64,000 nt of DNA from contig JAJFHE010000033.1 in assembly GCA_021775755.1 (NCBI GenBank), positions 1 to 64,000 of the forward strand, written 5' to 3'. Below are positions 1 to 64,000 of the stretch, in pieces. A program made the position numbers and the translations under genes. Source of the stretch: Hyphomicrobiales bacterium (GTDB lineage Bacteria > Pseudomonadota > Alphaproteobacteria > Rhizobiales > JAJFHB01). Positions within the stretch are counted from its first letter, which is position 1; the number at the start of each line of letters is the position of its first letter. The notes beneath the pieces were generated by a model, which had not been told where the DNA came from, made no database searches, and worked only from the letters and a program-made list of their open reading frames with translations.

Positions 1-295
1 TCGAAACTTCGCAGCAACGCAAGGTCGACCTGCCACGCTGGCAACACCGATACAATTGGCACCGCCCTCATATGGGTATAAACAAAAACACACCCATCAG
101 TCGTCTCGGTCTAACCGAGGACAACCTCTTGAAGCTTCACACCTAGGCCGTGGCTTCACTGCGGCAGATCGTCAAGGCGGAAGCTTGGGGCTGGTGCAGA
201 CCGGGTACCGGTTGTAAATTCACGGGTAATCAGCAAATCCGGTAGCCCGAACAGCTTCACAGAGTGGCAGGTTCCAATCTGAGCTGGAGTAGATC

Positions 296-1426
296 ATGGC
301 GCTTTTAAAATTCAGCACCCTCACGCTCTTTCTGAGCGCGTTTGTTTCCGTCGCGGTCCTTGGTGGAGCGTGGCCGTGGCTGATCCTGGCGCTCGCCATT
401 GCCGCGATGACGCTGGCGGACGAGTTGATCGGCGACTGGCACGGCGGCGCGAAGGATTGGGCCGCACCGCTGTTCAATGCATTCCTCTACGCCAGCCTGC
501 CGTTTCTCGCAGTATTGAGCATGCTCCTGCTTACCTTCGTGAGTTCGGGAGACCCCTTCGCCCTGATCGCCGCAAGCAACCGGTTCTTGGGTTTTGATCT
601 TGCCGCTGCGCGTGAGGCAACGACCACCCTCGATCTCCTTGGAATGACCCTGACGCTTGGCTTCATGTATGGAGCGGCGGCGGTAAATGTCGGCCACGAA
701 CTGGTTCATCGGGTCAACAGGCCATTTGATCTGATGATCGGGCGATGGCTTCTGGCCTTTGCCAGCGACACGACATTCGGGATTGAGCATGTCTATGGCC
801 ACCACAAACATGTGGGAACCTTCTCGGACCCGGCCACGGCGCGACGTGGCGAATATGTCCTGTTCTTTCTGTTCCGCTCAGGCTGGGGACAGTTCCGCAA
901 TGCCTTTTTGATTGAAGCGGCAAGGCTCCGAAACGAAGGGCGCGGACCGTGGACGTGGCACAACCGGGCAATACGCGGACAGCTGATGAGCCTATTTCTT
1001 GCGGCCGTCTTCTACTACGCGGCGGGCTGGATGGGTCTGGCAATATTTGTTGCCTTGGGCGCCATGAGCAAGGTCTTTCTGGAGTCGATAAACTACATCG
1101 AGCATTACGGCCTCGTTCGCGCGCCCGGCAACAGGGTGGAAACCAAGCACTCGTGGGACAGCTACAAATTCTGCTCCAGCGGCGTCCTCTATAACCTCCC
1201 GTTCCACTCCGAACACCACAAGAACGCGGCGAAACGCTATTGGCAGATCGGCACCAACACCACCGCCCCCGAGCTGCCGCACGGTTATTTGACGATGGTG
1301 ATCGTTGCCTGGATCTTTCCAGTGTGGAAGCGGCTCATCCATCCGCGCCTGCGATACTGGGACGAGCATCGCGCGAGCCCGGAAGAGTTGCAATTGATCA
1401 AGGACTACGGCTGGTCACTCAGATAG
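296..1426 (+). CDS. alkB: Alkane 1-monooxygenase / membrane fatty-acid desaturase family protein
   Basis: 376 aa, multiple TM segments, histidine boxes HELVHR, HVYGHHKHVG and LPFHSEHHKNA typical of the AlkB family. Confidence 0.85.
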   Translation: MALLKFSTLTLFLSAFVSVAVLGGAWPWLILALAIAAMTLADELIGDWHGGAKDWAAPLFNAFLYASLPFLAVLSMLLLTFVSSGDPFALIAASNRFLGFDLAAAREATTTLDLLGMTLTLGFMYGAAAVNVGHELVHRVNRPFDLMIGRWLLAFASDTTFGIEHVYGHHKHVGTFSDPATARRGEYVLFFLFRSGWGQFRNAFLIEAARLRNEGRGPWTWHNRAIRGQLMSLFLAAVFYYAAGWMGLAIFVALGAMSKVFLESINYIEHYGLVRAPGNRVETKHSWDSYKFCSSGVLYNLPFHSEHHKNAAKRYWQIGTNTTAPELPHGYLTMVIVAWIFPVWKRLIHPRLRYWDEHRASPEELQLIKDYGWSLR

Positions 1427-1472
1427 TTCCAGACCGTTTCACGGTCATATGGAATCGTCTAGGCCCCGGCTT

Positions 1473-1997
1473 TCACGCGTCCTGCTCGTAGGGCGTAAGG
1501 CGCGGGATCCACGCCGAAACGTTTCGGCGATAGTGCTCATAAGATTCGCCGAACAGGCGGCGCAACAAAGGCTCTTCGTAAAGATACGCCAGAAGCAATA
1601 CGCCGATCACATAAATGGCGAGCCAGACGGCCAGAAACGGCGAACCGAACCACAGCATATAACCGAACACCGCGAGCAATTGCGCCACGTACATCGGATT
1701 GCGCATGTAGAGATACGGGCCGTGCAGGATGAGCCGTTGCGGCATATCGAAATGCGCGGGCGAGCTTCTTGCGTGAATGCCAAAGCACCATGCGCAGCTT
1801 AAAAGCACCAGCGCCCCGGCGATCCATAACGGGATCGCAGCATAACTCACGATGCCCGTGTCAATCGCAAGATCCGGCCTGTACCAGGAAATCAGGATCG
1901 GCACGCAACCGGCAAGAAATCCCGGCACGACGAATACAAACAGAAACGACTTCGCCAACGGCCAAATTTCCGAGCCGGCAGTATTTGATGTAGCCAT
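1473..1997 (-). CDS. Isoprenylcysteine carboxyl methyltransferase / phospholipid methyltransferase family membrane protein
   Basis: 174 aa multi-TM protein with GPYLYMRNPMYVAQLL and EEPLLRRLFGESYEHYRRNVSAWIPR, typical of the ICMT/PEMT fold. Confidence 0.75.
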   Translation of the reverse strand: MATSNTAGSEIWPLAKSFLFVFVVPGFLAGCVPILISWYRPDLAIDTGIVSYAAIPLWIAGALVLLSCAWCFGIHARSSPAHFDMPQRLILHGPYLYMRNPMYVAQLLAVFGYMLWFGSPFLAVWLAIYVIGVLLLAYLYEEPLLRRLFGESYEHYRRNVSAWIPRLTPYEQDA

Positions 1998-2131
1998 GCG
2001 CTCCCTGCATGTTTGTGCCGGAGGCGCCGCCCGCCCGGCTCACGCGCTGAATTGAATGATATTCGCCCGCATTCCAACAGTTCGCGGGCAGCTGGATGCG
2101 CTTATGATCGGCATATCCCGAATGTCACGGA

Positions 2132-2836
2132 CTATATCGCGACGTCGCGCGGCTCCTGTTCTATGACAGGTGCGGCGCGCTCTGAGGCGGCACGCACCGG
2201 CGCAGGCGCGATGGCCCCCGCTTCCTGCTTGACGAACCGCAGCAGCGTGAACAGTCCGAACGGTCGCATGGGACGCTCTTCCACGAGCTGCAGACCGTCC
2301 TGGGTCATTATTGTTTTCTGCGAAAATTCCGGCCGCCATCCAAGCTGCTCGGCGAACGGCGCCAATACCTTTTCAATGAGACCGCGGACACCGTGGTCCT
2401 TACTGAAATGATTGAGAATATAGACTTCACCACCCGGCCGGCACACACGGTCCAGTTCAGCCATGACCTTCGCCGGATCCGGCACCACCGTCATGACATA
2501 CATGGCAACGACCGTATCGAAGCTCTCGTTCTCGAACGCGAGGTCCTGGGCGTCCATTTCGAGCACCGCCTCGACATTGTTGAGACCAAGCCGCCTGACG
2601 CGGTCGCGCGCCTTGTCGAGCATTTCCGGGCTTAGATCGACACCTGTTACACTGAGATGCCGACGATAGCGCGGCAGTGATATCCCGGTGCCCACGCCCA
2701 CTTCAAGGACACGGCCCCGGCGGCGGTTGATCGCATCAACGGCGATGACACGGCCGGCATCGGCGATCTTCCCAAATGACAGATCATAGACCGGCGCCCA
2801 GCGGGCATACGCCCGACGAACCGCATGTTCATCCAT
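2132..2836 (-). CDS. Class I SAM-dependent methyltransferase, PmtA-like (phosphatidylethanolamine N-methyltransferase type)
   Basis: Motif I LEVGVGTGISL, VTGVDLSPEML, RPGGEVYILNHF; start taken at the internal Met (MDEHAVRRAY); the ORF extends to 2911. Confidence 0.7.
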   Translation of the reverse strand: MDEHAVRRAYARWAPVYDLSFGKIADAGRVIAVDAINRRRGRVLEVGVGTGISLPRYRRHLSVTGVDLSPEMLDKARDRVRRLGLNNVEAVLEMDAQDLAFENESFDTVVAMYVMTVVPDPAKVMAELDRVCRPGGEVYILNHFSKDHGVRGLIEKVLAPFAEQLGWRPEFSQKTIMTQDGLQLVEERPMRPFGLFTLLRFVKQEAGAIAPAPVRAASERAAPVIEQEPRDVAI

Positions 2837-2917
2837 CTGTACGATATTCGACAACACCGCCTCCTCCGCCAATTTCCGCCTCAGCCCCTGCTTTCGGGGC
2901 GCCCCGCACAATTCATC

Positions 2918-4177
2918 TCAAACCGAAACGGAATCGGCTTTCATATAATCGCTTGCGTCTAATACTCCAACTGCGAGCGATTTGTCTAAGTCGTTTTCCA
3001 CCGCATCGATCCAGCCGCCTCCGAGCATTCTCGCACCGCTTTCGTCCGTGTCATAAAACACGCACGCCTGACCCGGTGCAACGCCCGTTTCTCCCGCATC
3101 CAGCGTAATCACAGCTCCTTCTTTATCGGACCGCAATTCCGCTTTCAAAGGCGCACTTGTCGAGCGCACTTTGACGTACACCATTTTACCGTGTCTTGCC
3201 TGTTCCGCCAGAGGAAGATCGCCAATCCAGTTAACGTCGCGCAAACGAATACTGCGCGCGATTAGGGCTTCTTTAGGGCCAACCAGCACGGTTTTGGTCC
3301 GAGGGTCCAGTTTGACCACGAACAGAGGCTCGCCCGTTGCAACGCCAAGGCCCCGGCGCTGGCCGATCGTGAAGTGAATGATGCCCTCGTGGCGGCCAAG
3401 CACCCGGCCATCGAGATGGACGATGTTGCCCGGCTCCGCGGCTCCCGGCCGCAGCCGCTCGATAACGGACGCATAGCTGCCATTCGGGACAAAACAGATA
3501 TCCTGGCTGTCCGGTTTCGCGGCCACCTGCAAACCCATTTCCGCGGCAATGGCCCGTGTCTCCGCCTTGCCCAGGGAACCAAGCGGAAACCTTAGAAAAT
3601 CGAGCTGTTCCTGCGTTGTCGCAAACAGAAAATAGCTTTGGTCACGATCCGCGTCATGGGCACGCAACATGTGCCGCCGTCCCGGCACTGCCTCGTCTTC
3701 CCGGCTGACAATGTAATGACCGGTCGCAAGCGCGCGCGCGCCGAGCCCCCGCGCCATTTCAAGTAGATCCCTGAACTTTACCGTCTGATTGCAGCGGACG
3801 CAGGGTATCGGCGTTTCCCCGGCAAGATAACTATCGGCAAACTCTTCCATGACCTCATCGCGGAAGCGCGATTCATAGTCGAGCACGTAGTGGGGAATAC
3901 CGAGGCTCTCGGCCACGCGGCGCGCATCGTGAATGTCCTGACCGGCACAGCAAGCCCCCGTACGGCGCACCGCGTCGCCATGATCGTAGAGTTGCAGCGT
4001 AATGCCGAGCACATCATAGCCCTGATGCGCGAGCAACGCCGCCACGACGGACGAATCGACGCCGCCCGACATTGCCACCACAACCCGGCTGTCCTGCGGC
4101 GGTCCCGCAAGGTCGAGGCTGTTGCGCCCGCTCGAAGGATCGAATGCGGGCTGAAATTGATCAAGAACGCTCAGCAT
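2918..4177 (-). CDS. mnmA: tRNA-specific 2-thiouridylase MnmA
   Basis: PP-loop [61 protein letters not shown]. Confidence 0.96.
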
Positions 4178-4318
4178 GGCGCAGCTTATAGACGTGTGAC
4201 GGGTGGAAATTCAATCGCAATATCGTCGCAACGTGTTCTTGCCCGGTGGCCATTGTGAGTTCTTCCGGTTTTCGACTTTCGCAAGCGCGCGCTGCACCCA
4301 GTAAAATTTGCCCACTAC

Positions 4319-4334
4319 CCGGCAAAACCGGCGG
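4319..4334 (+). promoter_or_regulatory. CCGGCAAAACCGGCGG motif, candidate activator (FlbD/ftr-like) site upstream of fliK
   Basis: CCGG-CAAAA-CCGG about 75 bp upstream of the sigma-54-like promoter; shares CCGGCAA with the palindrome upstream of fliF. Confidence 0.35.
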
Positions 4335-4408
4335 CCTTGGCTTCGCTCCAGTAGGGCACGAAATTTACAACCTATTGAATATCAGAGGTTTTCTCAATCC
4401 GGAAAAAC

Positions 4409-4424
4409 TGGCCCGGTCATTGCT
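4409..4424 (+). promoter_or_regulatory. Candidate sigma-54 (-24/-12) promoter for fliK-flgD
   Basis: TGGCCC-GGTCA-TTGCT matches the TGGCAC-N5-TTGCW consensus, about 50 bp upstream of the fliK start. Confidence 0.65.
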
Positions 4425-4473
4425 TGTATGAACGCACGAACGAATTCGCATGTGAGTTTGTGTGCAGGATACT

Positions 4474-6132
4474 ATGGCACAAGTTGAAAACCAGATTTCG
4501 CCGCCCGAGCGGACCATTATAAAAGAGCAGCGCCCGCCGGCGTCTCCGCGCGGCGAGCAGCGCTCCGGCGAGTTTCGCCATCACCTCAATGCTCTGAGCC
4601 GCGGCGAAGGCACGCCGCAGGATGCGGGACCGCTCGAACCTCCTTCAACGACGCAGACGGCGCCCGCCGTTTCGGAAGGTCCCTCGCAGAGCGCACCGCC
4701 GCACGATACCAACCAGAACGCCATTGAAAGCATTCTGGCCGCGCTCGAAAACGCGCCGCCGGGTGCGAGCAAGCCCGGAACACACATCCGCACGGTTAGC
4801 GATCCGCTGGCCTTCCCACTGCCCGAAGTCCCCGCCAGCTCACTGGACGGCACCGGAACACCGGAGCTTCCAGATCTTGCCGGGACCGCTTTGCTTCAAG
4901 AAATCGGTGCCGGCACAACGCAGCCCGCGCCCGCACAAGAAGAGCTTCCGGCACAGATCGGGCATACCTCGCCGTTCGAGATTACACAGCAACCAGGCGA
5001 TGACGGCCCTGCACTGGCGGCCCTGCAGACGACGGATTCTTTTGCCGAACCGGAAGTTCCCGGCGCGATTGCCGCAAGTCAGGCGCCGGCATCGCAATTG
5101 CGCGGCGTAATTTCCGCGCCAGCGGGCGCGGATCTGACCGCCGCCGAGGCCGCCGGAAGTTATGCGGTGGACGCCGACGCGGCCGCAGAACCCGATCAGC
5201 AGACCGCAGCACCGACCCCCGAAACCCCCGGCCAACCGTCGGCTGAAGCGCTGCCCGCGGCCGCACAATCCGCACCACCGGAGATACCTTCATCAAACGC
5301 CGCACCTGTCCGCGGTGTGCCTGAGACCGCGGCAACTCCGCAGCCCGCACCTATCCGGCCGGCCGGCCCCGTGCCGACCGCAGAGCTGTCATCGAGCAGC
5401 GGCACTCCACAACTTGCCGGAGGCACTGACCCCGGTGCTGATTTCCTTGCCGAAGATGGCCCCACGCGGACCGGCGCAAAACCGCAGGCTGCAGCCCAGG
5501 GCGATACGCCTGCGAGAGCAAGCGCCTCAGCCGCACCGAACGCTGGCCTATCAGGCATCAGCGGCGCCGCAACGCCCACGCTGCCTTTGGAGAGTGCGGC
5601 AATGCCGGGCGCCCTGCCGGTGGAAGGCGCAGCCCCTCCCGCGCCCAATGCGCCAAGCGACAATTCCGTATTGATCCGCCTTGGCCAATCGACCACGCCG
5701 GGTCAGTCGCAGCTGCCCGCTCACACTATAGCCTTTCAGATCGCACGCAGTTTCAGCAACGGTGTAAACCGGTTTGAGATTCGCATCGATCCACCAGAAC
5801 TTGGGCGTATCGATGTCAGACTCGACATGAGCGTCGATGGCCGCGCTCAGGCGCATCTAACCGTCGAGCGGGCGGAAACTCTCGATCTCATGCAGCGCGA
5901 CGCCAGGGTCCTGGAACGCGCACTTGCCGACGCGGGGCTCGACCTTGACCGCGACGGTCTCAATTTCTCCCTGAAGGACCAGGGCGACCCAGACGGTTTT
6001 AGCGATGGCTCGGGCGTTGACGCCGATGCCACGGAACAACCGGACGCAAACGACGACCAGTCGGATCCGTTTGACCAGCCAGGCACCCTGCGCGGCATCA
6101 TAACGGACACGGCTGTCGACATCTCTGTCTAG
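4474..6132 (+). CDS. fliK: Flagellar hook-length control protein FliK
   Basis: Long Pro/Ala-rich region followed by a C-terminal Flg_hook-type domain RFEIRIDPPELGRIDVRLDMSVDGRAQAHLTVERAETLDLMQRDARVLERALADAGL; alternative start at 4462. Confidence 0.88.
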   Translation: MAQVENQISPPERTIIKEQRPPASPRGEQRSGEFRHHLNALSRGEGTPQDAGPLEPPSTTQTAPAVSEGPSQSAPPHDTNQNAIESILAALENAPPGASKPGTHIRTVSDPLAFPLPEVPASSLDGTGTPELPDLAGTALLQEIGAGTTQPAPAQEELPAQIGHTSPFEITQQPGDDGPALAALQTTDSFAEPEVPGAIAASQAPASQLRGVISAPAGADLTAAEAAGSYAVDADAAAEPDQQTAAPTPETPGQPSAEALPAAAQSAPPEIPSSNAAPVRGVPETAATPQPAPIRPAGPVPTAELSSSSGTPQLAGGTDPGADFLAEDGPTRTGAKPQAAAQGDTPARASASAAPNAGLSGISGAATPTLPLESAAMPGALPVEGAAPPAPNAPSDNSVLIRLGQSTTPGQSQLPAHTIAFQIARSFSNGVNRFEIRIDPPELGRIDVRLDMSVDGRAQAHLTVERAETLDLMQRDARVLERALADAGLDLDRDGLNFSLKDQGDPDGFSDGSGVDADATEQPDANDDQSDPFDQPGTLRGIITDTAVDISV

Positions 6133-6192
6133 ACGGTGATGCACGGTTTGAAATCCGTGTAACACCGCCCGCCGCCAAAAGGATCGCGCATT

Positions 6193-6846
6193 ATGGATTT
6201 GAACGGATTGTCAGCCATTGGCTCGCTCGGTCAGGCGGCGCAAAGCCAGCAGACCATAGCCGGCAACTTCGATGCGTTCTTGAACCTGCTCACCACCCAG
6301 TTGCAGAACCAGAACCCGCTTGAGCCGCTCGATACGAACGAGTTCACGGCGCAGCTGGTGCAATTCTCCAGCGTCGAGCAATCGATACAGGCGAATAAGA
6401 ACCTCGAACAGCTCGTTGCCCTGTCTCTGACAACCGCCTTCAACAACGCGGTGGGCTATATCGGCAAGACCGTCGGCGCGGCGGGATCCGTCACACAGTT
6501 GGCAAACGGGGTCGCAACGTGGAACTACTCCATTCCAGCCGACTCACCGGAGACGACCATCACCATTCGCGATGCCGCTGGCGCCACGGTGTTCACCGAG
6601 ACCAAGGCGATCGGCGCCGGCGATGGCGCCTATACCTGGGACGGGCGGCTCGAGAACGGCACTCAGGCACCCGACGGTGCCTATTCCATCGAGTTTGCCG
6701 CCAGTGACACCGAAGGCAATGCCGTAACCGTGACAACGGACATTGAAGGCGTCGTCGAGTCCATAGATATGACCGGCGTTGAGCCGGTACTGACCGTAAA
6801 TGGCTCGCAAATCAACCTCTCCTCCGTCAAAACCATCAAGTCCTGA
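6193..6846 (+). CDS. flgD: Flagellar hook assembly (cap) protein FlgD
   Basis: FLNLLTTQLQNQNPLEPLDTNEFTAQLVQFSSVEQSIQANKNLEQL; downstream FlgD Ig-like region. Confidence 0.95.
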   Translation: MDLNGLSAIGSLGQAAQSQQTIAGNFDAFLNLLTTQLQNQNPLEPLDTNEFTAQLVQFSSVEQSIQANKNLEQLVALSLTTAFNNAVGYIGKTVGAAGSVTQLANGVATWNYSIPADSPETTITIRDAAGATVFTETKAIGAGDGAYTWDGRLENGTQAPDGAYSIEFAASDTEGNAVTVTTDIEGVVESIDMTGVEPVLTVNGSQINLSSVKTIKS

Positions 6847-7007
6847 CGTCCGAAATAGGCTGAATTCAGCCCGTTTCTCGGTGTTGTCCGGATTTGAGGC
6901 AACTTTAGCGAGCCTGTTGAGTCTTCCTTTACCCTGAGCCTTAGGTCTTTTTTAAAGACGCGTGCGTACACTCTGCATGTAAGTTGAGTTTGTGGGTACT
7001 GAGTCAT

Positions 7008-7289
7008 ATGTCTGAAAGCTTCAGGCGTCGCGTTAATTATGTGATTGGTCCGGACGGTAGTCCTTTGACAATCGCGGATTTGCCGCCGACGTCAACACGC
7101 CGCTGGGTCATTCGCCGCAAAGCAGAAGTCGTCGCCGCTGTTCGCGGTGGACTTCTGAGCCTCGAAGAGGCATGCGACCGCTATACTTTAACGGTTGAAG
7201 AGTTTCTCAGCTGGCAGCGTTCCATTGACCGCCACGGATTGCCGGGTCTGCGCGCAACGCGCATTCAGCATTACCGCGAGCCATTCTAG
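7008..7289 (+). CDS. sciP: DUF1153 family protein, SciP-like CtrA inhibitor
   Basis: RRVNYVIGPDGSPLTIADLPPTSTRRWVIRRKAEVVAAVRGGLLSLEEACDRYTLTVEEFLSWQ, typical of SciP; start at ATG 7008. Confidence 0.9.
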   Translation: MSESFRRRVNYVIGPDGSPLTIADLPPTSTRRWVIRRKAEVVAAVRGGLLSLEEACDRYTLTVEEFLSWQRSIDRHGLPGLRATRIQHYREPF

Positions 7290-7421
7290 CCTCAGACCAG
7301 CGGGCGACGTGACGCCCCTCCATTCCTGATTCCGCGCATAAATTAGCGCACCCGCCGTGCCGGGTGCGAACACGCGTTTGCCCGGGTCAATCTTCCGGCC
7401 AACCGCTCTCCCAGGCCTCAC

Positions 7422-7438
7422 CCGGCAAGATTTGCCGG
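7422..7438. promoter_or_regulatory. Perfect palindrome CCGGCAA-GAT-TTGCCGG upstream of fliF
   Basis: 7-bp arms with a 3-bp centre in the 406-bp sciP-fliF intergenic region. Confidence 0.5.
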
Positions 7439-7507
7439 CTCGATATTTCGCGCCGCTCGGAAAAACAGCCGAATCCCTCACATTGTGCCGTTTACGAATT
7501 GTTAGCG

Positions 7508-7522
7508 TTAACAACTTGTTTA
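7508..7522 (+). promoter_or_regulatory. Candidate CtrA box upstream of the fliF operon
   Basis: TTAA-CAACTTG-TTTA, one mismatch to TTAA-N7-TTAA. Confidence 0.5.
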
Positions 7523-7695
7523 GGCATTGCTGGGTAATTTTTGCCTACCGGCTTTCTGGGACGGCAGGCCGCTACAGCGCAAGGAATCTTTTCCCGGCGC
7601 CGCGCACTGCTCGCATTCCCGGAAAACACGCAAAGTTGAGCCTCAGCCCGGCAGAAATCCGGACTGTGGCGCGGAGACATAGGGGTCGAATTTCG

Positions 7696-9375
7696 GTGGG
7701 TGGAATCTTAGAGTTCGTCAGAACCATAGGCGGTACCCGGCTTGCGGCCATGGGAGCCGTGGCGGCGGGCCTCATCGGCTTTTTCATTTTCATAATGCTG
7801 AGGCTTTCTTCGCCGCAGATGGAAATGCTCTATGCCGATCTGACGCTGGAGGACTCAAGCTCCGTCGTGCGCGAGCTGGAAAGCCGCGGCGTTCCCTACG
7901 AAATTCGCAATGAAGGGGGCACGGTGCTGGTGCCGGACGAGCAGGTCCTGCGGGTCCGCCTCGCGCTTGCCGAACAGGGGCTTCCCGCAGGTGGCGCTGT
8001 CGGCTACGAGATCTTCGATTCCGGCGAAACTTTGGGTGCAACCAGTTTCGTTCAGAATATCAACCACTTAAGGGCGCTTGAAGGTGAGCTCGCCCGCACC
8101 ATCCGGGCGATTGACAAGATCCAGCTCGCACGGGTGCATCTTGTGCTGCCGCAACGCGAGCTGTTTTCCCGCGACGTTGCCGATCCCTCAGCCTCGATTG
8201 TCGTGCGCACTCGCGGCGATCTCAGCGGCGGCCAGATCCGCGCCATCCAGCACCTCGTCGCCTCTGCGGTTAAGGAACTGCAGCCGGACCGGGTCGCGAT
8301 CGTCGATGAAAACGGCCGGCTTCTCGCAAGCGGTGCCGGCGACCAGACGGGAGCCGCTCTGTATGGCAGCCTGGAAGAACGCAGCGTCGCCTTTGAGCAG
8401 CGCATGGAAAATCAGCTGCACGAAATAATTGCCAGCGTTGTGGGTCCCGACAACGCTCGCGTTCAGGTCACGTCGGAGCTCGACTACAACCGCGTCACCC
8501 AAACCTCCGACATTTTCGATCCCGAAGGCCAGGTTGTTCGCTCAACCCAGACCAAGGAGCAAACCGCACAATCGGCAGATGCCGCAGCAGATGGTACCGT
8601 GAGCGTCGGCAATGAACTTCCCGGAGCCGATGGCGCCGGCGCCGGCGGTGCGGGCGCAAGTGAAAGCTCCAACGTCACAGAAGAAGTCGTGAACTACGAG
8701 ATCTCCCGCACCACCACCACCGAGGTGCTGGAGGCCGGGCGCATCAAACGGATCTCCGTCGCCGTGCTGCTTGACGGATCATATGCGGAAGCTGCGGACG
8801 GAGCGGTGAACTACACTCCCCGCCCCCAGGAGGAGCTCGACCAGATCGCAGCGCTTGTCCGCTCCGCAATCGGTTTCGACCGCGAGCGCGGCGACCAGGT
8901 GGAAATAGTCAATCTGCGGTTTGCTCCTCTGGCGGAGACGGACGACCTGGCGGTGGAAGAGGAAGGCTTTCTCAACCTGACGAAAGAAGACTATTTCTAC
9001 ATCGCCGAACTTGCGACGCTTCTCATTGTTTCCCTGCTCGTGCTTCTCTTCGTCATTCGCCCGCTCATCCGCCGCATCGTCACACCTGAGGAGCGTCAGG
9101 CACTCGAGCGTGCGGGCGGTGTGGCACAGATTGCCAACGGCACCGGCGGTGTCGCGCAACTGACCGGGCCGGACGGCGAAACAATTGCCGTCTCGGAAAA
9201 CGAAGCGGCGATGCTGCCGACACCGGAGTCCAAAACTTCAAACCTTATCGATGCGACCCAGGCACTCGGTGCGCGTCATGAAGCCTCCCTCCAGAAAATC
9301 GGCGACCTCGTCGAGCGCAACCCGTCCGAAGCGATTTCGATTATCCGCCAGTGGTTGAGTGAGGACGCGGCATGA
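7696..9375 (+). CDS. fliF: Flagellar MS-ring protein FliF
   Basis: [71 protein letters not shown] start at 7696 proposed (ORF open from 7357). Confidence 0.94.
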
Positions 9376-10460
9376 GCGAACAAAACGCAGCAATAGCACC
9401 CGGCGGTGACGTGCCTCAACTGCCCGAGTTCAAGATCGACCTGCCTGCTGAGGAAATGAAGTACGAGGAGATCTCCGGGTCGGAGAAAGCCGCGGTGCTG
9501 ATGCTCGCTCTCGGTCAGAAGTTCGGCGTGGACATTTGGGAAAGTCTGAACGAGGACGAAGTCAAGGAACTGTCCGTGGCCATGTCGCGGCTGGGACAGA
9601 TTACCGTCGACATGGTCGAGAAGCTGCTTGTCGACTTTGCCTCCAAGATGTCGTCGGCCGGCGCGCTCATGGGCAACTACGATTCCACCGAGCGGCTGTT
9701 GCAGCAATTCCTGCCCGGTGAAAAAGTCCAGCAGGTCATGGAAGAAATCCGCGGCCCCGCTGGCCGTAACATGTGGGAAAAGTTGTCGAACGTTCAGGAT
9801 TCCGTTCTCGCGGCCTATCTCAAGAACGAATACCCCCAAACGGTCGCCGTGGTGCTGTCCAAAATCAAGCCTGACCACGCGGCCTCCGTGCTTTCGATTC
9901 TGCCTGAGGAATTCGCCCTTGAGGTTGTTCAGCGCATGCTCCGCATGGAGTCAGTGCAAAAGGAAGTGCTTGAAAAGGTTGAGCAGACCCTGCGCGCGGA
10001 GTTCATGTCGAACCTGGCAAAGACGAGCCGCCGGGACTCGCACGAGATCATGGCGGAGATTTTCAACTACTTCGACCGGCAGACCGAAAGCCGGTTTATG
10101 ACGACGCTCGAAGAAAACAACCGCGAAGCCGCCGAACGCATTAAAACACTGATGTTCACGTTTGAGGATCTCGGCAAGCTCGACTCTGCCGGCGTCCAGA
10201 CGCTGCTGCGGCAGACGGACAAGGACAAGCTCACTCTTGCCGTCAAGGGCGCGTCCGACACGTTGCGCGACTTCTTCTTCCAGAACATGTCGGAACGCGC
10301 CAGCAAGATGCTGCGCGAGGACATGGAGGTTATGGGCCCGGTTCGCCTCAAGGAGGTGGACGAAGCTCAAATGTACATGGTCAACACCGCGAAAGACCTT
10401 GCCGCCAGCGGCGAGATCATCATTACCAAGAACCGCGGCGACGACGAGCTGATTTACTAA
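9372..10460 (+). CDS. fliG: Flagellar motor switch protein FliG
   Basis: [71 protein letters not shown]. Confidence 0.97.
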
Positions 10461-10472
10461 AGGCGGAAGTTC

Positions 10473-11192
10473 ATGAGTGCCCAGGCCCAGACAAATCCCA
10501 CCAAGTTCGAATTCGCCGACGCGTTCGATGCGCTTGTTGACGAAGAGTATGCAGCAGAGCGCGAGAAGGAAAAACTGTGGACAGACGAACAGGTTGATGC
10601 GGAACGCGCCATCGTGCGCCAGGCTGCGTTCGATGAGGGCCGCGCGGCAGCCCTGAACAGCACCGAAGAACAGATCGCATCCGCGCTCGCGGCCCTCGTC
10701 GCCCAGGCGGAAACGATGTTCGGCTCGCTCGACACCATCGAGCACCACCTTGAAGAGCAGGCCCGCGAACTCGCCCTCGCCGTTGGGAAAACACTGGCGT
10801 CGGAACTCCTCGTGCACATGCGCGAGCATGAAATTGAAGCGCTGGTTGGTGAGTGTCTGGGCCACTTGGCGCAGCAACCTCATGTGGTCATCCGGGTCAA
10901 CGAAGACCTTATTGACGGTTTTCGCGCGCGGTTCGAAGCGATTGCAGATCAGCGCGGGTTTTCCGGCAGGCTGATTGTTATGGGTGAGCCTGATCTGACT
11001 GCCGCTGAATGCCAGATCGAATGGGCGGACGGCGGCATCCGGCGCATCGACGCGGAACTGACCCGGAAACTCGACGCGATCGTAAAATCGCATCTTTCCG
11101 CCGCACCGGCCGGCACCCCCGCTGCGGAGCCCGCTGGCGCAGCCGCCGATCCCGACATTGATTTAAGTTTGACTGAAGAGGGTACGACATGA
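10473..11192 (+). CDS. fliH: FliH/FlbE-type flagellar export regulator
   Basis: FliH-like C-terminal half (ALAVGKTLASELL...ADGGIRRIDAELTRKLDAI) and position between fliG and fliN as in the Caulobacter fliF-fliG-flbE-fliN-flbD operon. Confidence 0.8.
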   Translation: MSAQAQTNPTKFEFADAFDALVDEEYAAEREKEKLWTDEQVDAERAIVRQAAFDEGRAAALNSTEEQIASALAALVAQAETMFGSLDTIEHHLEEQARELALAVGKTLASELLVHMREHEIEALVGECLGHLAQQPHVVIRVNEDLIDGFRARFEAIADQRGFSGRLIVMGEPDLTAAECQIEWADGGIRRIDAELTRKLDAIVKSHLSAAPAGTPAAEPAGAAADPDIDLSLTEEGTT

Positions 11193-11599
11193 GCGAGGGC
11201 GACGAACTCGACCTTCCCGAACTGGAAGCGAACGAGGAAAACGACGCCGGTTCCGTGCCGGCCGCGCCTCTGGACGAACACGCGCCGGAAGCCGGTGGCG
11301 AAGCGGCCGAAATGGGTGAGAACGGCGAACACGACGGCGAGGACGTCCGCTCGGCCGCCGAGCTTGAAGCTGTCTTCGATGTGCCGGTGAACATATCCGC
11401 CGTGCTTGGCCGCGCCCACATGGAAGTCAGCGATTTGCTGAAACTCGATTCGGGAACGGTGGTTGAACTGGACCGTAAGGTCGGCGAGGCGATCGACATC
11501 TACGTGAATAACCGCCTGGTCGCGCGCGGCGAAGTCGTCATCGTGGAGGAACGGCTGGGCGTGACCATGACGGAAATCATCAAGTCCGACCGTAGCTGA
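11189..11599 (+). CDS. fliN: Flagellar motor switch protein FliN
   Basis: [67 protein letters not shown]. Confidence 0.96.
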
Positions 11600-11664
11600 C
11601 AGGTTGCCGCGTGAAGCCCGGGGCGCACGCTGAAACAAACTTTAAGAAAAGGGATGCTGGGACA

Positions 11665-13038
11665 ATGAGGTTGTTGATCGTAGGCACGCTGAACGGACAA
11701 TTGTCCACCGCCACCAAGATGGCGATGGAGCGCGGCGCCAAGGTCACGCACACGGACTCAATTGACCAGTCACTGAAAATCCTGCGCTCCGGCAGGGGCG
11801 CGGATTTGATCATGGTCGATGTCGGCCTTGATATCGGCGACCTGATTCGCCGCCTCGAGTTCGAACGCATTCACGTGCCCGTCGCTGCCTGCGGCGTCGA
11901 AAACGACGCCCAGGCCGCGGTCGCGGCGATCCACGCCGGCGCCAAGGAATATATCCCCCTGCCGCCCAACGCTGAAGTGATCGCCGCTGTTCTGGAAGCC
12001 GTTGCCGCTGAAACCCACGCAATGATCTATCGCGACGAAGCGATGGCCAATGTCATCAAGCTCGCAAATCAGGTCGCCGCGTCCGAGGCATCTATCCTGA
12101 TTACAGGTGAATCCGGCACCGGCAAGGAGGTGCTCGCCCGTCACGTTCACCGCAAGTCGGCACGCTCGTCCAAGGGTTTCATTTCCGTCAATTGCGCGGC
12201 AATCCCCGAAAGTCTTCTGGAATCGGAGTTGTTCGGCCACGAAAAAGGCGCCTTCACCGGCGCAGTTGCCCGGCGCGTCGGCAAGTTCGAAGAAGCCAAT
12301 GGCGGCACGCTGCTGCTCGACGAAATCAGTGAAATGGACGTCCGCCTCCAGGCAAAGCTGCTGCGCGCACTTCAGGAACGCGTCATCGACCGCGTCGGCG
12401 GAACGCGGCCTGTTCCCGTCGACATCCGCATCATTGCAACGTCCAACCGCGATCTTGCGGTCTCCGTTCGCGAGAGCACTTTCCGCGAAGATCTGCTCTA
12501 CCGCCTGAATGTCGTGAACCTGAAGGTACCTGCCCTGCGCTCACGGCCTGCGGATATTCTGGCGCTTGCCGACCATTTCGCTGCCAAATACTCAAAATCC
12601 AACGGCGTGACGAACCGTCCGCTTTCCGTTGAAGCGCGTGCACAGCTGACCACCAACATGTGGCCAGGCAACGTGCGCGAACTCGAAAACACGATCCATC
12701 GCGCCGTGCTGCTCAATACGGAAGTCGAAATCGGCCCCGAAGCACTGCTGACGCCGGACGGCAACCGGCTCGATGACATGATCGCGGTCGGACACCATGA
12801 CCCGGCAGCGCATGCCGCACAGGCCGCAGAATCCGTAACCCGCAATCTCGTCGGCCAGACCGTTGCCGAAGTCGAGCGCGATCTAATTCTTCAAACTCTC
12901 GACCATTGTCTTGGAAACCGCACGCACGCCGCCAACATTCTCGGCATTTCCATCCGCACTTTGCGCAACAAGCTTCGCCTCTACACTTCAGAGGGCATTA
13001 CGGTGCCCGAACCCGGCGAACAGCGTCAGGCCGTTTGA
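11665..13038 (+). CDS. flbD: Sigma-54-dependent flagellar transcriptional regulator FlbD
   Basis: AAA+ motifs [35 protein letters not shown], Fis-type HTH; receiver-like N-terminus; position after fliN. Confidence 0.92.
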
Positions 13039-13080
13039 TGAACCGCTGCGACGCAGTTCAACACGGACCGAGTTGCGTAA

Positions 13081-15225
13081 ATGAGTGACGTCTCCACACC
13101 CGGCAGCGCTCCCCCGCCCTCCGGCGGCTCGACGCGCGGTAGTACGCCGGGACTGCCAAGCTTCGGCGACCTGAAGACACTGGTGTCGCGGCCGGACCTT
13201 GGTCTGGCCATCGGCGTGATGATCATCCTAGTGGTGCTCATCCTTCCCATGCCGGCGCCGTTGCTCGATCTCTTTCTCGCCGTGTCGATCACGTTTTCCA
13301 TCCTGATCCTCATGACGGCGCTGTTCATCCACAGGCCACTGGAATTTTCCTCGTTTCCGACGATCCTCCTGATCGCCACTATGATGAGGTTGTCGCTCAA
13401 CCTGGCATCCACACGCCTGATCCTCTCCCATGGCCACGAAGGCACGAATGCCGCCGGCCGCGTCATCGAGGCCTTCGGCAACTTCGTGATGCAGGGCAAC
13501 TTCGTCATCGGCATCATCGTTTTCGCAATCCTGGTGATCGTGAACTTTATCGTCATCACCAAGGGTTCAGGCCGCATCGCGGAAGTCGCCGCCCGGTTCA
13601 CTCTCGATGCCATGCCGGGCAAACAGATGGCCATCGACGCGGACCTCTCCGCCGGTCTCATTGACGAAAACACGGCGCGCAACCGCCGCCGCGACCTTGA
13701 AGACGAAGCATCATTCTTTGGCGCCATGGACGGCGCATCGAAGTTCGTGCGCGGCGACGCGATCGCCGGCCTCTTGATCACCTTCATCAACGTCATTGCC
13801 GGCATCATCATCGGCATGGGTCAGAAAGACCTGACAATGACGCAGGCGGCGGAGACCTACACGCTCCTGACCGTTGGCGATGGCCTGGTCTCTCAGATCC
13901 CCGCTCTCGTCGTCTCCACCGCGGCAGGCCTGCTGGTATCGAAAGCCGGTGTCGACGGTGCCGCCGACAAAGCGCTTTTCGGGCAACTGTCCGGCTACCC
14001 CAAAGCGCTTGGCATGTCGTCTTTCGTCATGATCGTGATGTCGGTGCTGCCTGGCGTTCCGATGATGCCTTTCCTGTTTCTTGCAGCTATTGCCGGTGGG
14101 CTTGCCTGGCGGGCCGACCGTACGCAGACACAACAGGCGCAAGCGGAAATTCAAGAAGAAATGGTTCAGGCAGCTGAGTCCGTCCCGCAGGAAGAGCCCA
14201 TATCGTCAGCGCTGCATCTTGACGAACTCCGCCTTGAACTCGGATACGGTCTGCTACCGCTCATCAACGATGCCGATGGCGAACAACTCACCGATCAGAT
14301 CAAGGCACTGCGCCGTCAACTTGCAAGCGACATGGGCTTCGTCATGCCCTCGGTGCGCATTCTCGATAACATGCAGCTCGACGCAAACAGCTACATGCTC
14401 AAGGTCAAGGAAGTCGATGCGGGCTCGGGCGAGGTTTATTTCGGCCTTTACATGGCCATGGACCCGAACGGCCAGCAGGTCGACCTGCCGGGCACGCACA
14501 CAACAGAGCCGACATTCGGACTGCCCGCAACATGGATCGAGGATTCGCTGCGCGACGAGGCCGCGTTCAAGGGCTACACGGTGGTCGACCCGGCCACGGT
14601 CATCTCGACCCATCTGACCGAAATCCTCAAAGCCAACATGTCCGAGCTTCTCTCCTATGCGGAGGTGCAGAAGCTGTTGGACGAACTGCCGCCCGAACAT
14701 CAAAAACTCATCGACGACATCGTACCGAGCCAGATCTCCGTGACCGGCATCCAGAGGATCTTGCAGTCGCTGCTGTCGGAACGCATATCGATCCGCGATC
14801 TGGCAACCATCCTGGAAGGCATTGCGGAGGCCACGAGCTTCACCCAGAATACAACACAGATTACCGAACATGTGCGCGCCCGGCTGAGCCGTCAGATCTG
14901 CGCCGGCAATACCGGTGCCGCCGGCTATCTCGCCATTCTCGCATTGTCCCCGCAGTGGGAGCAGAAATTCGCGGAGTCGCTCGTCGGCCAGGGCGAGGAG
15001 CGTCAACTCGCCATGCCGCCGAGCGAACTGCAGCAGCTTATTACCTCGGTGCGCGAACGATTCGATGAAGCCGCGTTGGCGGGCGAAATGCCGATCATGA
15101 TGACAAGCCCCATGGTGCGCCCCTACGTGCGCTCGGTCATCGAGCGTTTCCGTCCGCAAACGGTCGTCCTCTCGCAGGCCGAAATTCACCCACAGGCCAA
15201 GCTCAAAACAGTCGGGCAGATTTAG
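13081..15225 (+). CDS. flhA: Flagellar biosynthesis protein FlhA
   Basis: LILPMPAPLLDLFLAVSITFSILILM, FILKTRDAMPGKQMAIDADLSAGLID-like FTLDAMPGKQMAIDADLSAGLIDE; 714 aa. Confidence 0.97.
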   Translation: MSDVSTPGSAPPPSGGSTRGSTPGLPSFGDLKTLVSRPDLGLAIGVMIILVVLILPMPAPLLDLFLAVSITFSILILMTALFIHRPLEFSSFPTILLIATMMRLSLNLASTRLILSHGHEGTNAAGRVIEAFGNFVMQGNFVIGIIVFAILVIVNFIVITKGSGRIAEVAARFTLDAMPGKQMAIDADLSAGLIDENTARNRRRDLEDEASFFGAMDGASKFVRGDAIAGLLITFINVIAGIIIGMGQKDLTMTQAAETYTLLTVGDGLVSQIPALVVSTAAGLLVSKAGVDGAADKALFGQLSGYPKALGMSSFVMIVMSVLPGVPMMPFLFLAAIAGGLAWRADRTQTQQAQAEIQEEMVQAAESVPQEEPISSALHLDELRLELGYGLLPLINDADGEQLTDQIKALRRQLASDMGFVMPSVRILDNMQLDANSYMLKVKEVDAGSGEVYFGLYMAMDPNGQQVDLPGTHTTEPTFGLPATWIEDSLRDEAAFKGYTVVDPATVISTHLTEILKANMSELLSYAEVQKLLDELPPEHQKLIDDIVPSQISVTGIQRILQSLLSERISIRDLATILEGIAEATSFTQNTTQITEHVRARLSRQICAGNTGAAGYLAILALSPQWEQKFAESLVGQGEERQLAMPPSELQQLITSVRERFDEAALAGEMPIMMTSPMVRPYVRSVIERFRPQTVVLSQAEIHPQAKLKTVGQI

Positions 15226-15848
15226 TGCCGTTCGGAAAGTTGGACATGGGTGATTGGGTGCCGGACCACAGGCTCGAAACCGCCGACGAAATGCACGTCA
15301 TGATCGAGCATATTCTGACGGAGCGTCGCCACGACGCAGCGCAAAGCCAGTACGATGTCGGAGTGTGCATTCGCTCCGTCGCCGCGGCCCGCGAAGCTAT
15401 CGAAGAAATACCGGTTGAGGGTTCAGCCATCGCCTATGGAGAGACCGTGAATGCGGCGATGGACGTCGTTTGCGAGAAGTTCTACGACAGCGATGGCGAG
15501 TACACTTCAAAGGGGATGGTCGGCGACGTTGGCAGCGATATCTATCATCTCCTGCAAACGCAGAAGTCACCGGACCGCATCGACATTGACCGCAACGAGG
15601 CACGCAGTTGTCTGAAGACTGAACTGGCCGAGCTGGCCAGCGTGATGCCGCGTCCACTTGGGGGTGTCGCCGAGGCCACTGTGAAAGCCGAAACGAAAGG
15701 CGAAAGCGGGTTCAGCTACTTTGTCAAAATGACCTATGAGCAACTGTCTGATGAGCGTTTCGCGATCATCGGCAAAATCTACTGCAGCGAGGACTGCATC
15801 TGCCCGGTGCTCGAAGCCCGGCTTGAATGCGATAACTATCTGAGCTGA
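15225..15848 (+). CDS. Hypothetical protein, translationally coupled to flhA
   Basis: 207 aa ORF; GTG start shares one base with the flhA stop codon (TAGTG); no family recognised. Confidence 0.65.
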   Translation: MPFGKLDMGDWVPDHRLETADEMHVMIEHILTERRHDAAQSQYDVGVCIRSVAAAREAIEEIPVEGSAIAYGETVNAAMDVVCEKFYDSDGEYTSKGMVGDVGSDIYHLLQTQKSPDRIDIDRNEARSCLKTELAELASVMPRPLGGVAEATVKAETKGESGFSYFVKMTYEQLSDERFAIIGKIYCSEDCICPVLEARLECDNYLS

Positions 15849-15863
15849 TTCGGAAAGTTGAGA

Positions 15864-15895
15864 TGTTCCGGGCCGGAACGCTCCGGCCCGGAACA
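15864..15895. terminator. Strong hairpin terminator between convergent genes
   Basis: Perfect 14-bp inverted repeat TGTTCCGGGCCGGA-ACGC-TCCGGCCCGGAACA between convergent CDS ends. Confidence 0.75.
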
Positions 15896-15910
15896 GGTTG
15901 TTGCGAGACG

Positions 15911-17512
15911 TTAGCGGTTCAGGTACCGCAGCGCCATCTTGTCCTCCACATCCGGTGCGGGGAAGTCTTCGTGCAGCGTCTTGAACATGCCGTAGCCCAT
16001 CAAGAGCAGCATCACCGCGATTGGCAATCCGGCCACGATGGAGGCTGTCTGAAGTGCGCCCAAGCCACCGGCCAGAAGCAGCACACCGGCAACGACACCC
16101 GAGGTCACGCCCCAGAACACCCGGAACTTGATCGGCGGATGCTCGTCGCCCATCGACAGCATGGTGCACATGACGAGTGTGCCTGAGTCCGAGGAGGTCA
16201 CGAACCACGAGATCAGCAAAACAGTGGTCAGGACAGTAATCGGATAGACCAGCCAGCTATAGCCGAAGCCTGTGATCGTCTGGAACACGCCGGTTGCATA
16301 GTCCGCATTCACGGCATCGACGACGCCTGCGTTGTTGAACAGGTCGACACCAACGGCTGCGCCGCCGAAAACACCCATCCACAAAACGACGACGGATGTC
16401 GGAACGAGCAGCACGCAGAAGCAGAACTGCCGGATCGTCCGGCCCTTCGAGACACGCGCGATGAACAGGCCGACGAACGGGCACCAGGCAATCCACCAGC
16501 CCCAGTAGAAGATCGTCCACCAGCTCTGCCACTGGCGTTCCGGCTCGCCGTCAATCCAGAAGCCCATCGGGATGACGTTCCACAGATATTCGCCCGCGCC
16601 GGAAATCACCATTCCCAGAATAAACGCGGTCGGCCCGAGCACCAGGAACAGCGCCAGCAACACCACGCTCGCCCATACATTGCACTCACTAAGAATGCGG
16701 ACACCTTTGCCCACGCCTGACGCGGCGGACGCCGTGCCCATCGCAGTAATGATGCCGATCAGGATCATCTGATTTACGGTCGTATTCGACAGCCAGCCGA
16801 GTTTTTCCAATCCAGCTGCTATTGGTCCGACCCCGAGACCTAGCGACGTCGCCAGGCCGAAGATCGTTCCGAACACGCCGACGAGGTCAACCAGATGCCC
16901 CCAGGGACCATAGATCCGTTCTTTCAGAATCGGATACATCGCCGCTCTCAACGACAACGGCAGGCCCTTGCGATATGAGAAATAGGCAAGGCTCAGGCCC
17001 ACAAGCACATAGAGCGCCCAGCCATGCAGTCCCCAATGGAAATTGGTAATGCGAATAGCAACCGCTGCCGCTTCCACGCCACCGGGTTCGATGCCTTCGC
17101 GGGTCAGGAACGGGTTGTCCTGAATGTGGTACATGGGTTCGGCAACGCCCCAGTATATGAGGCCGGACCCCAGGCCCGCACTGAAAAGCATGCAGATCCA
17201 GGAAAACGTCGAAAAGTCAGGTTCGTCGTCATCCTTGCCAAGTTTCACATCGCCGAACCGGCTGACAAGAAGCCAGAACACGAAAAACAGCGCCAGCGTC
17301 ACCACCAGCACATAGAACCAGTCGAGCGTGTTGATGATGAAGTTCTTGCCGATAGCAAACACCGACGCCGAATACTCCACATCAATGATCGTGAAGAGCA
17401 CAAAGCCTATAATCATGACCATCGACGCGATGGCCATCAGGGCATTCATGCCCGCGAATATTCCCGTTTTTGCGACCAGATCTTCCGGCGGCACATGAGT
17501 TTCATCACTCAT
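15911..17512 (-). CDS. BCCT family (betaine/carnitine/choline) transporter
   Basis: FSWICMLFSAGLGSGLIYWGVAEPMYHIQ, ITNFHWGLHGWALYVLVGLSLAYFSYRKGLP, TIFYWGWWIAWCPFVGLFIARVSKGRTIR. Confidence 0.95.
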   Translation of the reverse strand: MSDETHVPPEDLVAKTGIFAGMNALMAIASMVMIIGFVLFTIIDVEYSASVFAIGKNFIINTLDWFYVLVVTLALFFVFWLLVSRFGDVKLGKDDDEPDFSTFSWICMLFSAGLGSGLIYWGVAEPMYHIQDNPFLTREGIEPGGVEAAAVAIRITNFHWGLHGWALYVLVGLSLAYFSYRKGLPLSLRAAMYPILKERIYGPWGHLVDLVGVFGTIFGLATSLGLGVGPIAAGLEKLGWLSNTTVNQMILIGIITAMGTASAASGVGKGVRILSECNVWASVVLLALFLVLGPTAFILGMVISGAGEYLWNVIPMGFWIDGEPERQWQSWWTIFYWGWWIAWCPFVGLFIARVSKGRTIRQFCFCVLLVPTSVVVLWMGVFGGAAVGVDLFNNAGVVDAVNADYATGVFQTITGFGYSWLVYPITVLTTVLLISWFVTSSDSGTLVMCTMLSMGDEHPPIKFRVFWGVTSGVVAGVLLLAGGLGALQTASIVAGLPIAVMLLLMGYGMFKTLHEDFPAPDVEDKMALRYLNR

Positions 17513-17543
17513 CGAATTTCCCTCCTAAATGTCGTAGCTATGC

Positions 17544-18716
17544 TCACCGGACCGTGCCGGACGCGCCCTGCTGGGCAGCCTCGGCAATCCAGGCGTCAAA
17601 GGCTTCCTTCAGGGTTGCCTGATTTTCCGACCACCATTGCGCGTCGGACAGGATCGAAACCTTGTCGTCATAGGCCGGGCCGTTCGGAAGTTGAGCCAGA
17701 ACGTCTTCGGACAGCAGCGCCAGCGACGAGCGCCGCGTCGGCCCGTTTGGAAGAAGCCCTACCATCTTGGCCAAAGACTCAGAACTCGATGCAAAGCGAA
17801 TGAAATCGATCGCTTCCGCCCGGTAGCGGCTGCCTTTCGGGATACCGAAGAGGTCAAGCTCGATGACCCGGCCATCCCATACGACAGCGAAGTTTGCGCC
17901 TTCCTTTACCGAGTTTGTGGCACCGGTTGTCGCCCACACCGACGACATAACCACCTCGCCTGCGTTCAGAAGACGAACCGGCTGCAGTCCGTTTTCCCAG
18001 AGCACGAGGCCGGGCTTGATCGCATCCATTTTGGCAAGTGCGCGGGCCGCGCCTTCCGGTGTCTGCAGAATGCTGTAGACATCACCCTGAGTCACGCCAT
18101 CCGCGATCAGCGCCCATTCCATGACCACCGTCGGATCGTTGCGGATCGCACGCGGACCTGGAAAATTTCGCGTATCGAAGAAGTCGGAGACCGAAGTCGG
18201 AGGATTGTCGCCAAAAGCATCGGCGTTGTACCCGAAAATCGTCGCCCAGACGATGACGCCGACGCCACAGGAATTGATCGCGCCTTCCACGAAGTCATCC
18301 CGGAAACCGGTTCCGTCCGAACCATCCGGCAATTCGATATCGTCAAGGTTTTCAAGCAGTCCTTCATTGCACGCGCGCAGCGAATCAGCCTGCGTCAGGT
18401 CGACAACATCCCAGATCACATTTGCCGATTCCACTTGATCGCGGATCTCGCTGATCCCGCCCGCATAGTGCTCAACATTCACCCGAACCCCGTTCGCCTC
18501 TTCATAAGGGCGTACAAACCCGAGCATCTGGCTGCGCATATAGGGGCCGGTCCAGGAGGTGAAGGTTATCTCGACCTTCGGCTCCATAGGCGGAATTTGG
18601 GTTTCCAAACCGGCGGTATTGTCCTGTGCGTACACCCCCGTACAGAAGATGACGCCTCCAACCAACGCCAGGGCAGCAACTCTGCTGCGATGGTATTTCA
18701 AAGGATTTCCAAACAT
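17544..18716 (-). CDS. Extracellular solute-binding protein, PotD-like family
   Basis: Signal peptide, EITFTSWTGPYMRSQMLGFVRPYEEANGVRVNVEHYAGG, VVDLTQADSLRACNEGLLE; start at MFGNPLKYHRSR. Confidence 0.85.
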   Translation of the reverse strand: MFGNPLKYHRSRVAALALVGGVIFCTGVYAQDNTAGLETQIPPMEPKVEITFTSWTGPYMRSQMLGFVRPYEEANGVRVNVEHYAGGISEIRDQVESANVIWDVVDLTQADSLRACNEGLLENLDDIELPDGSDGTGFRDDFVEGAINSCGVGVIVWATIFGYNADAFGDNPPTSVSDFFDTRNFPGPRAIRNDPTVVMEWALIADGVTQGDVYSILQTPEGAARALAKMDAIKPGLVLWENGLQPVRLLNAGEVVMSSVWATTGATNSVKEGANFAVVWDGRVIELDLFGIPKGSRYRAEAIDFIRFASSSESLAKMVGLLPNGPTRRSSLALLSEDVLAQLPNGPAYDDKVSILSDAQWWSENQATLKEAFDAWIAEAAQQGASGTVR

Positions 18717-19193
18717 CTTGTGTTCCCTCCTCCTTGCTCTGGAATACGAAACTGCAAACCAATGCCAACACTCCACGTCCGCCTGTCAGGCCTCGCCATG
18801 CGCACGACATCGTGGCCAGCTCTCAAGTTTTCTGAAATTCTGTGCGGCTTCACAGGGGCGAAAGTCTGCCCTCGTTTCTCTGACACGGTCCGCGGTGATC
18901 CGCATGCGGCCGGATTCTTTTGTTTGCCGGCCTCAAGGATAGACGCGCTTTTCAATCAGAGACACCTCCAATTGCGTCATTGGTTCGGTCAATAACGTCA
19001 TCGCAAACCGCGCAGTAGGCTCTGCGGCACCACCCATCGCTGCATGCACCCGCCAGCTTCCAAGCCCAAATTCACCTATGAGCCGCCCGCAATGCCGCCG
19101 CCCGCCTGAGCGGACATGCACCCGCCTTTTGATTTGCCGCCGGATGCGCTATAGCCCTCACCAGCCCCAAACATCGGCCGGAGTGAGCGAAAC

Positions 19194-20909
19194 GTGAACC
19201 GTCAGTTACGCAGGCGTGAGGAGCGCAGCAAACGCAAAGGTGGCCAGTCGGAGATTGGCGAAACGCTGAAGTCCGTTGAACTGCTGATCAAAACCGGCCG
19301 GCTGGTCAAAGCACGCCGCGATTGCGAAGAAGCGCTGGCCGCATTTCCCGACAGCTGCGAGCTGCACCAGGCGCTGGGTGTTGTGCACCAGACCCGCAAC
19401 GACTTGCCCGATGCGATTGCAAGCTACACCGCTGCCACGAAGGCCGATCCGAAACATCTTCCCGCCTGGGTCAATCTCGGCGTCTGCGCCCGCGCGGCCA
19501 AAGACACCGCAACGGCGATGCAGGCCTTCGACCGTGCACTTGAGATCGATCCCAACTCTCTGCATGCCCATTACAATCGCGCGCTTTTGCTCTGTGACCT
19601 CAAACAGATGGACGAGGCGGTGAGCGCATTGAAGAAATCGGTAGAGCTCAAGCCCGACTTCGCCGATGCGCATTATCAGCTCGGCTTCCTGCATGAGCTG
19701 GCGGAACGCTATGACGACGCAATCTCGTCATATGAAACCGCGGCGCGTCACAATCCGACAAGCTCGGCCATTGAGTTGGCGCTCGGCAACTGTCTACAGG
19801 TCATCGGACGCTTTGAGCCCGCCGCCACGCATCTGCGCAAGGCGATCAGCCTCAAGCCGGGTGCCGGGCGCGCCCATTATATGCTGGCCTATTCCGATCA
19901 GGCCGACGCATCGCAAGAGGCGCGTGACCGGATCGACCGCATTGCCGGCGGCGCAAACCTCGCACTGGAAGACAGAACCTATGCCCAATTCGCCGCCGCC
20001 CGGCTGCATGAACGCGCCGGCGACACGGAAAAGGCATTCGCGCATTACAAGGCGGGCAACGATCTGCGCGGCGCCGGCACACGGTTTGACTCAAGCGCCA
20101 TGAAGGCGTTGCCCGACGCGATCGCCGAAATCTTCGACATGAACTTCTTTGCCCGCCACTGCGCCTGCGGAGACGAGACCGAACAACCGGTATTCGTCGT
20201 CGGCATGCCGCGCTCGGGCACCACGCTTGTCGAACAGATCGTTGCAAGCCATCCGCGCGCAGCAGGTGTCGGCGAGCTTGCCAACATGCAGGCGATCGGT
20301 GCGGTGCCAGGCGATACCGGCCCCGATCAGCCGCCCTATCCGGCGAACCTTGCCGCGGTCACCGACGACTTCATAACGGGCCTTGCGGGGAAGTATCTCC
20401 AAAGCTATCCCGAGCGCGCCCGGCCCTTCGACCGGGTCATCGATAAAACACCGGGCAACGCCCTGCTGATCGGGCTGCTGGCGGTCATGTTTCCCAATGC
20501 CCGGTTCATCCACTGCCGGCGCGATCCGCTCGACAGCTGCTGGTCCGTCTACTGCCACAACTTCATCACCCATCTGCCTTATGCGTGCGACCTTGCAGAG
20601 ATCGGTCTTTACTACGACGGATACGCACAAATCATGCAGCACTGGCAGCGCGTCCTGCCCGGGCGCATCCTCGATGTGGAATACGGAGAACTCGTTGCCA
20701 CCCCGGATACGGGGATCCGCGCGATTATCGATTACTGCAGCCTTGAGTGGGACGAGCAGTGCCTTGCGTTCCACGAAACGGAGCGCGGCGTTCATTCATC
20801 AAGCCTTTGGCAGGTCCGCAAACCGGTCTTCACCACGTCCGTCGGCCGCTGGAAAACCTACGAGACGCATCTCGGTCCGCTGAAGGAAACATTGTCGGAC
20901 TGGGTCTAA
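19194..20909 (+). CDS. Tetratricopeptide-repeat sulfotransferase family protein
   Basis: N-terminal TPR repeats; VFVVGMPRSGTTLVEQIVASHP (PAPS-binding 5'-PSB loop), FIHCRRDPLDSCWSVY (3'-PB-like). Confidence 0.9.
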   Translation: MNRQLRRREERSKRKGGQSEIGETLKSVELLIKTGRLVKARRDCEEALAAFPDSCELHQALGVVHQTRNDLPDAIASYTAATKADPKHLPAWVNLGVCARAAKDTATAMQAFDRALEIDPNSLHAHYNRALLLCDLKQMDEAVSALKKSVELKPDFADAHYQLGFLHELAERYDDAISSYETAARHNPTSSAIELALGNCLQVIGRFEPAATHLRKAISLKPGAGRAHYMLAYSDQADASQEARDRIDRIAGGANLALEDRTYAQFAAARLHERAGDTEKAFAHYKAGNDLRGAGTRFDSSAMKALPDAIAEIFDMNFFARHCACGDETEQPVFVVGMPRSGTTLVEQIVASHPRAAGVGELANMQAIGAVPGDTGPDQPPYPANLAAVTDDFITGLAGKYLQSYPERARPFDRVIDKTPGNALLIGLLAVMFPNARFIHCRRDPLDSCWSVYCHNFITHLPYACDLAEIGLYYDGYAQIMQHWQRVLPGRILDVEYGELVATPDTGIRAIIDYCSLEWDEQCLAFHETERGVHSSSLWQVRKPVFTTSVGRWKTYETHLGPLKETLSDWV

Positions 20910-20917
20910 AAAAGGAA

Positions 20918-20940
20918 AACGCCCCGCAAGGCGGAGCGTT
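20918..20940. terminator. Hairpin between convergent sulfotransferase and fliJ
   Basis: AACGCCCCGC-AAG-GCGGAGCGTT, one mismatch in a 10-bp stem. Confidence 0.5.
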
Positions 20941-20973
20941 CCTCAATTTGCTGCAGACCGGCCGGGCCGGTGA

Positions 20974-21396
20974 TCAGCCGGTTACAGATTCCCGGCGATG
21001 CATGTCGAGAGCGATGTCATCGAGCTCTGCCTGTTCGGCGTCTTCCAGTTCCTCGCGCTTGCGGTCCTGGTCGCGCTCCTGCATCAGCTCATGCTTTTTG
21101 AATTCGGTATAGACCTCGCTGAACTGCTCCTTGGCCTCGTTGAGCTGTAGCTCAAGGTCTTCTATCGAGCGCAGGAGATTGTTGCGGCGGTCGAGCGCTG
21201 CCTTCGCGAAGGTCGGATAGGCATAGTGCGTCACGTCGGTGATGCCGGCACGCTCCTGCTCGGCGAGAATCTGCTGATCCAGTTCCTGCTCCATGCGCCG
21301 GAAATCGGCGATCATTGCTTCAATTTCGGCGATCTGACGTCTCTTTTCGTCGACCTGGAACCGGTGGAGGCGAACAAGTGTATCCCTCGACTTCAT
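20974..21396 (-). CDS. fliJ: Flagellar export protein FliJ
   Basis: 140 aa coiled coil, LVRLHRFQVDEKRRQIAEIEAMIADF; directly downstream of fliI. Confidence 0.88.
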   Translation of the reverse strand: MKSRDTLVRLHRFQVDEKRRQIAEIEAMIADFRRMEQELDQQILAEQERAGITDVTHYAYPTFAKAALDRRNNLLRSIEDLELQLNEAKEQFSEVYTEFKKHELMQERDQDRKREELEDAEQAELDDIALDMHRRESVTG

Positions 21397-22742
21397 TACT
21401 CTAGCCCTTTGTACTCATCTACTGTTTCACTCTCGCTGTCCAAAATCCTCGCCAGTTCGGCGTAGCCCTCCTCCAGAGACGTAACGTCGTCCTTCGTCTG
21501 GGACAGGAATTCTTCGAGCATCGGCTGATACCGCATTGCCTCATCGACCTTGGCATCGCTGCCGGGGCGATAGGCCCCCAATCTAATCAACTCCTCCATG
21601 TCGTCATAAGTCGACAGTAACTCGCGGGCCCGCAGGACATATGGAAAGGTCTGCGGGTCGACACAACGTGGCATTGTACGCGAGACTGATTTCAAAACAT
21701 TAATGGCAGGGAATCTTCCGCGTTCCGCAATAGCACGCTCCATAACAACGTGGCCGTCCAGAATGCCTCGTACCGCATCCGAAACGGGCTCGTTGTGGTC
21801 GTCGCCCTCGACAAGCACTGTGAAGAGCCCGGTTATCGACCCTTCGCCGACACCCGGCCCGGCACGTTCCAGAAGCTTCGGCAGTTCGGAGAACACGGTC
21901 GGCGTATAGCCCTTGCTGGTTGGCGGTTCGCCGCCGGAAAGTCCGATCTCGCGCTGTGACATGGCAAATCGAGTGATACTGTCCATCAAACACAGAACGT
22001 CCTTGCCCTGATCGCGGAAATACTCTGACAGCGTCATGGTGAGATACGCAGCCTGACGGCGCATGAGGGCCGGCTCGTCCGACGTCGACACGACGACAAT
22101 GCTGCGCTTCAGCCCCGCTTCGGCCAGATCGTCCTGGATGAATTCCTGCACTTCGCGGCCGCGCTCGCCGATCAGGCCGATGACCGATACATCGCACTGT
22201 GTATTGCGCGCCAGCATGGAGAACAGCACCGACTTGCCGACGCCCGAGCCGGCAAAGATGCCAAGCCTCTGCCCCTTGCAGCAGGTCACGAATGTGTTCA
22301 GTGCGCGCACGCCAAGGTCCATCGGCGGGCCGACGCGGCCGCGCGCATGAGCCGCCGGCGGTGCACTGCGCAAGCTGTATGACATCTCGCCGTTGACGAT
22401 CGGGCCTTTGCCGTCGATCGGCTCGCCCATGGCGTTGACGACACGGCCAAGCCATGCATCGCACGGGCTCACCCGCATTTCAGACTGCTCGACCACCGCC
22501 TTGCAGCCCATATGAACGCCTTCCAGGTCGGCGAACGGCAGGCACAGCGCCCGATCGCCGCGGAATCCGACAATCTCGCACGGGACGGGATCACGGCCGC
22601 GTCCATGCACCGTGACGCGCGAGCCAATGCCCATGACCTGCATTGGGCCGGCGATTTCGACCAGCAATCCCTGCACGCCCACGACGCGGCCGTAATATTC
22701 GACCGCGGAGAGTGCTTCGATCTCGCTAATCAGTGCCTTCAA
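21396..22742 (-). CDS. fliI: Flagellum-specific ATP synthase FliI
   Basis: Walker [63 protein letters not shown]. Confidence 0.97.
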
Positions 22743-22782
22743 AACGGCTTTCCCCTGCTCCCCGAGCGTTCCGTGCTTCCCA

Positions 22783-23096
22783 GAATCAACAGAATCACCT
22801 ATTCAGTAAGGTATAATGCCTTTGATGCTTTAAGGCACAGTAAACCCTGTTTCATTTCGTTCAGTCGATGCCGTGTGACAAGGACTGCGTGCACCAGCCG
22901 TTGCGCCAGGCCTAACGGAGGGAGTCGGTTCCGCAGCCGTTTTGGAGTCTATCCTAAGGGTAATCTCGCAAGTATTAGATTTTGTTAACCAATTGTCGCG
23001 TATCTTAACAATTGGATAAAACCAGTAGGTTACCCATGCGTCGGCACGCCGGCTCGCCGCCGTAACGGCCCAGAAGGGCAAGGTAAAAGGGGATTC
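22783..23096. promoter_or_regulatory. ctrA upstream region with five GANTC (CcrM-type) sites and a TTAAC(C)AATTG direct repeat
   Basis: GAATC 22783 and 22792, GAGTC 22922 and 22945, GATTC 23092; TTAACCAATTG at 22985 and TTAACAATTGG at 23005. Confidence 0.65.
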
Positions 23097-23098
23097 GA

Positions 23099-23806
23099 AT
23101 GAGAGTTCTGCTGATCGAGGACGACAGCGCGACAGCGCAGAGCATTGAACTGATGCTCAAGTCTGAGGGTTTCAACGTATACACCACCGATCTCGGTGAA
23201 GAAGGCGTCGACCTGGGAAAATTGTATGATTACGATATCATACTGCTCGATTTGAACCTGCCCGATATGAGCGGGTACGAGGTTCTGAAAACGCTCCGCG
23301 TCGCCAAGGTCAACACTCCGATTTTGATCCTTTCCGGTCTGGCGGGCATTGAGAACAAGGTTCGTGGCCTCGGCTTTGGCGCTGACGACTACATGACCAA
23401 GCCGTTCCACAAGGACGAGCTCGTTGCACGGATTCACGCCATCGTGCGCCGCTCCAAGGGACACTCTCAGTCGGTCATCTCAACCGGCGATCTCAAGGTC
23501 AATCTCGATACCAAGACTGTCGAGGTCAACACCCAGCGCGTGCATCTGACGGGCAAGGAATACCAGATGCTCGAGCTGCTCTCTCTGCGCAAGGGCACGA
23601 CGCTGACCAAGGAGATGTTCCTCAATCATCTTTATGGCGGCATGGACGAGCCAGAACTCAAGATTATCGATGTGTTCATCTGCAAGCTGCGCAAGAAGCT
23701 TGCCGCGGCAACGCAGGGCAAGCACTACATCGAAACCGTCTGGGGCCGTGGCTATGTGCTGCGCGATCCGCTGGAGGAAGGCGAAGACATCAGGGAATCC
23801 GCCTGA
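23099..23806 (+). CDS. ctrA: Cell-cycle response regulator CtrA
   Basis: [67 protein letters not shown] and OmpR-type winged helix, highly characteristic of CtrA. Confidence 0.97.
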
Positions 23807-23835
23807 ACAGCCAATCCCTTAGAGAACAAACCGCA

Positions 23836-23862
23836 AAGCCCCGGACAAGGTCCGGGGCTTTT
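23836..23862 (+). terminator. Rho-independent terminator downstream of ctrA
   Basis: AAGCCCCGGAC-AAG-GTCCGGGGCTT followed by TT. Confidence 0.85.
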
Positions 23863-23924
23863 CGTTTCTGCAGTCAGGTAAGGCCATGAAGCCGTACAAA
23901 AGTACGGCGATGTACTTGCCGGCG

Positions 23925-24803
23925 TCAGCCCGCGCGTTGGATGGAAGTAAGCGGCAGGACCTGAGCCGAGGGAGCCGCTGGCTGCGCCGCGGCATCGGCG
24001 CGGCGGTACAGCCCCTTGGCGCCTGGAACCGGCGCGAACATATCGGTAATACCGATGACGGTTTCCGCCGCACCCAGCACAAGATACCCGTCCGGTGCAA
24101 GGCGTGCGGCTATGCGCCTGAGCACATCGCCCTTCGTTTCGGTATCGAAATAAATCAGCACATTGCGGCAGTAAACAATGTCGAACGTGCCCAGGTGTGC
24201 AAATTCCTCAAGCAGATTGAGGCTGCGGTACTGCACCATGGCGCGCAACGCGGCATCGACCTGCCACATCTCGCCATGCTGTTGAAAATACTTCACCAGA
24301 AGCGTGACCGGCATGCCGCGCTGCACTTCGAACTGGCTGTACATACCGGCCTTGGCTTTCTCAAGCACTTCGCCGCTCAGGTCGGTACCGATTATATCGA
24401 TCGACCAGTTCAGCACCTTGTCGGACATTTCCTTCAGGCACATGGCGAGCGAATAAGGCTCCTGCCCGGTTGAACACGCAGCACACCAGATGCGCATCTT
24501 GCGCTGAATTCGCCGCGCCTCCGTGAGACCCGGGACCATCACTTCGCGAAACAGTTCGAACGGCGTATTGTCGCGTAAAAAGAACGACTCATTGGTCGTC
24601 ATGGCTTCCGTAACATCAGCCTGTAAAGGCTCGCTACCGAGCTTGCGCAACTCCGCAATCAGAGCCTCCAGCGATGCCAGTCCGCGCTCGCGAACGATCG
24701 GAGTCAACCGGCTTTCAAGCAGGTATTCCTTGCCCGGCGCCAGCACCAGACCGGACCGCTTCTTCAGCAGTTGACCTATGAACTCGTATTCACTGGGTTG
24801 CAT
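23925..24803 (-). CDS. cheR: Chemotaxis protein methyltransferase CheR
   Basis: MRIWCAACSTGQEPYSLAM, IIGTDLSGEVLEKAKAGMYSQFEVQRGMP, FDIVYCRNVLIYFD; start at MQPSEYEF overlapping the cheB stop. Confidence 0.95.
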   Translation of the reverse strand: MQPSEYEFIGQLLKKRSGLVLAPGKEYLLESRLTPIVRERGLASLEALIAELRKLGSEPLQADVTEAMTTNESFFLRDNTPFELFREVMVPGLTEARRIQRKMRIWCAACSTGQEPYSLAMCLKEMSDKVLNWSIDIIGTDLSGEVLEKAKAGMYSQFEVQRGMPVTLLVKYFQQHGEMWQVDAALRAMVQYRSLNLLEEFAHLGTFDIVYCRNVLIYFDTETKGDVLRRIAARLAPDGYLVLGAAETVIGITDMFAPVPGAKGLYRRADAAAQPAAPSAQVLPLTSIQRAG

Positions 24804-25975
24804 CACACAACCCCCTTGAGGAACCGTACGATGCGCGGACCGATTTGCGGCAGCGGCAGGACCGCACAACAAATGCCTGCCATGGCCGCAGCGCCCGGCA
24901 TTCCCCAGACCACACTGGTCTCCTTGTCCTGGGCAACAACGTTGCCGCCCGCATCCGCGATCCGCCGGCCGCCATCGCGGCCATCGCTGCCCATACCGGT
25001 GAGAACCAGCGCCAGTGCGGCCGCTCCGTAAAGGTCGACAACGCAGTCGAACATCGGATCCACCGCCGGCTTGCAGAAATTGACCGCCGGACCTTCATCA
25101 AGCTTGACCGTGACCGCGCCATCGACGCGGTGCAGCAGAAAATGCTTCCCACCCGGCGCGACATAGATGTTGCCGTCCTTGATGACCTCGCCGTGCTCAG
25201 CCTCCTTGCACAGCCTCCCGGTGGCCGTTTCCAGATGCTTGGCGAGAATCGCCGTGAAGGTTGGCGGCATATGCTGCGTGATGACCACGGGCACCCTGTC
25301 GAGCGCCGGAGCGATTGAGCCCATCACCTCAAGTAGCGCCTGCGGTCCGCCCGTTGAGCTGCCTACCGCCAGGATACGGGGCAGACCGGGGGTCGTGCGG
25401 CGCAGCGTGAATGTCTCCTCGCCCGCCGGCGCACCGGCGGGGGCTGCTGCTGGAGCACCGGTAGCAGCCGGTGCGCGCGCGGGAACGGCGCGCGCCTCGC
25501 CTGCCGGCGCACGGACGCGCGCAAGGGCAGCACCGCCAAGGGCTCTGACTTTATCGCACAGTTCCCTCTGGAAATCGGCGGAGGTTGAAACGCCATGGTT
25601 GCCTTCCGGCTTGGCGATGTAGTCCGTCGCGCCCAGCGACAACGCCCGCATGCTGATCTCGGCATTGCGGTGTGTCAGGGTGGACGCCATGATCACTTTG
25701 AGATTGGGCCGGGCTTTCAGCAGCAGCGGCAGGGCCGTGAGCCCGTCCATCTCCGGCATTTCGATATCGAGAACAACGACGTCGGGCACGCTCTTTTCGA
25801 CATCTGCAACCGCAAGCGCGCCATTGCGATGGGACGCCACAATCTCTATGCCGGAGAGCGCATCCAGCCAGCGCGAAACAAGTCCTCTGACGACGACCGA
25901 ATCGTCAACCACCATAACTCGGATTGCGCCGCCGGCGAGCGGTGCTGTAGCGGTGGCGGTGTTGCCGGTGTTCAT
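24803..25975 (-). CDS. cheB: Chemotaxis response regulator / protein-glutamate methylesterase CheB
   Basis: Receiver VMVVDDSVVVRGLVSRWL; catalytic AVGSSTGGPQALLEVM, VVITQHMPPTFTAILAKHLE, LTGMGSDGRDG. Confidence 0.96.
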   Translation of the reverse strand: MNTGNTATATAPLAGGAIRVMVVDDSVVVRGLVSRWLDALSGIEIVASHRNGALAVADVEKSVPDVVVLDIEMPEMDGLTALPLLLKARPNLKVIMASTLTHRNAEISMRALSLGATDYIAKPEGNHGVSTSADFQRELCDKVRALGGAALARVRAPAGEARAVPARAPAATGAPAAAPAGAPAGEETFTLRRTTPGLPRILAVGSSTGGPQALLEVMGSIAPALDRVPVVITQHMPPTFTAILAKHLETATGRLCKEAEHGEVIKDGNIYVAPGGKHFLLHRVDGAVTVKLDEGPAVNFCKPAVDPMFDCVVDLYGAAALALVLTGMGSDGRDGGRRIADAGGNVVAQDKETSVVWGMPGAAAMAGICCAVLPLPQIGPRIVRFLKGVV

Positions 25976-26093
25976 GAAAGATGCCCCTGTTGCCCTTGTT
26001 CTTTGCCCGTGTGCACGAAATGTGCTTTTCGACAATCTTTATGTCAGGCCGTGCCGGCGGCGATGTGGGCGCGCCGGTGAACTTTAGCGGTTG

Positions 26094-26459
26094 CTACAAA
26101 AGCCCGACCTGTTGAAATTTGGCTTCGATAATGTCTCGGTCGAATGGCTTCATAATGTACTCGTTTGCCCCGGCACCGATCGCCCGCGTAATGTGCGCAA
26201 CATCGTTTTCGGTGGTGCAAAAGACAACGATGGGCTGATCGCCATTGCGCTCACTGCGCAACGCGGCGAGAAACTCCATGCCGTCCATGATCGGCATGTT
26301 CCAGTCGAGCAGGATGGCGTCGGGCATTCCGCGCCGGCAGTACTCAAGCGCCTGCCTGCCGTCGGCGGCCTCAGCCGTATCGAATTCCATCTCTGCAAGG
26401 ATTTTGCTGGCAACCTTGCGGATGACCACACTGTCATCAACGATCAGACATTCTTTCAT
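26094..26459 (-). CDS. cheY: CheY-type single-domain response regulator
   Basis: ECLIVDDSVVIRKVASKILAEMEFDTAEAADGRQALEYC, DWNMPIMDGMEFL, NEYIMKPFDRDII. Confidence 0.9.
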   Translation of the reverse strand: MKECLIVDDSVVIRKVASKILAEMEFDTAEAADGRQALEYCRRGMPDAILLDWNMPIMDGMEFLAALRSERNGDQPIVVFCTTENDVAHITRAIGAGANEYIMKPFDRDIIEAKFQQVGLL

Positions 26460-26530
26460 CACGTCACCTATTCTCTCCGGCATCGGCACGCGCACAAACG
26501 CGGGCGACGCAAATCCAACAGACCATGCGG

Positions 26531-27016
26531 CTACGCCGCAACCGAGGCATGTTCCAGTCCAAATTCGAGGACGCGCACGACATCGAGAACCACCATTAAC
26601 TCGCCGTCGAGCTTGTAAACGCCGGCGGAAACTTCACGCCACGCGGGATCTAGGTTCGTCGGGTTCGGTGCCAGTGCCTGCTCCTGCAGTCGCAGCACTT
26701 CGCCCACTGCATCGATCATCAGGCCATAGGACTCGCCCTTGTATTCGATACCGACGGCCATACTGTCGCCAGCACCGTTTCGTGGCGGCAGCCCCAGGCG
26801 GCGGCGCATATCAATCGCCGTGACGATCCGGCCACGCAGATTGAGGACACCGGCAACTTCGGAATTCGACAGCGGCACTTCGGTTATTCCGTGAGGCGAA
26901 AATACGTCCTCGACTTTGAGGATTGGCAGGCCGAAGAGTTGATCTGCAATCTTCACCGTGATGAATTCGATAACTGAATCGTCTACGCCGTCCAGGGCCA
27001 AGTGGGTGGTACTCAT
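26531..27016 (-). CDS. cheW: Chemotaxis coupling protein CheW
   Basis: EFITVKIADQLFGLPILKVEDVFSPHGITEVPLSNSEVAGVLNLRGRIVTAIDMRRRLGL. Confidence 0.95.
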   Translation of the reverse strand: MSTTHLALDGVDDSVIEFITVKIADQLFGLPILKVEDVFSPHGITEVPLSNSEVAGVLNLRGRIVTAIDMRRRLGLPPRNGAGDSMAVGIEYKGESYGLMIDAVGEVLRLQEQALAPNPTNLDPAWREVSAGVYKLDGELMVVLDVVRVLEFGLEHASVAA

Positions 27017-29820
27017 GCCGCTTCTCCCATCGGCAGGGTAACCTGCTTCAATGTATCCATGAGACCCTCCCGGTCGAACTTGCCGACATAGTCAGCAAAG
27101 TTGGCGGCACGCGCCTTTTCGATGATGGCCGGTGCGGTATGCGATGACAGTGCGATCATCGGCGTGGCAGACCATCTCGGGTCCCGTGCCACCGCGTCGG
27201 CGAACGAGAACCCGTCCATCTGCGGCATTTCCAGATCGGTGACGATGACATCGAACATCTCGCCGTTTTCTCTCAGATTGAGCGCGTCCTGCACGCATTC
27301 GACGGTAACCACCTTGAACCCTGTCGACGACAGGACCGGCGACAACATGTTGCGGAAGAATGCGCTATCATCGACCAGCAGGATGCGGCGTTCCTCTGCA
27401 TTGCCGATGTCGGTGTCTTCACGGCGGAACCAGTCATCGAAGGCCGTCGGCAGGTAGTGCCCGACATCGATAATTTCCGTTGCCCGCCCCTGTACGACAG
27501 CAGACCCGATAATTCCTGCAGCGGAGCCGGAATTCACTTCAATCGTTAGCTGTTCGTCGACAATGTCGATGATGTCGTCGACGACCAGGCCCATAACGCG
27601 ATTGTCGTCCGTGAACACGAGAATCGGCTGCATGCCGGTTTCCTTGTGCCGGGCCTCTTCGTCGATATACACGAGCGGCATGAGCTTGCCGCGGTATTGA
27701 GTAAGGTTGCGCCCGTCGGAGCGTTCGATATTAGCCACGTCTATTTCTTCCAGACGGGTAACAAGCGACAATGGTACTGCTTTCGGATCATCCGAACCGG
27801 CGCGGAAAATCAGCAGCGAGATCGTGTTGTCTGAAGAATCCACGCTGGCGTCCTCCCGAGCATTGTGCTTGAGGTTTTCCGCCGCCGTAACGCCGTGAAC
27901 CGATTGCGCAATGCCGTTCGGATCGACAATCATGATGACACTGCCATCGCCGAGGATCGTGTTGCCGGAGAAAATCGTGATGCCGCGCAGCATGCTCGAC
28001 ATCGGCTTGACGACGATCTCTTCGGTGTCGAACACGCTGTCGACAACGATGCCGTAATTCTGCGGACCGACCTGTATAACGATGATGAAGCCACTCTCGT
28101 CGAGCGCTTTTTGATGTTCTGCGCTCTCAGCCGGCATGTCTTCCGTTTCAGCCGGTTCCGGCGCATCGTCGCTCAGACCCAGAAGCTTGCCGAGATGAAT
28201 AAGAGGCAGAAGCTTGTTGCGCAGCCTCAGGACCGGCGTGTCGTTGATTTCTTCGATCCGGTGATCGGAACCTGGATGCGCGCGTACCAGCTCAACGACC
28301 GCAAGCTGCGGCACGGCAAAACGGTGGCCGCTCGCCTCCACGATCAGCGCGGAGATGATCGCAAGCGTCAGCGGTATCTTGATGAGGAAGGTAGAACCTT
28401 TGCCGAGCGTCGACTTGACGTCGACCGAACCGCCGATCAGCTCGATATTGGTGCGCACGACATCCATGCCGACACCACGGCCGGATACGTTCGTCACTTC
28501 CTTCGCGGTCGAGAATCCGGGCTTGAAGATGAACTTGTGAATCTGCGCTTCCGACATCTTGTCGAGATCGGCGGCGTTCGCAAGTCCGCTTTCGACAATC
28601 TTGTGCTTGAGTTTCTCCGCGTCGAGCCCGCGCCCGTCATCGGAAATTTCAATGATGATATGGCCACCTTCGTGGTAGGCGGAAAGCTGAATGCGACCGG
28701 TTTCCGGTTTGTCGCCGGCAATCCTCTGATCCGGCGTTTCGAGACCGTGATCGGCGGAGTTGCGCACCATGTGCGTAAGCGGATCTTTGATGAGTTCGAG
28801 GACCTGCCGGTCGAGCTCCGTATCCGCGCCCGTCATTTCCAATTCGATCTTCTTGTCGAGATCGCGTGCCAGATCGCGCACGATGCGCGGCAGTTTCTGC
28901 CACGCATTTCCGATCGGCTGCATGCGGGTCTTCATAACGCCTTCCTGCAACTCGGCTGTCACATTCGACAGGCGCTGCAAAGGCACCTTGAATTCGCTGT
29001 CATCCATGCGGCGGACCATTTCGAGTAGCTGATTGCGCGTCAGGACCAGCTCGCTGACCGTCGTCATCAGTGTTTCAAGCGTCTCCACATTGACGCGAAT
29101 TGACTGGTTCTTGACCGACGGTTCCTTCTTCTCGCCGCCCTCCTTGGCCTCCGGCTTGTCCGCATCGCCCGTCGCAACCGGCGCAAGCTCTGGCTCAACC
29201 GGTTCCGCCACCGCCGGCGCCTCCGCAGCCGGCGCAGCCTCTTCAGCCGCCGCGGCATCGTCTTCAGGTCCAGGTGCGGACGCAAACGCTGCTTCAAGGT
29301 CCGCAAGCGAAACCTCACCCGGTTTCAACTCGCGTTCGACAATTTGAAACGGTTCATCAATTTCAGGCTCACCGGCCGCCTCGGCCTCAGCTTCAGGCGC
29401 TGCCGGCGCATCGGCTGCTGCTTCCGCGGCGGCGGCACCGCCCGCCGACATTTCATCCAGTCTGGATATCAGGTCGTCGTCGCTGCCCTCGGGCTCGCTC
29501 TGGTTCTCTTCCAGAACGGCGAGAATTTCCTTGATACGGTCAAGGGATTCCAGAATGAGCGTCACCGCATCCGGTGTGACCGACACCCCATCGCGGAACT
29601 TGCCCATAAGCGTTTCCGCGGCATGCGCCAACGCTTCCAGCCTCGGCAGCCCAAGAAATCCGCAGGTCCCCTTGATCGTGTGCACAAGACGGAAAATATT
29701 GTCGAGAATGTCCGCGTTGTTGGGATCCTGCTCGAACTTTACGAGTTCGCAGTCAACAACATCCAGACTCTCGGAGGTTTCCGTAAGGAATTCACTCAGC
29801 AAGTCATCCATGCTTCCCAA
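27013..29820 (-). CDS. cheA: Hybrid chemotaxis histidine kinase CheA with an extra CheW-like domain and C-terminal receiver
   Basis: HPt RLVHTIKGTCGFLGL; HATPase DPLTHMVRNSADHGLE...VSGRGVGMDVVRTNIELIGG; two CheW-like stretches; C-terminal ILLVDDSAFFRNML. Confidence 0.96.
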   Translation of the reverse strand: MGSMDDLLSEFLTETSESLDVVDCELVKFEQDPNNADILDNIFRLVHTIKGTCGFLGLPRLEALAHAAETLMGKFRDGVSVTPDAVTLILESLDRIKEILAVLEENQSEPEGSDDDLISRLDEMSAGGAAAAEAAADAPAAPEAEAEAAGEPEIDEPFQIVERELKPGEVSLADLEAAFASAPGPEDDAAAAEEAAPAAEAPAVAEPVEPELAPVATGDADKPEAKEGGEKKEPSVKNQSIRVNVETLETLMTTVSELVLTRNQLLEMVRRMDDSEFKVPLQRLSNVTAELQEGVMKTRMQPIGNAWQKLPRIVRDLARDLDKKIELEMTGADTELDRQVLELIKDPLTHMVRNSADHGLETPDQRIAGDKPETGRIQLSAYHEGGHIIIEISDDGRGLDAEKLKHKIVESGLANAADLDKMSEAQIHKFIFKPGFSTAKEVTNVSGRGVGMDVVRTNIELIGGSVDVKSTLGKGSTFLIKIPLTLAIISALIVEASGHRFAVPQLAVVELVRAHPGSDHRIEEINDTPVLRLRNKLLPLIHLGKLLGLSDDAPEPAETEDMPAESAEHQKALDESGFIIVIQVGPQNYGIVVDSVFDTEEIVVKPMSSMLRGITIFSGNTILGDGSVIMIVDPNGIAQSVHGVTAAENLKHNAREDASVDSSDNTISLLIFRAGSDDPKAVPLSLVTRLEEIDVANIERSDGRNLTQYRGKLMPLVYIDEEARHKETGMQPILVFTDDNRVMGLVVDDIIDIVDEQLTIEVNSGSAAGIIGSAVVQGRATEIIDVGHYLPTAFDDWFRREDTDIGNAEERRILLVDDSAFFRNMLSPVLSSTGFKVVTVECVQDALNLRENGEMFDVIVTDLEMPQMDGFSFADAVARDPRWSATPMIALSSHTAPAIIEKARAANFADYVGKFDREGLMDTLKQVTLPMGEAA

Positions 29821-29904
29821 CCTCTCACTACCTTAAGCAGCCAACCCAATCACGATGTGGCCAACGCCCACCATGCCCTATCCCTCAGTGTCGCGGAAAA
29901 GGGG

Positions 29905-29919
29905 TTAAGATTGCTTAAA
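29905..29919 (-). promoter_or_regulatory. Candidate CtrA box between chpT and cheA
   Basis: Minus strand TTTA-AGCAATC-TTAA, one mismatch to TTAA-N7-TTAA, about 85 bp upstream of cheA. Confidence 0.45.
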
Positions 29920-29950
29920 CGGAGAGGTTTTCAGGGGTTTTCGGTCTTTC

Positions 29951-30598
29951 TCAGGCCGCAGCGACCGCTCGCGGCACAGTCAAGATTTCCATACCCTCAT
30001 CACTATCGCGGATGCTTAATTCCAAACCGAGATGACGTGCGAGTGCGAACGAATAATGCACCTGAACAGAACGCGCATCGAGTTCGTCTTCGATTTCACC
30101 GGCCACGTACTGCGCAACATTCGAAGGCACCCGTCCGCCCTGCCCGGAAGCGGCAAGACGCATGTTCATACCGTTGGCTTCAACTTTGAGCGTGCCGCCG
30201 CGCGGGATGCCGCCAAGTCCCAACAAAACGAGATTCAGCAAAAGTTTGACCTCGTTCTTGGGCCGCACCTCCGGTGGCACCAACCAATCAAGCTCGGTCC
30301 TTTCGTGCCGCGCATAGGCACGCGCAACAGTCTCCGCATCGCCCAGATCGAGAAAGGCGCCTGAACTTCCCGAAGCACCGAAAGCCAAACGGCAGAATTG
30401 CAGTTTCGAAGACGCCTGCACAGCACTCTTGCGGATCAGATCAAAGGCAACATCGCGCATTTCCTCGTCCTGATCGTCATCAAGCACTTCCAGCCCGTTT
30501 GTGATCGCTCCTACCGATCCGATGACATCGTGACACACCTTACTGCAAAGCAAGGCAGCCAGATCGAGGTCGGATACAGGGGCAATCTTGTTCGGCAT
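29951..30598 (-). CDS. chpT: ChpT-like histidine phosphotransferase
   Basis: LDLAALLCSKVCHDVIGSVGAITNGLEVLDDD plus a degenerate HATPase-like C-terminal half, typical of ChpT. Confidence 0.88.
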   Translation of the reverse strand: MPNKIAPVSDLDLAALLCSKVCHDVIGSVGAITNGLEVLDDDQDEEMRDVAFDLIRKSAVQASSKLQFCRLAFGASGSSGAFLDLGDAETVARAYARHERTELDWLVPPEVRPKNEVKLLLNLVLLGLGGIPRGGTLKVEANGMNMRLAASGQGGRVPSNVAQYVAGEIEDELDARSVQVHYSFALARHLGLELSIRDSDEGMEILTVPRAVAAA

Positions 30599-30817
30599 CG
30601 GGCGCTCCTTCAGGTCTCAACGGCAGTTAACGCGCTGGCAATTGACAAAGACTCTAGCGAATCCGGTACGCGGGCAAGGCCAAAACATAAGATTCTGATT
30701 TGACTCACGTTTCCAGAACGGCGCAATTCGCGCGGGCGTCGGTGTTGTGCAAAGTGGTTCGGAATCCGCGAATCAACCCAGGCAGCTGCGCGGTTGCGGT
30801 CACCGGATTAACCCGGC

Positions 30818-31330
30818 TCATTGCCGGGCGGTTTCCCATTGCACCCGTGCATCACTCACAAGCCGCTCGGCGTCCGCCAGCCACGACGCGCGCGTCTCGG
30901 CGGAGTAAAACAGGTAGAGCCGCCCCTCCCGCACGGCAAAAACGTTCGGATTGCCGATGCCGAAGCGGCCGCGCGCCATCGACGCGGCATCGTGTCCGCC
31001 AAATTGCGGTGCATAGATTTCCGGGTCGCGCTCAAAGACATCGCGATTGCCGGTACTTGCGAACCGCCATGCAACGCCCTCCCACACCAGCTCGTATTTT
31101 TCGCTGCCGCGCCGCGCTGTCCCATCCGTGAAATAGCTCACCGGATCGAAGCCGCCGATTGCATAACCTGTCGCCGTGTCGGTCCAGTAACGGTCCGCGG
31201 TTAAGGCTTTGGAAGGGATAACAAGGGTAAACAGAACCATAAGCAGCATGGCACAGCCAGGCATTTGCTGACCCGCTTTGCCGGTCGATGTCACATTCAG
31301 GATCGCCATGCGCAACTGTCCACACGTCAT
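30818..31330 (-). CDS. YHS domain-containing secreted protein
   Basis: Hydrophobic N-terminus then GYAIGGFDPVSYFTDGTARRGSEKYELVWEGVAWRFASTGNRDVFERDPEIYAPQFGG; start approximate, ORF artificially extends to 31825. Confidence 0.8.
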   Translation of the reverse strand: MTCGQLRMAILNVTSTGKAGQQMPGCAMLLMVLFTLVIPSKALTADRYWTDTATGYAIGGFDPVSYFTDGTARRGSEKYELVWEGVAWRFASTGNRDVFERDPEIYAPQFGGHDAASMARGRFGIGNPNVFAVREGRLYLFYSAETRASWLADAERLVSDARVQWETARQ

Positions 31331-31477
31331 GTTTGCCTTCGGAAGGTCCGATCTTGCGGCAAGAGCGTAAACAAGCGGAAAACGCAAAGATATCTTTCGG
31401 GAAATCTTCCGGCGGCCGATCGCAGGACGGAGCCGGTGCGGGCGGTGTGGATCCCAGCAGTCACAGGATGAGTAACA

Positions 31478-32086
31478 ATGTTTGAGCGAGTAACGCGTTT
31501 CACCCTCTTCGCAATCATCGTTTTGTGCGGCTTCGGACTGACATCGAGCTTTGCCGGGCGCCCGCAGGAAACCCCGCCGCCGACGACAATGGATCAATCC
31601 GGCAAGACTTACGAGGCACACGAGATCGTCGATGCCGGCCATTCGTTCTTTGGCGGCACGACTGCGGGCCTCGCCGAGATGGTCGAGTATATCTTCAGTC
31701 GGTATGGCGAGCCGAGCGCATACATTATCGGCGAGGAAGGTGCCGGCGCTTTCATTGGCGGTCTGCGCTATGGCGAAGGAGTGCTTTATCCGAAGAACGG
31801 CGGCCAGTACCGAGTGTTCTGGCAAGGCCCTTCCATCGGCTTTGATTTCGGCGGCAACGGCTCGCGCACGCTGACACTGGTCTACAACATGGACAACCCC
31901 GAGCAGATCTTCTCACGCTTCACCGGCATTGAAGGATCCGCCTATCTCGTCGGCGGGCTTGGTGTAAACTTTCAGCAGGACGATTACCTGCGCCTGGCGC
32001 CGATACGCACCGGCGTTGGTGCGCGGCTCGGCGCCAATATCGGCTATCTGAAATACACCTCCGAGCCGACCTGGAATCCATTCTGA
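31478..32086 (+). CDS. DUF1134 family exported protein
   Basis: Signal peptide; EIVDAGHSFFGGTTAGLAEMVEYIFSRYGEPSAYIIGEEGAGAFIGGLRYGEGVLYPK. Confidence 0.8.
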   Translation: MFERVTRFTLFAIIVLCGFGLTSSFAGRPQETPPPTTMDQSGKTYEAHEIVDAGHSFFGGTTAGLAEMVEYIFSRYGEPSAYIIGEEGAGAFIGGLRYGEGVLYPKNGGQYRVFWQGPSIGFDFGGNGSRTLTLVYNMDNPEQIFSRFTGIEGSAYLVGGLGVNFQQDDYLRLAPIRTGVGARLGANIGYLKYTSEPTWNPF

Positions 32087-32370
32087 GCATTGTCGCCCGC
32101 ACCCGGGCGGAACATGATGCAAATGCGGCGTGGCCCGACGGCTGCGCCGCTTTCGTTTTACCTTCCTAAAATTACCTCAATTCACACTCAAGTTTCCGCA
32201 AGCGCGGGGGCCCGGCACATTGCACACCACCGCCGCTTGCGTTACCAAGGCGGACTGTGACGTACCCTTCAGCTCATGCCGGCCTCCAGCCGGTGCGGAA
32301 GTGAACGGCGACACGATCTATTCCCGAGCGTTGATGCCCCGGCATCCACGTCGAGTGCGAGTATGACAAC

Positions 32371-33588
32371 ATGATATCCACCCTTATGCTCGTTGCACTG
32401 GGGTTTCTGGCCGCAAGCCTTGTCTCCATGCTGATCGTGCCGTCGATCTGGCGCCACGCCGTCAAGGCAACGGCAAAGCGATTGCAGTTTGCCGCGCCAG
32501 ATTCGGTGGTGGAGGTGCGTGCCGACCGCGATCAGTTGCGCGCCGAACATGCGCTCGCCATTCGAAAACTTGAAGTGCGCATCGGCGAACTCAAGGAAAA
32601 GCTGTCAAACGACGCCGTCGAACTGAGCCGCGCCAGCACGGCGATCGAGCAGCTGGAGGCTGATATCATGGAGCGCGACGCCCGTCTTGGCGAACAGGCC
32701 GGCGCGACGGAGAAACTGCGCGCCTCCATGTCGCCGATGGAAACCGAGCTTGCGGCGCGCACCGGCACCGTTCAGCAGTTGCGCGAGACGGTGCGCCAGC
32801 TTGAAGATCGCCTGCTGCAGCAGGATCAGGTCATCCGCCAGACCGCGGAAGCTGCCGGACTGGAGGAAACGGAAGTCGAAGAGCTGCGCAAGAGCGCACG
32901 CTCGGGCGGTACCTCCGCAACGGTGCTGCCGATGGAACTTGAGGCTCGTCACGAAGAAGTTGTGAGCCGTCTCGCCGAGCTCCAGGTTTTCTCCAAGGCC
33001 ATCGAGGACGAGTTCAAGGGGTTCTCGCAACGGCGCAAGTCCGTCATCAAACTGAAGGACAAGCTCTCCAGTTCCACCGCCATATCGGCCCGCGAGGCGA
33101 CCGACTATCAGGACCGCATAGCGCAACTCGATCTGGACCGCAGCACACTTGAAAGCGGCATCAAGGACGCCGTGAAGGAATCCGGCGCGCTGAAACGCGA
33201 CGTCAAGAAGCTGGACACCGCCTGGCAGGAAGAGATCAATCCTTATCTCGACCTGCGCGAAAAACTGGATGGGGCGGCCTCAGGCGTCGATCAGGTGACG
33301 AAGGAACTCAAGATAGAAGGCGATCTGCGGTCTCTGCTGGCCGCCATTCCCGGGGGGCGCCACGGTGAAGCCCCCGGGGCGGATCCAAAACCGCCTGAAG
33401 CAAGGCCCATCCGCCTGCCGGACACCGATACAACGGTGCCGATTGCCACCGCGGAATCAAAACTGCCCAAAGCCGAGCCTGAGGCCGCTCGCGCCATTGC
33501 CGCCCAGGCCGCCAATCCGAAACCGGCCGCGCAGCGTGTCATGTCGCTAGCAGAACGCATTCGCGCGCTCCAGGAGGAGATGACCTGA
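32371..33588 (+). CDS. Membrane-anchored coiled-coil protein of unknown function
   Basis: N-terminal TM, then about 250 aa of predicted coiled coil and a low-complexity tail. Confidence 0.75.
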   Translation: MISTLMLVALGFLAASLVSMLIVPSIWRHAVKATAKRLQFAAPDSVVEVRADRDQLRAEHALAIRKLEVRIGELKEKLSNDAVELSRASTAIEQLEADIMERDARLGEQAGATEKLRASMSPMETELAARTGTVQQLRETVRQLEDRLLQQDQVIRQTAEAAGLEETEVEELRKSARSGGTSATVLPMELEARHEEVVSRLAELQVFSKAIEDEFKGFSQRRKSVIKLKDKLSSSTAISAREATDYQDRIAQLDLDRSTLESGIKDAVKESGALKRDVKKLDTAWQEEINPYLDLREKLDGAASGVDQVTKELKIEGDLRSLLAAIPGGRHGEAPGADPKPPEARPIRLPDTDTTVPIATAESKLPKAEPEAARAIAAQAANPKPAAQRVMSLAERIRALQEEMT

Positions 33589-33786
33589 GCACCGCCGCAC
33601 TCGCCTTTCCGCAATGCACCGTCCCATCTTGTTTTGGGTGTGAACCGGAGTATAGTTTGACCGGCGTCAAAACGCGCAGTTTATGGGCACCCTAATATGT
33701 GCCATCTGGCGGCCGCGCCGCTGAACTGTTCAGCGCACTACCGACCGGAACCCGGATCCACTAAGAACCAGCCAGAAAGCAGCGGA

Positions 33787-34644
33787 ATGCACGCAACCAA
33801 AGCGTCCATAATTCCACGGGATTTGCACTTCGGAATATCGAAGAACGCCGAACGGTACTGGTTGGGCGGCGATGCCATCGCCACATCGCTGTTCGACTGT
33901 TTTTCCATTCTGCTGCCGGAGGGAGAGCGATTTTTCATCAGGTCGCTCAAACACTATGCCGCCGTGCTGAACGATCCCGAACTCAACCTTGAGATCAAGG
34001 GCTATTCGGTTCAGGAAGCGTTCCATACACGCGAGCACGAGGATTACAACCGCGCGCTCAAAGCGTTCGGGTATGATGTCGAGGGAATGGAAAAACCCGC
34101 CAAGGACGCATTCGAGGACATCCACAATCATCTGTTTCGACTGGCCGTCACCTGCGCGATCGAACACATCACCGCAACGTTCTCGATCATCACGTTGAGA
34201 AATCCGGCGCTCCTGGAGGCCGCCGCCGCACCATACCGAAAGCTCTGGATGTGGCATGCATTGGAAGAGCTTGAGCACCAGGCAGTGGCGCTGAATGTCT
34301 TCAAATCCGCCACCGCGGATATGCCGGCGTGGAAACGCTATCTTCTCCGCACCGGCGCCATGAACGGCTTCCTGTTCCATTTCTCGATCATCATGATCCG
34401 GAGCATGAAAGCCTATGCCCGGCAGGACAATCAAAAGACGGGTTTGGTTTTCTGGGCGAAGACCATCAACAGGCTATGGGGCCGGCAGGGCTACGCACGC
34501 CTCGGGGTCGGAACATTCCTGCGCTACTATTCGCCGTGGTTCGATCCGAGCAACAACCCCAATGCGGATCTGATCGAGCGGGGCCGCGAATGGCTCGACC
34601 GCGAAGTTTACGCTCACCAGGAACAGCCGGCAGCCGCGGGCTGA
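33787..34644 (+). CDS. Metal-dependent hydrolase-like protein (PF10118 type)
   Basis: His/Glu pattern: QEAFHTREHEDYNRAL, WMWHALEELEHQAVALNVF; start at MHATKASI. Confidence 0.75.
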   Translation: MHATKASIIPRDLHFGISKNAERYWLGGDAIATSLFDCFSILLPEGERFFIRSLKHYAAVLNDPELNLEIKGYSVQEAFHTREHEDYNRALKAFGYDVEGMEKPAKDAFEDIHNHLFRLAVTCAIEHITATFSIITLRNPALLEAAAAPYRKLWMWHALEELEHQAVALNVFKSATADMPAWKRYLLRTGAMNGFLFHFSIIMIRSMKAYARQDNQKTGLVFWAKTINRLWGRQGYARLGVGTFLRYYSPWFDPSNNPNADLIERGREWLDREVYAHQEQPAAAG

Positions 34645-34665
34645 ACGGCTGGAGAAAACGAACTC

Positions 34666-35490
34666 ATGTCGAGCCGTGTCATCGAAGCTGCCCTGAGGTC
34701 CGTTGAACGTGGTGCGTTTCCACGGTTCCGCAAATGGTTCTGGAAGCGGCTCTACAATCAGATGAGCCGGCTGTGGGCGGACGATGACTGGCGTTTCATG
34801 AACTACGGCTATGTCGCCGGACCGGACGTCGCGCCCTTTGAACTGCAGGGCGCCGACGAGCATGAGCGCGCCTTCATCGGCCTCTATCATCAGGCGGTCG
34901 ACAGCCTCGACATTGCCGGCAAAAATGTTCTTGAAGTCGGTTCAGGCCGCGGCGGCGGCTCGGCCTATATCACGCGCTACCACAAGCCCGGCTCCATGGT
35001 CGGCATAGATTTCTCTTCCGAAACCGTAAAACGCGCGCAGCAGCTCAATGCGGACATCCCCGGGCTTGCCTTCCGTCACGGCGATGCCGAAGCCATTCCG
35101 TTCGGCGACGCATCGTTCGACGTCGTCGTCAATGTCGAATCCTCGCATTGCTACTCCAACGTCGCGGCCTTTGTCGGCGAAGCTGCCCGGGTATTGAAAC
35201 CAGGCGGTATTTTCACCTGGGCCGACATGCGCGCGCCATCGATGCTCCCGGGCCTCAACGAGAACTTCAATCACCCCGATCTTGCGCTCATCGCGGAGAC
35301 CGATCTGTCGCACGGCGTCATCCGGGCTCTCGACATGGCGAACGACCGCAAGGTCGCCCGCATATCACGATTTCCCGTTCTGAACCGGTTCCTCAAGGAG
35401 TTCGCCGGCACGCAAGGCTCTGTACTCTATGGCGGCCTGCACTCAGGCGATGTCGTCTATCTCGCCCGGCGCTACCGCAAGGCCGGGTAG
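34666..35490 (+). CDS. Class I SAM-dependent methyltransferase
   Basis: NVLEVGSGRGGGSAYITRYHKPGSMVGIDFSSETVKRAQ, FDVVVNVESSHCY, RVLKPGGIFTWADM. Confidence 0.9.
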   Translation: MSSRVIEAALRSVERGAFPRFRKWFWKRLYNQMSRLWADDDWRFMNYGYVAGPDVAPFELQGADEHERAFIGLYHQAVDSLDIAGKNVLEVGSGRGGGSAYITRYHKPGSMVGIDFSSETVKRAQQLNADIPGLAFRHGDAEAIPFGDASFDVVVNVESSHCYSNVAAFVGEAARVLKPGGIFTWADMRAPSMLPGLNENFNHPDLALIAETDLSHGVIRALDMANDRKVARISRFPVLNRFLKEFAGTQGSVLYGGLHSGDVVYLARRYRKAG

Positions 35491-35495
35491 CGCGA

Positions 35496-36995
35496 TCACG
35501 TCCTGAGCCGGGCGGCAATCCTGCGCACGCCCTCTTCGATCCGGTCAGAGGGAATTGAGGAGTAAGCCAACCTGAAATACGGGATCGGCTCATCGCGGCT
35601 TTCAAAAAACGGTGCACCGGGCTCAATCAAAACACCGTCTTCGCGGAGGTCTTGCGCGAACTGCAGCGAGTCGAGCCCGTCGGGACCCTTTACCCAAAGA
35701 TTGGTGCCGCCAAAACTTGCCGCTCCCGATATTTGCAGCCCTTCGCGGTGCAACGCCTGCGTCATGACATCGCGACGCTCCGCGAACGCTTTGCGCATAT
35801 CGCGCACAAGGCTGTCATAGTGGCCCAGCGCCAGAAAGTAAGCGACAATGCGCTGTTCCTGGCCCGGTGGATGGCGCAGCATGAGCGCGCGTAGTTGCCG
35901 CGCCTCGCGGATGAACGGTTTTGGGCCGACCAGATAGCCAAGCCTGAGACCCGGAAAAATCGCCTTGGAAAAGCTGCCGATATAGACGACCCGACCAGCC
36001 TGATCCAAAGACTTCAGAGCCGGACTGGGAGGTGTCAGAAAACTCATCTCGAATTCGTAATCGTCTTCAACGATAACGAAATCCTGAGCGCTTGCCGCTT
36101 CCAGCAGCCGCGTTCGCCGGTGCGGCGGCATGGTGACGGCAGTGGGTGCGTGGTGGCTCGGCGTCACGAAGACGGCGTCCACATCCGCCGGCAGGTTCTC
36201 GGGCGGCAGCCCCGCCTGATCCACATCGACCGGCGTCACCTCCGCGCCGTTCCAGCGCAGCGCCGCGGCAATATCGGGATAGCCCGGATTTTCGCAGACC
36301 GCGTGAAAGCCCTTCCGGGCGAGCAGTTCGATGGTCAGCCACAGCGCGTTCTGCGCCCCGACGGTGACGAGGATTTCATCGGGCTCCGCCGCTATTCCGC
36401 GGCGCGGCAGCGTGCGTGTCGAGATGTAGTTGACCAACATCGGATCGTCGTCGGTCGCCGCGTCGCGTGCCACGTCCTCAAAGTCCCGGCGCCCCAACGC
36501 GCGCCGGGCGCAGTCACGCCACGCGGCGTGATGAAACAGGGACATATCCATCTGGCCGTAAATGAACGGATAGGGAAAGCTTCGCCAGTCCTGCGGCTTC
36601 ACGATCTGGCGCCGGTCTGTCAGGCTTCCCGCAAGCTTGGGCCCCCAGTCGAACGTTGCTTCCGCATCTGACGGTTTGACCTTTTTCACCGACGGCCGGG
36701 GCGCCGCGTCGGACACGAAAAAGCTGCTGCGCGGGCTGGTCGCAAGATATCCCTGGCCAACCAGTTCCTGATAGGCCAGCGTGATCGTGGTTCTGGAAAC
36801 CAGCAGATGTTTTGCCAGTTTACGTGTCGACGGCAGCTGCGCACCGGGCTGCAGGCGGCCATCGAGAACGGCCGATACGATCAATTCGCGAAGCTGCGCC
36901 TGAAAGGTGCGGTCACGCGGTCGGTCCAGAAAGAAAAGGTCCTCGGAAACACGATACTCGTTCACCCTGAGCCACCTTCGTATATCTGGTCTCAT
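35496..36995 (-). CDS. tauR: MocR-type GntR/aminotransferase transcriptional regulator, probably TauR
   Basis: GntR wHTH (QLPSTRKLAKHLLVSRTTITLAYQELVGQGYL) fused to a PLP aminotransferase fold (VYIGSFSKAIFPGLRLGYLVGP); divergent from xsc. Confidence 0.8.
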   Translation of the reverse strand: MRPDIRRWLRVNEYRVSEDLFFLDRPRDRTFQAQLRELIVSAVLDGRLQPGAQLPSTRKLAKHLLVSRTTITLAYQELVGQGYLATSPRSSFFVSDAAPRPSVKKVKPSDAEATFDWGPKLAGSLTDRRQIVKPQDWRSFPYPFIYGQMDMSLFHHAAWRDCARRALGRRDFEDVARDAATDDDPMLVNYISTRTLPRRGIAAEPDEILVTVGAQNALWLTIELLARKGFHAVCENPGYPDIAAALRWNGAEVTPVDVDQAGLPPENLPADVDAVFVTPSHHAPTAVTMPPHRRTRLLEAASAQDFVIVEDDYEFEMSFLTPPSPALKSLDQAGRVVYIGSFSKAIFPGLRLGYLVGPKPFIREARQLRALMLRHPPGQEQRIVAYFLALGHYDSLVRDMRKAFAERRDVMTQALHREGLQISGAASFGGTNLWVKGPDGLDSLQFAQDLREDGVLIEPGAPFFESRDEPIPYFRLAYSSIPSDRIEEGVRRIAARLRT

Positions 36996-37011
36996 TTAAC
37001 ATTCTATCTGG
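36983..37011. promoter_or_regulatory. Direct repeat TATCTGG x2, candidate MocR/TauR operator
   Basis: TATCTGG at 36983-36989 and 37005-37011, 22 bp start to start, in the tauR-xsc divergent region. Confidence 0.45.
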
Positions 37012-37219
37012 ATATATCACGGTGTCAGCGGTTGTTCTAATTCAACCTAAGAACCCTGCCCGTCCAATCGCCATACGTGAGATGCTGCGGCACAAGACTT
37101 GAGGCGCGCGATACGCATTGCGCCGCCCGCCGGGGTCGGAGCTTGACGCATGACCGGAACCGGCCGATGACGAATGGGCGTCAAGACCCGGCTTGCTGCA
37201 TTTGAGAGGAAACACCGAA

Positions 37220-38989
37220 ATGAAAATGACCACCGAGGAAGCCTTCGTCAAAGTCCTGCAAATGCACGGGATCGAGCATGCATTCGGGATTATCGGCTCG
37301 GCGATGATGCCGGTGTCGGATCTGTTCCCGAAAGCCGGCATCACTTTTTGGGATTGCGCGCATGAGACCAACGCCGCGCTGATCGCCGACGGCTTCACCC
37401 GCACCACCGGCAAGATGGCCATGGCCATCGCCCAGAACGGCCCGGGCATCACCGGCTTTGTGACACCGATCAAGACCGCATACTGGAACCACACGCCGAT
37501 GCTGCTGGTCACGCCGCAGGCGGCCAACAAGACCATCGGCCAGGGCGGCTTCCAGGAAGTCGAGCAGATGAACCTCTTCAAGGACATGGTCTGCTACCAG
37601 GAGGAACTGCGCGATGCGAGCCGCGTCGCCGAAGTTTTGAACCGCGTCATTCTGAAAGCCTGGCGCGGTTCTGCGCCGGCGCAGATGAATGTGCCGCGCG
37701 ACTTCTGGACCCAGGTCGTCGACATCGAATTGCCGCAGGTCGTACGTTTCGAGCGCCCGGCCGGCGGGCCGAACGCGGTCGCGGAAGCCGCAAGGCTCCT
37801 GTCCGAGGCAAAATTCCCGGTCATGCTGAACGGTGCCGGCGTCGTGCTTGGCGGTGCTATCGAAGCGTCCATGGCGCTTGCCGAACGGCTCACCGCGCCG
37901 GTCTGCTGCAACTACCAGCACAATGACGCGTTCCCCGGCAGCCATCCGCTGTCGTGCGGGCCACTCGGCTATAACGGCTCCAAGGCGGCCATGGAACTGA
38001 TCGCCAAAGCCGATGTTGTTCTCGCCCTTGGTACCCGGCTCAACCCGTTCTCGACGCTGCCCGGCTATGGCATCGACTACTGGCCGAAGGACGCCAAGAT
38101 CATTCAGGTCGATATCAACGCCGACCGTATCGGCCTCACCAAGAAGGTAGCCGTCGGCATCGAAGGCGACGCCAAACAGGTTGCCGAGGGCATCTTGGCG
38201 CGGCTGACGAAGTCGGCGGGCGATGCCGGCCGCTCCGACCGCGAGAACCTCGTTCACCAGACGAAATCCGCCTGGCGCCAGGAACTTACCTCCATGGATC
38301 ACGAGGACGATGATCCCGGCACCGACTGGAACGAACGCGCCCGCGACCGCGATGCCGACCGCATGAGCCCGCGCATGGCATGGCGCGCCATTCAGGACGG
38401 TCTGCCGAAGGATGCGATCATCTCGTCCGACATCGGCAATAACTGCGCCATCGGCAATGCCTATCCCTCGTTCGAAAAGGGACGCAAATATCTCGCCCCC
38501 GGGCTCTTCGGCCCCTGCGGCTACGGCTTCCCGTCGATCATCGGCGCCAAGATCGGCAACCCGGATGTGCCCGTTGTCGGCTTTGCCGGCGACGGCGCCT
38601 TCGGCATTTCGATGAACGAAATGAGCTCCATCGGCCGCGACGAATGGCCCGGCATCACCATGGTGATATTCCGCAACTACCAGTGGGGCGCGGAAAAGCG
38701 CAACACGACGCTGTGGTACCACGACAACTTCGTCGGCACCGAACTCGACCCGCACCTGAGCTATGCAAAGGTCGCCGAAGGCTGCGGCCTCAAAGGCGTA
38801 AGCGTCATGACCCAGAACGAGCTGACAGCGGCGCTCGAAGAAGCCTGCAAGGCCCAGGTCGACGGCGTCACCACCTTCATCGAGGTCATCCTCAACCAGG
38901 AACTCGGCGAACCCTTCCGCCGCGACGCCATGAAAACCCCGGTAGAAGTCGCCGGCATAGACCCGGCAGACATGCGCCCGCAGGGTTAG
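37220..38989 (+). CDS. xsc: Sulfoacetaldehyde acetyltransferase
   Basis: ThDP-enzyme with MKMTTEEAFVKVLQMHGIEHAFGIIGSAMMPVSDLFPKAGITFWDCAHE and QGGFQEVEQMNLFKDMVCYQEE, characteristic of Xsc. Confidence 0.95.
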   Translation: MKMTTEEAFVKVLQMHGIEHAFGIIGSAMMPVSDLFPKAGITFWDCAHETNAALIADGFTRTTGKMAMAIAQNGPGITGFVTPIKTAYWNHTPMLLVTPQAANKTIGQGGFQEVEQMNLFKDMVCYQEELRDASRVAEVLNRVILKAWRGSAPAQMNVPRDFWTQVVDIELPQVVRFERPAGGPNAVAEAARLLSEAKFPVMLNGAGVVLGGAIEASMALAERLTAPVCCNYQHNDAFPGSHPLSCGPLGYNGSKAAMELIAKADVVLALGTRLNPFSTLPGYGIDYWPKDAKIIQVDINADRIGLTKKVAVGIEGDAKQVAEGILARLTKSAGDAGRSDRENLVHQTKSAWRQELTSMDHEDDDPGTDWNERARDRDADRMSPRMAWRAIQDGLPKDAIISSDIGNNCAIGNAYPSFEKGRKYLAPGLFGPCGYGFPSIIGAKIGNPDVPVVGFAGDGAFGISMNEMSSIGRDEWPGITMVIFRNYQWGAEKRNTTLWYHDNFVGTELDPHLSYAKVAEGCGLKGVSVMTQNELTAALEEACKAQVDGVTTFIEVILNQELGEPFRRDAMKTPVEVAGIDPADMRPQG

Positions 38990-39106
38990 GCTTGAGGCGC
39001 AGACAGTTCACGCATCAACAATCGCCCGGGACCGCTGACGAGCGGCTCCCGGCGACAAATGCGCGAAACACCTCAAAAACCGCGTGTCGCTTTGCATTTT
39101 CACTAT

Positions 39107-39130
39107 GTTTGTGTATTTATTTACACAAAC
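39107..39130. promoter_or_regulatory. Inverted repeat 1 upstream of hicA
   Basis: GTTTGTGTA-TTTATT-TACACAAAC, perfect 9-bp arms. Confidence 0.75.
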
Positions 39131-39150
39131 TTCCTTGAGGTTTCTGCATA

Positions 39151-39174
39151 TATTGTGTATACACATACACAATA
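39151..39174. promoter_or_regulatory. Inverted repeat 2 upstream of hicA
   Basis: TATTGTGTA-TACACA-TACACAATA, perfect 9-bp arms, same 9-6-9 geometry as repeat 1. Confidence 0.75.
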
Positions 39175-39187
39175 ATAGGCGCAGGAA

Positions 39188-39382
39188 ATGCTGACCAGCA
39201 GTCGCGATATCATCAAACGCCTTAAAGCCGATGGCTGGGAACTGGTGCGCATCAGAGGTTCGCATCGCCAGTTCAAGCACACCACCCGTCCGGGCCGCGT
39301 AACGGTTCCACATCCGGCAAAAGATCTGCCCGAGGGCACGGTGAAATCAATTTACAAACAGGCTGGTTGGGTGACGGATTGA
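39188..39382 (+). CDS. hicA: HicA-family mRNA interferase toxin
   Basis: MLTSSRDIIKRLKADGWELVRIRGSHRQFKHTTRPGRVTVPHPAKDLPEGTVKSIYKQAGW. Confidence 0.95.
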   Translation: MLTSSRDIIKRLKADGWELVRIRGSHRQFKHTTRPGRVTVPHPAKDLPEGTVKSIYKQAGWVTD

Positions 39383-39424
39383 GCCCGATCCGCAGTGCGC
39401 ACAATGCGATCATGGAGATATCAG

Positions 39425-39805
39425 ATGCCTCACTACCCCGCGGTAATTCATAAGGAAGCCGCATCGCAATTCGGCGTTTCGTTCCCTGACTTTCCTGGCT
39501 GTATCGCCGCTGGCGAAACGCTTGAAGACGCTCACCGCAATGCGATCGAAGCCCTGCGCTTTCACGTTGAGGGATTGGAGGACGATGGCGAGGACCTGCC
39601 CTCACCTTCCGCCCTTGAAGAGATTGACGCCGATGGCGGCGCACTGGCGCTTGTACCGCTGCTTCTGCCGCAAGGCCGCGCCCGGCGTGTCAACATTTCC
39701 ATCGACGCACGCATTCTCGACGCCGTCGACACTGAAGCGAGCCGCCGCGGCCAGACCCGCTCCGCCTTCCTCGCCGAAGCCGCCGAGCGCGCGATTTCCG
39801 ACTGA
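39425..39805 (+). CDS. hicB: HicB-family antitoxin with C-terminal RHH-like DNA-binding region
   Basis: MPHYPAVIHKEAASQFGVSFPDFPGCIAAGETLEDAHRNAIEALRFHVEGLEDDGEDLP; C-terminal RVNISIDARILDAVDTEASRRGQTRSAFLAEAAERAI. Confidence 0.93.
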   Translation: MPHYPAVIHKEAASQFGVSFPDFPGCIAAGETLEDAHRNAIEALRFHVEGLEDDGEDLPSPSALEEIDADGGALALVPLLLPQGRARRVNISIDARILDAVDTEASRRGQTRSAFLAEAAERAISD

Positions 39806-40055
39806 GCTGTTAGAAGTGAGAGTGTGGATGGGGCGCGAGCCGCGCACTAACAGACATTTCACCGCCGCAACTTGACGAAGAGGCCCCGAACACAAAGTGT
39901 TCGGCAAGGGCGACAGCCCGCCGAGCTTCGCTCGCCCCATAGGAGGCGTGAGCGAAGCGAATTGCCGTGAGATAGAAAGTGGCGCCCCCAAGGGGAATCG
40001 CTCAAAAACACAATCAGCAGATTTCAGCCAATTTCGCCAATCCTACAGGGCTATT

Positions 40056-40091
40056 GTTACACAAACCGTTACACAAAATGTTACACAAAAT
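40056..40091. repeat. 12-bp tandem repeat, 3 units (GTTACACAAAMY)
   Basis: GTTACACAAACC GTTACACAAAAT GTTACACAAAAT. Confidence 0.85.
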
Positions 40092-40095
40092 CGCC

Positions 40096-40362
40096 CTACT
40101 GGCTCCCCGCCGTTGACGGATAGGCGAAACGGCCGAGCGCGAGCGTCGGCGGCCGCGCGTCCGGACGTGACCACAGCGGAAAGCCCGGCTCCGCATTGCG
40201 CACGCCACAGGCCGGGCACGCGATCGCGTCGCAGACTTTGAATGAAGGTGTTTGAGAAGGAACATCGAAGCAGGACGCGTCGATGTAGGCGTGCCGCTTG
40301 CACGCGTAGCAGCCAAGTTCGAGGAGCTGACCGGAGCGGATCAAGTCCTGCAGTGCCACCAT
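40096..40362 (-). CDS. Small protein with two Cys-x2-Cys knuckles (zinc-ribbon-like)
   Basis: LGCYACKRHAYIDASCFDVPSQTPSFKVCDAIACPACGVRN. Confidence 0.65.
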   Translation of the reverse strand: MVALQDLIRSGQLLELGCYACKRHAYIDASCFDVPSQTPSFKVCDAIACPACGVRNAEPGFPLWSRPDARPPTLALGRFAYPSTAGSQ

Positions 40363-40577
40363 GTCGCCGACCTTCTTACGGTCGGCCCCGTTCCCCTCCG
40401 GGCGGCGAAATTATCCGCGAATCGGCGCGGTCGCTCAAGCCACAAGGTCTTGTGGTCGAAGTCAATCTAAACCGCATTCTGTGGATATCGGGGATAAGCA
40501 CTCAAGTGTGAGTTGAACCAGTGTCGCCTACTACAGGAACGAGCTAGTCTGTCCCGATCACTAACTAGGAGGTAACG

Positions 40578-41240
40578 ATGGACGCTACGGCGCTACTAAC
40601 AATTGCCGCCATCTTAGTCGGTCCGATGTTCGCGATCTTCATCACTCTATGGAGAGACACCCGCAAGGAAAAACATGATCGGCGTATGGACGTTTTCAAA
40701 ACCTTGATGCGTACCAGACGCACTCCAATCAATCCTGAACACGTTGGCGCACTCAACTTAATTGAGTTTGAATTCAGCAATGACCAAGATGTCATGAAAT
40801 GGTGGAAACAACTATTTGAGCATTTCGGAACTGAGCATGCACGCAGTGACACGGAGACTCCCGCTGAACACGCTTCAGATGAAGAACGGGGCAGACGCGA
40901 CCAGAAGTTTTACGAACGACTGAGTAACGAGCGCCAACGGCTTCTCACAAAACTCTTACACGCCATGGCTAGGGCACTAAATTTCAATATTGAACAGCTT
41001 GAAATTTTTGAAGGTGGGTACACTCCACAAGGGTGGTTCGATATTGAGCTTGAGCAGCGGGCGATCCGGCAATTTGCGGTCGACTTGTATTTGGGCAGAA
41101 AAGCATTGCCGATTGCTGTTTTGGATTTCACGAAAGTAGACCAACAACAGAAGCTCGAGCACAATACTGACACTCAACCGATCAATGAGATGTTGGAGCC
41201 AGAAAACAAGACCGCCACTAAAGCACCGCGCAAGAAGTGA
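40578..41240 (+). CDS. Membrane-anchored protein of unknown function (DUF6680-like), candidate prophage moron
   Basis: N-terminal TM LLTIAAILVGPMFAIFITLW + RDTRKEKHDRRMDVFKTLMRTRRTPINPEHVGALNLIEFEF; opposite strand to the phage genes and visibly AT-richer. Confidence 0.7.
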   Translation: MDATALLTIAAILVGPMFAIFITLWRDTRKEKHDRRMDVFKTLMRTRRTPINPEHVGALNLIEFEFSNDQDVMKWWKQLFEHFGTEHARSDTETPAEHASDEERGRRDQKFYERLSNERQRLLTKLLHAMARALNFNIEQLEIFEGGYTPQGWFDIELEQRAIRQFAVDLYLGRKALPIAVLDFTKVDQQQKLEHNTDTQPINEMLEPENKTATKAPRKK

Positions 41241-41264
41241 TATCGAAACAACGTTCGACCTTGC

Positions 41265-41561
41265 TCAACTCCGCTCCTCGCGCAGGATCACCGCCTTGCG
41301 GTGATTGAGCGCGGCGCAACGACGATAGGCGGCGCGCACGTCGCGCACGATGTAGCCCATCATCTCCGCGCCGTCATAGATGCCCTCGCCGGAACGCACC
41401 CGCGCCGGCGCCCGCGGAAACGGATCGCACTCCGCGAGATCGCGCGCGCTGACCGCCGGCAGATCACTCGGCGCGGTCGAGGCCGACCTCGGCGTCGAAC
41501 AGCCGGCCAACATCAGGGCCAACGCGAAAAGTGCTGTCGGTATCGTTGCCCGATAGTGCAT
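41265..41561 (-). CDS. Putative outer-membrane spanin (Rz1-like lipoprotein)
   Basis: MHYRATIPTALFALALMLAGCSTPRS lipobox; out-of-frame overlap with the Rz-like ORF 3' end. Confidence 0.65.
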   Translation of the reverse strand: MHYRATIPTALFALALMLAGCSTPRSASTAPSDLPAVSARDLAECDPFPRAPARVRSGEGIYDGAEMMGYIVRDVRAAYRRCAALNHRKAVILREERS

Positions 41562-41856
41562 TTTCAAAATCCTCAAGCTTGAGCTCCGCCGCCTCGCGCC
41601 GGACGCTTTCCTCCGTGACCGCGCGTTCAAGTTCTTCCATCGTCCGGGCGTTGCGGGCGCGCGTCGCCGCCTCGATGCGCAGCTGCTCCTCGAGCGCCGC
41701 ACGCTCCGCCCGCGCGCCCTTCAGGTCGTGCCAGCCGTCGCAGCCCTTGGCGCCGAGAAACAGCCCGAGCACGAGCATCAGCACTTCCGGGCGCATGAGC
41801 AGCGACAGCGCGCCGGACCGCGAGGCAAGCCCGAGCGCCGCGCCAATGCCGATCAC
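41464..41856 (-). CDS. Putative inner-membrane spanin (Rz-like)
   Basis: N-terminal TM (MRPEVLMLVLGLFLGAKG) then coiled coil ERAALEEQLRIEAATRARNARTMEELERAVTEESVRREAAELKLEDFE; GTG start at 41856 overlaps the endolysin stop. Confidence 0.65.
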   Translation of the reverse strand: MIGIGAALGLASRSGALSLLMRPEVLMLVLGLFLGAKGCDGWHDLKGARAERAALEEQLRIEAATRARNARTMEELERAVTEESVRREAAELKLEDFENALSGNDTDSTFRVGPDVGRLFDAEVGLDRAE

Positions 41857-42536
41857 GGCCCGGCTCCCGCCGACGTATCGCCAAGCGTCGCGTTGTCCTG
41901 AACCTTGTAGTAGATGACCGCGGCAAGGCACGCGGCCGCGAGGCCGAACAACACCCATTTCGCGATCGGCAGTCCAAGGTCGACCAGATAGCCCCACGTA
42001 TCCATCTGCCCGGAAATCTCGCTCACCAGGTCGCCGCCGACGCTTTCGACGCCGCTGGCGCCGAGGATCGAGAACATGCCGAGCCCGGCACCGCGGATGG
42101 TGCGCGACGTCGCCGTTTGTTTCGGCATGCGGTAGCCAAGCAGACGCTCCTTCGGATAGCGCGCCTCCTTGACCATGTTCGACTGGTTGCCGCCGAGCAC
42201 CTTGATATGTGTATCGGTCTCGCCGGCATAGAACCCGACATGACCCTGCACGGGGTTGTTGCCGCGCTTGAACACGACGATGCAGCCATGGCGCGGCCGC
42301 GAGACCTTCGTGCCGTAGTTGAGATAAGAACGCGCCGCCAGGCTTGACGTGTGCGGCAATCCCGCCTCGGCCAGGCACGCCCCGACAAACGCGGCGCACC
42401 AAGCGGTCTCGTCGTCCTGCACCCAGGCGTGCCCGACCCGCGCGAACATCTCGACGATCGTCTTGTTGTGGCGCGCGCCCTTGACTTCCTTGAGGCCGAC
42501 ATAGCTCTCGGCGATATCCATCCATGGCGTGTTCAT
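41853..42536 (-). CDS. TIGR02594/CHAP-like endolysin with C-terminal TM region
   Basis: VGLKEVKGARHNKTIVEMFARVG..DDETAWCAAFVGACLAEAGLP..GHVGFYAGE; hydrophobic segment WVLFGLAAACLAAVIYY. Confidence 0.8.
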   Translation of the reverse strand: MNTPWMDIAESYVGLKEVKGARHNKTIVEMFARVGHAWVQDDETAWCAAFVGACLAEAGLPHTSSLAARSYLNYGTKVSRPRHGCIVVFKRGNNPVQGHVGFYAGETDTHIKVLGGNQSNMVKEARYPKERLLGYRMPKQTATSRTIRGAGLGMFSILGASGVESVGGDLVSEISGQMDTWGYLVDLGLPIAKWVLFGLAAACLAAVIYYKVQDNATLGDTSAGAGP

Positions 42537-42584
42537 GATCAGGTCCTTCGGTTGCGATTGCTGATGTGTTGAGTTTCGATGCGG

Positions 42585-42896
42585 CTAGACCGGGTCGCCC
42601 CAGGGCAAAATTGCAGACGGGTCCGAGGACCACGCATCGCCGGTGGCGGCGATGCAGCTGACGTCCCCCCGGGCGCTTGTGATCAGCACCGTCCATGTGC
42701 CGGCCGGCGAGGCGAAAAGCTCCATTTGGATCTCCGGCGAAACCCGGCCGGTAGCAATGACGCGCTCGCCGTAATGCTCCATCAGGGTCGCGCGCAGTCG
42801 CTCAGGCCTTGCACACTCGATGTCATGCGCCAGCGCCGACGCATAGAGCATCACCCAGGCGACCGTCCCGGCCGCCAGCCGTGTCATCGTGTGCAT
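42585..42896 (-). CDS. Small secreted prophage protein of unknown function
   Basis: Signal-peptide-like MHTMTRLAAGTVAWVMLYASALAHD. Confidence 0.55.
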   Translation of the reverse strand: MHTMTRLAAGTVAWVMLYASALAHDIECARPERLRATLMEHYGERVIATGRVSPEIQMELFASPAGTWTVLITSARGDVSCIAATGDAWSSDPSAILPWGDPV

Positions 42897-42906
42897 GAGT
42901 TTTCTC

Positions 42907-43224
42907 CTAGGTGCCCTGCGCCGTGCCAAAGGCCTTCAGCACCTCGTCGATGCGTTTGTTGGTGCGCCGTTGCTCGGCGGCCATCTCCGCCTGGCCGCGC
43001 TCGAGGCGGCCCATGTGCTCGGCCAAGTCGTCGCGCCGCACGAAGTCCTCGCGCGTTTTGTTGACCCGCTCGTGCAGCGTCTTGTCGCCGTCGTCTGCGT
43101 GATCGCGCACCGCGGAGATTTCGCGGAACACGACCCGGTCGCGCGCGATGACGCCGCCGACGACGGCGAGCAGCGATATCACCCCGCCGGCGACGGCAAC
43201 CCAGGTGCCGACATCTTCCATCAT
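42907..43224 (-). CDS. Small membrane protein with coiled coil in the lysis region (holin-like candidate)
   Basis: MMEDVGTWVAVAGGVISLLAVVGGVIARDRVVFREISAVRDHADDGDKTLHERVNKTR. Confidence 0.6.
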   Translation of the reverse strand: MMEDVGTWVAVAGGVISLLAVVGGVIARDRVVFREISAVRDHADDGDKTLHERVNKTREDFVRRDDLAEHMGRLERGQAEMAAEQRRTNKRIDEVLKAFGTAQGT

Positions 43225-43234
43225 GAACCCCCGT

Positions 43235-43528
43235 TCATTTCCACAATGGCCAGCGGTGGCCGTACCCCCAGCGGCGCCGGTGCGGCCAGAAGAACGCCCC
43301 TCCGACCCGTACGGCCGCATACATGACAACCGCCAGAACCGGCCCGCGCAGTCGCCACACGCAGAACGCCAGTTCGCGGTCGGCCGCCAGCCGGTGGCCC
43401 ATGGTGCCGCCGCGCCAGTAGGCACGGTCATGCTCGACGCAACACGAACGATAGGCACCGTCCGGAAACATCGTGCAGCCGTCGCTCTTGAACGCGGTGC
43501 GCGGCAGCCCGCGCGGTGTGCGGCGCAT
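43235..43528 (-). CDS. Phospholipase A2-like small protein
   Basis: DGCTMFPDGAYRSCCVEHDRAYWRGG contains CCxxHDxxY of the PLA2 active site; hydrophobic segment near the C-terminus. Confidence 0.65.
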   Translation of the reverse strand: MRRTPRGLPRTAFKSDGCTMFPDGAYRSCCVEHDRAYWRGGTMGHRLAADRELAFCVWRLRGPVLAVVMYAAVRVGGAFFWPHRRRWGYGHRWPLWK

Positions 43529-43531
43529 CAG

Positions 43532-44062
43532 TCAGGCGCCTATGGCCCCGAGCGCGGCGAGCGCCGCATCGCGTGCGGCATTTAGCGTCTGCTCGTCGCC
43601 GGCGGCAGCGACCGCGGCCTTGCCGCCGTCTTCCTCCGCCTCGATCGCGTCCTGCCAGGCGTCCAGCTGGTCGGCCTTGATGAGAATGGCATCACGCAGC
43701 TGTTCGGTCGTGATCCCCTTTTTCGCCGCCTCCTCGCTGAACTTGTCGAGCAGCGAGGCGTCGTTCAGCGACTCGCGCGCGAGAAGTCCCTTGCGGTTGT
43801 AGACGTCGCGTTTGCCTGTGTGCTGAGATGATAGCTCGACCCGGCGCCGCTCGGCCGCGCGTTCCACTGCATCCAGATACGCGGCGCGGACTTCGTCGAG
43901 TGGAGGGCCTGGCGGTGGCTGCAACGATACGCCGTCGAAGGTCCACGACTGATCGGCTCTGTCGTGCGCAACAAGCGTGTGTTCTTCAATTTCAAAGCCC
44001 GGCTCGGCCTCGATCATGTTTACGATTTGGTTTTGGTCGTCGATGACAACAAATCTGGTCAT
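43532..44062 (-). CDS. Phage tail-fibre-associated protein
   Basis: Abuts the tail fibre gene; coiled-coil-rich C-terminus. Confidence 0.55.
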   Translation of the reverse strand: MTRFVVIDDQNQIVNMIEAEPGFEIEEHTLVAHDRADQSWTFDGVSLQPPPGPPLDEVRAAYLDAVERAAERRRVELSSQHTGKRDVYNRKGLLARESLNDASLLDKFSEEAAKKGITTEQLRDAILIKADQLDAWQDAIEAEEDGGKAAVAAAGDEQTLNAARDAALAALGAIGA

Positions 44063-45489
44063 TATGCAAACTCCAGAACGAGGCAGCACCCGCCCTTGCC
44101 GGTGCCGCCTGTAGAGGCAATATGGCCGTTTCCGCCGCCGCCGCCCGAACCGTAAGCCTCGCCGCTGCTGCCGTTGGCCATGGATGATATGTGCGTTCGT
44201 CCCCCGCCGCCGCCACCGCCCCAGAAGCTGCTGCCTCCGAGGCCTCCGTTACCCCCTGCCGTGCTCGACTGAGCGCCGCCGCCGGGCGAACCATCGCCGC
44301 CCCATGGGTTGAACGTACCGCCGCTGGACGAGCCTCTGTCGCCGCCCGTGCCGCCCGTAGAACCGCTGCCGGTCGCTCCGCCACCACCACCGTTACCGGT
44401 GCCGTGAGCGCCGAACGATGAAGCCCCTCCGGCTGAACCCGGACCGCCTGAACCGCCTGCGCCGCCGGCGCCGATCGTTACCGTCTCGTTGCCTGAAATT
44501 GTGATCATCTCGATTGCGGTGCCGCCGGCGCCGCCGCCGCCCGCACCCGAACTGTCGTCGGCGGCACAATCAGCCCCGCCTCCGCCGCCACCGGTCACGA
44601 AATAGAGTGCTTTTGTGGCGTCAGCGTGCGGCACGTAGGTGCCCGAAGAAACAAATGCCTGCACGTTTACCAGTGTGCCGCTAACAGCGGCTGCGATTGC
44701 CGTGCGTTCCGCATCGGTCAGGATGTTCGAGTCGGCGCCTTCGAGCATATTCACCATGTTGAAGGCATCGCCCGCGATGGTACCCGGATCGTATACAGAC
44801 GCCTGCATGTCGCCCGCGCCGCCGCCGTCGACACCCTTCGGCGCATGGAACACCGACATTGCATCCGCGTCGACCGGCGCGGTGCCTTTGGTGACATCCG
44901 ATATCGTCATCTTGCGGTAACCGGTCTGGGGCGTCACCGAAGACGCAACAATAAAATCGATCCACTTGGCGCGCGTCACCGGCGAGCGGATCTCGACGCG
45001 GCCCTGATTCCAGGTTGCGACCCGGGCGCCGGAGTCCGTCCCGTCCGCGTCCGTGTCGGAAATATAGAATTCCGTCGCCAGCGCCGGGTCGGCGTTGTTG
45101 AACCAGAATTTGCCGTTGCCTTGGTCGGTGTCGCCGGTGGTGGCCTCGTAGGCGAGCGGAATTCCGAGATCCGCGCCGGCCTGCCCGGTCGCACCCGTTG
45201 CGCCCGTCGCACCTTGCGGTCCGATGATCGTCGCCACGACGGCGCCCCAGGCGCCGGCCGTTTTCGGGCCGTACACGTCACCGGTCGCATCGTCGAGATA
45301 GAAGTCGCCATTCGTACCGAGGCCGGCACCCGGCACGCCGGTACCGGTGTGCCATAGCGTGCCCTCGATACCGTCGATCGCGGCGACGATCGCCTGAAGA
45401 TCGATCTTAACGAAATTCGCGAAAGCTTCCGGAGTGTCGTCAGGTGCTCCGGGGTCGTTGATCGGCGTAACAAGTACGACGCTAGGCAT
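44062..45489 (-). CDS. Phage tail fibre with glycine-rich C-terminal domain
   Basis: Collagen-like IGPQGATGATGATGQAG, then about 170 aa of poly-Gly-rich sequence ending GKGGCCLVLEFA. Confidence 0.8.
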   Translation of the reverse strand: MPSVVLVTPINDPGAPDDTPEAFANFVKIDLQAIVAAIDGIEGTLWHTGTGVPGAGLGTNGDFYLDDATGDVYGPKTAGAWGAVVATIIGPQGATGATGATGQAGADLGIPLAYEATTGDTDQGNGKFWFNNADPALATEFYISDTDADGTDSGARVATWNQGRVEIRSPVTRAKWIDFIVASSVTPQTGYRKMTISDVTKGTAPVDADAMSVFHAPKGVDGGGAGDMQASVYDPGTIAGDAFNMVNMLEGADSNILTDAERTAIAAAVSGTLVNVQAFVSSGTYVPHADATKALYFVTGGGGGGADCAADDSSGAGGGGAGGTAIEMITISGNETVTIGAGGAGGSGGPGSAGGASSFGAHGTGNGGGGGATGSGSTGGTGGDRGSSSGGTFNPWGGDGSPGGGAQSSTAGGNGGLGGSSFWGGGGGGGRTHISSMANGSSGEAYGSGGGGGNGHIASTGGTGKGGCCLVLEFA

Positions 45490-45534
45490 GGCTCAGTCCG
45501 TTTGTTGCAAGTTGAAAATCAGGCGTGAAGTCGC

Positions 45535-48258
45535 TCAGAGGTGAAGGCCGGGTGCTTCCGGCATCAGGACGAGACGCGCGCCGTCGTCCGGCGCACCGCG
45601 CATGTTCTGGATGATGAACCGTTCGAACTCCTGGCTCGCCGGCCCGGCCGCCACGCGGCACCCCTCCTTCAGCATCGACAGAGTGTCGAAGGGCGTCGCG
45701 AAACTTATGACTTCCGAACCTGTGACCTCGTTGATCGTCTTGACGATCGCGGTGCCGTCCATCAGCTGGATCGCCACGGCAAGGGCCAGCGGCGCGGTGA
45801 TTTGCGTCCAGAAACTGGGCGCCGTCCACATGCTGCTCTGGGCCCACCAATTGCTGTCAACGGTGTTTGTGCCGAAGGTGCCCGAGCGCCAGAAACTCGG
45901 CTCGGCCCACATGCTCGGCGCGCCCCACCAGCTCGGCCCGTCTATCGTTTCGGAAACCGCCGGGTCCCCGAGCAGCAGTTCACGGTCGAGACGCAACCCG
46001 GTGACCTTGCCGTCCGACGTGATCACCGCCTCCACATGTGCGGATGAATGGTTGCGGTTGATCACATCGTGATTGAGACCGATCAGGTCGCCGCGTTCGA
46101 GCTGCTGGCTGACGATGCCGCAGTCGATCGTCGCCGCCCGGGCGCGCAGGTTCGCTTCCCTGAGCAGCCGCAGCGCCCGCCGGTTGATCTGCGCCGCGGT
46201 CGAGGCGAACGGGTCGATCAGCCCGTGCACCTCATCGTCGGAAACCGCGATCGTGCCGCCGGCGCCGTCCTCCGAATAACCGTCGAAATAGACGGTCGTT
46301 TCTTCGTTTGCGTAGCCGTTGGCGCTGTCGCGCCACTCGACCCGGAACGCCTTGGGCACGTCCTCGAACGTGCGCGCCTCCTCGAACCCCCAGGAGTTGA
46401 GCGGCATGAGAACGATGGCCGGCGTCTGCGCCGAGAGATCCTCGTCGAGCCAGAAGCCCCAGGTCGCGCCGCGCTTCTTCTTCGCCTCCCCGGCCAGTGC
46501 GCAGAGATCGAGCAGATCGTCGACGGTCTCGTCGGTCAACAGCATGTTGATCTCAAGGCCCTCGCCCGTGCAGAAGTCGTAGAACGCCTCCATCTCCGTA
46601 TCGTTCACCAGCGACCCGGGCAGCTTCTTCGCCTGCACATCGGCGAGCATGCCATGGCGCGCCCAGGAAGCCGGGTTGGATGTCTTCGCGACAGTCGACC
46701 AGTTGCCACCGGAAAAGATCGGACATTTGCCGGTCGCGATCGCTTCCAGACCCACGACCTGCATGTTGCGGATCTTGAGCGCCCACTGCGCGATTTCCGT
46801 CTCGACGATCGGGTGCTGGTCGAGCACAGACTGCAGCTTGTCGAGAACCATCGCCTGACTGCGCCCGGTCTGCGCCTGGGTCATGAACCAGCCGCCGCCG
46901 TCGAGACCCTGAATATCGAAGTGGCGCGCAAGGTTCTCCAGGTTCTCGCCGTCCATGCCGGTGCCACGCAGGAACCCGATTTCGTACTGACCCGCGGCCC
47001 ATGACGCCGGGTCGAGATAAATCTCGACGCGGTCCTCGAACACATGAACGTGACTCGCGTCGCGGCCTGTCGTGCCGAAATAACTGTCCGCCGTATATGT
47101 GCCATTGCCTGGCGCGGAGATGCCCGGAGCCACCTCGTCGACGAGGCGCATCGCCTTGTAGACGCGCTTGCCCGCCGCCGGCGGCGACGACGGCTCGGAC
47201 GCCGAACGAATGAACTTCACCTGATATTTGAACGGAATCACGTTGGCGCCGCGGAATCGAAGCTCCGGCCCGTTTCGCCACGCCCCTCCGCGCAGCCGCA
47301 AGCGCACCCGAAGCGCCGTCGACGTCGCGACATAGGCGCCGCCCGACAGTTTCGCGAGACCTTGCGGGAACGCGAACATCGCCCAGAACTCATCCCACTC
47401 AAGCGCCGTCGTCGCGAGAAACTCTTTCGACCGCGCCGCAATCACCGTGGCGGAGCTGTCGCCGTTGTTGGCGATGTACTTGTCCGCCGCCGGCTTGTTC
47501 GAGAGATACCGGTAATTCGGCATCTCCTGGCCGACCAGCTGCGGCAGCACCGACTTGGTAACGAGTGTGTTCGCCGTATCGCCCGAAACGCCGTTGCGCG
47601 TCTGCTCCTCGACCGCCGCGCCGAGATCCGCGACGGCCGTGCCGTTGACGAACCGGTCCGACGTCGTGCCCCAATCGGTCTCGCCGCCGAGGCCGACGAT
47701 CATGTGCAACAGCTCGTCCGTGCCATCCAGATCGAAATAGGGGTTTGCGAGGACCTGCGGCGCGACCTTGTCGGTGCCGAGCAACCGGTTCAGAACCGCG
47801 CCCGGCTCGATCGGGTTGAGCGACGTGCCGGCGTTCTTCAGCTCCGGCGTCGCCGTGCCGGCGGCACCGCTTGAGAAGTCCGCCTTGCCCGACGGAACGA
47901 ACCCGTCGAGCGTCGAACGCGCGAACCCGGTTAAAAGGCTGAACGCAAATAGCGGGCTGCGGATTCCACCGGAGCCGAGACCCGTCTGCAGCAGCTGCAG
48001 GCCCGATCCGACCGCGTCGCTGTCGCCGGCGACGGCGACAATCCGCACCGCGCGGCGCGGCCGGCATGTCGGCCAGTCATCCGCAGCAACCGGCATACCG
48101 CCAACCGTGACGGCGACATAGCGCGGATCGCGCACGCTGAGGCCCGGCGCGTTGTCGACAAGCCAGGCGAGGCTTGACCCGGCCGGCGCCGACCACGCGT
48201 GCTCGGAGCCAGGCCCCGAGCGGACGGTAACGTCAATGGACGCTGTGAGCTGGTTCAT
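45535..48258 (-). CDS. Phage tail tip / host-specificity protein (gpJ-like)
   Basis: 907 aa downstream of an NlpC/P60 tail gene; INRRALRLLREANLRARAATIDCGIVSQQLERGDLIGLNHDV. Confidence 0.78.
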   Translation of the reverse strand: MNQLTASIDVTVRSGPGSEHAWSAPAGSSLAWLVDNAPGLSVRDPRYVAVTVGGMPVAADDWPTCRPRRAVRIVAVAGDSDAVGSGLQLLQTGLGSGGIRSPLFAFSLLTGFARSTLDGFVPSGKADFSSGAAGTATPELKNAGTSLNPIEPGAVLNRLLGTDKVAPQVLANPYFDLDGTDELLHMIVGLGGETDWGTTSDRFVNGTAVADLGAAVEEQTRNGVSGDTANTLVTKSVLPQLVGQEMPNYRYLSNKPAADKYIANNGDSSATVIAARSKEFLATTALEWDEFWAMFAFPQGLAKLSGGAYVATSTALRVRLRLRGGAWRNGPELRFRGANVIPFKYQVKFIRSASEPSSPPAAGKRVYKAMRLVDEVAPGISAPGNGTYTADSYFGTTGRDASHVHVFEDRVEIYLDPASWAAGQYEIGFLRGTGMDGENLENLARHFDIQGLDGGGWFMTQAQTGRSQAMVLDKLQSVLDQHPIVETEIAQWALKIRNMQVVGLEAIATGKCPIFSGGNWSTVAKTSNPASWARHGMLADVQAKKLPGSLVNDTEMEAFYDFCTGEGLEINMLLTDETVDDLLDLCALAGEAKKKRGATWGFWLDEDLSAQTPAIVLMPLNSWGFEEARTFEDVPKAFRVEWRDSANGYANEETTVYFDGYSEDGAGGTIAVSDDEVHGLIDPFASTAAQINRRALRLLREANLRARAATIDCGIVSQQLERGDLIGLNHDVINRNHSSAHVEAVITSDGKVTGLRLDRELLLGDPAVSETIDGPSWWGAPSMWAEPSFWRSGTFGTNTVDSNWWAQSSMWTAPSFWTQITAPLALAVAIQLMDGTAIVKTINEVTGSEVISFATPFDTLSMLKEGCRVAAGPASQEFERFIIQNMRGAPDDGARLVLMPEAPGLHL

Positions 48259-48658
48259 ATCGCCAGAAGCTTCTTAGTCTCCGCCGCACCGAAAGGTGAT
48301 CGAAAGGAACGATCATCACGCCCGTGTCGCGTTTCGTGTTCATGACCCGGCCGCCCTCGACGACCGTGCCCACATGGAGCGGTTCGAGTCGCCCGTCGAT
48401 CATCGTGTCCATCAGAACAAGGTCGCAAACCCGGGTGTCGCCACGCTCGATCTCGCGCCACGCCGGCGCCGCCTGCCCCTGCGCCACCGCATCGCGTCGC
48501 TCCGCAAAGTCAGCCGCATGGATCCAGTCGAACAGCGGCAACCAAAAGCGCCGGCGGTCCCACACGTAGAGCCGGTGCAGCCCCCAGCAATCGGCGCCCG
48601 TCCACTCGCGCCCGCGATCGATGTAGGGGATCCGCTGAAACGCGGCGAGATCCCTCAT
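48233..48658 (-). CDS. NlpC/P60-type tail assembly protein
   Basis: YIDRGREWTGADCWGLHRLYVWDRR; start overlaps the stop of the upstream gene. Confidence 0.78.
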   Translation of the reverse strand: MRDLAAFQRIPYIDRGREWTGADCWGLHRLYVWDRRRFWLPLFDWIHAADFAERRDAVAQGQAAPAWREIERGDTRVCDLVLMDTMIDGRLEPLHVGTVVEGGRVMNTKRDTGVMIVPFDHLSVRRRLRSFWRYEPAHSVH

Positions 48659-49125
48659 CTGCGCATTGAAAGCGACGGAAACCCCGCCTTCGTGATCCGC
48701 TTGCGCGTCGCCTTCTCCGCGCCGAGGCGAACTTGCGTCAGCGTCGACGACAACCGCGCCGCGTTCCACACAGCATCGACCAGCTGGAACCCGGGCCAGG
48801 TCTCCTCGATCGTGTCCGGCGTCGCCGCGACGATCTTTTTGAACGTCACGGTCGGCACCGCCGTGGCAGCGCGCACCGTGTCGCCGATCTCGCGGTCGAC
48901 ATTGACAATCGTCAACGACGTCTCCGGCTCGCGGTCGGTCTCGCGCGGCCGTGGCAGCTCGAACGGCAAGGCCTTGTACGTCTGCCCGCCCGAAACGATC
49001 GCCTCGTTGTTGTTGACGAACCGGTGCAGCGTGCCGTCCACATCGATTTCGAGCAGCCACAGATAGATTTGATCCGTCTCGGGCGAATTCGCACCCTCGA
49101 CCGCCGGTGCGGAGATGAGCGGCAT
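48655..49125 (-). CDS. DUF1833-like phage tail protein
   Basis: YLWLLEIDVDGTLHRFVNNNEAIVSGGQTYKALPFELPRPRETDREPETSLTIVNVDREI. Confidence 0.75.
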   Translation of the reverse strand: MPLISAPAVEGANSPETDQIYLWLLEIDVDGTLHRFVNNNEAIVSGGQTYKALPFELPRPRETDREPETSLTIVNVDREIGDTVRAATAVPTVTFKKIVAATPDTIEETWPGFQLVDAVWNAARLSSTLTQVRLGAEKATRKRITKAGFPSLSMRR

Positions 49126-49485
49126 CTAGAGCGTTACCCAAAGCGGCAGCACGACCCGGTAAAGACCATCCGGTTGCGCGGCCGATTGCGGCGGCCCACG
49201 CCATGAGTACAGCTTTGTCAATCCAGTGACCTTGTCGAGTGCACGAAACGACGTCGCCCCGCCATTGCATGTGAGGTGATGGAAGCCGATCACCGCATCT
49301 TTCATAGCCGCGGTCATCGGCTGCAACGGCGCAGTTACCGCGAGCACCTGTTTTGTGTGACGCTGCCGTGTGACCGGGGTTGGGTCATCGACAGGCTCGC
49401 GAATGACGCCATCGACCGGTGCCTCGCCCAGACCGTTCAACATCACATTGAACGGCACGACATCTTCAATCCAGTTGGCGGCCAT
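49126..49485 (-). CDS. Phage tail protein of unknown function
   Basis: 119 aa, between tape measure and DUF1833-like gene. Confidence 0.6.
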   Translation of the reverse strand: MAANWIEDVVPFNVMLNGLGEAPVDGVIREPVDDPTPVTRQRHTKQVLAVTAPLQPMTAAMKDAVIGFHHLTCNGGATSFRALDKVTGLTKLYSWRGPPQSAAQPDGLYRVVLPLWVTL

Positions 49486-49487
49486 GA

Positions 49488-51365
49488 CTAGCGCAAACGT
49501 CCCCGCTCTTTCGCCCCGAACTTCGATTCGACCCGCGCGTCGACACCTTCGGCAAACCGCCTGTCGGCGAACACCAGATCAAGGATCTGCGACCCGTCAG
49601 GAGCACGTCGCGTTGTCTGGCTTTCAAGCTGCGCCGGCGCGTTGAACAGGTTCACGGTGATGTTTCCTCCAAGCGCACTGTTCGGAAGTACGCGCGCACG
49701 GCCATTGCCGACGACAGGCTCCGGCCCGTTTTCGCCGACAACCGAGATCTTGCCGGGGGGCGGCACACCCCCCGCCGCAAAGTTTCCGCCGAACAGGCTG
49801 CCGACGATGTTCTTTGCGCCATCGTTCGAAGGCGATGCAAAGAACCCGAACGCAGCGCTTGCAAGTTGGTCGAAATTGAGGCCCGAACCGTTGCCGGCAA
49901 TATTGCTCAGTTCGAATTTTCCCTCGCGTGCAAACCGCTTGATTTCGCCGAGAAGGTTGCCGAACACCTGACTTGCGCGCGTTCCAAAATTCTGGATGCG
50001 TGCACCGGCCGTTTCCGTTGCCGTGCTCAGACCATCCAGTGCACCGCCGGCGGCATTTGCCGTGCCGAGGATGGCGGCGAGTTGCGCATCCAGTTCGCCA
50101 ACGGATTGCGTTGCCGTGCCGGCATTTGCAAAGAAGTCCGAAAAGTCAGCCGTCAGCGCCTTTGTGTTGACGCCGAGTTTCTCCAACCCGGTCAGCAAGG
50201 ATCCGCCGGCGAAGTCAACCAGGCGCTCCGCCGTCTCGACAACACGGTTCATCGCTTCGGAGTAATCGTCGAATGCGCCCACAGCCGTCGCGGCGACGCC
50301 CGCCATCGTCAGCATCACGACCAGCGTGCGCGACTGGATGGCCTTGAAGATCACAAGCACCAGGCCGGCGGCACGTATCGCCTCGGCAAGCTTCACCACG
50401 GCAATGCCCACTTTCACCACACCGATCGCGATGTTCGCTGCGAGAAACGTCAGGAATATCCGCGTAACCAGTGCCCAATTGTCGGCAATCAGCTTTGCGC
50501 CCCGAATGATGCCGCGGAAAGCCGTCTCAAGCACTGACAGCGCACCCGACAGCAGCCGGCCAATCGCCTCCGCCAGACCGTCCGCGCCGTTTATCATCTC
50601 CGTGAACCGGAGTATCGCGTCACGCAGATCGTCGTTGAAACCGCCCGTGCCGATCTTCGACCTGAACGAATCGATCGCGTCGCCCGCGTTCGAAATCGCA
50701 CCGGCCAGTATTTTGGATTGACGGTCGATCGCGCCGGCGAATTCGGTCTCACCAAGCTCGGTCAGGAATTCGGTTATCGCGGCAGCGCTATTCGCGACCT
50801 TCGTTTCCATCCCCTTGAAGGTGAAGACGATCTGGTCGCCTTCCTTGCGCGCCTTGATACCGAACTCTTTTAACCGTTCGAACTCACCGACCGATGCGTC
50901 CGCCACCGCTTCCACAAACTCAAGAACGGACTTGCTGGATCCCGACGCCACATTGCCGAAAGCTTCGAGCGCGCGGATCGATGGCGTCAACCCGACCGAA
51001 AGCATCCGGTTGAATGCCTGCGTTACTTGCTGCAGGGAAAATGGCGTCCGTGCCGCAAAGCCCTGCAGGATCTCGAACACCTTGCCCGCCTTGTCGGCGG
51101 ATCCAACGAAAGTCTCGAGCGTTGCTTTCAGCGATTGGAACTCGACGTTGGTTCGAATGATGCCACCGACGAAGGCGGCGCCGACCAAGCCGGCGAGCAG
51201 GCCCTGCACCGACAGCACAACGCGCTTGACCGTGGCGCCGAACGCTTTCATCTGATCGCCGAGCGCGCGCATGCGCCTCGACACCCGCCGCGACCCCCGC
51301 TCGAACTGAGCGGAATTCATGCCAAGGTTTACCCTTAGCGCGCCAATGACAGCGTTAATGCCCAT
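49488..51365 (-). CDS. Phage tail tape measure protein
   Basis: 625 aa; RVSRRMRALGDQMKAFGATVKRVVLSVQGLLAGLVGAAFVGGIIRTNVEFQSLKATLETFVGSADKAGKVFEILQGFAARTPFSLQQVTQAFNRML. Confidence 0.92.
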   Translation of the reverse strand: MGINAVIGALRVNLGMNSAQFERGSRRVSRRMRALGDQMKAFGATVKRVVLSVQGLLAGLVGAAFVGGIIRTNVEFQSLKATLETFVGSADKAGKVFEILQGFAARTPFSLQQVTQAFNRMLSVGLTPSIRALEAFGNVASGSSKSVLEFVEAVADASVGEFERLKEFGIKARKEGDQIVFTFKGMETKVANSAAAITEFLTELGETEFAGAIDRQSKILAGAISNAGDAIDSFRSKIGTGGFNDDLRDAILRFTEMINGADGLAEAIGRLLSGALSVLETAFRGIIRGAKLIADNWALVTRIFLTFLAANIAIGVVKVGIAVVKLAEAIRAAGLVLVIFKAIQSRTLVVMLTMAGVAATAVGAFDDYSEAMNRVVETAERLVDFAGGSLLTGLEKLGVNTKALTADFSDFFANAGTATQSVGELDAQLAAILGTANAAGGALDGLSTATETAGARIQNFGTRASQVFGNLLGEIKRFAREGKFELSNIAGNGSGLNFDQLASAAFGFFASPSNDGAKNIVGSLFGGNFAAGGVPPPGKISVVGENGPEPVVGNGRARVLPNSALGGNITVNLFNAPAQLESQTTRRAPDGSQILDLVFADRRFAEGVDARVESKFGAKERGRLR

Positions 51366-51639
51366 TTGTTCGCGGACTCTCCGATCGCGCCACGATCACC
51401 GCATGCATTGTGCGGACGATCATTTCCTGTTCTTCCGGCGTTTGTGCGCGCCGCGGTGCTGATGTGAACTCTTCGAACGCCGGCAATCTGTCGCTCCGCC
51501 GGAGCGCATCAATATGCCAAACAATCCATTCTTCCCGGCGCTGGCGCCGTTGAAGCCGCGCGACCGCGGCCTCGTAAATGGTGATCATTTCTTTCGGGGT
51601 CAGAGACCAGAAGGCGGACGGATCAAGCCCTGCCTCCAC
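51355..51639 (-). CDS. Tail assembly chaperone, T-frame part of a probable G-T frameshift fusion
   Basis: Frame is open upstream of the GTG start: WEWHKLLRHWVEAGLDPSAFWSLTPKEM; precedes the tape measure gene. Confidence 0.75.
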   Translation of the reverse strand: MEAGLDPSAFWSLTPKEMITIYEAAVARLQRRQRREEWIVWHIDALRRSDRLPAFEEFTSAPRRAQTPEEQEMIVRTMHAVIVARSESPRTNGH

Positions 51640-51647
51640 CCAGTGCC

Positions 51648-52028
51648 TCAGGAGTTTGTGCCACTCCCAGCCTTCGCCGCTGCCCCCTTCGGGGGGTCCT
51701 GTTCGACGTCCCCTTCTGCGTCAGGAAACGCCGCCTCGAACGCCTGGGCGATCTTCGCAACGACATCGGTAACGTTGCCGGATTTCTGCATGATCTCGCC
51801 GGCCTGGCGATCCGTCAAATCGGGGTGGCCCTCCGATACCGCGATGCGGAACATCGACCGAATTTCGCGCATGCCGAGATTGTCCCCGCCACCCAACAAG
51901 CCGCCGATCTCGACGATCGTCTTGTCGAACGTATCCTCAAGATCGCAGCATTCGTTGATGCCGAAACGCATCGTGTACCGCTCGCCGCCGATCTCGACGG
52001 AAACGGCACCTCTTTCGCGATTTGCCAT
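51648..52028 (-). CDS. Tail assembly chaperone, G-frame part
   Basis: 126 aa, upstream of tape measure and downstream of tail tube; ends just after a C6/G5 tract. Confidence 0.8.
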   Translation of the reverse strand: MANRERGAVSVEIGGERYTMRFGINECCDLEDTFDKTIVEIGGLLGGGDNLGMREIRSMFRIAVSEGHPDLTDRQAGEIMQKSGNVTDVVAKIAQAFEAAFPDAEGDVEQDPPKGAAAKAGSGTNS

Positions 52029-52438
52029 TATGCGAGTACCGGTTTCCCGGTGATCTTGAACGTTGCCGATGCGGTCATGCGATCGGCAAGCGGCGCGCCC
52101 GGGGCATAATTCGTGACGACCGCGAGGAACGTCCAGGTTACCGCGTTTGTAAACGTAATCTTGAACGCACCCTGACCAACGGTCATCGCGGCGATGATCG
52201 TGTCGGCGACCGCCGGCACAAAGTTCAATTCGATCTGCACCTCACCGGCATCCATCAGCCCGGCTACATACTCACGAAACGAGTCGGGGCTGGCAGTATG
52301 CGTCGCCTCGACCGCGTCGCGACTGTAGTTCGGCGGCGTGATGTTGGTGACTTCCGCAACGTCCGCGAACGTTCCGGTCGTCGTCTGATCGTCGGAGATG
52401 GCGAATAGATTACCAAAACCGATTTTTGCATTGGTCAT
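52028..52438 (-). CDS. Major tail (tube) protein
   Basis: GFGNLFAISDDQTTTGTFADVAEVTNITPPNYSRDAVEATHTASPDSFREYVAGLMDAGEVQIEL. Confidence 0.85.
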   Translation of the reverse strand: MTNAKIGFGNLFAISDDQTTTGTFADVAEVTNITPPNYSRDAVEATHTASPDSFREYVAGLMDAGEVQIELNFVPAVADTIIAAMTVGQGAFKITFTNAVTWTFLAVVTNYAPGAPLADRMTASATFKITGKPVLA

Positions 52439-52453
52439 TTGAGTTGACTCCTA

Positions 52454-52849
52454 TCAGTCATGCCAGACAATGAAATCCTGCGACACCCGATGCAGCCGCG
52501 TGACCGCACCGACGTCGTCGCCCCGTAAGTCCCGTTCGTTGTCCAGAAAAACGCCCTGGACAACCGTGCCCGCCACCGTCCCCGAGAACGCACTCAACGC
52601 CGCGAGAACGACCCGCGAGACCGCCTTTGCCGACCCATATGTCTCCGCCCAGGTATCGGCCTGCAGGCGGCTTGTGTGCAATCCGTCCGGCGCAGTCATG
52701 TTGTAACCGGCACCGCCCGACACCTTTTGCAGGTTGACGTACGGAAACACCTCGACGTCCTGCGGCGTGTAGAGCCAGTGGATCCGCGTGCCGACAAGTG
52801 CCGCCAAGGGCGCATCGCCGAGCAGAATTGAGGTAACAGCCTCTTCCAT
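52454..52849 (-). CDS. DUF3168-like tail completion protein
   Basis: ILLGDAPLAALVGTRIHWLYTPQDVEVFPYVNLQKVSGG. Confidence 0.8.
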   Translation of the reverse strand: MEEAVTSILLGDAPLAALVGTRIHWLYTPQDVEVFPYVNLQKVSGGAGYNMTAPDGLHTSRLQADTWAETYGSAKAVSRVVLAALSAFSGTVAGTVVQGVFLDNERDLRGDDVGAVTRLHRVSQDFIVWHD

Positions 52850-53304
52850 TAGTTGGTCTGCGCGGCGAGCCTTGCCGCCTTCCGTTCCATGCGCTTGACG
52901 GCTTTGCCGATCTCATCGCCGAGCGACTTCACGACAATGTCCAGGGCATTGCGCTTCTCCGCGTCCCATGCCGGGCGGAGATGCGGGTGCGCGATCTGGT
53001 GATCGTTCCCGAACTCCTCCTGAACGCCGGCGACATCGGTCGGCCCCACAAAGACCTCGACAGTGTCGGGCTCCTTGCGATGCAGCGCCCGCTGCCGCTT
53101 GTTAAGCCGCGTGCCGATCCCGTACGACTCGCGCAGGTTTCCGGTCAGCTCGTGAGCGTTCCGCGCTCCAGCCTCGGCAATCGGCTCCGCGCCTTTCTTC
53201 AGCACCCGCCGCGCGACGTTCGCTCGCGTCAATTCCGGCAGCTGCCGCAGCGCTTCCTCCGTCTGGCGGAGGCCTTCGATACTGAATGGCTTTCCAAAGG
53301 TCAT
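52849..53304 (-). CDS. HK97 gp10-like head-tail joining protein
   Basis: GLRQTEEALRQLPELTRANVARRVLKKGAEPIAEAGARNA...EFGNDHQIAHPHLRPAWDAEK. Confidence 0.85.
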   Translation of the reverse strand: MTFGKPFSIEGLRQTEEALRQLPELTRANVARRVLKKGAEPIAEAGARNAHELTGNLRESYGIGTRLNKRQRALHRKEPDTVEVFVGPTDVAGVQEEFGNDHQIAHPHLRPAWDAEKRNALDIVVKSLGDEIGKAVKRMERKAARLAAQTN

Positions 53305-53651
53305 GGTGCGATCGTGTCCGAGCTGCGCACTGCCGTAATCTCAAGCCAGCGCTTGCGCGGCCCCTTGGCTTCCTTAACGCCGGTGATGTTCCAGATCCCG
53401 CCCTCTCCGTTGATGCGGTCAAGCGACGTGACGGAACGGGTTTTCGTAGATGACCGCACAACAAAGCGGGCCATCAGAACCGTGCCGACCTGCCCGGCCG
53501 CAACGCGCTCGGCGTCCGACACATCCTCGCGCTTGGCACGCACCGCCGTGTGCACGGCCCAAACTTTGGCTGATTCATTGAATGCGTTCGGCGCACCCGC
53601 GGTGCGGCGTTCAATCGTGATCTTCCGATCAAGCTGTCCGGCGCCCGGCAT
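53301..53651 (-). CDS. Phage head closure / head-tail adaptor protein
   Basis: MPGAGQLDRKITIERRTAGAPNAFNESAKVWAVHTAVRAKREDVSDAERVAAGQV. Confidence 0.85.
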   Translation of the reverse strand: MPGAGQLDRKITIERRTAGAPNAFNESAKVWAVHTAVRAKREDVSDAERVAAGQVGTVLMARFVVRSSTKTRSVTSLDRINGEGGIWNITGVKEAKGPRKRWLEITAVRSSDTIAP

Positions 53652-54241
53652 CAGGGAACCACACGACGATGGTTCGAGAGCAATGCGTTAACCGTGGCGG
53701 AGGTTTGCACCTTGGTCGCAATTGTTCCCGTAATGACGGTTTCCCGGAACGCGTAGAGATCCCCCACCATCAGCAACAACGCCCGGCGGATCGACGCCGG
53801 GACAGCCGCGGCGTTCGCGCCGTACCCGGTGACAAACGACACGGTCACCGCATCTACACGCGAATACGTTGACGGCCATGTCGCGTTCGGCGCCCGGATA
53901 ATGTGCGGGCCCAGTGCATCGGTAAACAACGAGTATGTCGCCGCATCGAGCGTCTGCTCCGCATTGTCGGTATCGAAATACTTGATCTCGGCAATAGAGC
54001 TGACCGGCGCCAGCGGCAGCCGCATCGGTTCAGGCAGACACGCGAAACTCTGGTCCCAGGTCTGATTGATCAGCGCCCGCCCGAGGATCCCCGCATAGCC
54101 GTCGACATGATCGACCGCGGCGTCGATCAACGCCTGGATCAGATCGTCATCGTCGGTGAACTCAATCACCGACGCGGCCTTAACGTCGTCCACCGAAATC
54201 GGTTTCTCGACGGGCGCTGTATTGAGTGTCGGAACAAGCAT
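53651..54241 (-). CDS. Phage head-tail connector protein (gp6-like)
   Basis: PISVDDVKAASVIEFTDDDDLIQALIDAAVDHVDGYAGILGRALINQTWDQSF. Confidence 0.85.
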   Translation of the reverse strand: MLVPTLNTAPVEKPISVDDVKAASVIEFTDDDDLIQALIDAAVDHVDGYAGILGRALINQTWDQSFACLPEPMRLPLAPVSSIAEIKYFDTDNAEQTLDAATYSLFTDALGPHIIRAPNATWPSTYSRVDAVTVSFVTGYGANAAAVPASIRRALLLMVGDLYAFRETVITGTIATKVQTSATVNALLSNHRRVVP

Positions 54242-54284
54242 GCGCGGGTCGCCTTGAATTCAGGATCGAGGGTGTGACTTGCCG

Positions 54285-54509
54285 CTACTTCTTCTTTGCA
54301 GCCGGCTTCCTGCGCGAAGGGCGCCGGCGCGGCTTGGCGGTCGGCTGCGCGTCCGGATCTGCCGTCACGGCCGCGACCGAGCTTTCGGCGTACGCGCCAT
54401 CAGGCTCGGCGAGACCGGCCTTACACAGAGAGCGGCCGCGCCCCAGACCGACATCGTATGTTGCCCCGGCGGTCAGTTCTTCGTGATTGGTGATCATTTT
54501 GATGCGCAT
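54285..54509 (-). CDS. Small structural-module protein
   Basis: MRIKMITNHEELTAGATYDVGLGRGRSLCKAGLAEPDGAY + basic tail RRRPSRRKPAAKKK. Confidence 0.6.
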   Translation of the reverse strand: MRIKMITNHEELTAGATYDVGLGRGRSLCKAGLAEPDGAYAESSVAAVTADPDAQPTAKPRRRPSRRKPAAKKK

Positions 54510-54594
54510 GGCACTCTCCGTTGTGTCTTTTCGATGATCGGAATGGTGCAACGCGGAGCGGCCGCAGCCGCTCCGCATCGGTATCGCCCCGGCC

Positions 54595-55035
54595 CTAGCC
54601 GGAGACATAGGCGGTATCGGAAACCGTGGCGCCCTGCGTGGCAGGCCTGCGCCGCGGCTTCAGGATTGCGATGGTCTCGCCAAAGGCGATGTTCGCGGTC
54701 GCGGACGACAGCACTGCCTGCACATAACGCTGCGTCGGGTGCCGAATTTCGGCGACCAACAAGAGCCCGTTGAGATCATCGTCCGCAGCCGATGTTGCTG
54801 TCGCGGCACCGCCGCTAACCGCGGTCATGCCGGTGTCCGAATTGGCCGCGTTCTCCTCGATCGTCAGTGCCGCAACACCGGTATCGACCGAGTCGGTGAT
54901 TGTCGTGACGAACATGACCGATTCGTAGTCAGCCATATCGATGATCGACGAGTTGTCGTCGATCGACGCGCCGGCGGCCACCGCCGCGTTGACGTGCTGG
55001 ATTTCGTGATTGTCGATAAGTCCGTGCATTGTCAT
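54595..55035 (-). CDS. Putative capsid-associated (decoration-like) protein
   Basis: 146 aa, immediately downstream of major capsid; function by position only. Confidence 0.5.
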   Translation of the reverse strand: MTMHGLIDNHEIQHVNAAVAAGASIDDNSSIIDMADYESVMFVTTITDSVDTGVAALTIEENAANSDTGMTAVSGGAATATSAADDDLNGLLLVAEIRHPTQRYVQAVLSSATANIAFGETIAILKPRRRPATQGATVSDTAYVSG

Positions 55036-55121
55036 GGTTCCTTCTGAACCGGAAATTGTAGGGCGAGCGGCGGCCCGTGAGCCGCCGCCCAGTGATCATG
55101 TTGAGTTGGGGCGAGTTTCGG

Positions 55122-56462
55122 CTAGGCCGCGAACTTCAGGAACTTCGCCGCTTCATAGTTCACAACGCCACCGCCGGTGCGCTTGGTCGTGTAGAACTTG
55201 ATGTACGGTTTCGAGGTGAAGGGATCCCGCAGCACACGAATACCCTGGCGGTCAACGATCTGGTAGCAGCGCTCAAAATCGCCGAATGCCAGAGACAGCG
55301 ACCCGGTACCAAGCGCCGGCATGTCCTCGGCCCGCGATACGCCATGTCCGACAATCATCTCAGGCGTGCCGAGTACAAACGACGGCTGCCAGAGATAATT
55401 ACCCTGACCATCCTTGAACTTGCGGATCTTGGTGATAACGGTCCGGCGCGTCATGAAGCGGGAATTGGGCAGATACTCATTCTTGAGCAAGCCAACGACA
55501 TCGTGAATCGCATCGCCCGGATCAGAAGCGGCGAAACCACCATTAACGCCAGTCTTGATGTGACCGAGCTTGCCCCAGACGACACCCGAGCCGCTATCGG
55601 CAAGAGTGTTGTAGGACGTCAGCCCGCGAATCTTCCCGACCGACCCGGCGACAAACTCCGCCTCCTCGAACCGTCCAAGCTTCGCCGACACCTTGCCCGA
55701 CAACCAGGCCTCCATGTCGATCGCGGGATCATCAAGCATCTGCTGCGTCGCCTTCGGCTCGGTGTCGAGCCACCACACGGGGATTTCCCACTCACCGGTT
55801 TGAGGCGTCTTGGTATCGGAACCTTGCGTCTTCTCACCAGCGTACCCGGCGCCGGCTTCGTCAAGGTCTTCAATACCCTGCAGCTTGTCGGTCGAAATCG
55901 TCTGCACGTTCGCTACCTGACGCATCTGCGAGGTTTCGAAAACCTTGCTCACGATCCGCCCGGAAACGTCCGGCGTCACGAAGTAACCGCCATCGGGATC
56001 CGAACCGACGGAAAGCGTTTTCACCTCGTCGCCGCTGAGATCGTCTTTGCCATGACGCATCATGTGGTTGAACGCCGCTTTGTACTCGTCCAAGCCTTCC
56101 TGATCGAGCGGCGTAAACTGGCGCTTGCGTTCGGCGGCAAGGCCGGAGAGCGCGACGTTGAACTCTTTCAGCTCAAGTGCCTGTTTGGCCTCCGCTTCGG
56201 TCCCACCCTGGATCCCGACACGATTGAGACGCGCCTCCAGATCCTCACGTTCCTTGCGCTCGGCTTCGAGTGCGGCATCGATCGCCGCCTTGCCTTCAAC
56301 TGCCTTGTCCAGAGACGTCTCGATCTTTTCAAAGCGTTCCATCAGCACGGGATCGTTGGCGCCGCGCTTTTCAAGTTCGGCCATCTGCTCATCGTGCGTA
56401 TTTTTGAACGCGTCGAAGGCTTCGCCCTGCTGTTCGAGCAGGCGTTTCAGTTCTTCACTCAT
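55122..56462 (-). CDS. HK97-family major capsid protein
   Basis: N-terminal coiled-coil scaffold-like region then MMRHGKDDLSGDEVKTLSVGSDPDGGYFVTPDVSGRIVSKVFETSQMRQVA. Confidence 0.94.
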   Translation of the reverse strand: MSEELKRLLEQQGEAFDAFKNTHDEQMAELEKRGANDPVLMERFEKIETSLDKAVEGKAAIDAALEAERKEREDLEARLNRVGIQGGTEAEAKQALELKEFNVALSGLAAERKRQFTPLDQEGLDEYKAAFNHMMRHGKDDLSGDEVKTLSVGSDPDGGYFVTPDVSGRIVSKVFETSQMRQVANVQTISTDKLQGIEDLDEAGAGYAGEKTQGSDTKTPQTGEWEIPVWWLDTEPKATQQMLDDPAIDMEAWLSGKVSAKLGRFEEAEFVAGSVGKIRGLTSYNTLADSGSGVVWGKLGHIKTGVNGGFAASDPGDAIHDVVGLLKNEYLPNSRFMTRRTVITKIRKFKDGQGNYLWQPSFVLGTPEMIVGHGVSRAEDMPALGTGSLSLAFGDFERCYQIVDRQGIRVLRDPFTSKPYIKFYTTKRTGGGVVNYEAAKFLKFAA

Positions 56463-56473
56463 GGTGAATTCCT

Positions 56474-57157
56474 TTACGGTTTGAGGATGTCGATGTTCCG
56501 GCGCACCAGCGCCTCGATGTCGGCCTCGTCCTCGCCCGGAGGTTCCGTTGCCTTGAAGCCGTGCGAGGCGATCGCCTTCGCAGCGGCACGCGAGTAACCG
56601 CCTGCATCCCGCAGGAAATCCTCGAATTCACGTATTGTCTTGATGTCGTCGGCCGACTTCACCGACTGGATCCGCGCCTCGCCGTTGGCCGGCATCTGCA
56701 CGACCGACAGTTCGACCAGGTCGATCTTCTTGAGCGTGCGGCGCGGCTCGTCGGGTTTTGTGCCGAGTGAGAACTCCTTGGCGCGGAAGCCGATCGACAA
56801 TCCGTCAAGCACGCCTTCGCGCAGGGCACCGTGAATGGTGCGGCCGCGTTCGGTGTCCAGGTTGATAAGCTTTCCCTCGACCAGCAAGCCGGTATCGTCC
56901 TCGACCATCGACGACCATTTGCCGATCGCCAGGCCATCCATATCGCCGAGCCCGAAACCGCCATGCTGCACAAGCATCGGCGGCATGCGCTTCTGTTTCT
57001 TCCACTCGCGCAGCGTTTCCTTGAACGCACCTTTGACGATTACGTCGCCATGCTGGTCGACGTTGCCGAACACGGCGCCATAGCCGGTAAACTCACCGAC
57101 CGCGGCATCTTCGGAGAACTTGACCTCAAGCGTCCTGTACAGCCGGTCATGCGTCAT
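56474..57157 (-). CDS. HK97-family prohead protease
   Basis: FTGYGAVFGNVDQHGDVIVKGAFKETL, LDGLSIGFRAKEF, LKKIDLVELSVVQMPAN. Confidence 0.93.
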   Translation of the reverse strand: MTHDRLYRTLEVKFSEDAAVGEFTGYGAVFGNVDQHGDVIVKGAFKETLREWKKQKRMPPMLVQHGGFGLGDMDGLAIGKWSSMVEDDTGLLVEGKLINLDTERGRTIHGALREGVLDGLSIGFRAKEFSLGTKPDEPRRTLKKIDLVELSVVQMPANGEARIQSVKSADDIKTIREFEDFLRDAGGYSRAAAKAIASHGFKATEPPGEDEADIEALVRRNIDILKP

Positions 57158-58407
57158 TCTGGCGGCTCCTCGTCGGTGTCGACATCGGTTGTGGTGGATA
57201 CGATCGATTGCGCCAGTTCGTCGGCACGCGGATCGTCCGATTTGTCCAGGTCCTCAAAACTGCGAACCTCGTTCTGGCTCATCCAGCCTTTCGACCCGCC
57301 GGAGCCAAGCGCCTTCGCATAGAACTCCGCGCGATCCTTGGCGGCCCCGCGCATCAGCGCGTTCGGCGTGAACTTCGTGTAAAAGCCGTCAGCACGTTCT
57401 TGCGGACTAAGCAGGTTCACGTCGGCACTCTGCTCGATCCTCTCGTACCAGGGCGCCAGAGTGTGGATGACATGCGCGAGAAACATCTGTTCGGCACTGG
57501 CATAGGTCGCGGTTTTGTCCGCGTGCGCCACCATGATCGGCAGCACGCCGAACTGCCGGCAGATCTCCTCGATCTGATGCTTGCGGGTTTCAAGATGTTG
57601 CGCATCGACGCCCGTCATCGTGAACGGCGTGTACTTGCCGCCCATGTCCAGGATCATCGGTCGGAATGCGCTGCTGCCGATGAACTCCTGCTCGATCCAT
57701 TCGCGCAGCTGGTCGTAGCGTTCCTGCCCGAGCTTCTCATCAACGGAGAAGAGGCCGGATGTCTTTGCACCGTTCTTGTGAAAGCTCGCGTGCGTCTCCT
57801 CGAGCGCCATCGTCAGGCCAATTGCATTCCTTGCGATCCGCGTGGCGTCGAGCCCCATCCATGAATTCCACGACGGGCCGCGCAAGTGCCAGATCGCATC
57901 CTGACCAAACGTCTGCTCGCGCCCACTATCGCCCCTGACTTTGTACTCGAGGCGCATGTCGTCTAGCTGTTTAACCGCCACCTTTGACGGCTCGATCGGT
58001 ATCAGCTCACGGACCTCACGATCGGAACCGACCCTGTTGACGAACACGAAGGCATTGCCAAGCAACACCAAGTGGAACATCACAGTTTCTCGAAACTCGT
58101 AGCTGGTCTGCCATGGGTTCGGCCTGCGATAAAGCGGATGGTAAAGCGGATGGTCTCGGGCCAGACGGCGACCGTCGCCGTCATCCTGGAACACTCTGAA
58201 CGGAACCTGAGATACACCATTTGCCAGCACACGGCAGCAAGCCAGGACGGTTGAAACTTCAAGGGCCGTCTGCACCGTAACGGAGGTTCCCGACGACGAC
58301 TCCCGCGTGCCGAATGTCGCCCTTAACAAATCAAACGAAGTCGTGATCGACGCCCCTTTGATCCCCCCGAACATCCGCCCGGCGGCGCGCTGTACCCAGT
58401 TCGCCAT
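57154..58407 (-). CDS. HK97-family portal protein
   Basis: VSTVLACCRVLANGVSQVPFRVFQDDGDGRRLARDHPLYHPLYRRPNPWQTSYEFRE, IWHLRGPSWNSWMGLDATRIARNAIGL. Confidence 0.94.
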   Translation of the reverse strand: MANWVQRAAGRMFGGIKGASITTSFDLLRATFGTRESSSGTSVTVQTALEVSTVLACCRVLANGVSQVPFRVFQDDGDGRRLARDHPLYHPLYRRPNPWQTSYEFRETVMFHLVLLGNAFVFVNRVGSDREVRELIPIEPSKVAVKQLDDMRLEYKVRGDSGREQTFGQDAIWHLRGPSWNSWMGLDATRIARNAIGLTMALEETHASFHKNGAKTSGLFSVDEKLGQERYDQLREWIEQEFIGSSAFRPMILDMGGKYTPFTMTGVDAQHLETRKHQIEEICRQFGVLPIMVAHADKTATYASAEQMFLAHVIHTLAPWYERIEQSADVNLLSPQERADGFYTKFTPNALMRGAAKDRAEFYAKALGSGGSKGWMSQNEVRSFEDLDKSDDPRADELAQSIVSTTTDVDTDEEPPE

Positions 58408-58416
58408 ATCGATCCT

Positions 58417-60141
58417 TTAGTTGCGAGAGGCCGTTTCCCAGAATGAGCGCTCGCCCTCACCCTCATCCTTGGCGGCAATACCGATCGCCATTGTGAGCGA
58501 CACAACCCCGTCGATGCGTTCGGTAGATTTGTTCTTCGCAGGCTTGATGTTGTCTGCCGGATCCGTCTCGACTGCCACAACCTGAACATGCCGCTTGAGG
58601 ATCGGGTGCCCCCCGTGATGCAGTCCGTTGTCGATGACCAGACGCTCAAGCTCTTTCGCTGGCGCCGACATTGACGCAAAGCCTTGACCGAACAGCACGA
58701 CCGGTAAGCCTTCCTGCTGCAACTTCACCGCCGTTTCGGTCGCGTTCCACCGGTCGATCGCGAGCCCACCGATGTTAGCGCTGCGAATGCTGTCGCCTAC
58801 ATGAGCTATGCGGTAGCGTTCAGCGTCCAAATAGATCTGCTCCTGGATAAACGCATAGTCGATCACGTTGCCAGGCGTCGCCATCAGAGCGCCCTCACTG
58901 ACCCAACGGTCATAGGGCAGCTTGTCCCGTTTCGAATGAACCTTAATCAAGGCTTCCGGCTTGAAGAACCGCGCCAACACTGCCGGTACTTCAAGGCCAT
59001 CCTGCACAGGAAACCACCACACGAGCGCCGAAAGGTCTGTTGTTGACGACAGATCAAGGCCGCCGAAACAACGCTTATGGAGTAAGTGCTCCTCAAGTTT
59101 CTTGTACTCGATCGGGCCCGCGCAATGATCCCATCCGTAGCGCCGCCCATCGTCATCGATCGCATCGATCGGAAGCCACCTGACCGCCTGCTCGGTCCAG
59201 AGGTTCAGGTGGTAGTTCTTGAAATGGTTCTCCAGCCTCGGAAGCTGCCGGGCGCGCCTGGCATTGGCGCGCATCGCGTCGAGCTTCTTCGATACATTGA
59301 GGTTCGGATTTGCCTTGCCCCAAGTCGACTCATCCTGCCAGTCGTCATCGGGATCGGCCGCGAAGATGACAACCAGCGTCTCCGGATCGTCGATCGTGCC
59401 GTCGAGGATCTTGAGGCACTCGTCGTAGACTTCCTCCCCGTAGGTGCCCTTCTTGCCGGCGGTCGAAATCAGGAACTCAAGCGGTTGCCGTCTGGCGTCC
59501 GAGCTGTCGTGGATGAACTGGTAGAGATCGCCCGATGTCCACTCGTGGATCTCGTCGCCGATCAACCCGCTCGCGTTATACCCGTGTTTGCCTTCCGCCT
59601 TCCCACTGAGCGGCTTGAAACTCGCATTCAGTGCCGGGCTGTAAATCGACGTCTTGAAGCAGTGCAGATGATCGCCCAGCTCGTCCGATTGAGCGACCAT
59701 CGTGGCGGCCTGGTCGAACACCAGTTGCGCCTGTTCTTGGATGCTGGCGATCGAGTAAATCTCGCCGCCTGGCTCGGCATCACCCAGGAGCACGAGCAGC
59801 GCGATACCCGCGGCCAGCTCGGTCTTGCCATTCTTGCGCGGCACCCAGACGTAGCAACGGCGGTACCGCCTCGTTCCGTCCGCGCGCTTCCAGCCGAACA
59901 ACGGCCGGACGATTCTCGATTCCTGCCAGTCTTCAAGCACGAACGGCTTGCCGGCCCATTCGCCCTTGGTGAAACAGCAGTATTTCGGGAAGAACGCGAC
60001 CGCCTTGTCGGCCGCCTCTTCATCGAACCAGAACTCACCCTCTTCCCACCGGTCGCGAGCCTTGCACCACTTCGCCGCCGCGCCAACGCCTGGCGGCCGC
60101 GACCGGCGGCGGCCCGCTGCCGGTCCGCACTTGACCGCCAT
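58417..60141 (-). CDS. Phage terminase large subunit
   Basis: YRRCYVWVPRKNGKTELAAGIALLVLL (Walker A-like), SGLIGDEIHEWTSGDLYQFIHDSSDARRQPLEFLISTAG, FGGLDLSSTTDLSALVW. Confidence 0.95.
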   Translation of the reverse strand: MAVKCGPAAGRRRSRPPGVGAAAKWCKARDRWEEGEFWFDEEAADKAVAFFPKYCCFTKGEWAGKPFVLEDWQESRIVRPLFGWKRADGTRRYRRCYVWVPRKNGKTELAAGIALLVLLGDAEPGGEIYSIASIQEQAQLVFDQAATMVAQSDELGDHLHCFKTSIYSPALNASFKPLSGKAEGKHGYNASGLIGDEIHEWTSGDLYQFIHDSSDARRQPLEFLISTAGKKGTYGEEVYDECLKILDGTIDDPETLVVIFAADPDDDWQDESTWGKANPNLNVSKKLDAMRANARRARQLPRLENHFKNYHLNLWTEQAVRWLPIDAIDDDGRRYGWDHCAGPIEYKKLEEHLLHKRCFGGLDLSSTTDLSALVWWFPVQDGLEVPAVLARFFKPEALIKVHSKRDKLPYDRWVSEGALMATPGNVIDYAFIQEQIYLDAERYRIAHVGDSIRSANIGGLAIDRWNATETAVKLQQEGLPVVLFGQGFASMSAPAKELERLVIDNGLHHGGHPILKRHVQVVAVETDPADNIKPAKNKSTERIDGVVSLTMAIGIAAKDEGEGERSFWETASRN

Positions 60142-60144
60142 CGG

Positions 60145-60690
60145 TTAGTTTAGAAAGCCGACCGGCGAGCCGTGTTCATCGCCTTTTGTCGCGGCGGGTG
60201 CGGTTGTCGGTGCGTCCGGTTTCGCGGGCCCGAACAGATCCGGCGATGCGGTCGCAGCCCGGGCCGCGAATATGCGCTGGCGCTCGGACGGATTTAGACC
60301 GAAACGGTCCTCGATCCTTTCGAGAATAGGCTCCAAGCGAACGCTCACGGTCATCGCGGCACGCACGCGCTCGTATCCGGTCTCGGTTTCGTAGACGGTC
60401 GAACCCTGACTATCGAGGTATTCGTTGACCTCGATCCACCTGGCGAAGTTGCGGCAGTAGCGGGCGAAGGTCTCGGCATCGGCAGCGCCCAGCAATTTCA
60501 TTGCCTCGAGCCGCGGCGCGAGACGCTTCCACACGCGCAAACCGCCCTTCTTCAGCCACGTCGGCGGCGAGACTTTTCCGGAAGCTACGGGCGCCACCGG
60601 CGCCGGGTCTTTCCCGATCGGCCGCCGCGACGGGTTGCCCTTCGCCTGCTTCACGCTCGCCGGTTCCGGTTTCGGCCCTCGCCGTCCCAT
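60145..60690 (-). CDS. Phage terminase small subunit, P27 type
   Basis: MGRRGPKPEPASVKQAKGNPSRRPIGKDPAP...AETFARYCRNFARWIEVNEYLDSQGSTVYETETGYERVRAAMTVSVRLEPILERIEDRFGLNPSERQRI. Confidence 0.9.
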   Translation of the reverse strand: MGRRGPKPEPASVKQAKGNPSRRPIGKDPAPVAPVASGKVSPPTWLKKGGLRVWKRLAPRLEAMKLLGAADAETFARYCRNFARWIEVNEYLDSQGSTVYETETGYERVRAAMTVSVRLEPILERIEDRFGLNPSERQRIFAARAATASPDLFGPAKPDAPTTAPAATKGDEHGSPVGFLN

Positions 60691-60812
60691 TTTCTCACCA
60701 CCTATAAAAAAAAACCGCGAAAAACTCGCGCCCGAATTAATTTGACTACCCCGCCGGTCCGGGGAACGAGGGTTGTAGACATTCTGGCCCCCCCTCCCAT
60801 CCGGCGGGAACA

Positions 60813-61181
60813 TCAGACGACAGCGCCAAACCGTAGTTGGCTGGCGTCGATGTTTCCCTTTGCCCAAAGGTGCTCAAGGTGTGCTTTCTCGCCGTTGTGA
60901 CAGTCCTCGCACAGGCCTTGGCGGTTGTCGGGATCCCAAAAGAGAACCATGTCGCCTTGGTGCGGAATGACGTGATCAACCACGGTGGCCGGTGTCACGC
61001 GGCCATGCACCTCACAGCACACGCACAACGGATGCTCTGCCAGGTAGACCTTTCGCGACTTCTCCCACCGCGTGTTGTAACCGCGGGACCTGGCCGACCC
61101 TCGCCTTGCATCGTGCTCGCGCCGCCGGGCGCGGCGGGTGCCGAGATGTACAGGCCTGTATGTCGGGATTGCTTCCGGCAT
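60813..61181 (-). CDS. HNH endonuclease
   Basis: HPLCVCCEVHGRVTPATVVDHVIPHQGDMVLFWDPDNRQGLCEDCHNGEKAHLEHLWAKG. Confidence 0.92.
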   Translation of the reverse strand: MPEAIPTYRPVHLGTRRARRREHDARRGSARSRGYNTRWEKSRKVYLAEHPLCVCCEVHGRVTPATVVDHVIPHQGDMVLFWDPDNRQGLCEDCHNGEKAHLEHLWAKGNIDASQLRFGAVV

Positions 61182-61651
61182 CTCTCACAAAAAGGGGAGC
61201 GGCTGCCGGCGATTGGACCGGCGGCCGCTCAAGTCAACTAAGGGAAGGAAACACCCTGTCTGGGAGGACAGGTCCTCAAGATCGGTTTATGCAGATACGC
61301 AACTCACCATGCCCACATCAGGGCAATCCGTTACGGCGTGCAGCCGGCATCAGCGCTCGCCGCCGGTGTCGTCATGTTCGCGTTAGTTGCCATGGTCATC
61401 ACTACGACCTGCTCGCTCAAGACGTCTTACCTACAGCATGACGCCGTTTGTCATGATTGCGACGCTGATCACGTTGGCGCTCATTATGCGGGCTCAATTG
61501 GATGTCTTTGAGTTGATGGTGCAAGGAGCAACATCACTCTGAACAACAGGAGTGACCTCAGCCTTCGGCTATACAGGAAGTCACGCCTTCTACTGCACTC
61601 AAGTGCGATACAGGTTGACATCATCACGCTATCTGCCGTGACTAGTTGTGT

Positions 61652-61921
61652 CTAAGTTCTACGCTTGTAAAGGCCAGCAGAATAGCTTCCTCCCGATGCC
61701 AAAATAACCCTAAGCTTTTTTGCCTTGGTTGAGTACTTTTGCATTGGATGTACAGTTTCCGCATCATCACGCTTGTCTCGCTCGACCCGGAAATTATCTG
61801 GCCCCAAACACATGAACTCAAATTCCAGATCATCACCATCATGAACTGTCAAGCTGTTCTCACCGTCAGCATTCCTGACGAAAAACCCAACACTATCACC
61901 GAAATTATTTGTATTGCTCAT
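61652..61921 (-). CDS. Small hypothetical protein in an AT-rich segment
   Basis: 89 aa ORF MSNTNNFGDSVGFFVRNADGENSLTVHDGDDLEFEFMCLGPDNFRV; acidic N-terminal half, basic C-terminus. Confidence 0.5.
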   Translation of the reverse strand: MSNTNNFGDSVGFFVRNADGENSLTVHDGDDLEFEFMCLGPDNFRVERDKRDDAETVHPMQKYSTKAKKLRVILASGGSYSAGLYKRRT

Positions 61922-62002
61922 TCCATTGCCCCGTTGTTACTTGTTCACAACACCATGTTATGATGAAAAGGTGTAGGTTGCCAAGCGAATACTGAGTTGG
62001 CG

Positions 62003-62254
62003 TCAGGCCTCGCCGTCGCCCGCGTCCGTACTGTCGCCCTCGTCATCCGGCGGCGGCCAGTCAAGGCTGTCGGAAATGTCGAAGCTCAGATCATCGGCGA
62101 TGGCCGGCCCGTCATGGCCGCCGAGGCGTTCGGGCGGAATGTGAACCCCGCCGTCCCCGCCGCCATCGTCGCCAGTGCCGGCCTCGTCTGGTGTGTCTGT
62201 GTCGTCGCCCCGGTCACTGCCCGGTCTCTTAGGGTCGATAAGGATCTGCAGCAT
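62003..62254 (-). CDS. Small acidic hypothetical protein
   Basis: 83 aa, Asp/Gly-rich; no family recognised. Confidence 0.4.
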   Translation of the reverse strand: MLQILIDPKRPGSDRGDDTDTPDEAGTGDDGGGDGGVHIPPERLGGHDGPAIADDLSFDISDSLDWPPPDDEGDSTDAGDGEA

Positions 62255-62478
62255 GGCGCGGATTCTAGCCTCGCGGAGTCAACGCTTGCAAGCGCAACCT
62301 GCGATTAGGGGCGGAGATTGTCGGTGCTCAGAACTCCGGACGCATCTCTCCATAAGCCGTCTAGCGAGCCGTTGGCGGCTCTGGGCCCGGGTCCTCCGCG
62401 CCCCACAATCACCCAACTGTTACTTTGGGCGGCTGGCGTCGGATCGAGGATCGTCCGTTTCGAATCAGTGACAAAACG

Positions 62479-63180
62479 CTAATCGGCAATTTTGAGAATT
62501 TCAAGCGGCATCGGCACAACCCTGTCCGATCCGAACAGCCGAACGACCGTTTCGGCCATATTTCCCTTGACCTTTTTCACCGTGACAAAATGTGTCTCGA
62601 GCGCCCCCGAAACCACCTCGCAGCGGTCGCCCGCTTCCGGCTTTTTGTCAAGACGCTCGACAAACCGCGCCTGCGAATACTGCATCATCAGCCGCACCAT
62701 GGCCCGCGCCTCCACGCTCTGCGGCACCCCGTCAATGCCGACGACGCCGTTCACAAACCGCCGCTGCAGCACGGCGAGCCAGGGCACCGCCCCGGCGTCG
62801 AAGCCGATGAACAGATAGCCCGGCAGCAGCGCGAACTCGCGCTCGACCTTGCGCGCGCTCACCCGGCTCACCCGGCACCACTTCTTGCGCAGCGGCAAAA
62901 ACACCGTGAACCCGCGCCGCTCCAGAATGTCCCGCGCCGCGAACTCCTTTTGCGCCGTGACCGAGAGCGCATACCACACCGGGACCCCGTCCAGCGCCCG
63001 CCCCGCGCCGCCGCCCGCCGGGCCCCAGTCCTCGGCCCTGGCCCGCGCGTTCACCCGCGCCTCCGCCCGCTCCGCCACAAGCCGCAAATGCGTCGCCACC
63101 GCCCGTTCCGGCCCGCCGTGTGGCGCCACGCCCGCGTATTCCTCGTCATCGCCCGCCATAACCGCCATCATCCCGTTCAT
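62479..63180 (-). CDS. Phage-encoded NusG N-terminal-domain (NGN) protein
   Basis: VWYALSVTAQKEFAARDILERRGFTVFLPLRKKWCRV..EREFALLPGYLFIGFDAG..VNGVVGIDGVPQ..GDRCEVVSGALETHFVTVKKV. Confidence 0.88.
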   Translation of the reverse strand: MNGMMAVMAGDDEEYAGVAPHGGPERAVATHLRLVAERAEARVNARARAEDWGPAGGGAGRALDGVPVWYALSVTAQKEFAARDILERRGFTVFLPLRKKWCRVSRVSARKVEREFALLPGYLFIGFDAGAVPWLAVLQRRFVNGVVGIDGVPQSVEARAMVRLMMQYSQARFVERLDKKPEAGDRCEVVSGALETHFVTVKKVKGNMAETVVRLFGSDRVVPMPLEILKIAD

Positions 63181-63241
63181 AACCGCCTCGCATTTAGAAT
63201 TTATCCAACGATATCAATGCTCTTGGGAGCATTTGGGAGAC

Positions 63242-63318
63242 TTGGGAGGTAATATGCATAACCTTTCATGCGCGCACCCGCATGCGCATATGAGGGTTAC
63301 CGCACAAAAACCTCCCAA
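63242..63318. promoter_or_regulatory. Nested inverted-repeat segment upstream of the NusG-like gene
   Basis: TTGGGAGGT (63242-63250) / ACCTCCCAA (63310-63318) with inner complementary segments. Confidence 0.45.
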
Positions 63319-63413
63319 CACGCGCAATCCTCCCGTGGCCCTTGATTTCAAAGGCGAATTCACCGGGAGATACGAAGGCGAGCCGGGAGACAAACCGCCC
63401 GGAAAATGCCGCA

Positions 63414-64000
63414 TCAGCCGTCCTCCACACCGGCGGGAGGCCGCTCTTTCGGCTTCCAGAACCGCGGCTCCGCCTCCCAGTTTTCGATGAAATCCCACAC
63501 ATGCCGCGTTAGCTTGATATCGAACCACCACGACACATCCGACTTGCGCGAGCGATAACCGCGCTCACCAAGCGCCCGCCCGAAGCCCTGTATTTTCCAC
63601 TCACGCTCGCCGTTCGCCCGGCACCATGCAACGAACACCCGGTAAAGCTCCGTCGACTGCACGCGCGCACCGTCCTCGTATTCGGTACAGACCTCGAGGA
63701 ACCGGCCGAGCGGATCGCTCTCGGCGCGGAAATCCGACGTCGCGTCCTCGACCTCCTGCGGCAACACCAGCCCGTTGTCGAGAAAGTCGCGCACGCCATC
63801 GAGCAGCCGGTTCAAGATCCCCGACCCTTCCGTCTTGAGCCGCGCCGGCAGTTCCCGGTCGATATCGGCCTTGCCGACGCGTTTCAGCCAGGGCACCAGC
63901 ACGAGGCGGCTCCAAATGCCGTCATCGGTGCCGTCGATGCGCGGCTTGTAGTTGCCGAACATGGTCAGCGTGAACTGAATGCGCAGGTCGAAATACGGCA
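63414..64000 (-). CDS. Phage D5/P4-type primase-helicase, C-terminal part (5' end beyond window)
   Basis: LTMFGNYKPRIDGTDDGIWSRLVLVPWLKRVGKADIDRELPARLKTEGSGILNRLLDGVRDFLDNGL..REWKIQGFGRALGERGYRSRKS. Confidence 0.88.
   Translation of the reverse strand, partial: PYFDLRIQFTLTMFGNYKPRIDGTDDGIWSRLVLVPWLKRVGKADIDRELPARLKTEGSGILNRLLDGVRDFLDNGLVLPQEVEDATSDFRAESDPLGRFLEVCTEYEDGARVQSTELYRVFVAWCRANGEREWKIQGFGRALGERGYRSRKSDVSWWFDIKLTRHVWDFIENWEAEPRFWKPKERPPAGVEDG

What the first reader, a model, noticed from the sequence alone, without database searches (positions are those of the whole stretch)
39107..39174. Twin 9-6-9 inverted repeats in front of hicAB
Two perfect inverted repeats of identical geometry, GTTTGTGTA-N6-TACACAAAC and TATTGTGTA-N6-TACACAATA, lie with centres 44 bp apart (about four helical turns) and end 13 bp before the hicA start. 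The shared core is TTGTGTA-N6-TACACAA. HicAB systems are autoregulated and this HicB has an RHH-like C-terminus, so these are strong candidates for a two-site cooperative operator.
Basis: partly seen in the sequence, partly recalled or inferred. Interest (0 to 1): 0.6.

Follow-up and report, generated by a model that had tools for sequence, protein, structure and literature searches.

The report
Twin self-control switch before hicAB
Two matching mirror-image DNA signals in front of a bacterial toxin-antitoxin gene pair are almost certainly the landing sites through which the antitoxin shuts off its own promoter, and the same signals recur in front of related gene pairs across many bacteria.

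Summary
Two perfect 9-6-9 inverted repeats lie at 39107-39130 and 39151-39174, centres 44 bp apart, the second ending 13 bp before hicA. Dinucleotide shuffles gave two such repeats in 0 of 4000 trials, and the exact core occurs nowhere else in the 5.47-Mb genome.

The operator reading is well supported. [quoted passage not shown] Of 200 RHH-type hicAB promoters, 124 carry paired hexamers (TGTGTA or a variant) at a 10-12 bp pitch; shuffles gave 1.15. HTH-type HicB loci gave 0 of 29. Sixteen promoters have two pairs, 14 of them 41-46 bp apart.

Two refinements. Each 6-bp arm looks like a complete box, since it also occurs in everted and direct pairs at the same pitch. The second palindrome contains the likely -10 element; the -35 lies between the palindromes. 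A published gonococcal HicB footprint, CAAATACACATAAA just upstream of a -35, contains the box (PMC12421842).

HicB binding here and cooperativity are inferred, not shown. This is a new member of a known kind; the family-wide box grammar and its link to HicB's DNA-contact strand are the fresh part.

The parts
39107..39130 (.). Operator O1: perfect inverted repeat GTTTGTGTA-N6-TACACAAAC; boxes TGTGTA 39110-39115 and TACACA 39122-39127
   Evidence: Read directly; second sites upstream of the proximal one at 41-46 bp: 15 observed, 0.7 expected
39135..39140 (+). Likely -35 element TTGAGG, between the two operators
   Evidence: TTGA lies 17-20 nt before the left box of the proximal operator in 46 of 84 N6 or N4 promoters; here it is at -19. 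The generic promoter scan found nothing over its threshold: 4/6 + 4/6
39151..39174 (.). Operator O2: perfect inverted repeat TATTGTGTA-N6-TACACAATA; boxes TGTGTA 39154-39159 and TACACA 39166-39171; the spacer itself also reads TACACA
   Evidence: Read directly; the distance from last box to ATG (16 nt) equals the median of N6-type relatives
39158..39163 (+). Likely -10 element TATACA inside O2, 17 nt from the -35
   Evidence: Position inferred from the conserved TTGA spacing
39188..39382 (+). hicA, 64-aa toxin (PF07927)
   Evidence: Pfam E 7.2e-25; the only hicA found in this genome
39425..39805 (+). hicB, 126-aa antitoxin (PF15919) with C-terminal RHH domain, DNA-contact strand RRVNISID
   Evidence: Pfam E 7.4e-31; PDB sequence matches 6g1n/6g26 and 4p78/4p7d; AlphaFold2 pLDDT 91 and Foldseek to the same entries

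Best explanation
The twin inverted repeats are the autoregulatory operator of this hicAB operon. The RHH domain of HicB binds 6-bp boxes (TGTGTA/TACACA). Two boxes 12 bp apart lie on about the same face of the helix and form one palindrome, so one palindrome could take two RHH dimers, that is one HicB tetramer. O2 lies over the -10 element and O1 lies just upstream of the -35, so bound HicB would keep RNA polymerase off the hicAB promoter. By analogy with studied HicAB systems, excess HicA would pull HicB off and relieve repression. Shown here: the sequence, its conservation, its pitch, its association with RHH-type HicB, and the conserved TTGA position. Inferred: binding, repression, tetramer stoichiometry, cooperativity and the effect of HicA.
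For: Repeats confirmed and not chance. HicB is an RHH-type HicB, closest in structure to tetrameric BpsHicB and YpHicB3 (tetramers per the review PMC11594946). Strict convergent pairs in 72 of 144 hicA upstream regions against 0.34 in shuffles and 0 of 2913 control windows in the same loci. Hexamer pairs in 124 of 200 non-redundant loci against 1.15 in shuffles. HTH-type HicB loci 0 of 29. Same hexamers in everted or direct order at the same 4-6 bp spacing. Twin sites 41-46 bp apart: 15 against 0.7 expected. TTGA at a fixed distance before O2. The operator varies with the HicB strand: Ala before the conserved Asn goes with GCG-containing boxes, 24 of 26 against 19 of 110. Published: gonococcal RHH HicB protects CAAATACACATAAA from DNase I, 3 bp upstream of a putative -35 (PMC12421842); S. 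meliloti HicB shifts a hicAB promoter fragment (PMC6327479), and a hicA primer in that paper places TGTGTA just before hicA.
Against: No binding or expression data for this locus. The -35/-10 match is only 8 of 12 and the generic promoter scan did not report it. Most relatives show one detectable pair, not two. 76 of 200 RHH loci have no pair by the criterion, partly through variant boxes or misplaced starts. The strand/operator association rests on few independent changes: 2-3 supported independent pairs, mostly or all concordant, too few for significance. The HTH control is imperfect: only 1 of those 29 loci had a hicA recognised by my profile.
Confidence: 0.88

Rival explanations
1. Each palindrome is one site for one HicB dimer that reads both arms, rather than two boxes for two RHH dimers; the twin palindromes are then two dimer sites.
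For: Convergent order is by far the commonest. In E. coli RelB one RHH dimer covers a 12-bp palindrome made of two hexads (PMC2812701).
Against: The hexamers sit 10-12 bp apart centre to centre, wider than one RHH sheet usually covers (general knowledge), and they also occur in everted and direct order at the same pitch. The gonococcal footprint of 14 bp holds a single TACACA.
Confidence: 0.2
2. The repeats are operators of another regulator (for example an XRE or TetR-type protein) that controls hicAB or a neighbour.
For: A similar site, TTTTGTACAATTATACACAA, lies upstream of an XRE-type gene elsewhere in the genome (L003), so the shape is not exclusive to hicAB.
Against: The boxes follow RHH-type hicAB through several phyla and unrelated neighbourhoods, are absent elsewhere in the same loci, and vary with HicB's own DNA-contact strand.
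Confidence: 0.04
3. The repeats act in RNA, as hairpins (a terminator for xsc or a leader structure for hicA).
For: Perfect inverted repeats can fold as RNA, and xsc ends upstream on the same strand at 38989.
Against: No terminator-like site was found. If the -10 assignment holds, transcription starts near the end of O2, so a hicA transcript lacks both repeats. Everted and direct pairs in relatives cannot form these hairpins.
Confidence: 0.03
4. The repeats belong to the neighbouring prophage's recombination sites, whose arm-type repeats GTTACACAAA share the word TTACACAA.
For: Three GTTACACAAA units at 12-bp pitch lie at 40056-40091, inside the left end of a prophage, and recur at its right end.
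Against: The hicAB repeats lie outside the prophage, 0.8 kb before attL (attL at 39980-40000). GTTACACAAA arrays occur beside integrase genes or tRNAs in other genomes, in loci brought in without reference to hicAB, and hicAB palindromes occur without them.
Confidence: 0.02

Closest known systems
Yersinia pestis hicA3B3 operator BS1/BS2 (RHH-type HicB)
   Same: RHH HicB; two inverted repeats at the hicA promoter; the main one overlaps the -10 box (review PMC11594946).
   Different: Reported as 15-bp repeats there; here 24-bp perfect repeats with 18-bp box-to-box cores. That sequence was not fetched or compared.
Neisseria gonorrhoeae hicAB, DNase I footprint of HicB
   Same: RHH HicB; the protected 14 bp CAAATACACATAAA contains TACACA and lies just upstream of a putative -35, as O1 does here (PMC12421842).
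   Different: One short site was reported there; here two full palindromes, the second over the -10.
Sinorhizobium meliloti hicAB (SMc04441/SMc04269)
   Same: Same bacterial order by name; HicB and its isolated RHH domain bind the hicAB promoter (PMC6327479); TGTGTA lies just before hicA (primer in Table 3).
   Different: Binding sites there are listed as unknown; the S. fredii relative has an everted pair TACACA-N4-TGTGTA, not a twin palindrome.
Burkholderia pseudomallei HicAB (PDB 6g26, 6g1n)
   Same: Best solved-structure match of this HicB, about 39% identity; tetrameric RHH antitoxin binding a palindromic promoter site.
   Different: A single palindromic region was reported to be bound there; promoter sequence not fetched.
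E. coli RelB and relO
   Same: RHH antitoxin reading 6-bp repeats on one face of the helix (PMC2812701).
   Different: relO hexads are [A/T]TGT[A/C]A and abut; HicB boxes are TGTGTA-type with 4-6 bp between them. RelB is not a HicB homologue.

Membership tests
Class 4 (RHH-type) HicAB type II toxin-antitoxin operon | hicA gene directly before hicB, same strand | tested here: met
   hicA 39188-39382, hicB 39425-39805
Class 4 (RHH-type) HicAB type II toxin-antitoxin operon | HicA toxin domain | tested here: met
   PF07927, E 7.2e-25
Class 4 (RHH-type) HicAB type II toxin-antitoxin operon | HicB with partial RNase H N-terminus and RHH C-terminus | tested here: met
   PF15919 over residues 4-120; helices 95-107 and 112-125 after strand RRVNISID; Foldseek to 6g26, 6g1n, 4p7d
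Class 4 (RHH-type) HicAB type II toxin-antitoxin operon | Palindromic operator in the promoter region | tested here: met
   Two repeats conserved in kind across RHH loci
Class 4 (RHH-type) HicAB type II toxin-antitoxin operon | HicB binds the operator and represses the operon; HicA toxic, HicB neutralises it | not testable with these tools
   Needs bench work
HTH-type (class 3) HicAB with hicO operator | HicB C-terminal HTH domain | tested here: not met
   RHH, not HTH; TGTGTA-type pairs 0 of 29 upstream of HTH-type HicB genes
Twin-operator arrangement as in Y. pestis hicA3B3 | Two inverted repeats around the promoter, the proximal one over the -10 | tested here: inconclusive
   Two repeats present; -35/-10 placed by family-wide TTGA spacing, promoter not mapped and not reported by the generic scan
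Conditional cooperativity of toxin-antitoxin operons | Binding depends on the toxin:antitoxin ratio and on adjacent occupied sites | not testable with these tools
   Needs titration of HicA and HicB on O1, O2 and O1-O2

The most novel reading that the evidence does not exclude
RHH-type HicB antitoxins share one operator grammar across phyla: 6-bp boxes, each read by one RHH dimer, paired at a 10-12 bp pitch in any orientation, with the promoter -10 built into the proximal pair and an optional second pair about 44 bp upstream. The box sequence follows the DNA-contact strand (R-V/I-N with TGTGTA, K/R-A-N with GCG-containing boxes, R-V/I-S with TGCATA), so operators could be predicted from HicB sequence.
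Probability: 0.5. Interest if true: 0.55.

Novelty: new member of a known kind. Interest (0 to 1): 0.42.

Why it matters
Binding sites are known for few RHH-type HicB proteins; the 2024 review lists them as unknown for S. meliloti and S. pneumoniae (PMC11594946). A box that recurs in most RHH-type hicAB promoters gives testable operators for many untested systems, and its link to the antitoxin's DNA-contact strand gives a way to predict cross-talk between several HicAB copies in one cell.

Tried and rejected
Generic promoter/terminator scan: nothing over threshold; the promoter was placed by conservation instead. Close orthologues: the few same-family genomes searched had no hit, so no near-identical locus could be compared; relatives are 41-56% identical. 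Phylogenetically independent test of the strand/operator association: too few independent changes, so it is reported as an association only. HTH control: few of those loci had a hicA recognised by my profile. The paper on B. pseudomallei HicB-DNA binding is not in the library, nor was the original Y. pestis paper found; both were used only through the review. Considered and rejected: the GTTACACAAA repeats as a third HicB operator; they are paired at both prophage ends and occur beside integrase genes or tRNAs elsewhere, although HicB binding there is not excluded.

Full report
Observation. Both repeats are present exactly as described. The shared core TTGTGTA-N6-TACACAA occurs exactly twice in the window and exactly twice in the 5.47-Mb assembly, both copies here. 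Shuffling 38990-39187 with dinucleotides kept gave at least one 9-6-9 repeat in 4 of 4000 trials and two in none.

Setting. The upstream gene is xsc, sulfoacetaldehyde acetyltransferase, ending at 38989. hicA is 39188-39382 (PF07927) and hicB is 39425-39805 (PF15919). It is the only hicA found in the genome. A prophage begins at 39980, downstream of hicB; hicAB lies outside it.

The protein. The HicB profile matches the solved RHH-type HicB proteins of B. pseudomallei (6g1n, 6g26) and Y. pestis (4p78, 4p7d) by sequence. An AlphaFold2 model from a 15-sequence alignment (pLDDT 91, pTM 0.62) matches the same entries. The C-terminus has a strand, RRVNISID, followed by two helices, as in an RHH domain; a monomer model cannot show the paired strand.

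Conservation. Relatives 41-56% identical were collected from the order, class and phylum and from named genomes. In 144 hicA upstream regions the strict pattern TGYGYA-N2..8-TRCRCA occurred in 72, against a mean of 0.34 in shuffles and 0 of 2913 equal-sized windows elsewhere in the same loci; spacers were almost all 6, 4 or 5. In a larger non-redundant set of 200 loci, pairs of TRYRYA boxes with at least two G+C each and spacers of 4-6 occurred in 124, against 1.15 in shuffles. Carriers include records named as Alpha- and Gammaproteobacteria, Acidobacteria and Terriglobia, Binatia and Desulfobacterales. Upstream of 29 HTH-type HicB genes from the same order there was none; few of those had a hicA my profile could recognise, so this control is partial.

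Box, not palindrome, as the unit. The same hexamers also occur as everted pairs (TACACA-N4/5-TGTGTA) and direct pairs, at the same 4-6 bp spacing. An RHH dimer is itself two-fold symmetric (general knowledge), so orientation freedom with fixed pitch is what is expected if each hexamer takes one dimer and two dimers sit side by side. HicB of Y. pestis and B. pseudomallei is a tetramer with two RHH units (review), which would fit one pair. This is inference.

Twin arrangement. Sixteen of the 200 promoters have two separate pairs; their centre-to-centre distances are 43, 43, 44, 43, 43, 46, 45, 43, 41, 31, 46, 44, 42, 45, 27 and 45. Anchored on strict proximal sites and allowing two mismatches, 15 second sites lie 41-46 bp upstream, against 0.7 expected. 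The 44 bp of the window is therefore typical of twin promoters in this family, though most promoters show one detectable pair.

Promoter logic. Aligned on the left box of the proximal operator, TTGA lies 17-20 nt upstream in 22 of 47 N6 and 24 of 37 N4 promoters. In the window TTGAGG is at 39135-39140, at -19, which puts the -10 at 39158-39163 (TATACA), inside O2. O1 then lies just upstream of the -35. Bound HicB at O2 would cover the -10. The match to consensus is weak and the generic scan did not report it, so the promoter needs mapping.

Link to the DNA-contact strand. In 136 loci with core pairs, Ala before the conserved Asn went with GCG-containing boxes in 24 of 26 cases, against 19 of 110 otherwise (Fisher p about 6e-13). 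Five HicB proteins with Ser in place of the Asn have TGCATA-type boxes or close variants. On trees built without the strand there are only 2-3 well-supported independent changes; the operator nearly always changed the same way. That is too few for a significant phylogenetic test, so it is a lead that favours HicB as the binder.

Published anchors. Gonococcal RHH HicB protects CAAATACACATAAA, 3 bp upstream of a putative -35 (PMC12421842); it contains TACACA. S. meliloti HicB and its RHH domain shift a hicAB promoter fragment (PMC6327479), and a hicA primer in that paper reads GTGTGTATTGTCGTATCAGATG, placing TGTGTA just before hicA. In the review, Y. pestis HicB3 uses two inverted repeats, the main one over the -10 (PMC11594946). 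A text search for papers holding both TGTGTAT and HicB found only the S. meliloti paper and one unrelated; the library holds open-licence papers only.

Verdict. An ordinary but well-supported autoregulatory operator of a known kind of system. The broader box grammar and the strand association are the parts a specialist might find new.

Noticed in passing
window 39980-40000 and 40056-40091; right end outside the window at contig C27 about 84403-84554: Left end of a prophage of about 44.6 kb. A 21-bp direct repeat TGGCGCCCCCAAGGGGAATCG marks attL at 39980 and lies in the 3' end of a tRNA-Glu(CTC) gene at the right end; triple GTTACACAAA repeats at 12-bp pitch, probably arm-type integrase sites, flank both ends, with an integrase-like ORF at the right end.
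   Followed up: partly
window 40056-40091: The phage repeats contain TACACA three times at exactly 12-bp pitch, the same word and pitch as the hicAB operator boxes. Probably coincidence, but HicB binding there is not excluded.
   Followed up: partly
L015, L016, L018, L020, L028, L096, L137 and similar loci: In 22 of 37 N4-type promoters the proximal operator ends within 3 nt of the hicA start codon, so with the -10 inside it the hicA mRNA would be leaderless or nearly so. In the window's type there is room for a short leader.
   Followed up: no
L003 (contig C47:13763-13782): A near-match TTTTGTACAATTATACACAA lies just upstream of an XRE-type gene; probably that gene's own operator.
   Followed up: no
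window 39925-39958: Imperfect 14-nt inverted repeat with a 6-nt loop between hicB and attL; possibly a terminator, though the scan did not report one.
   Followed up: no
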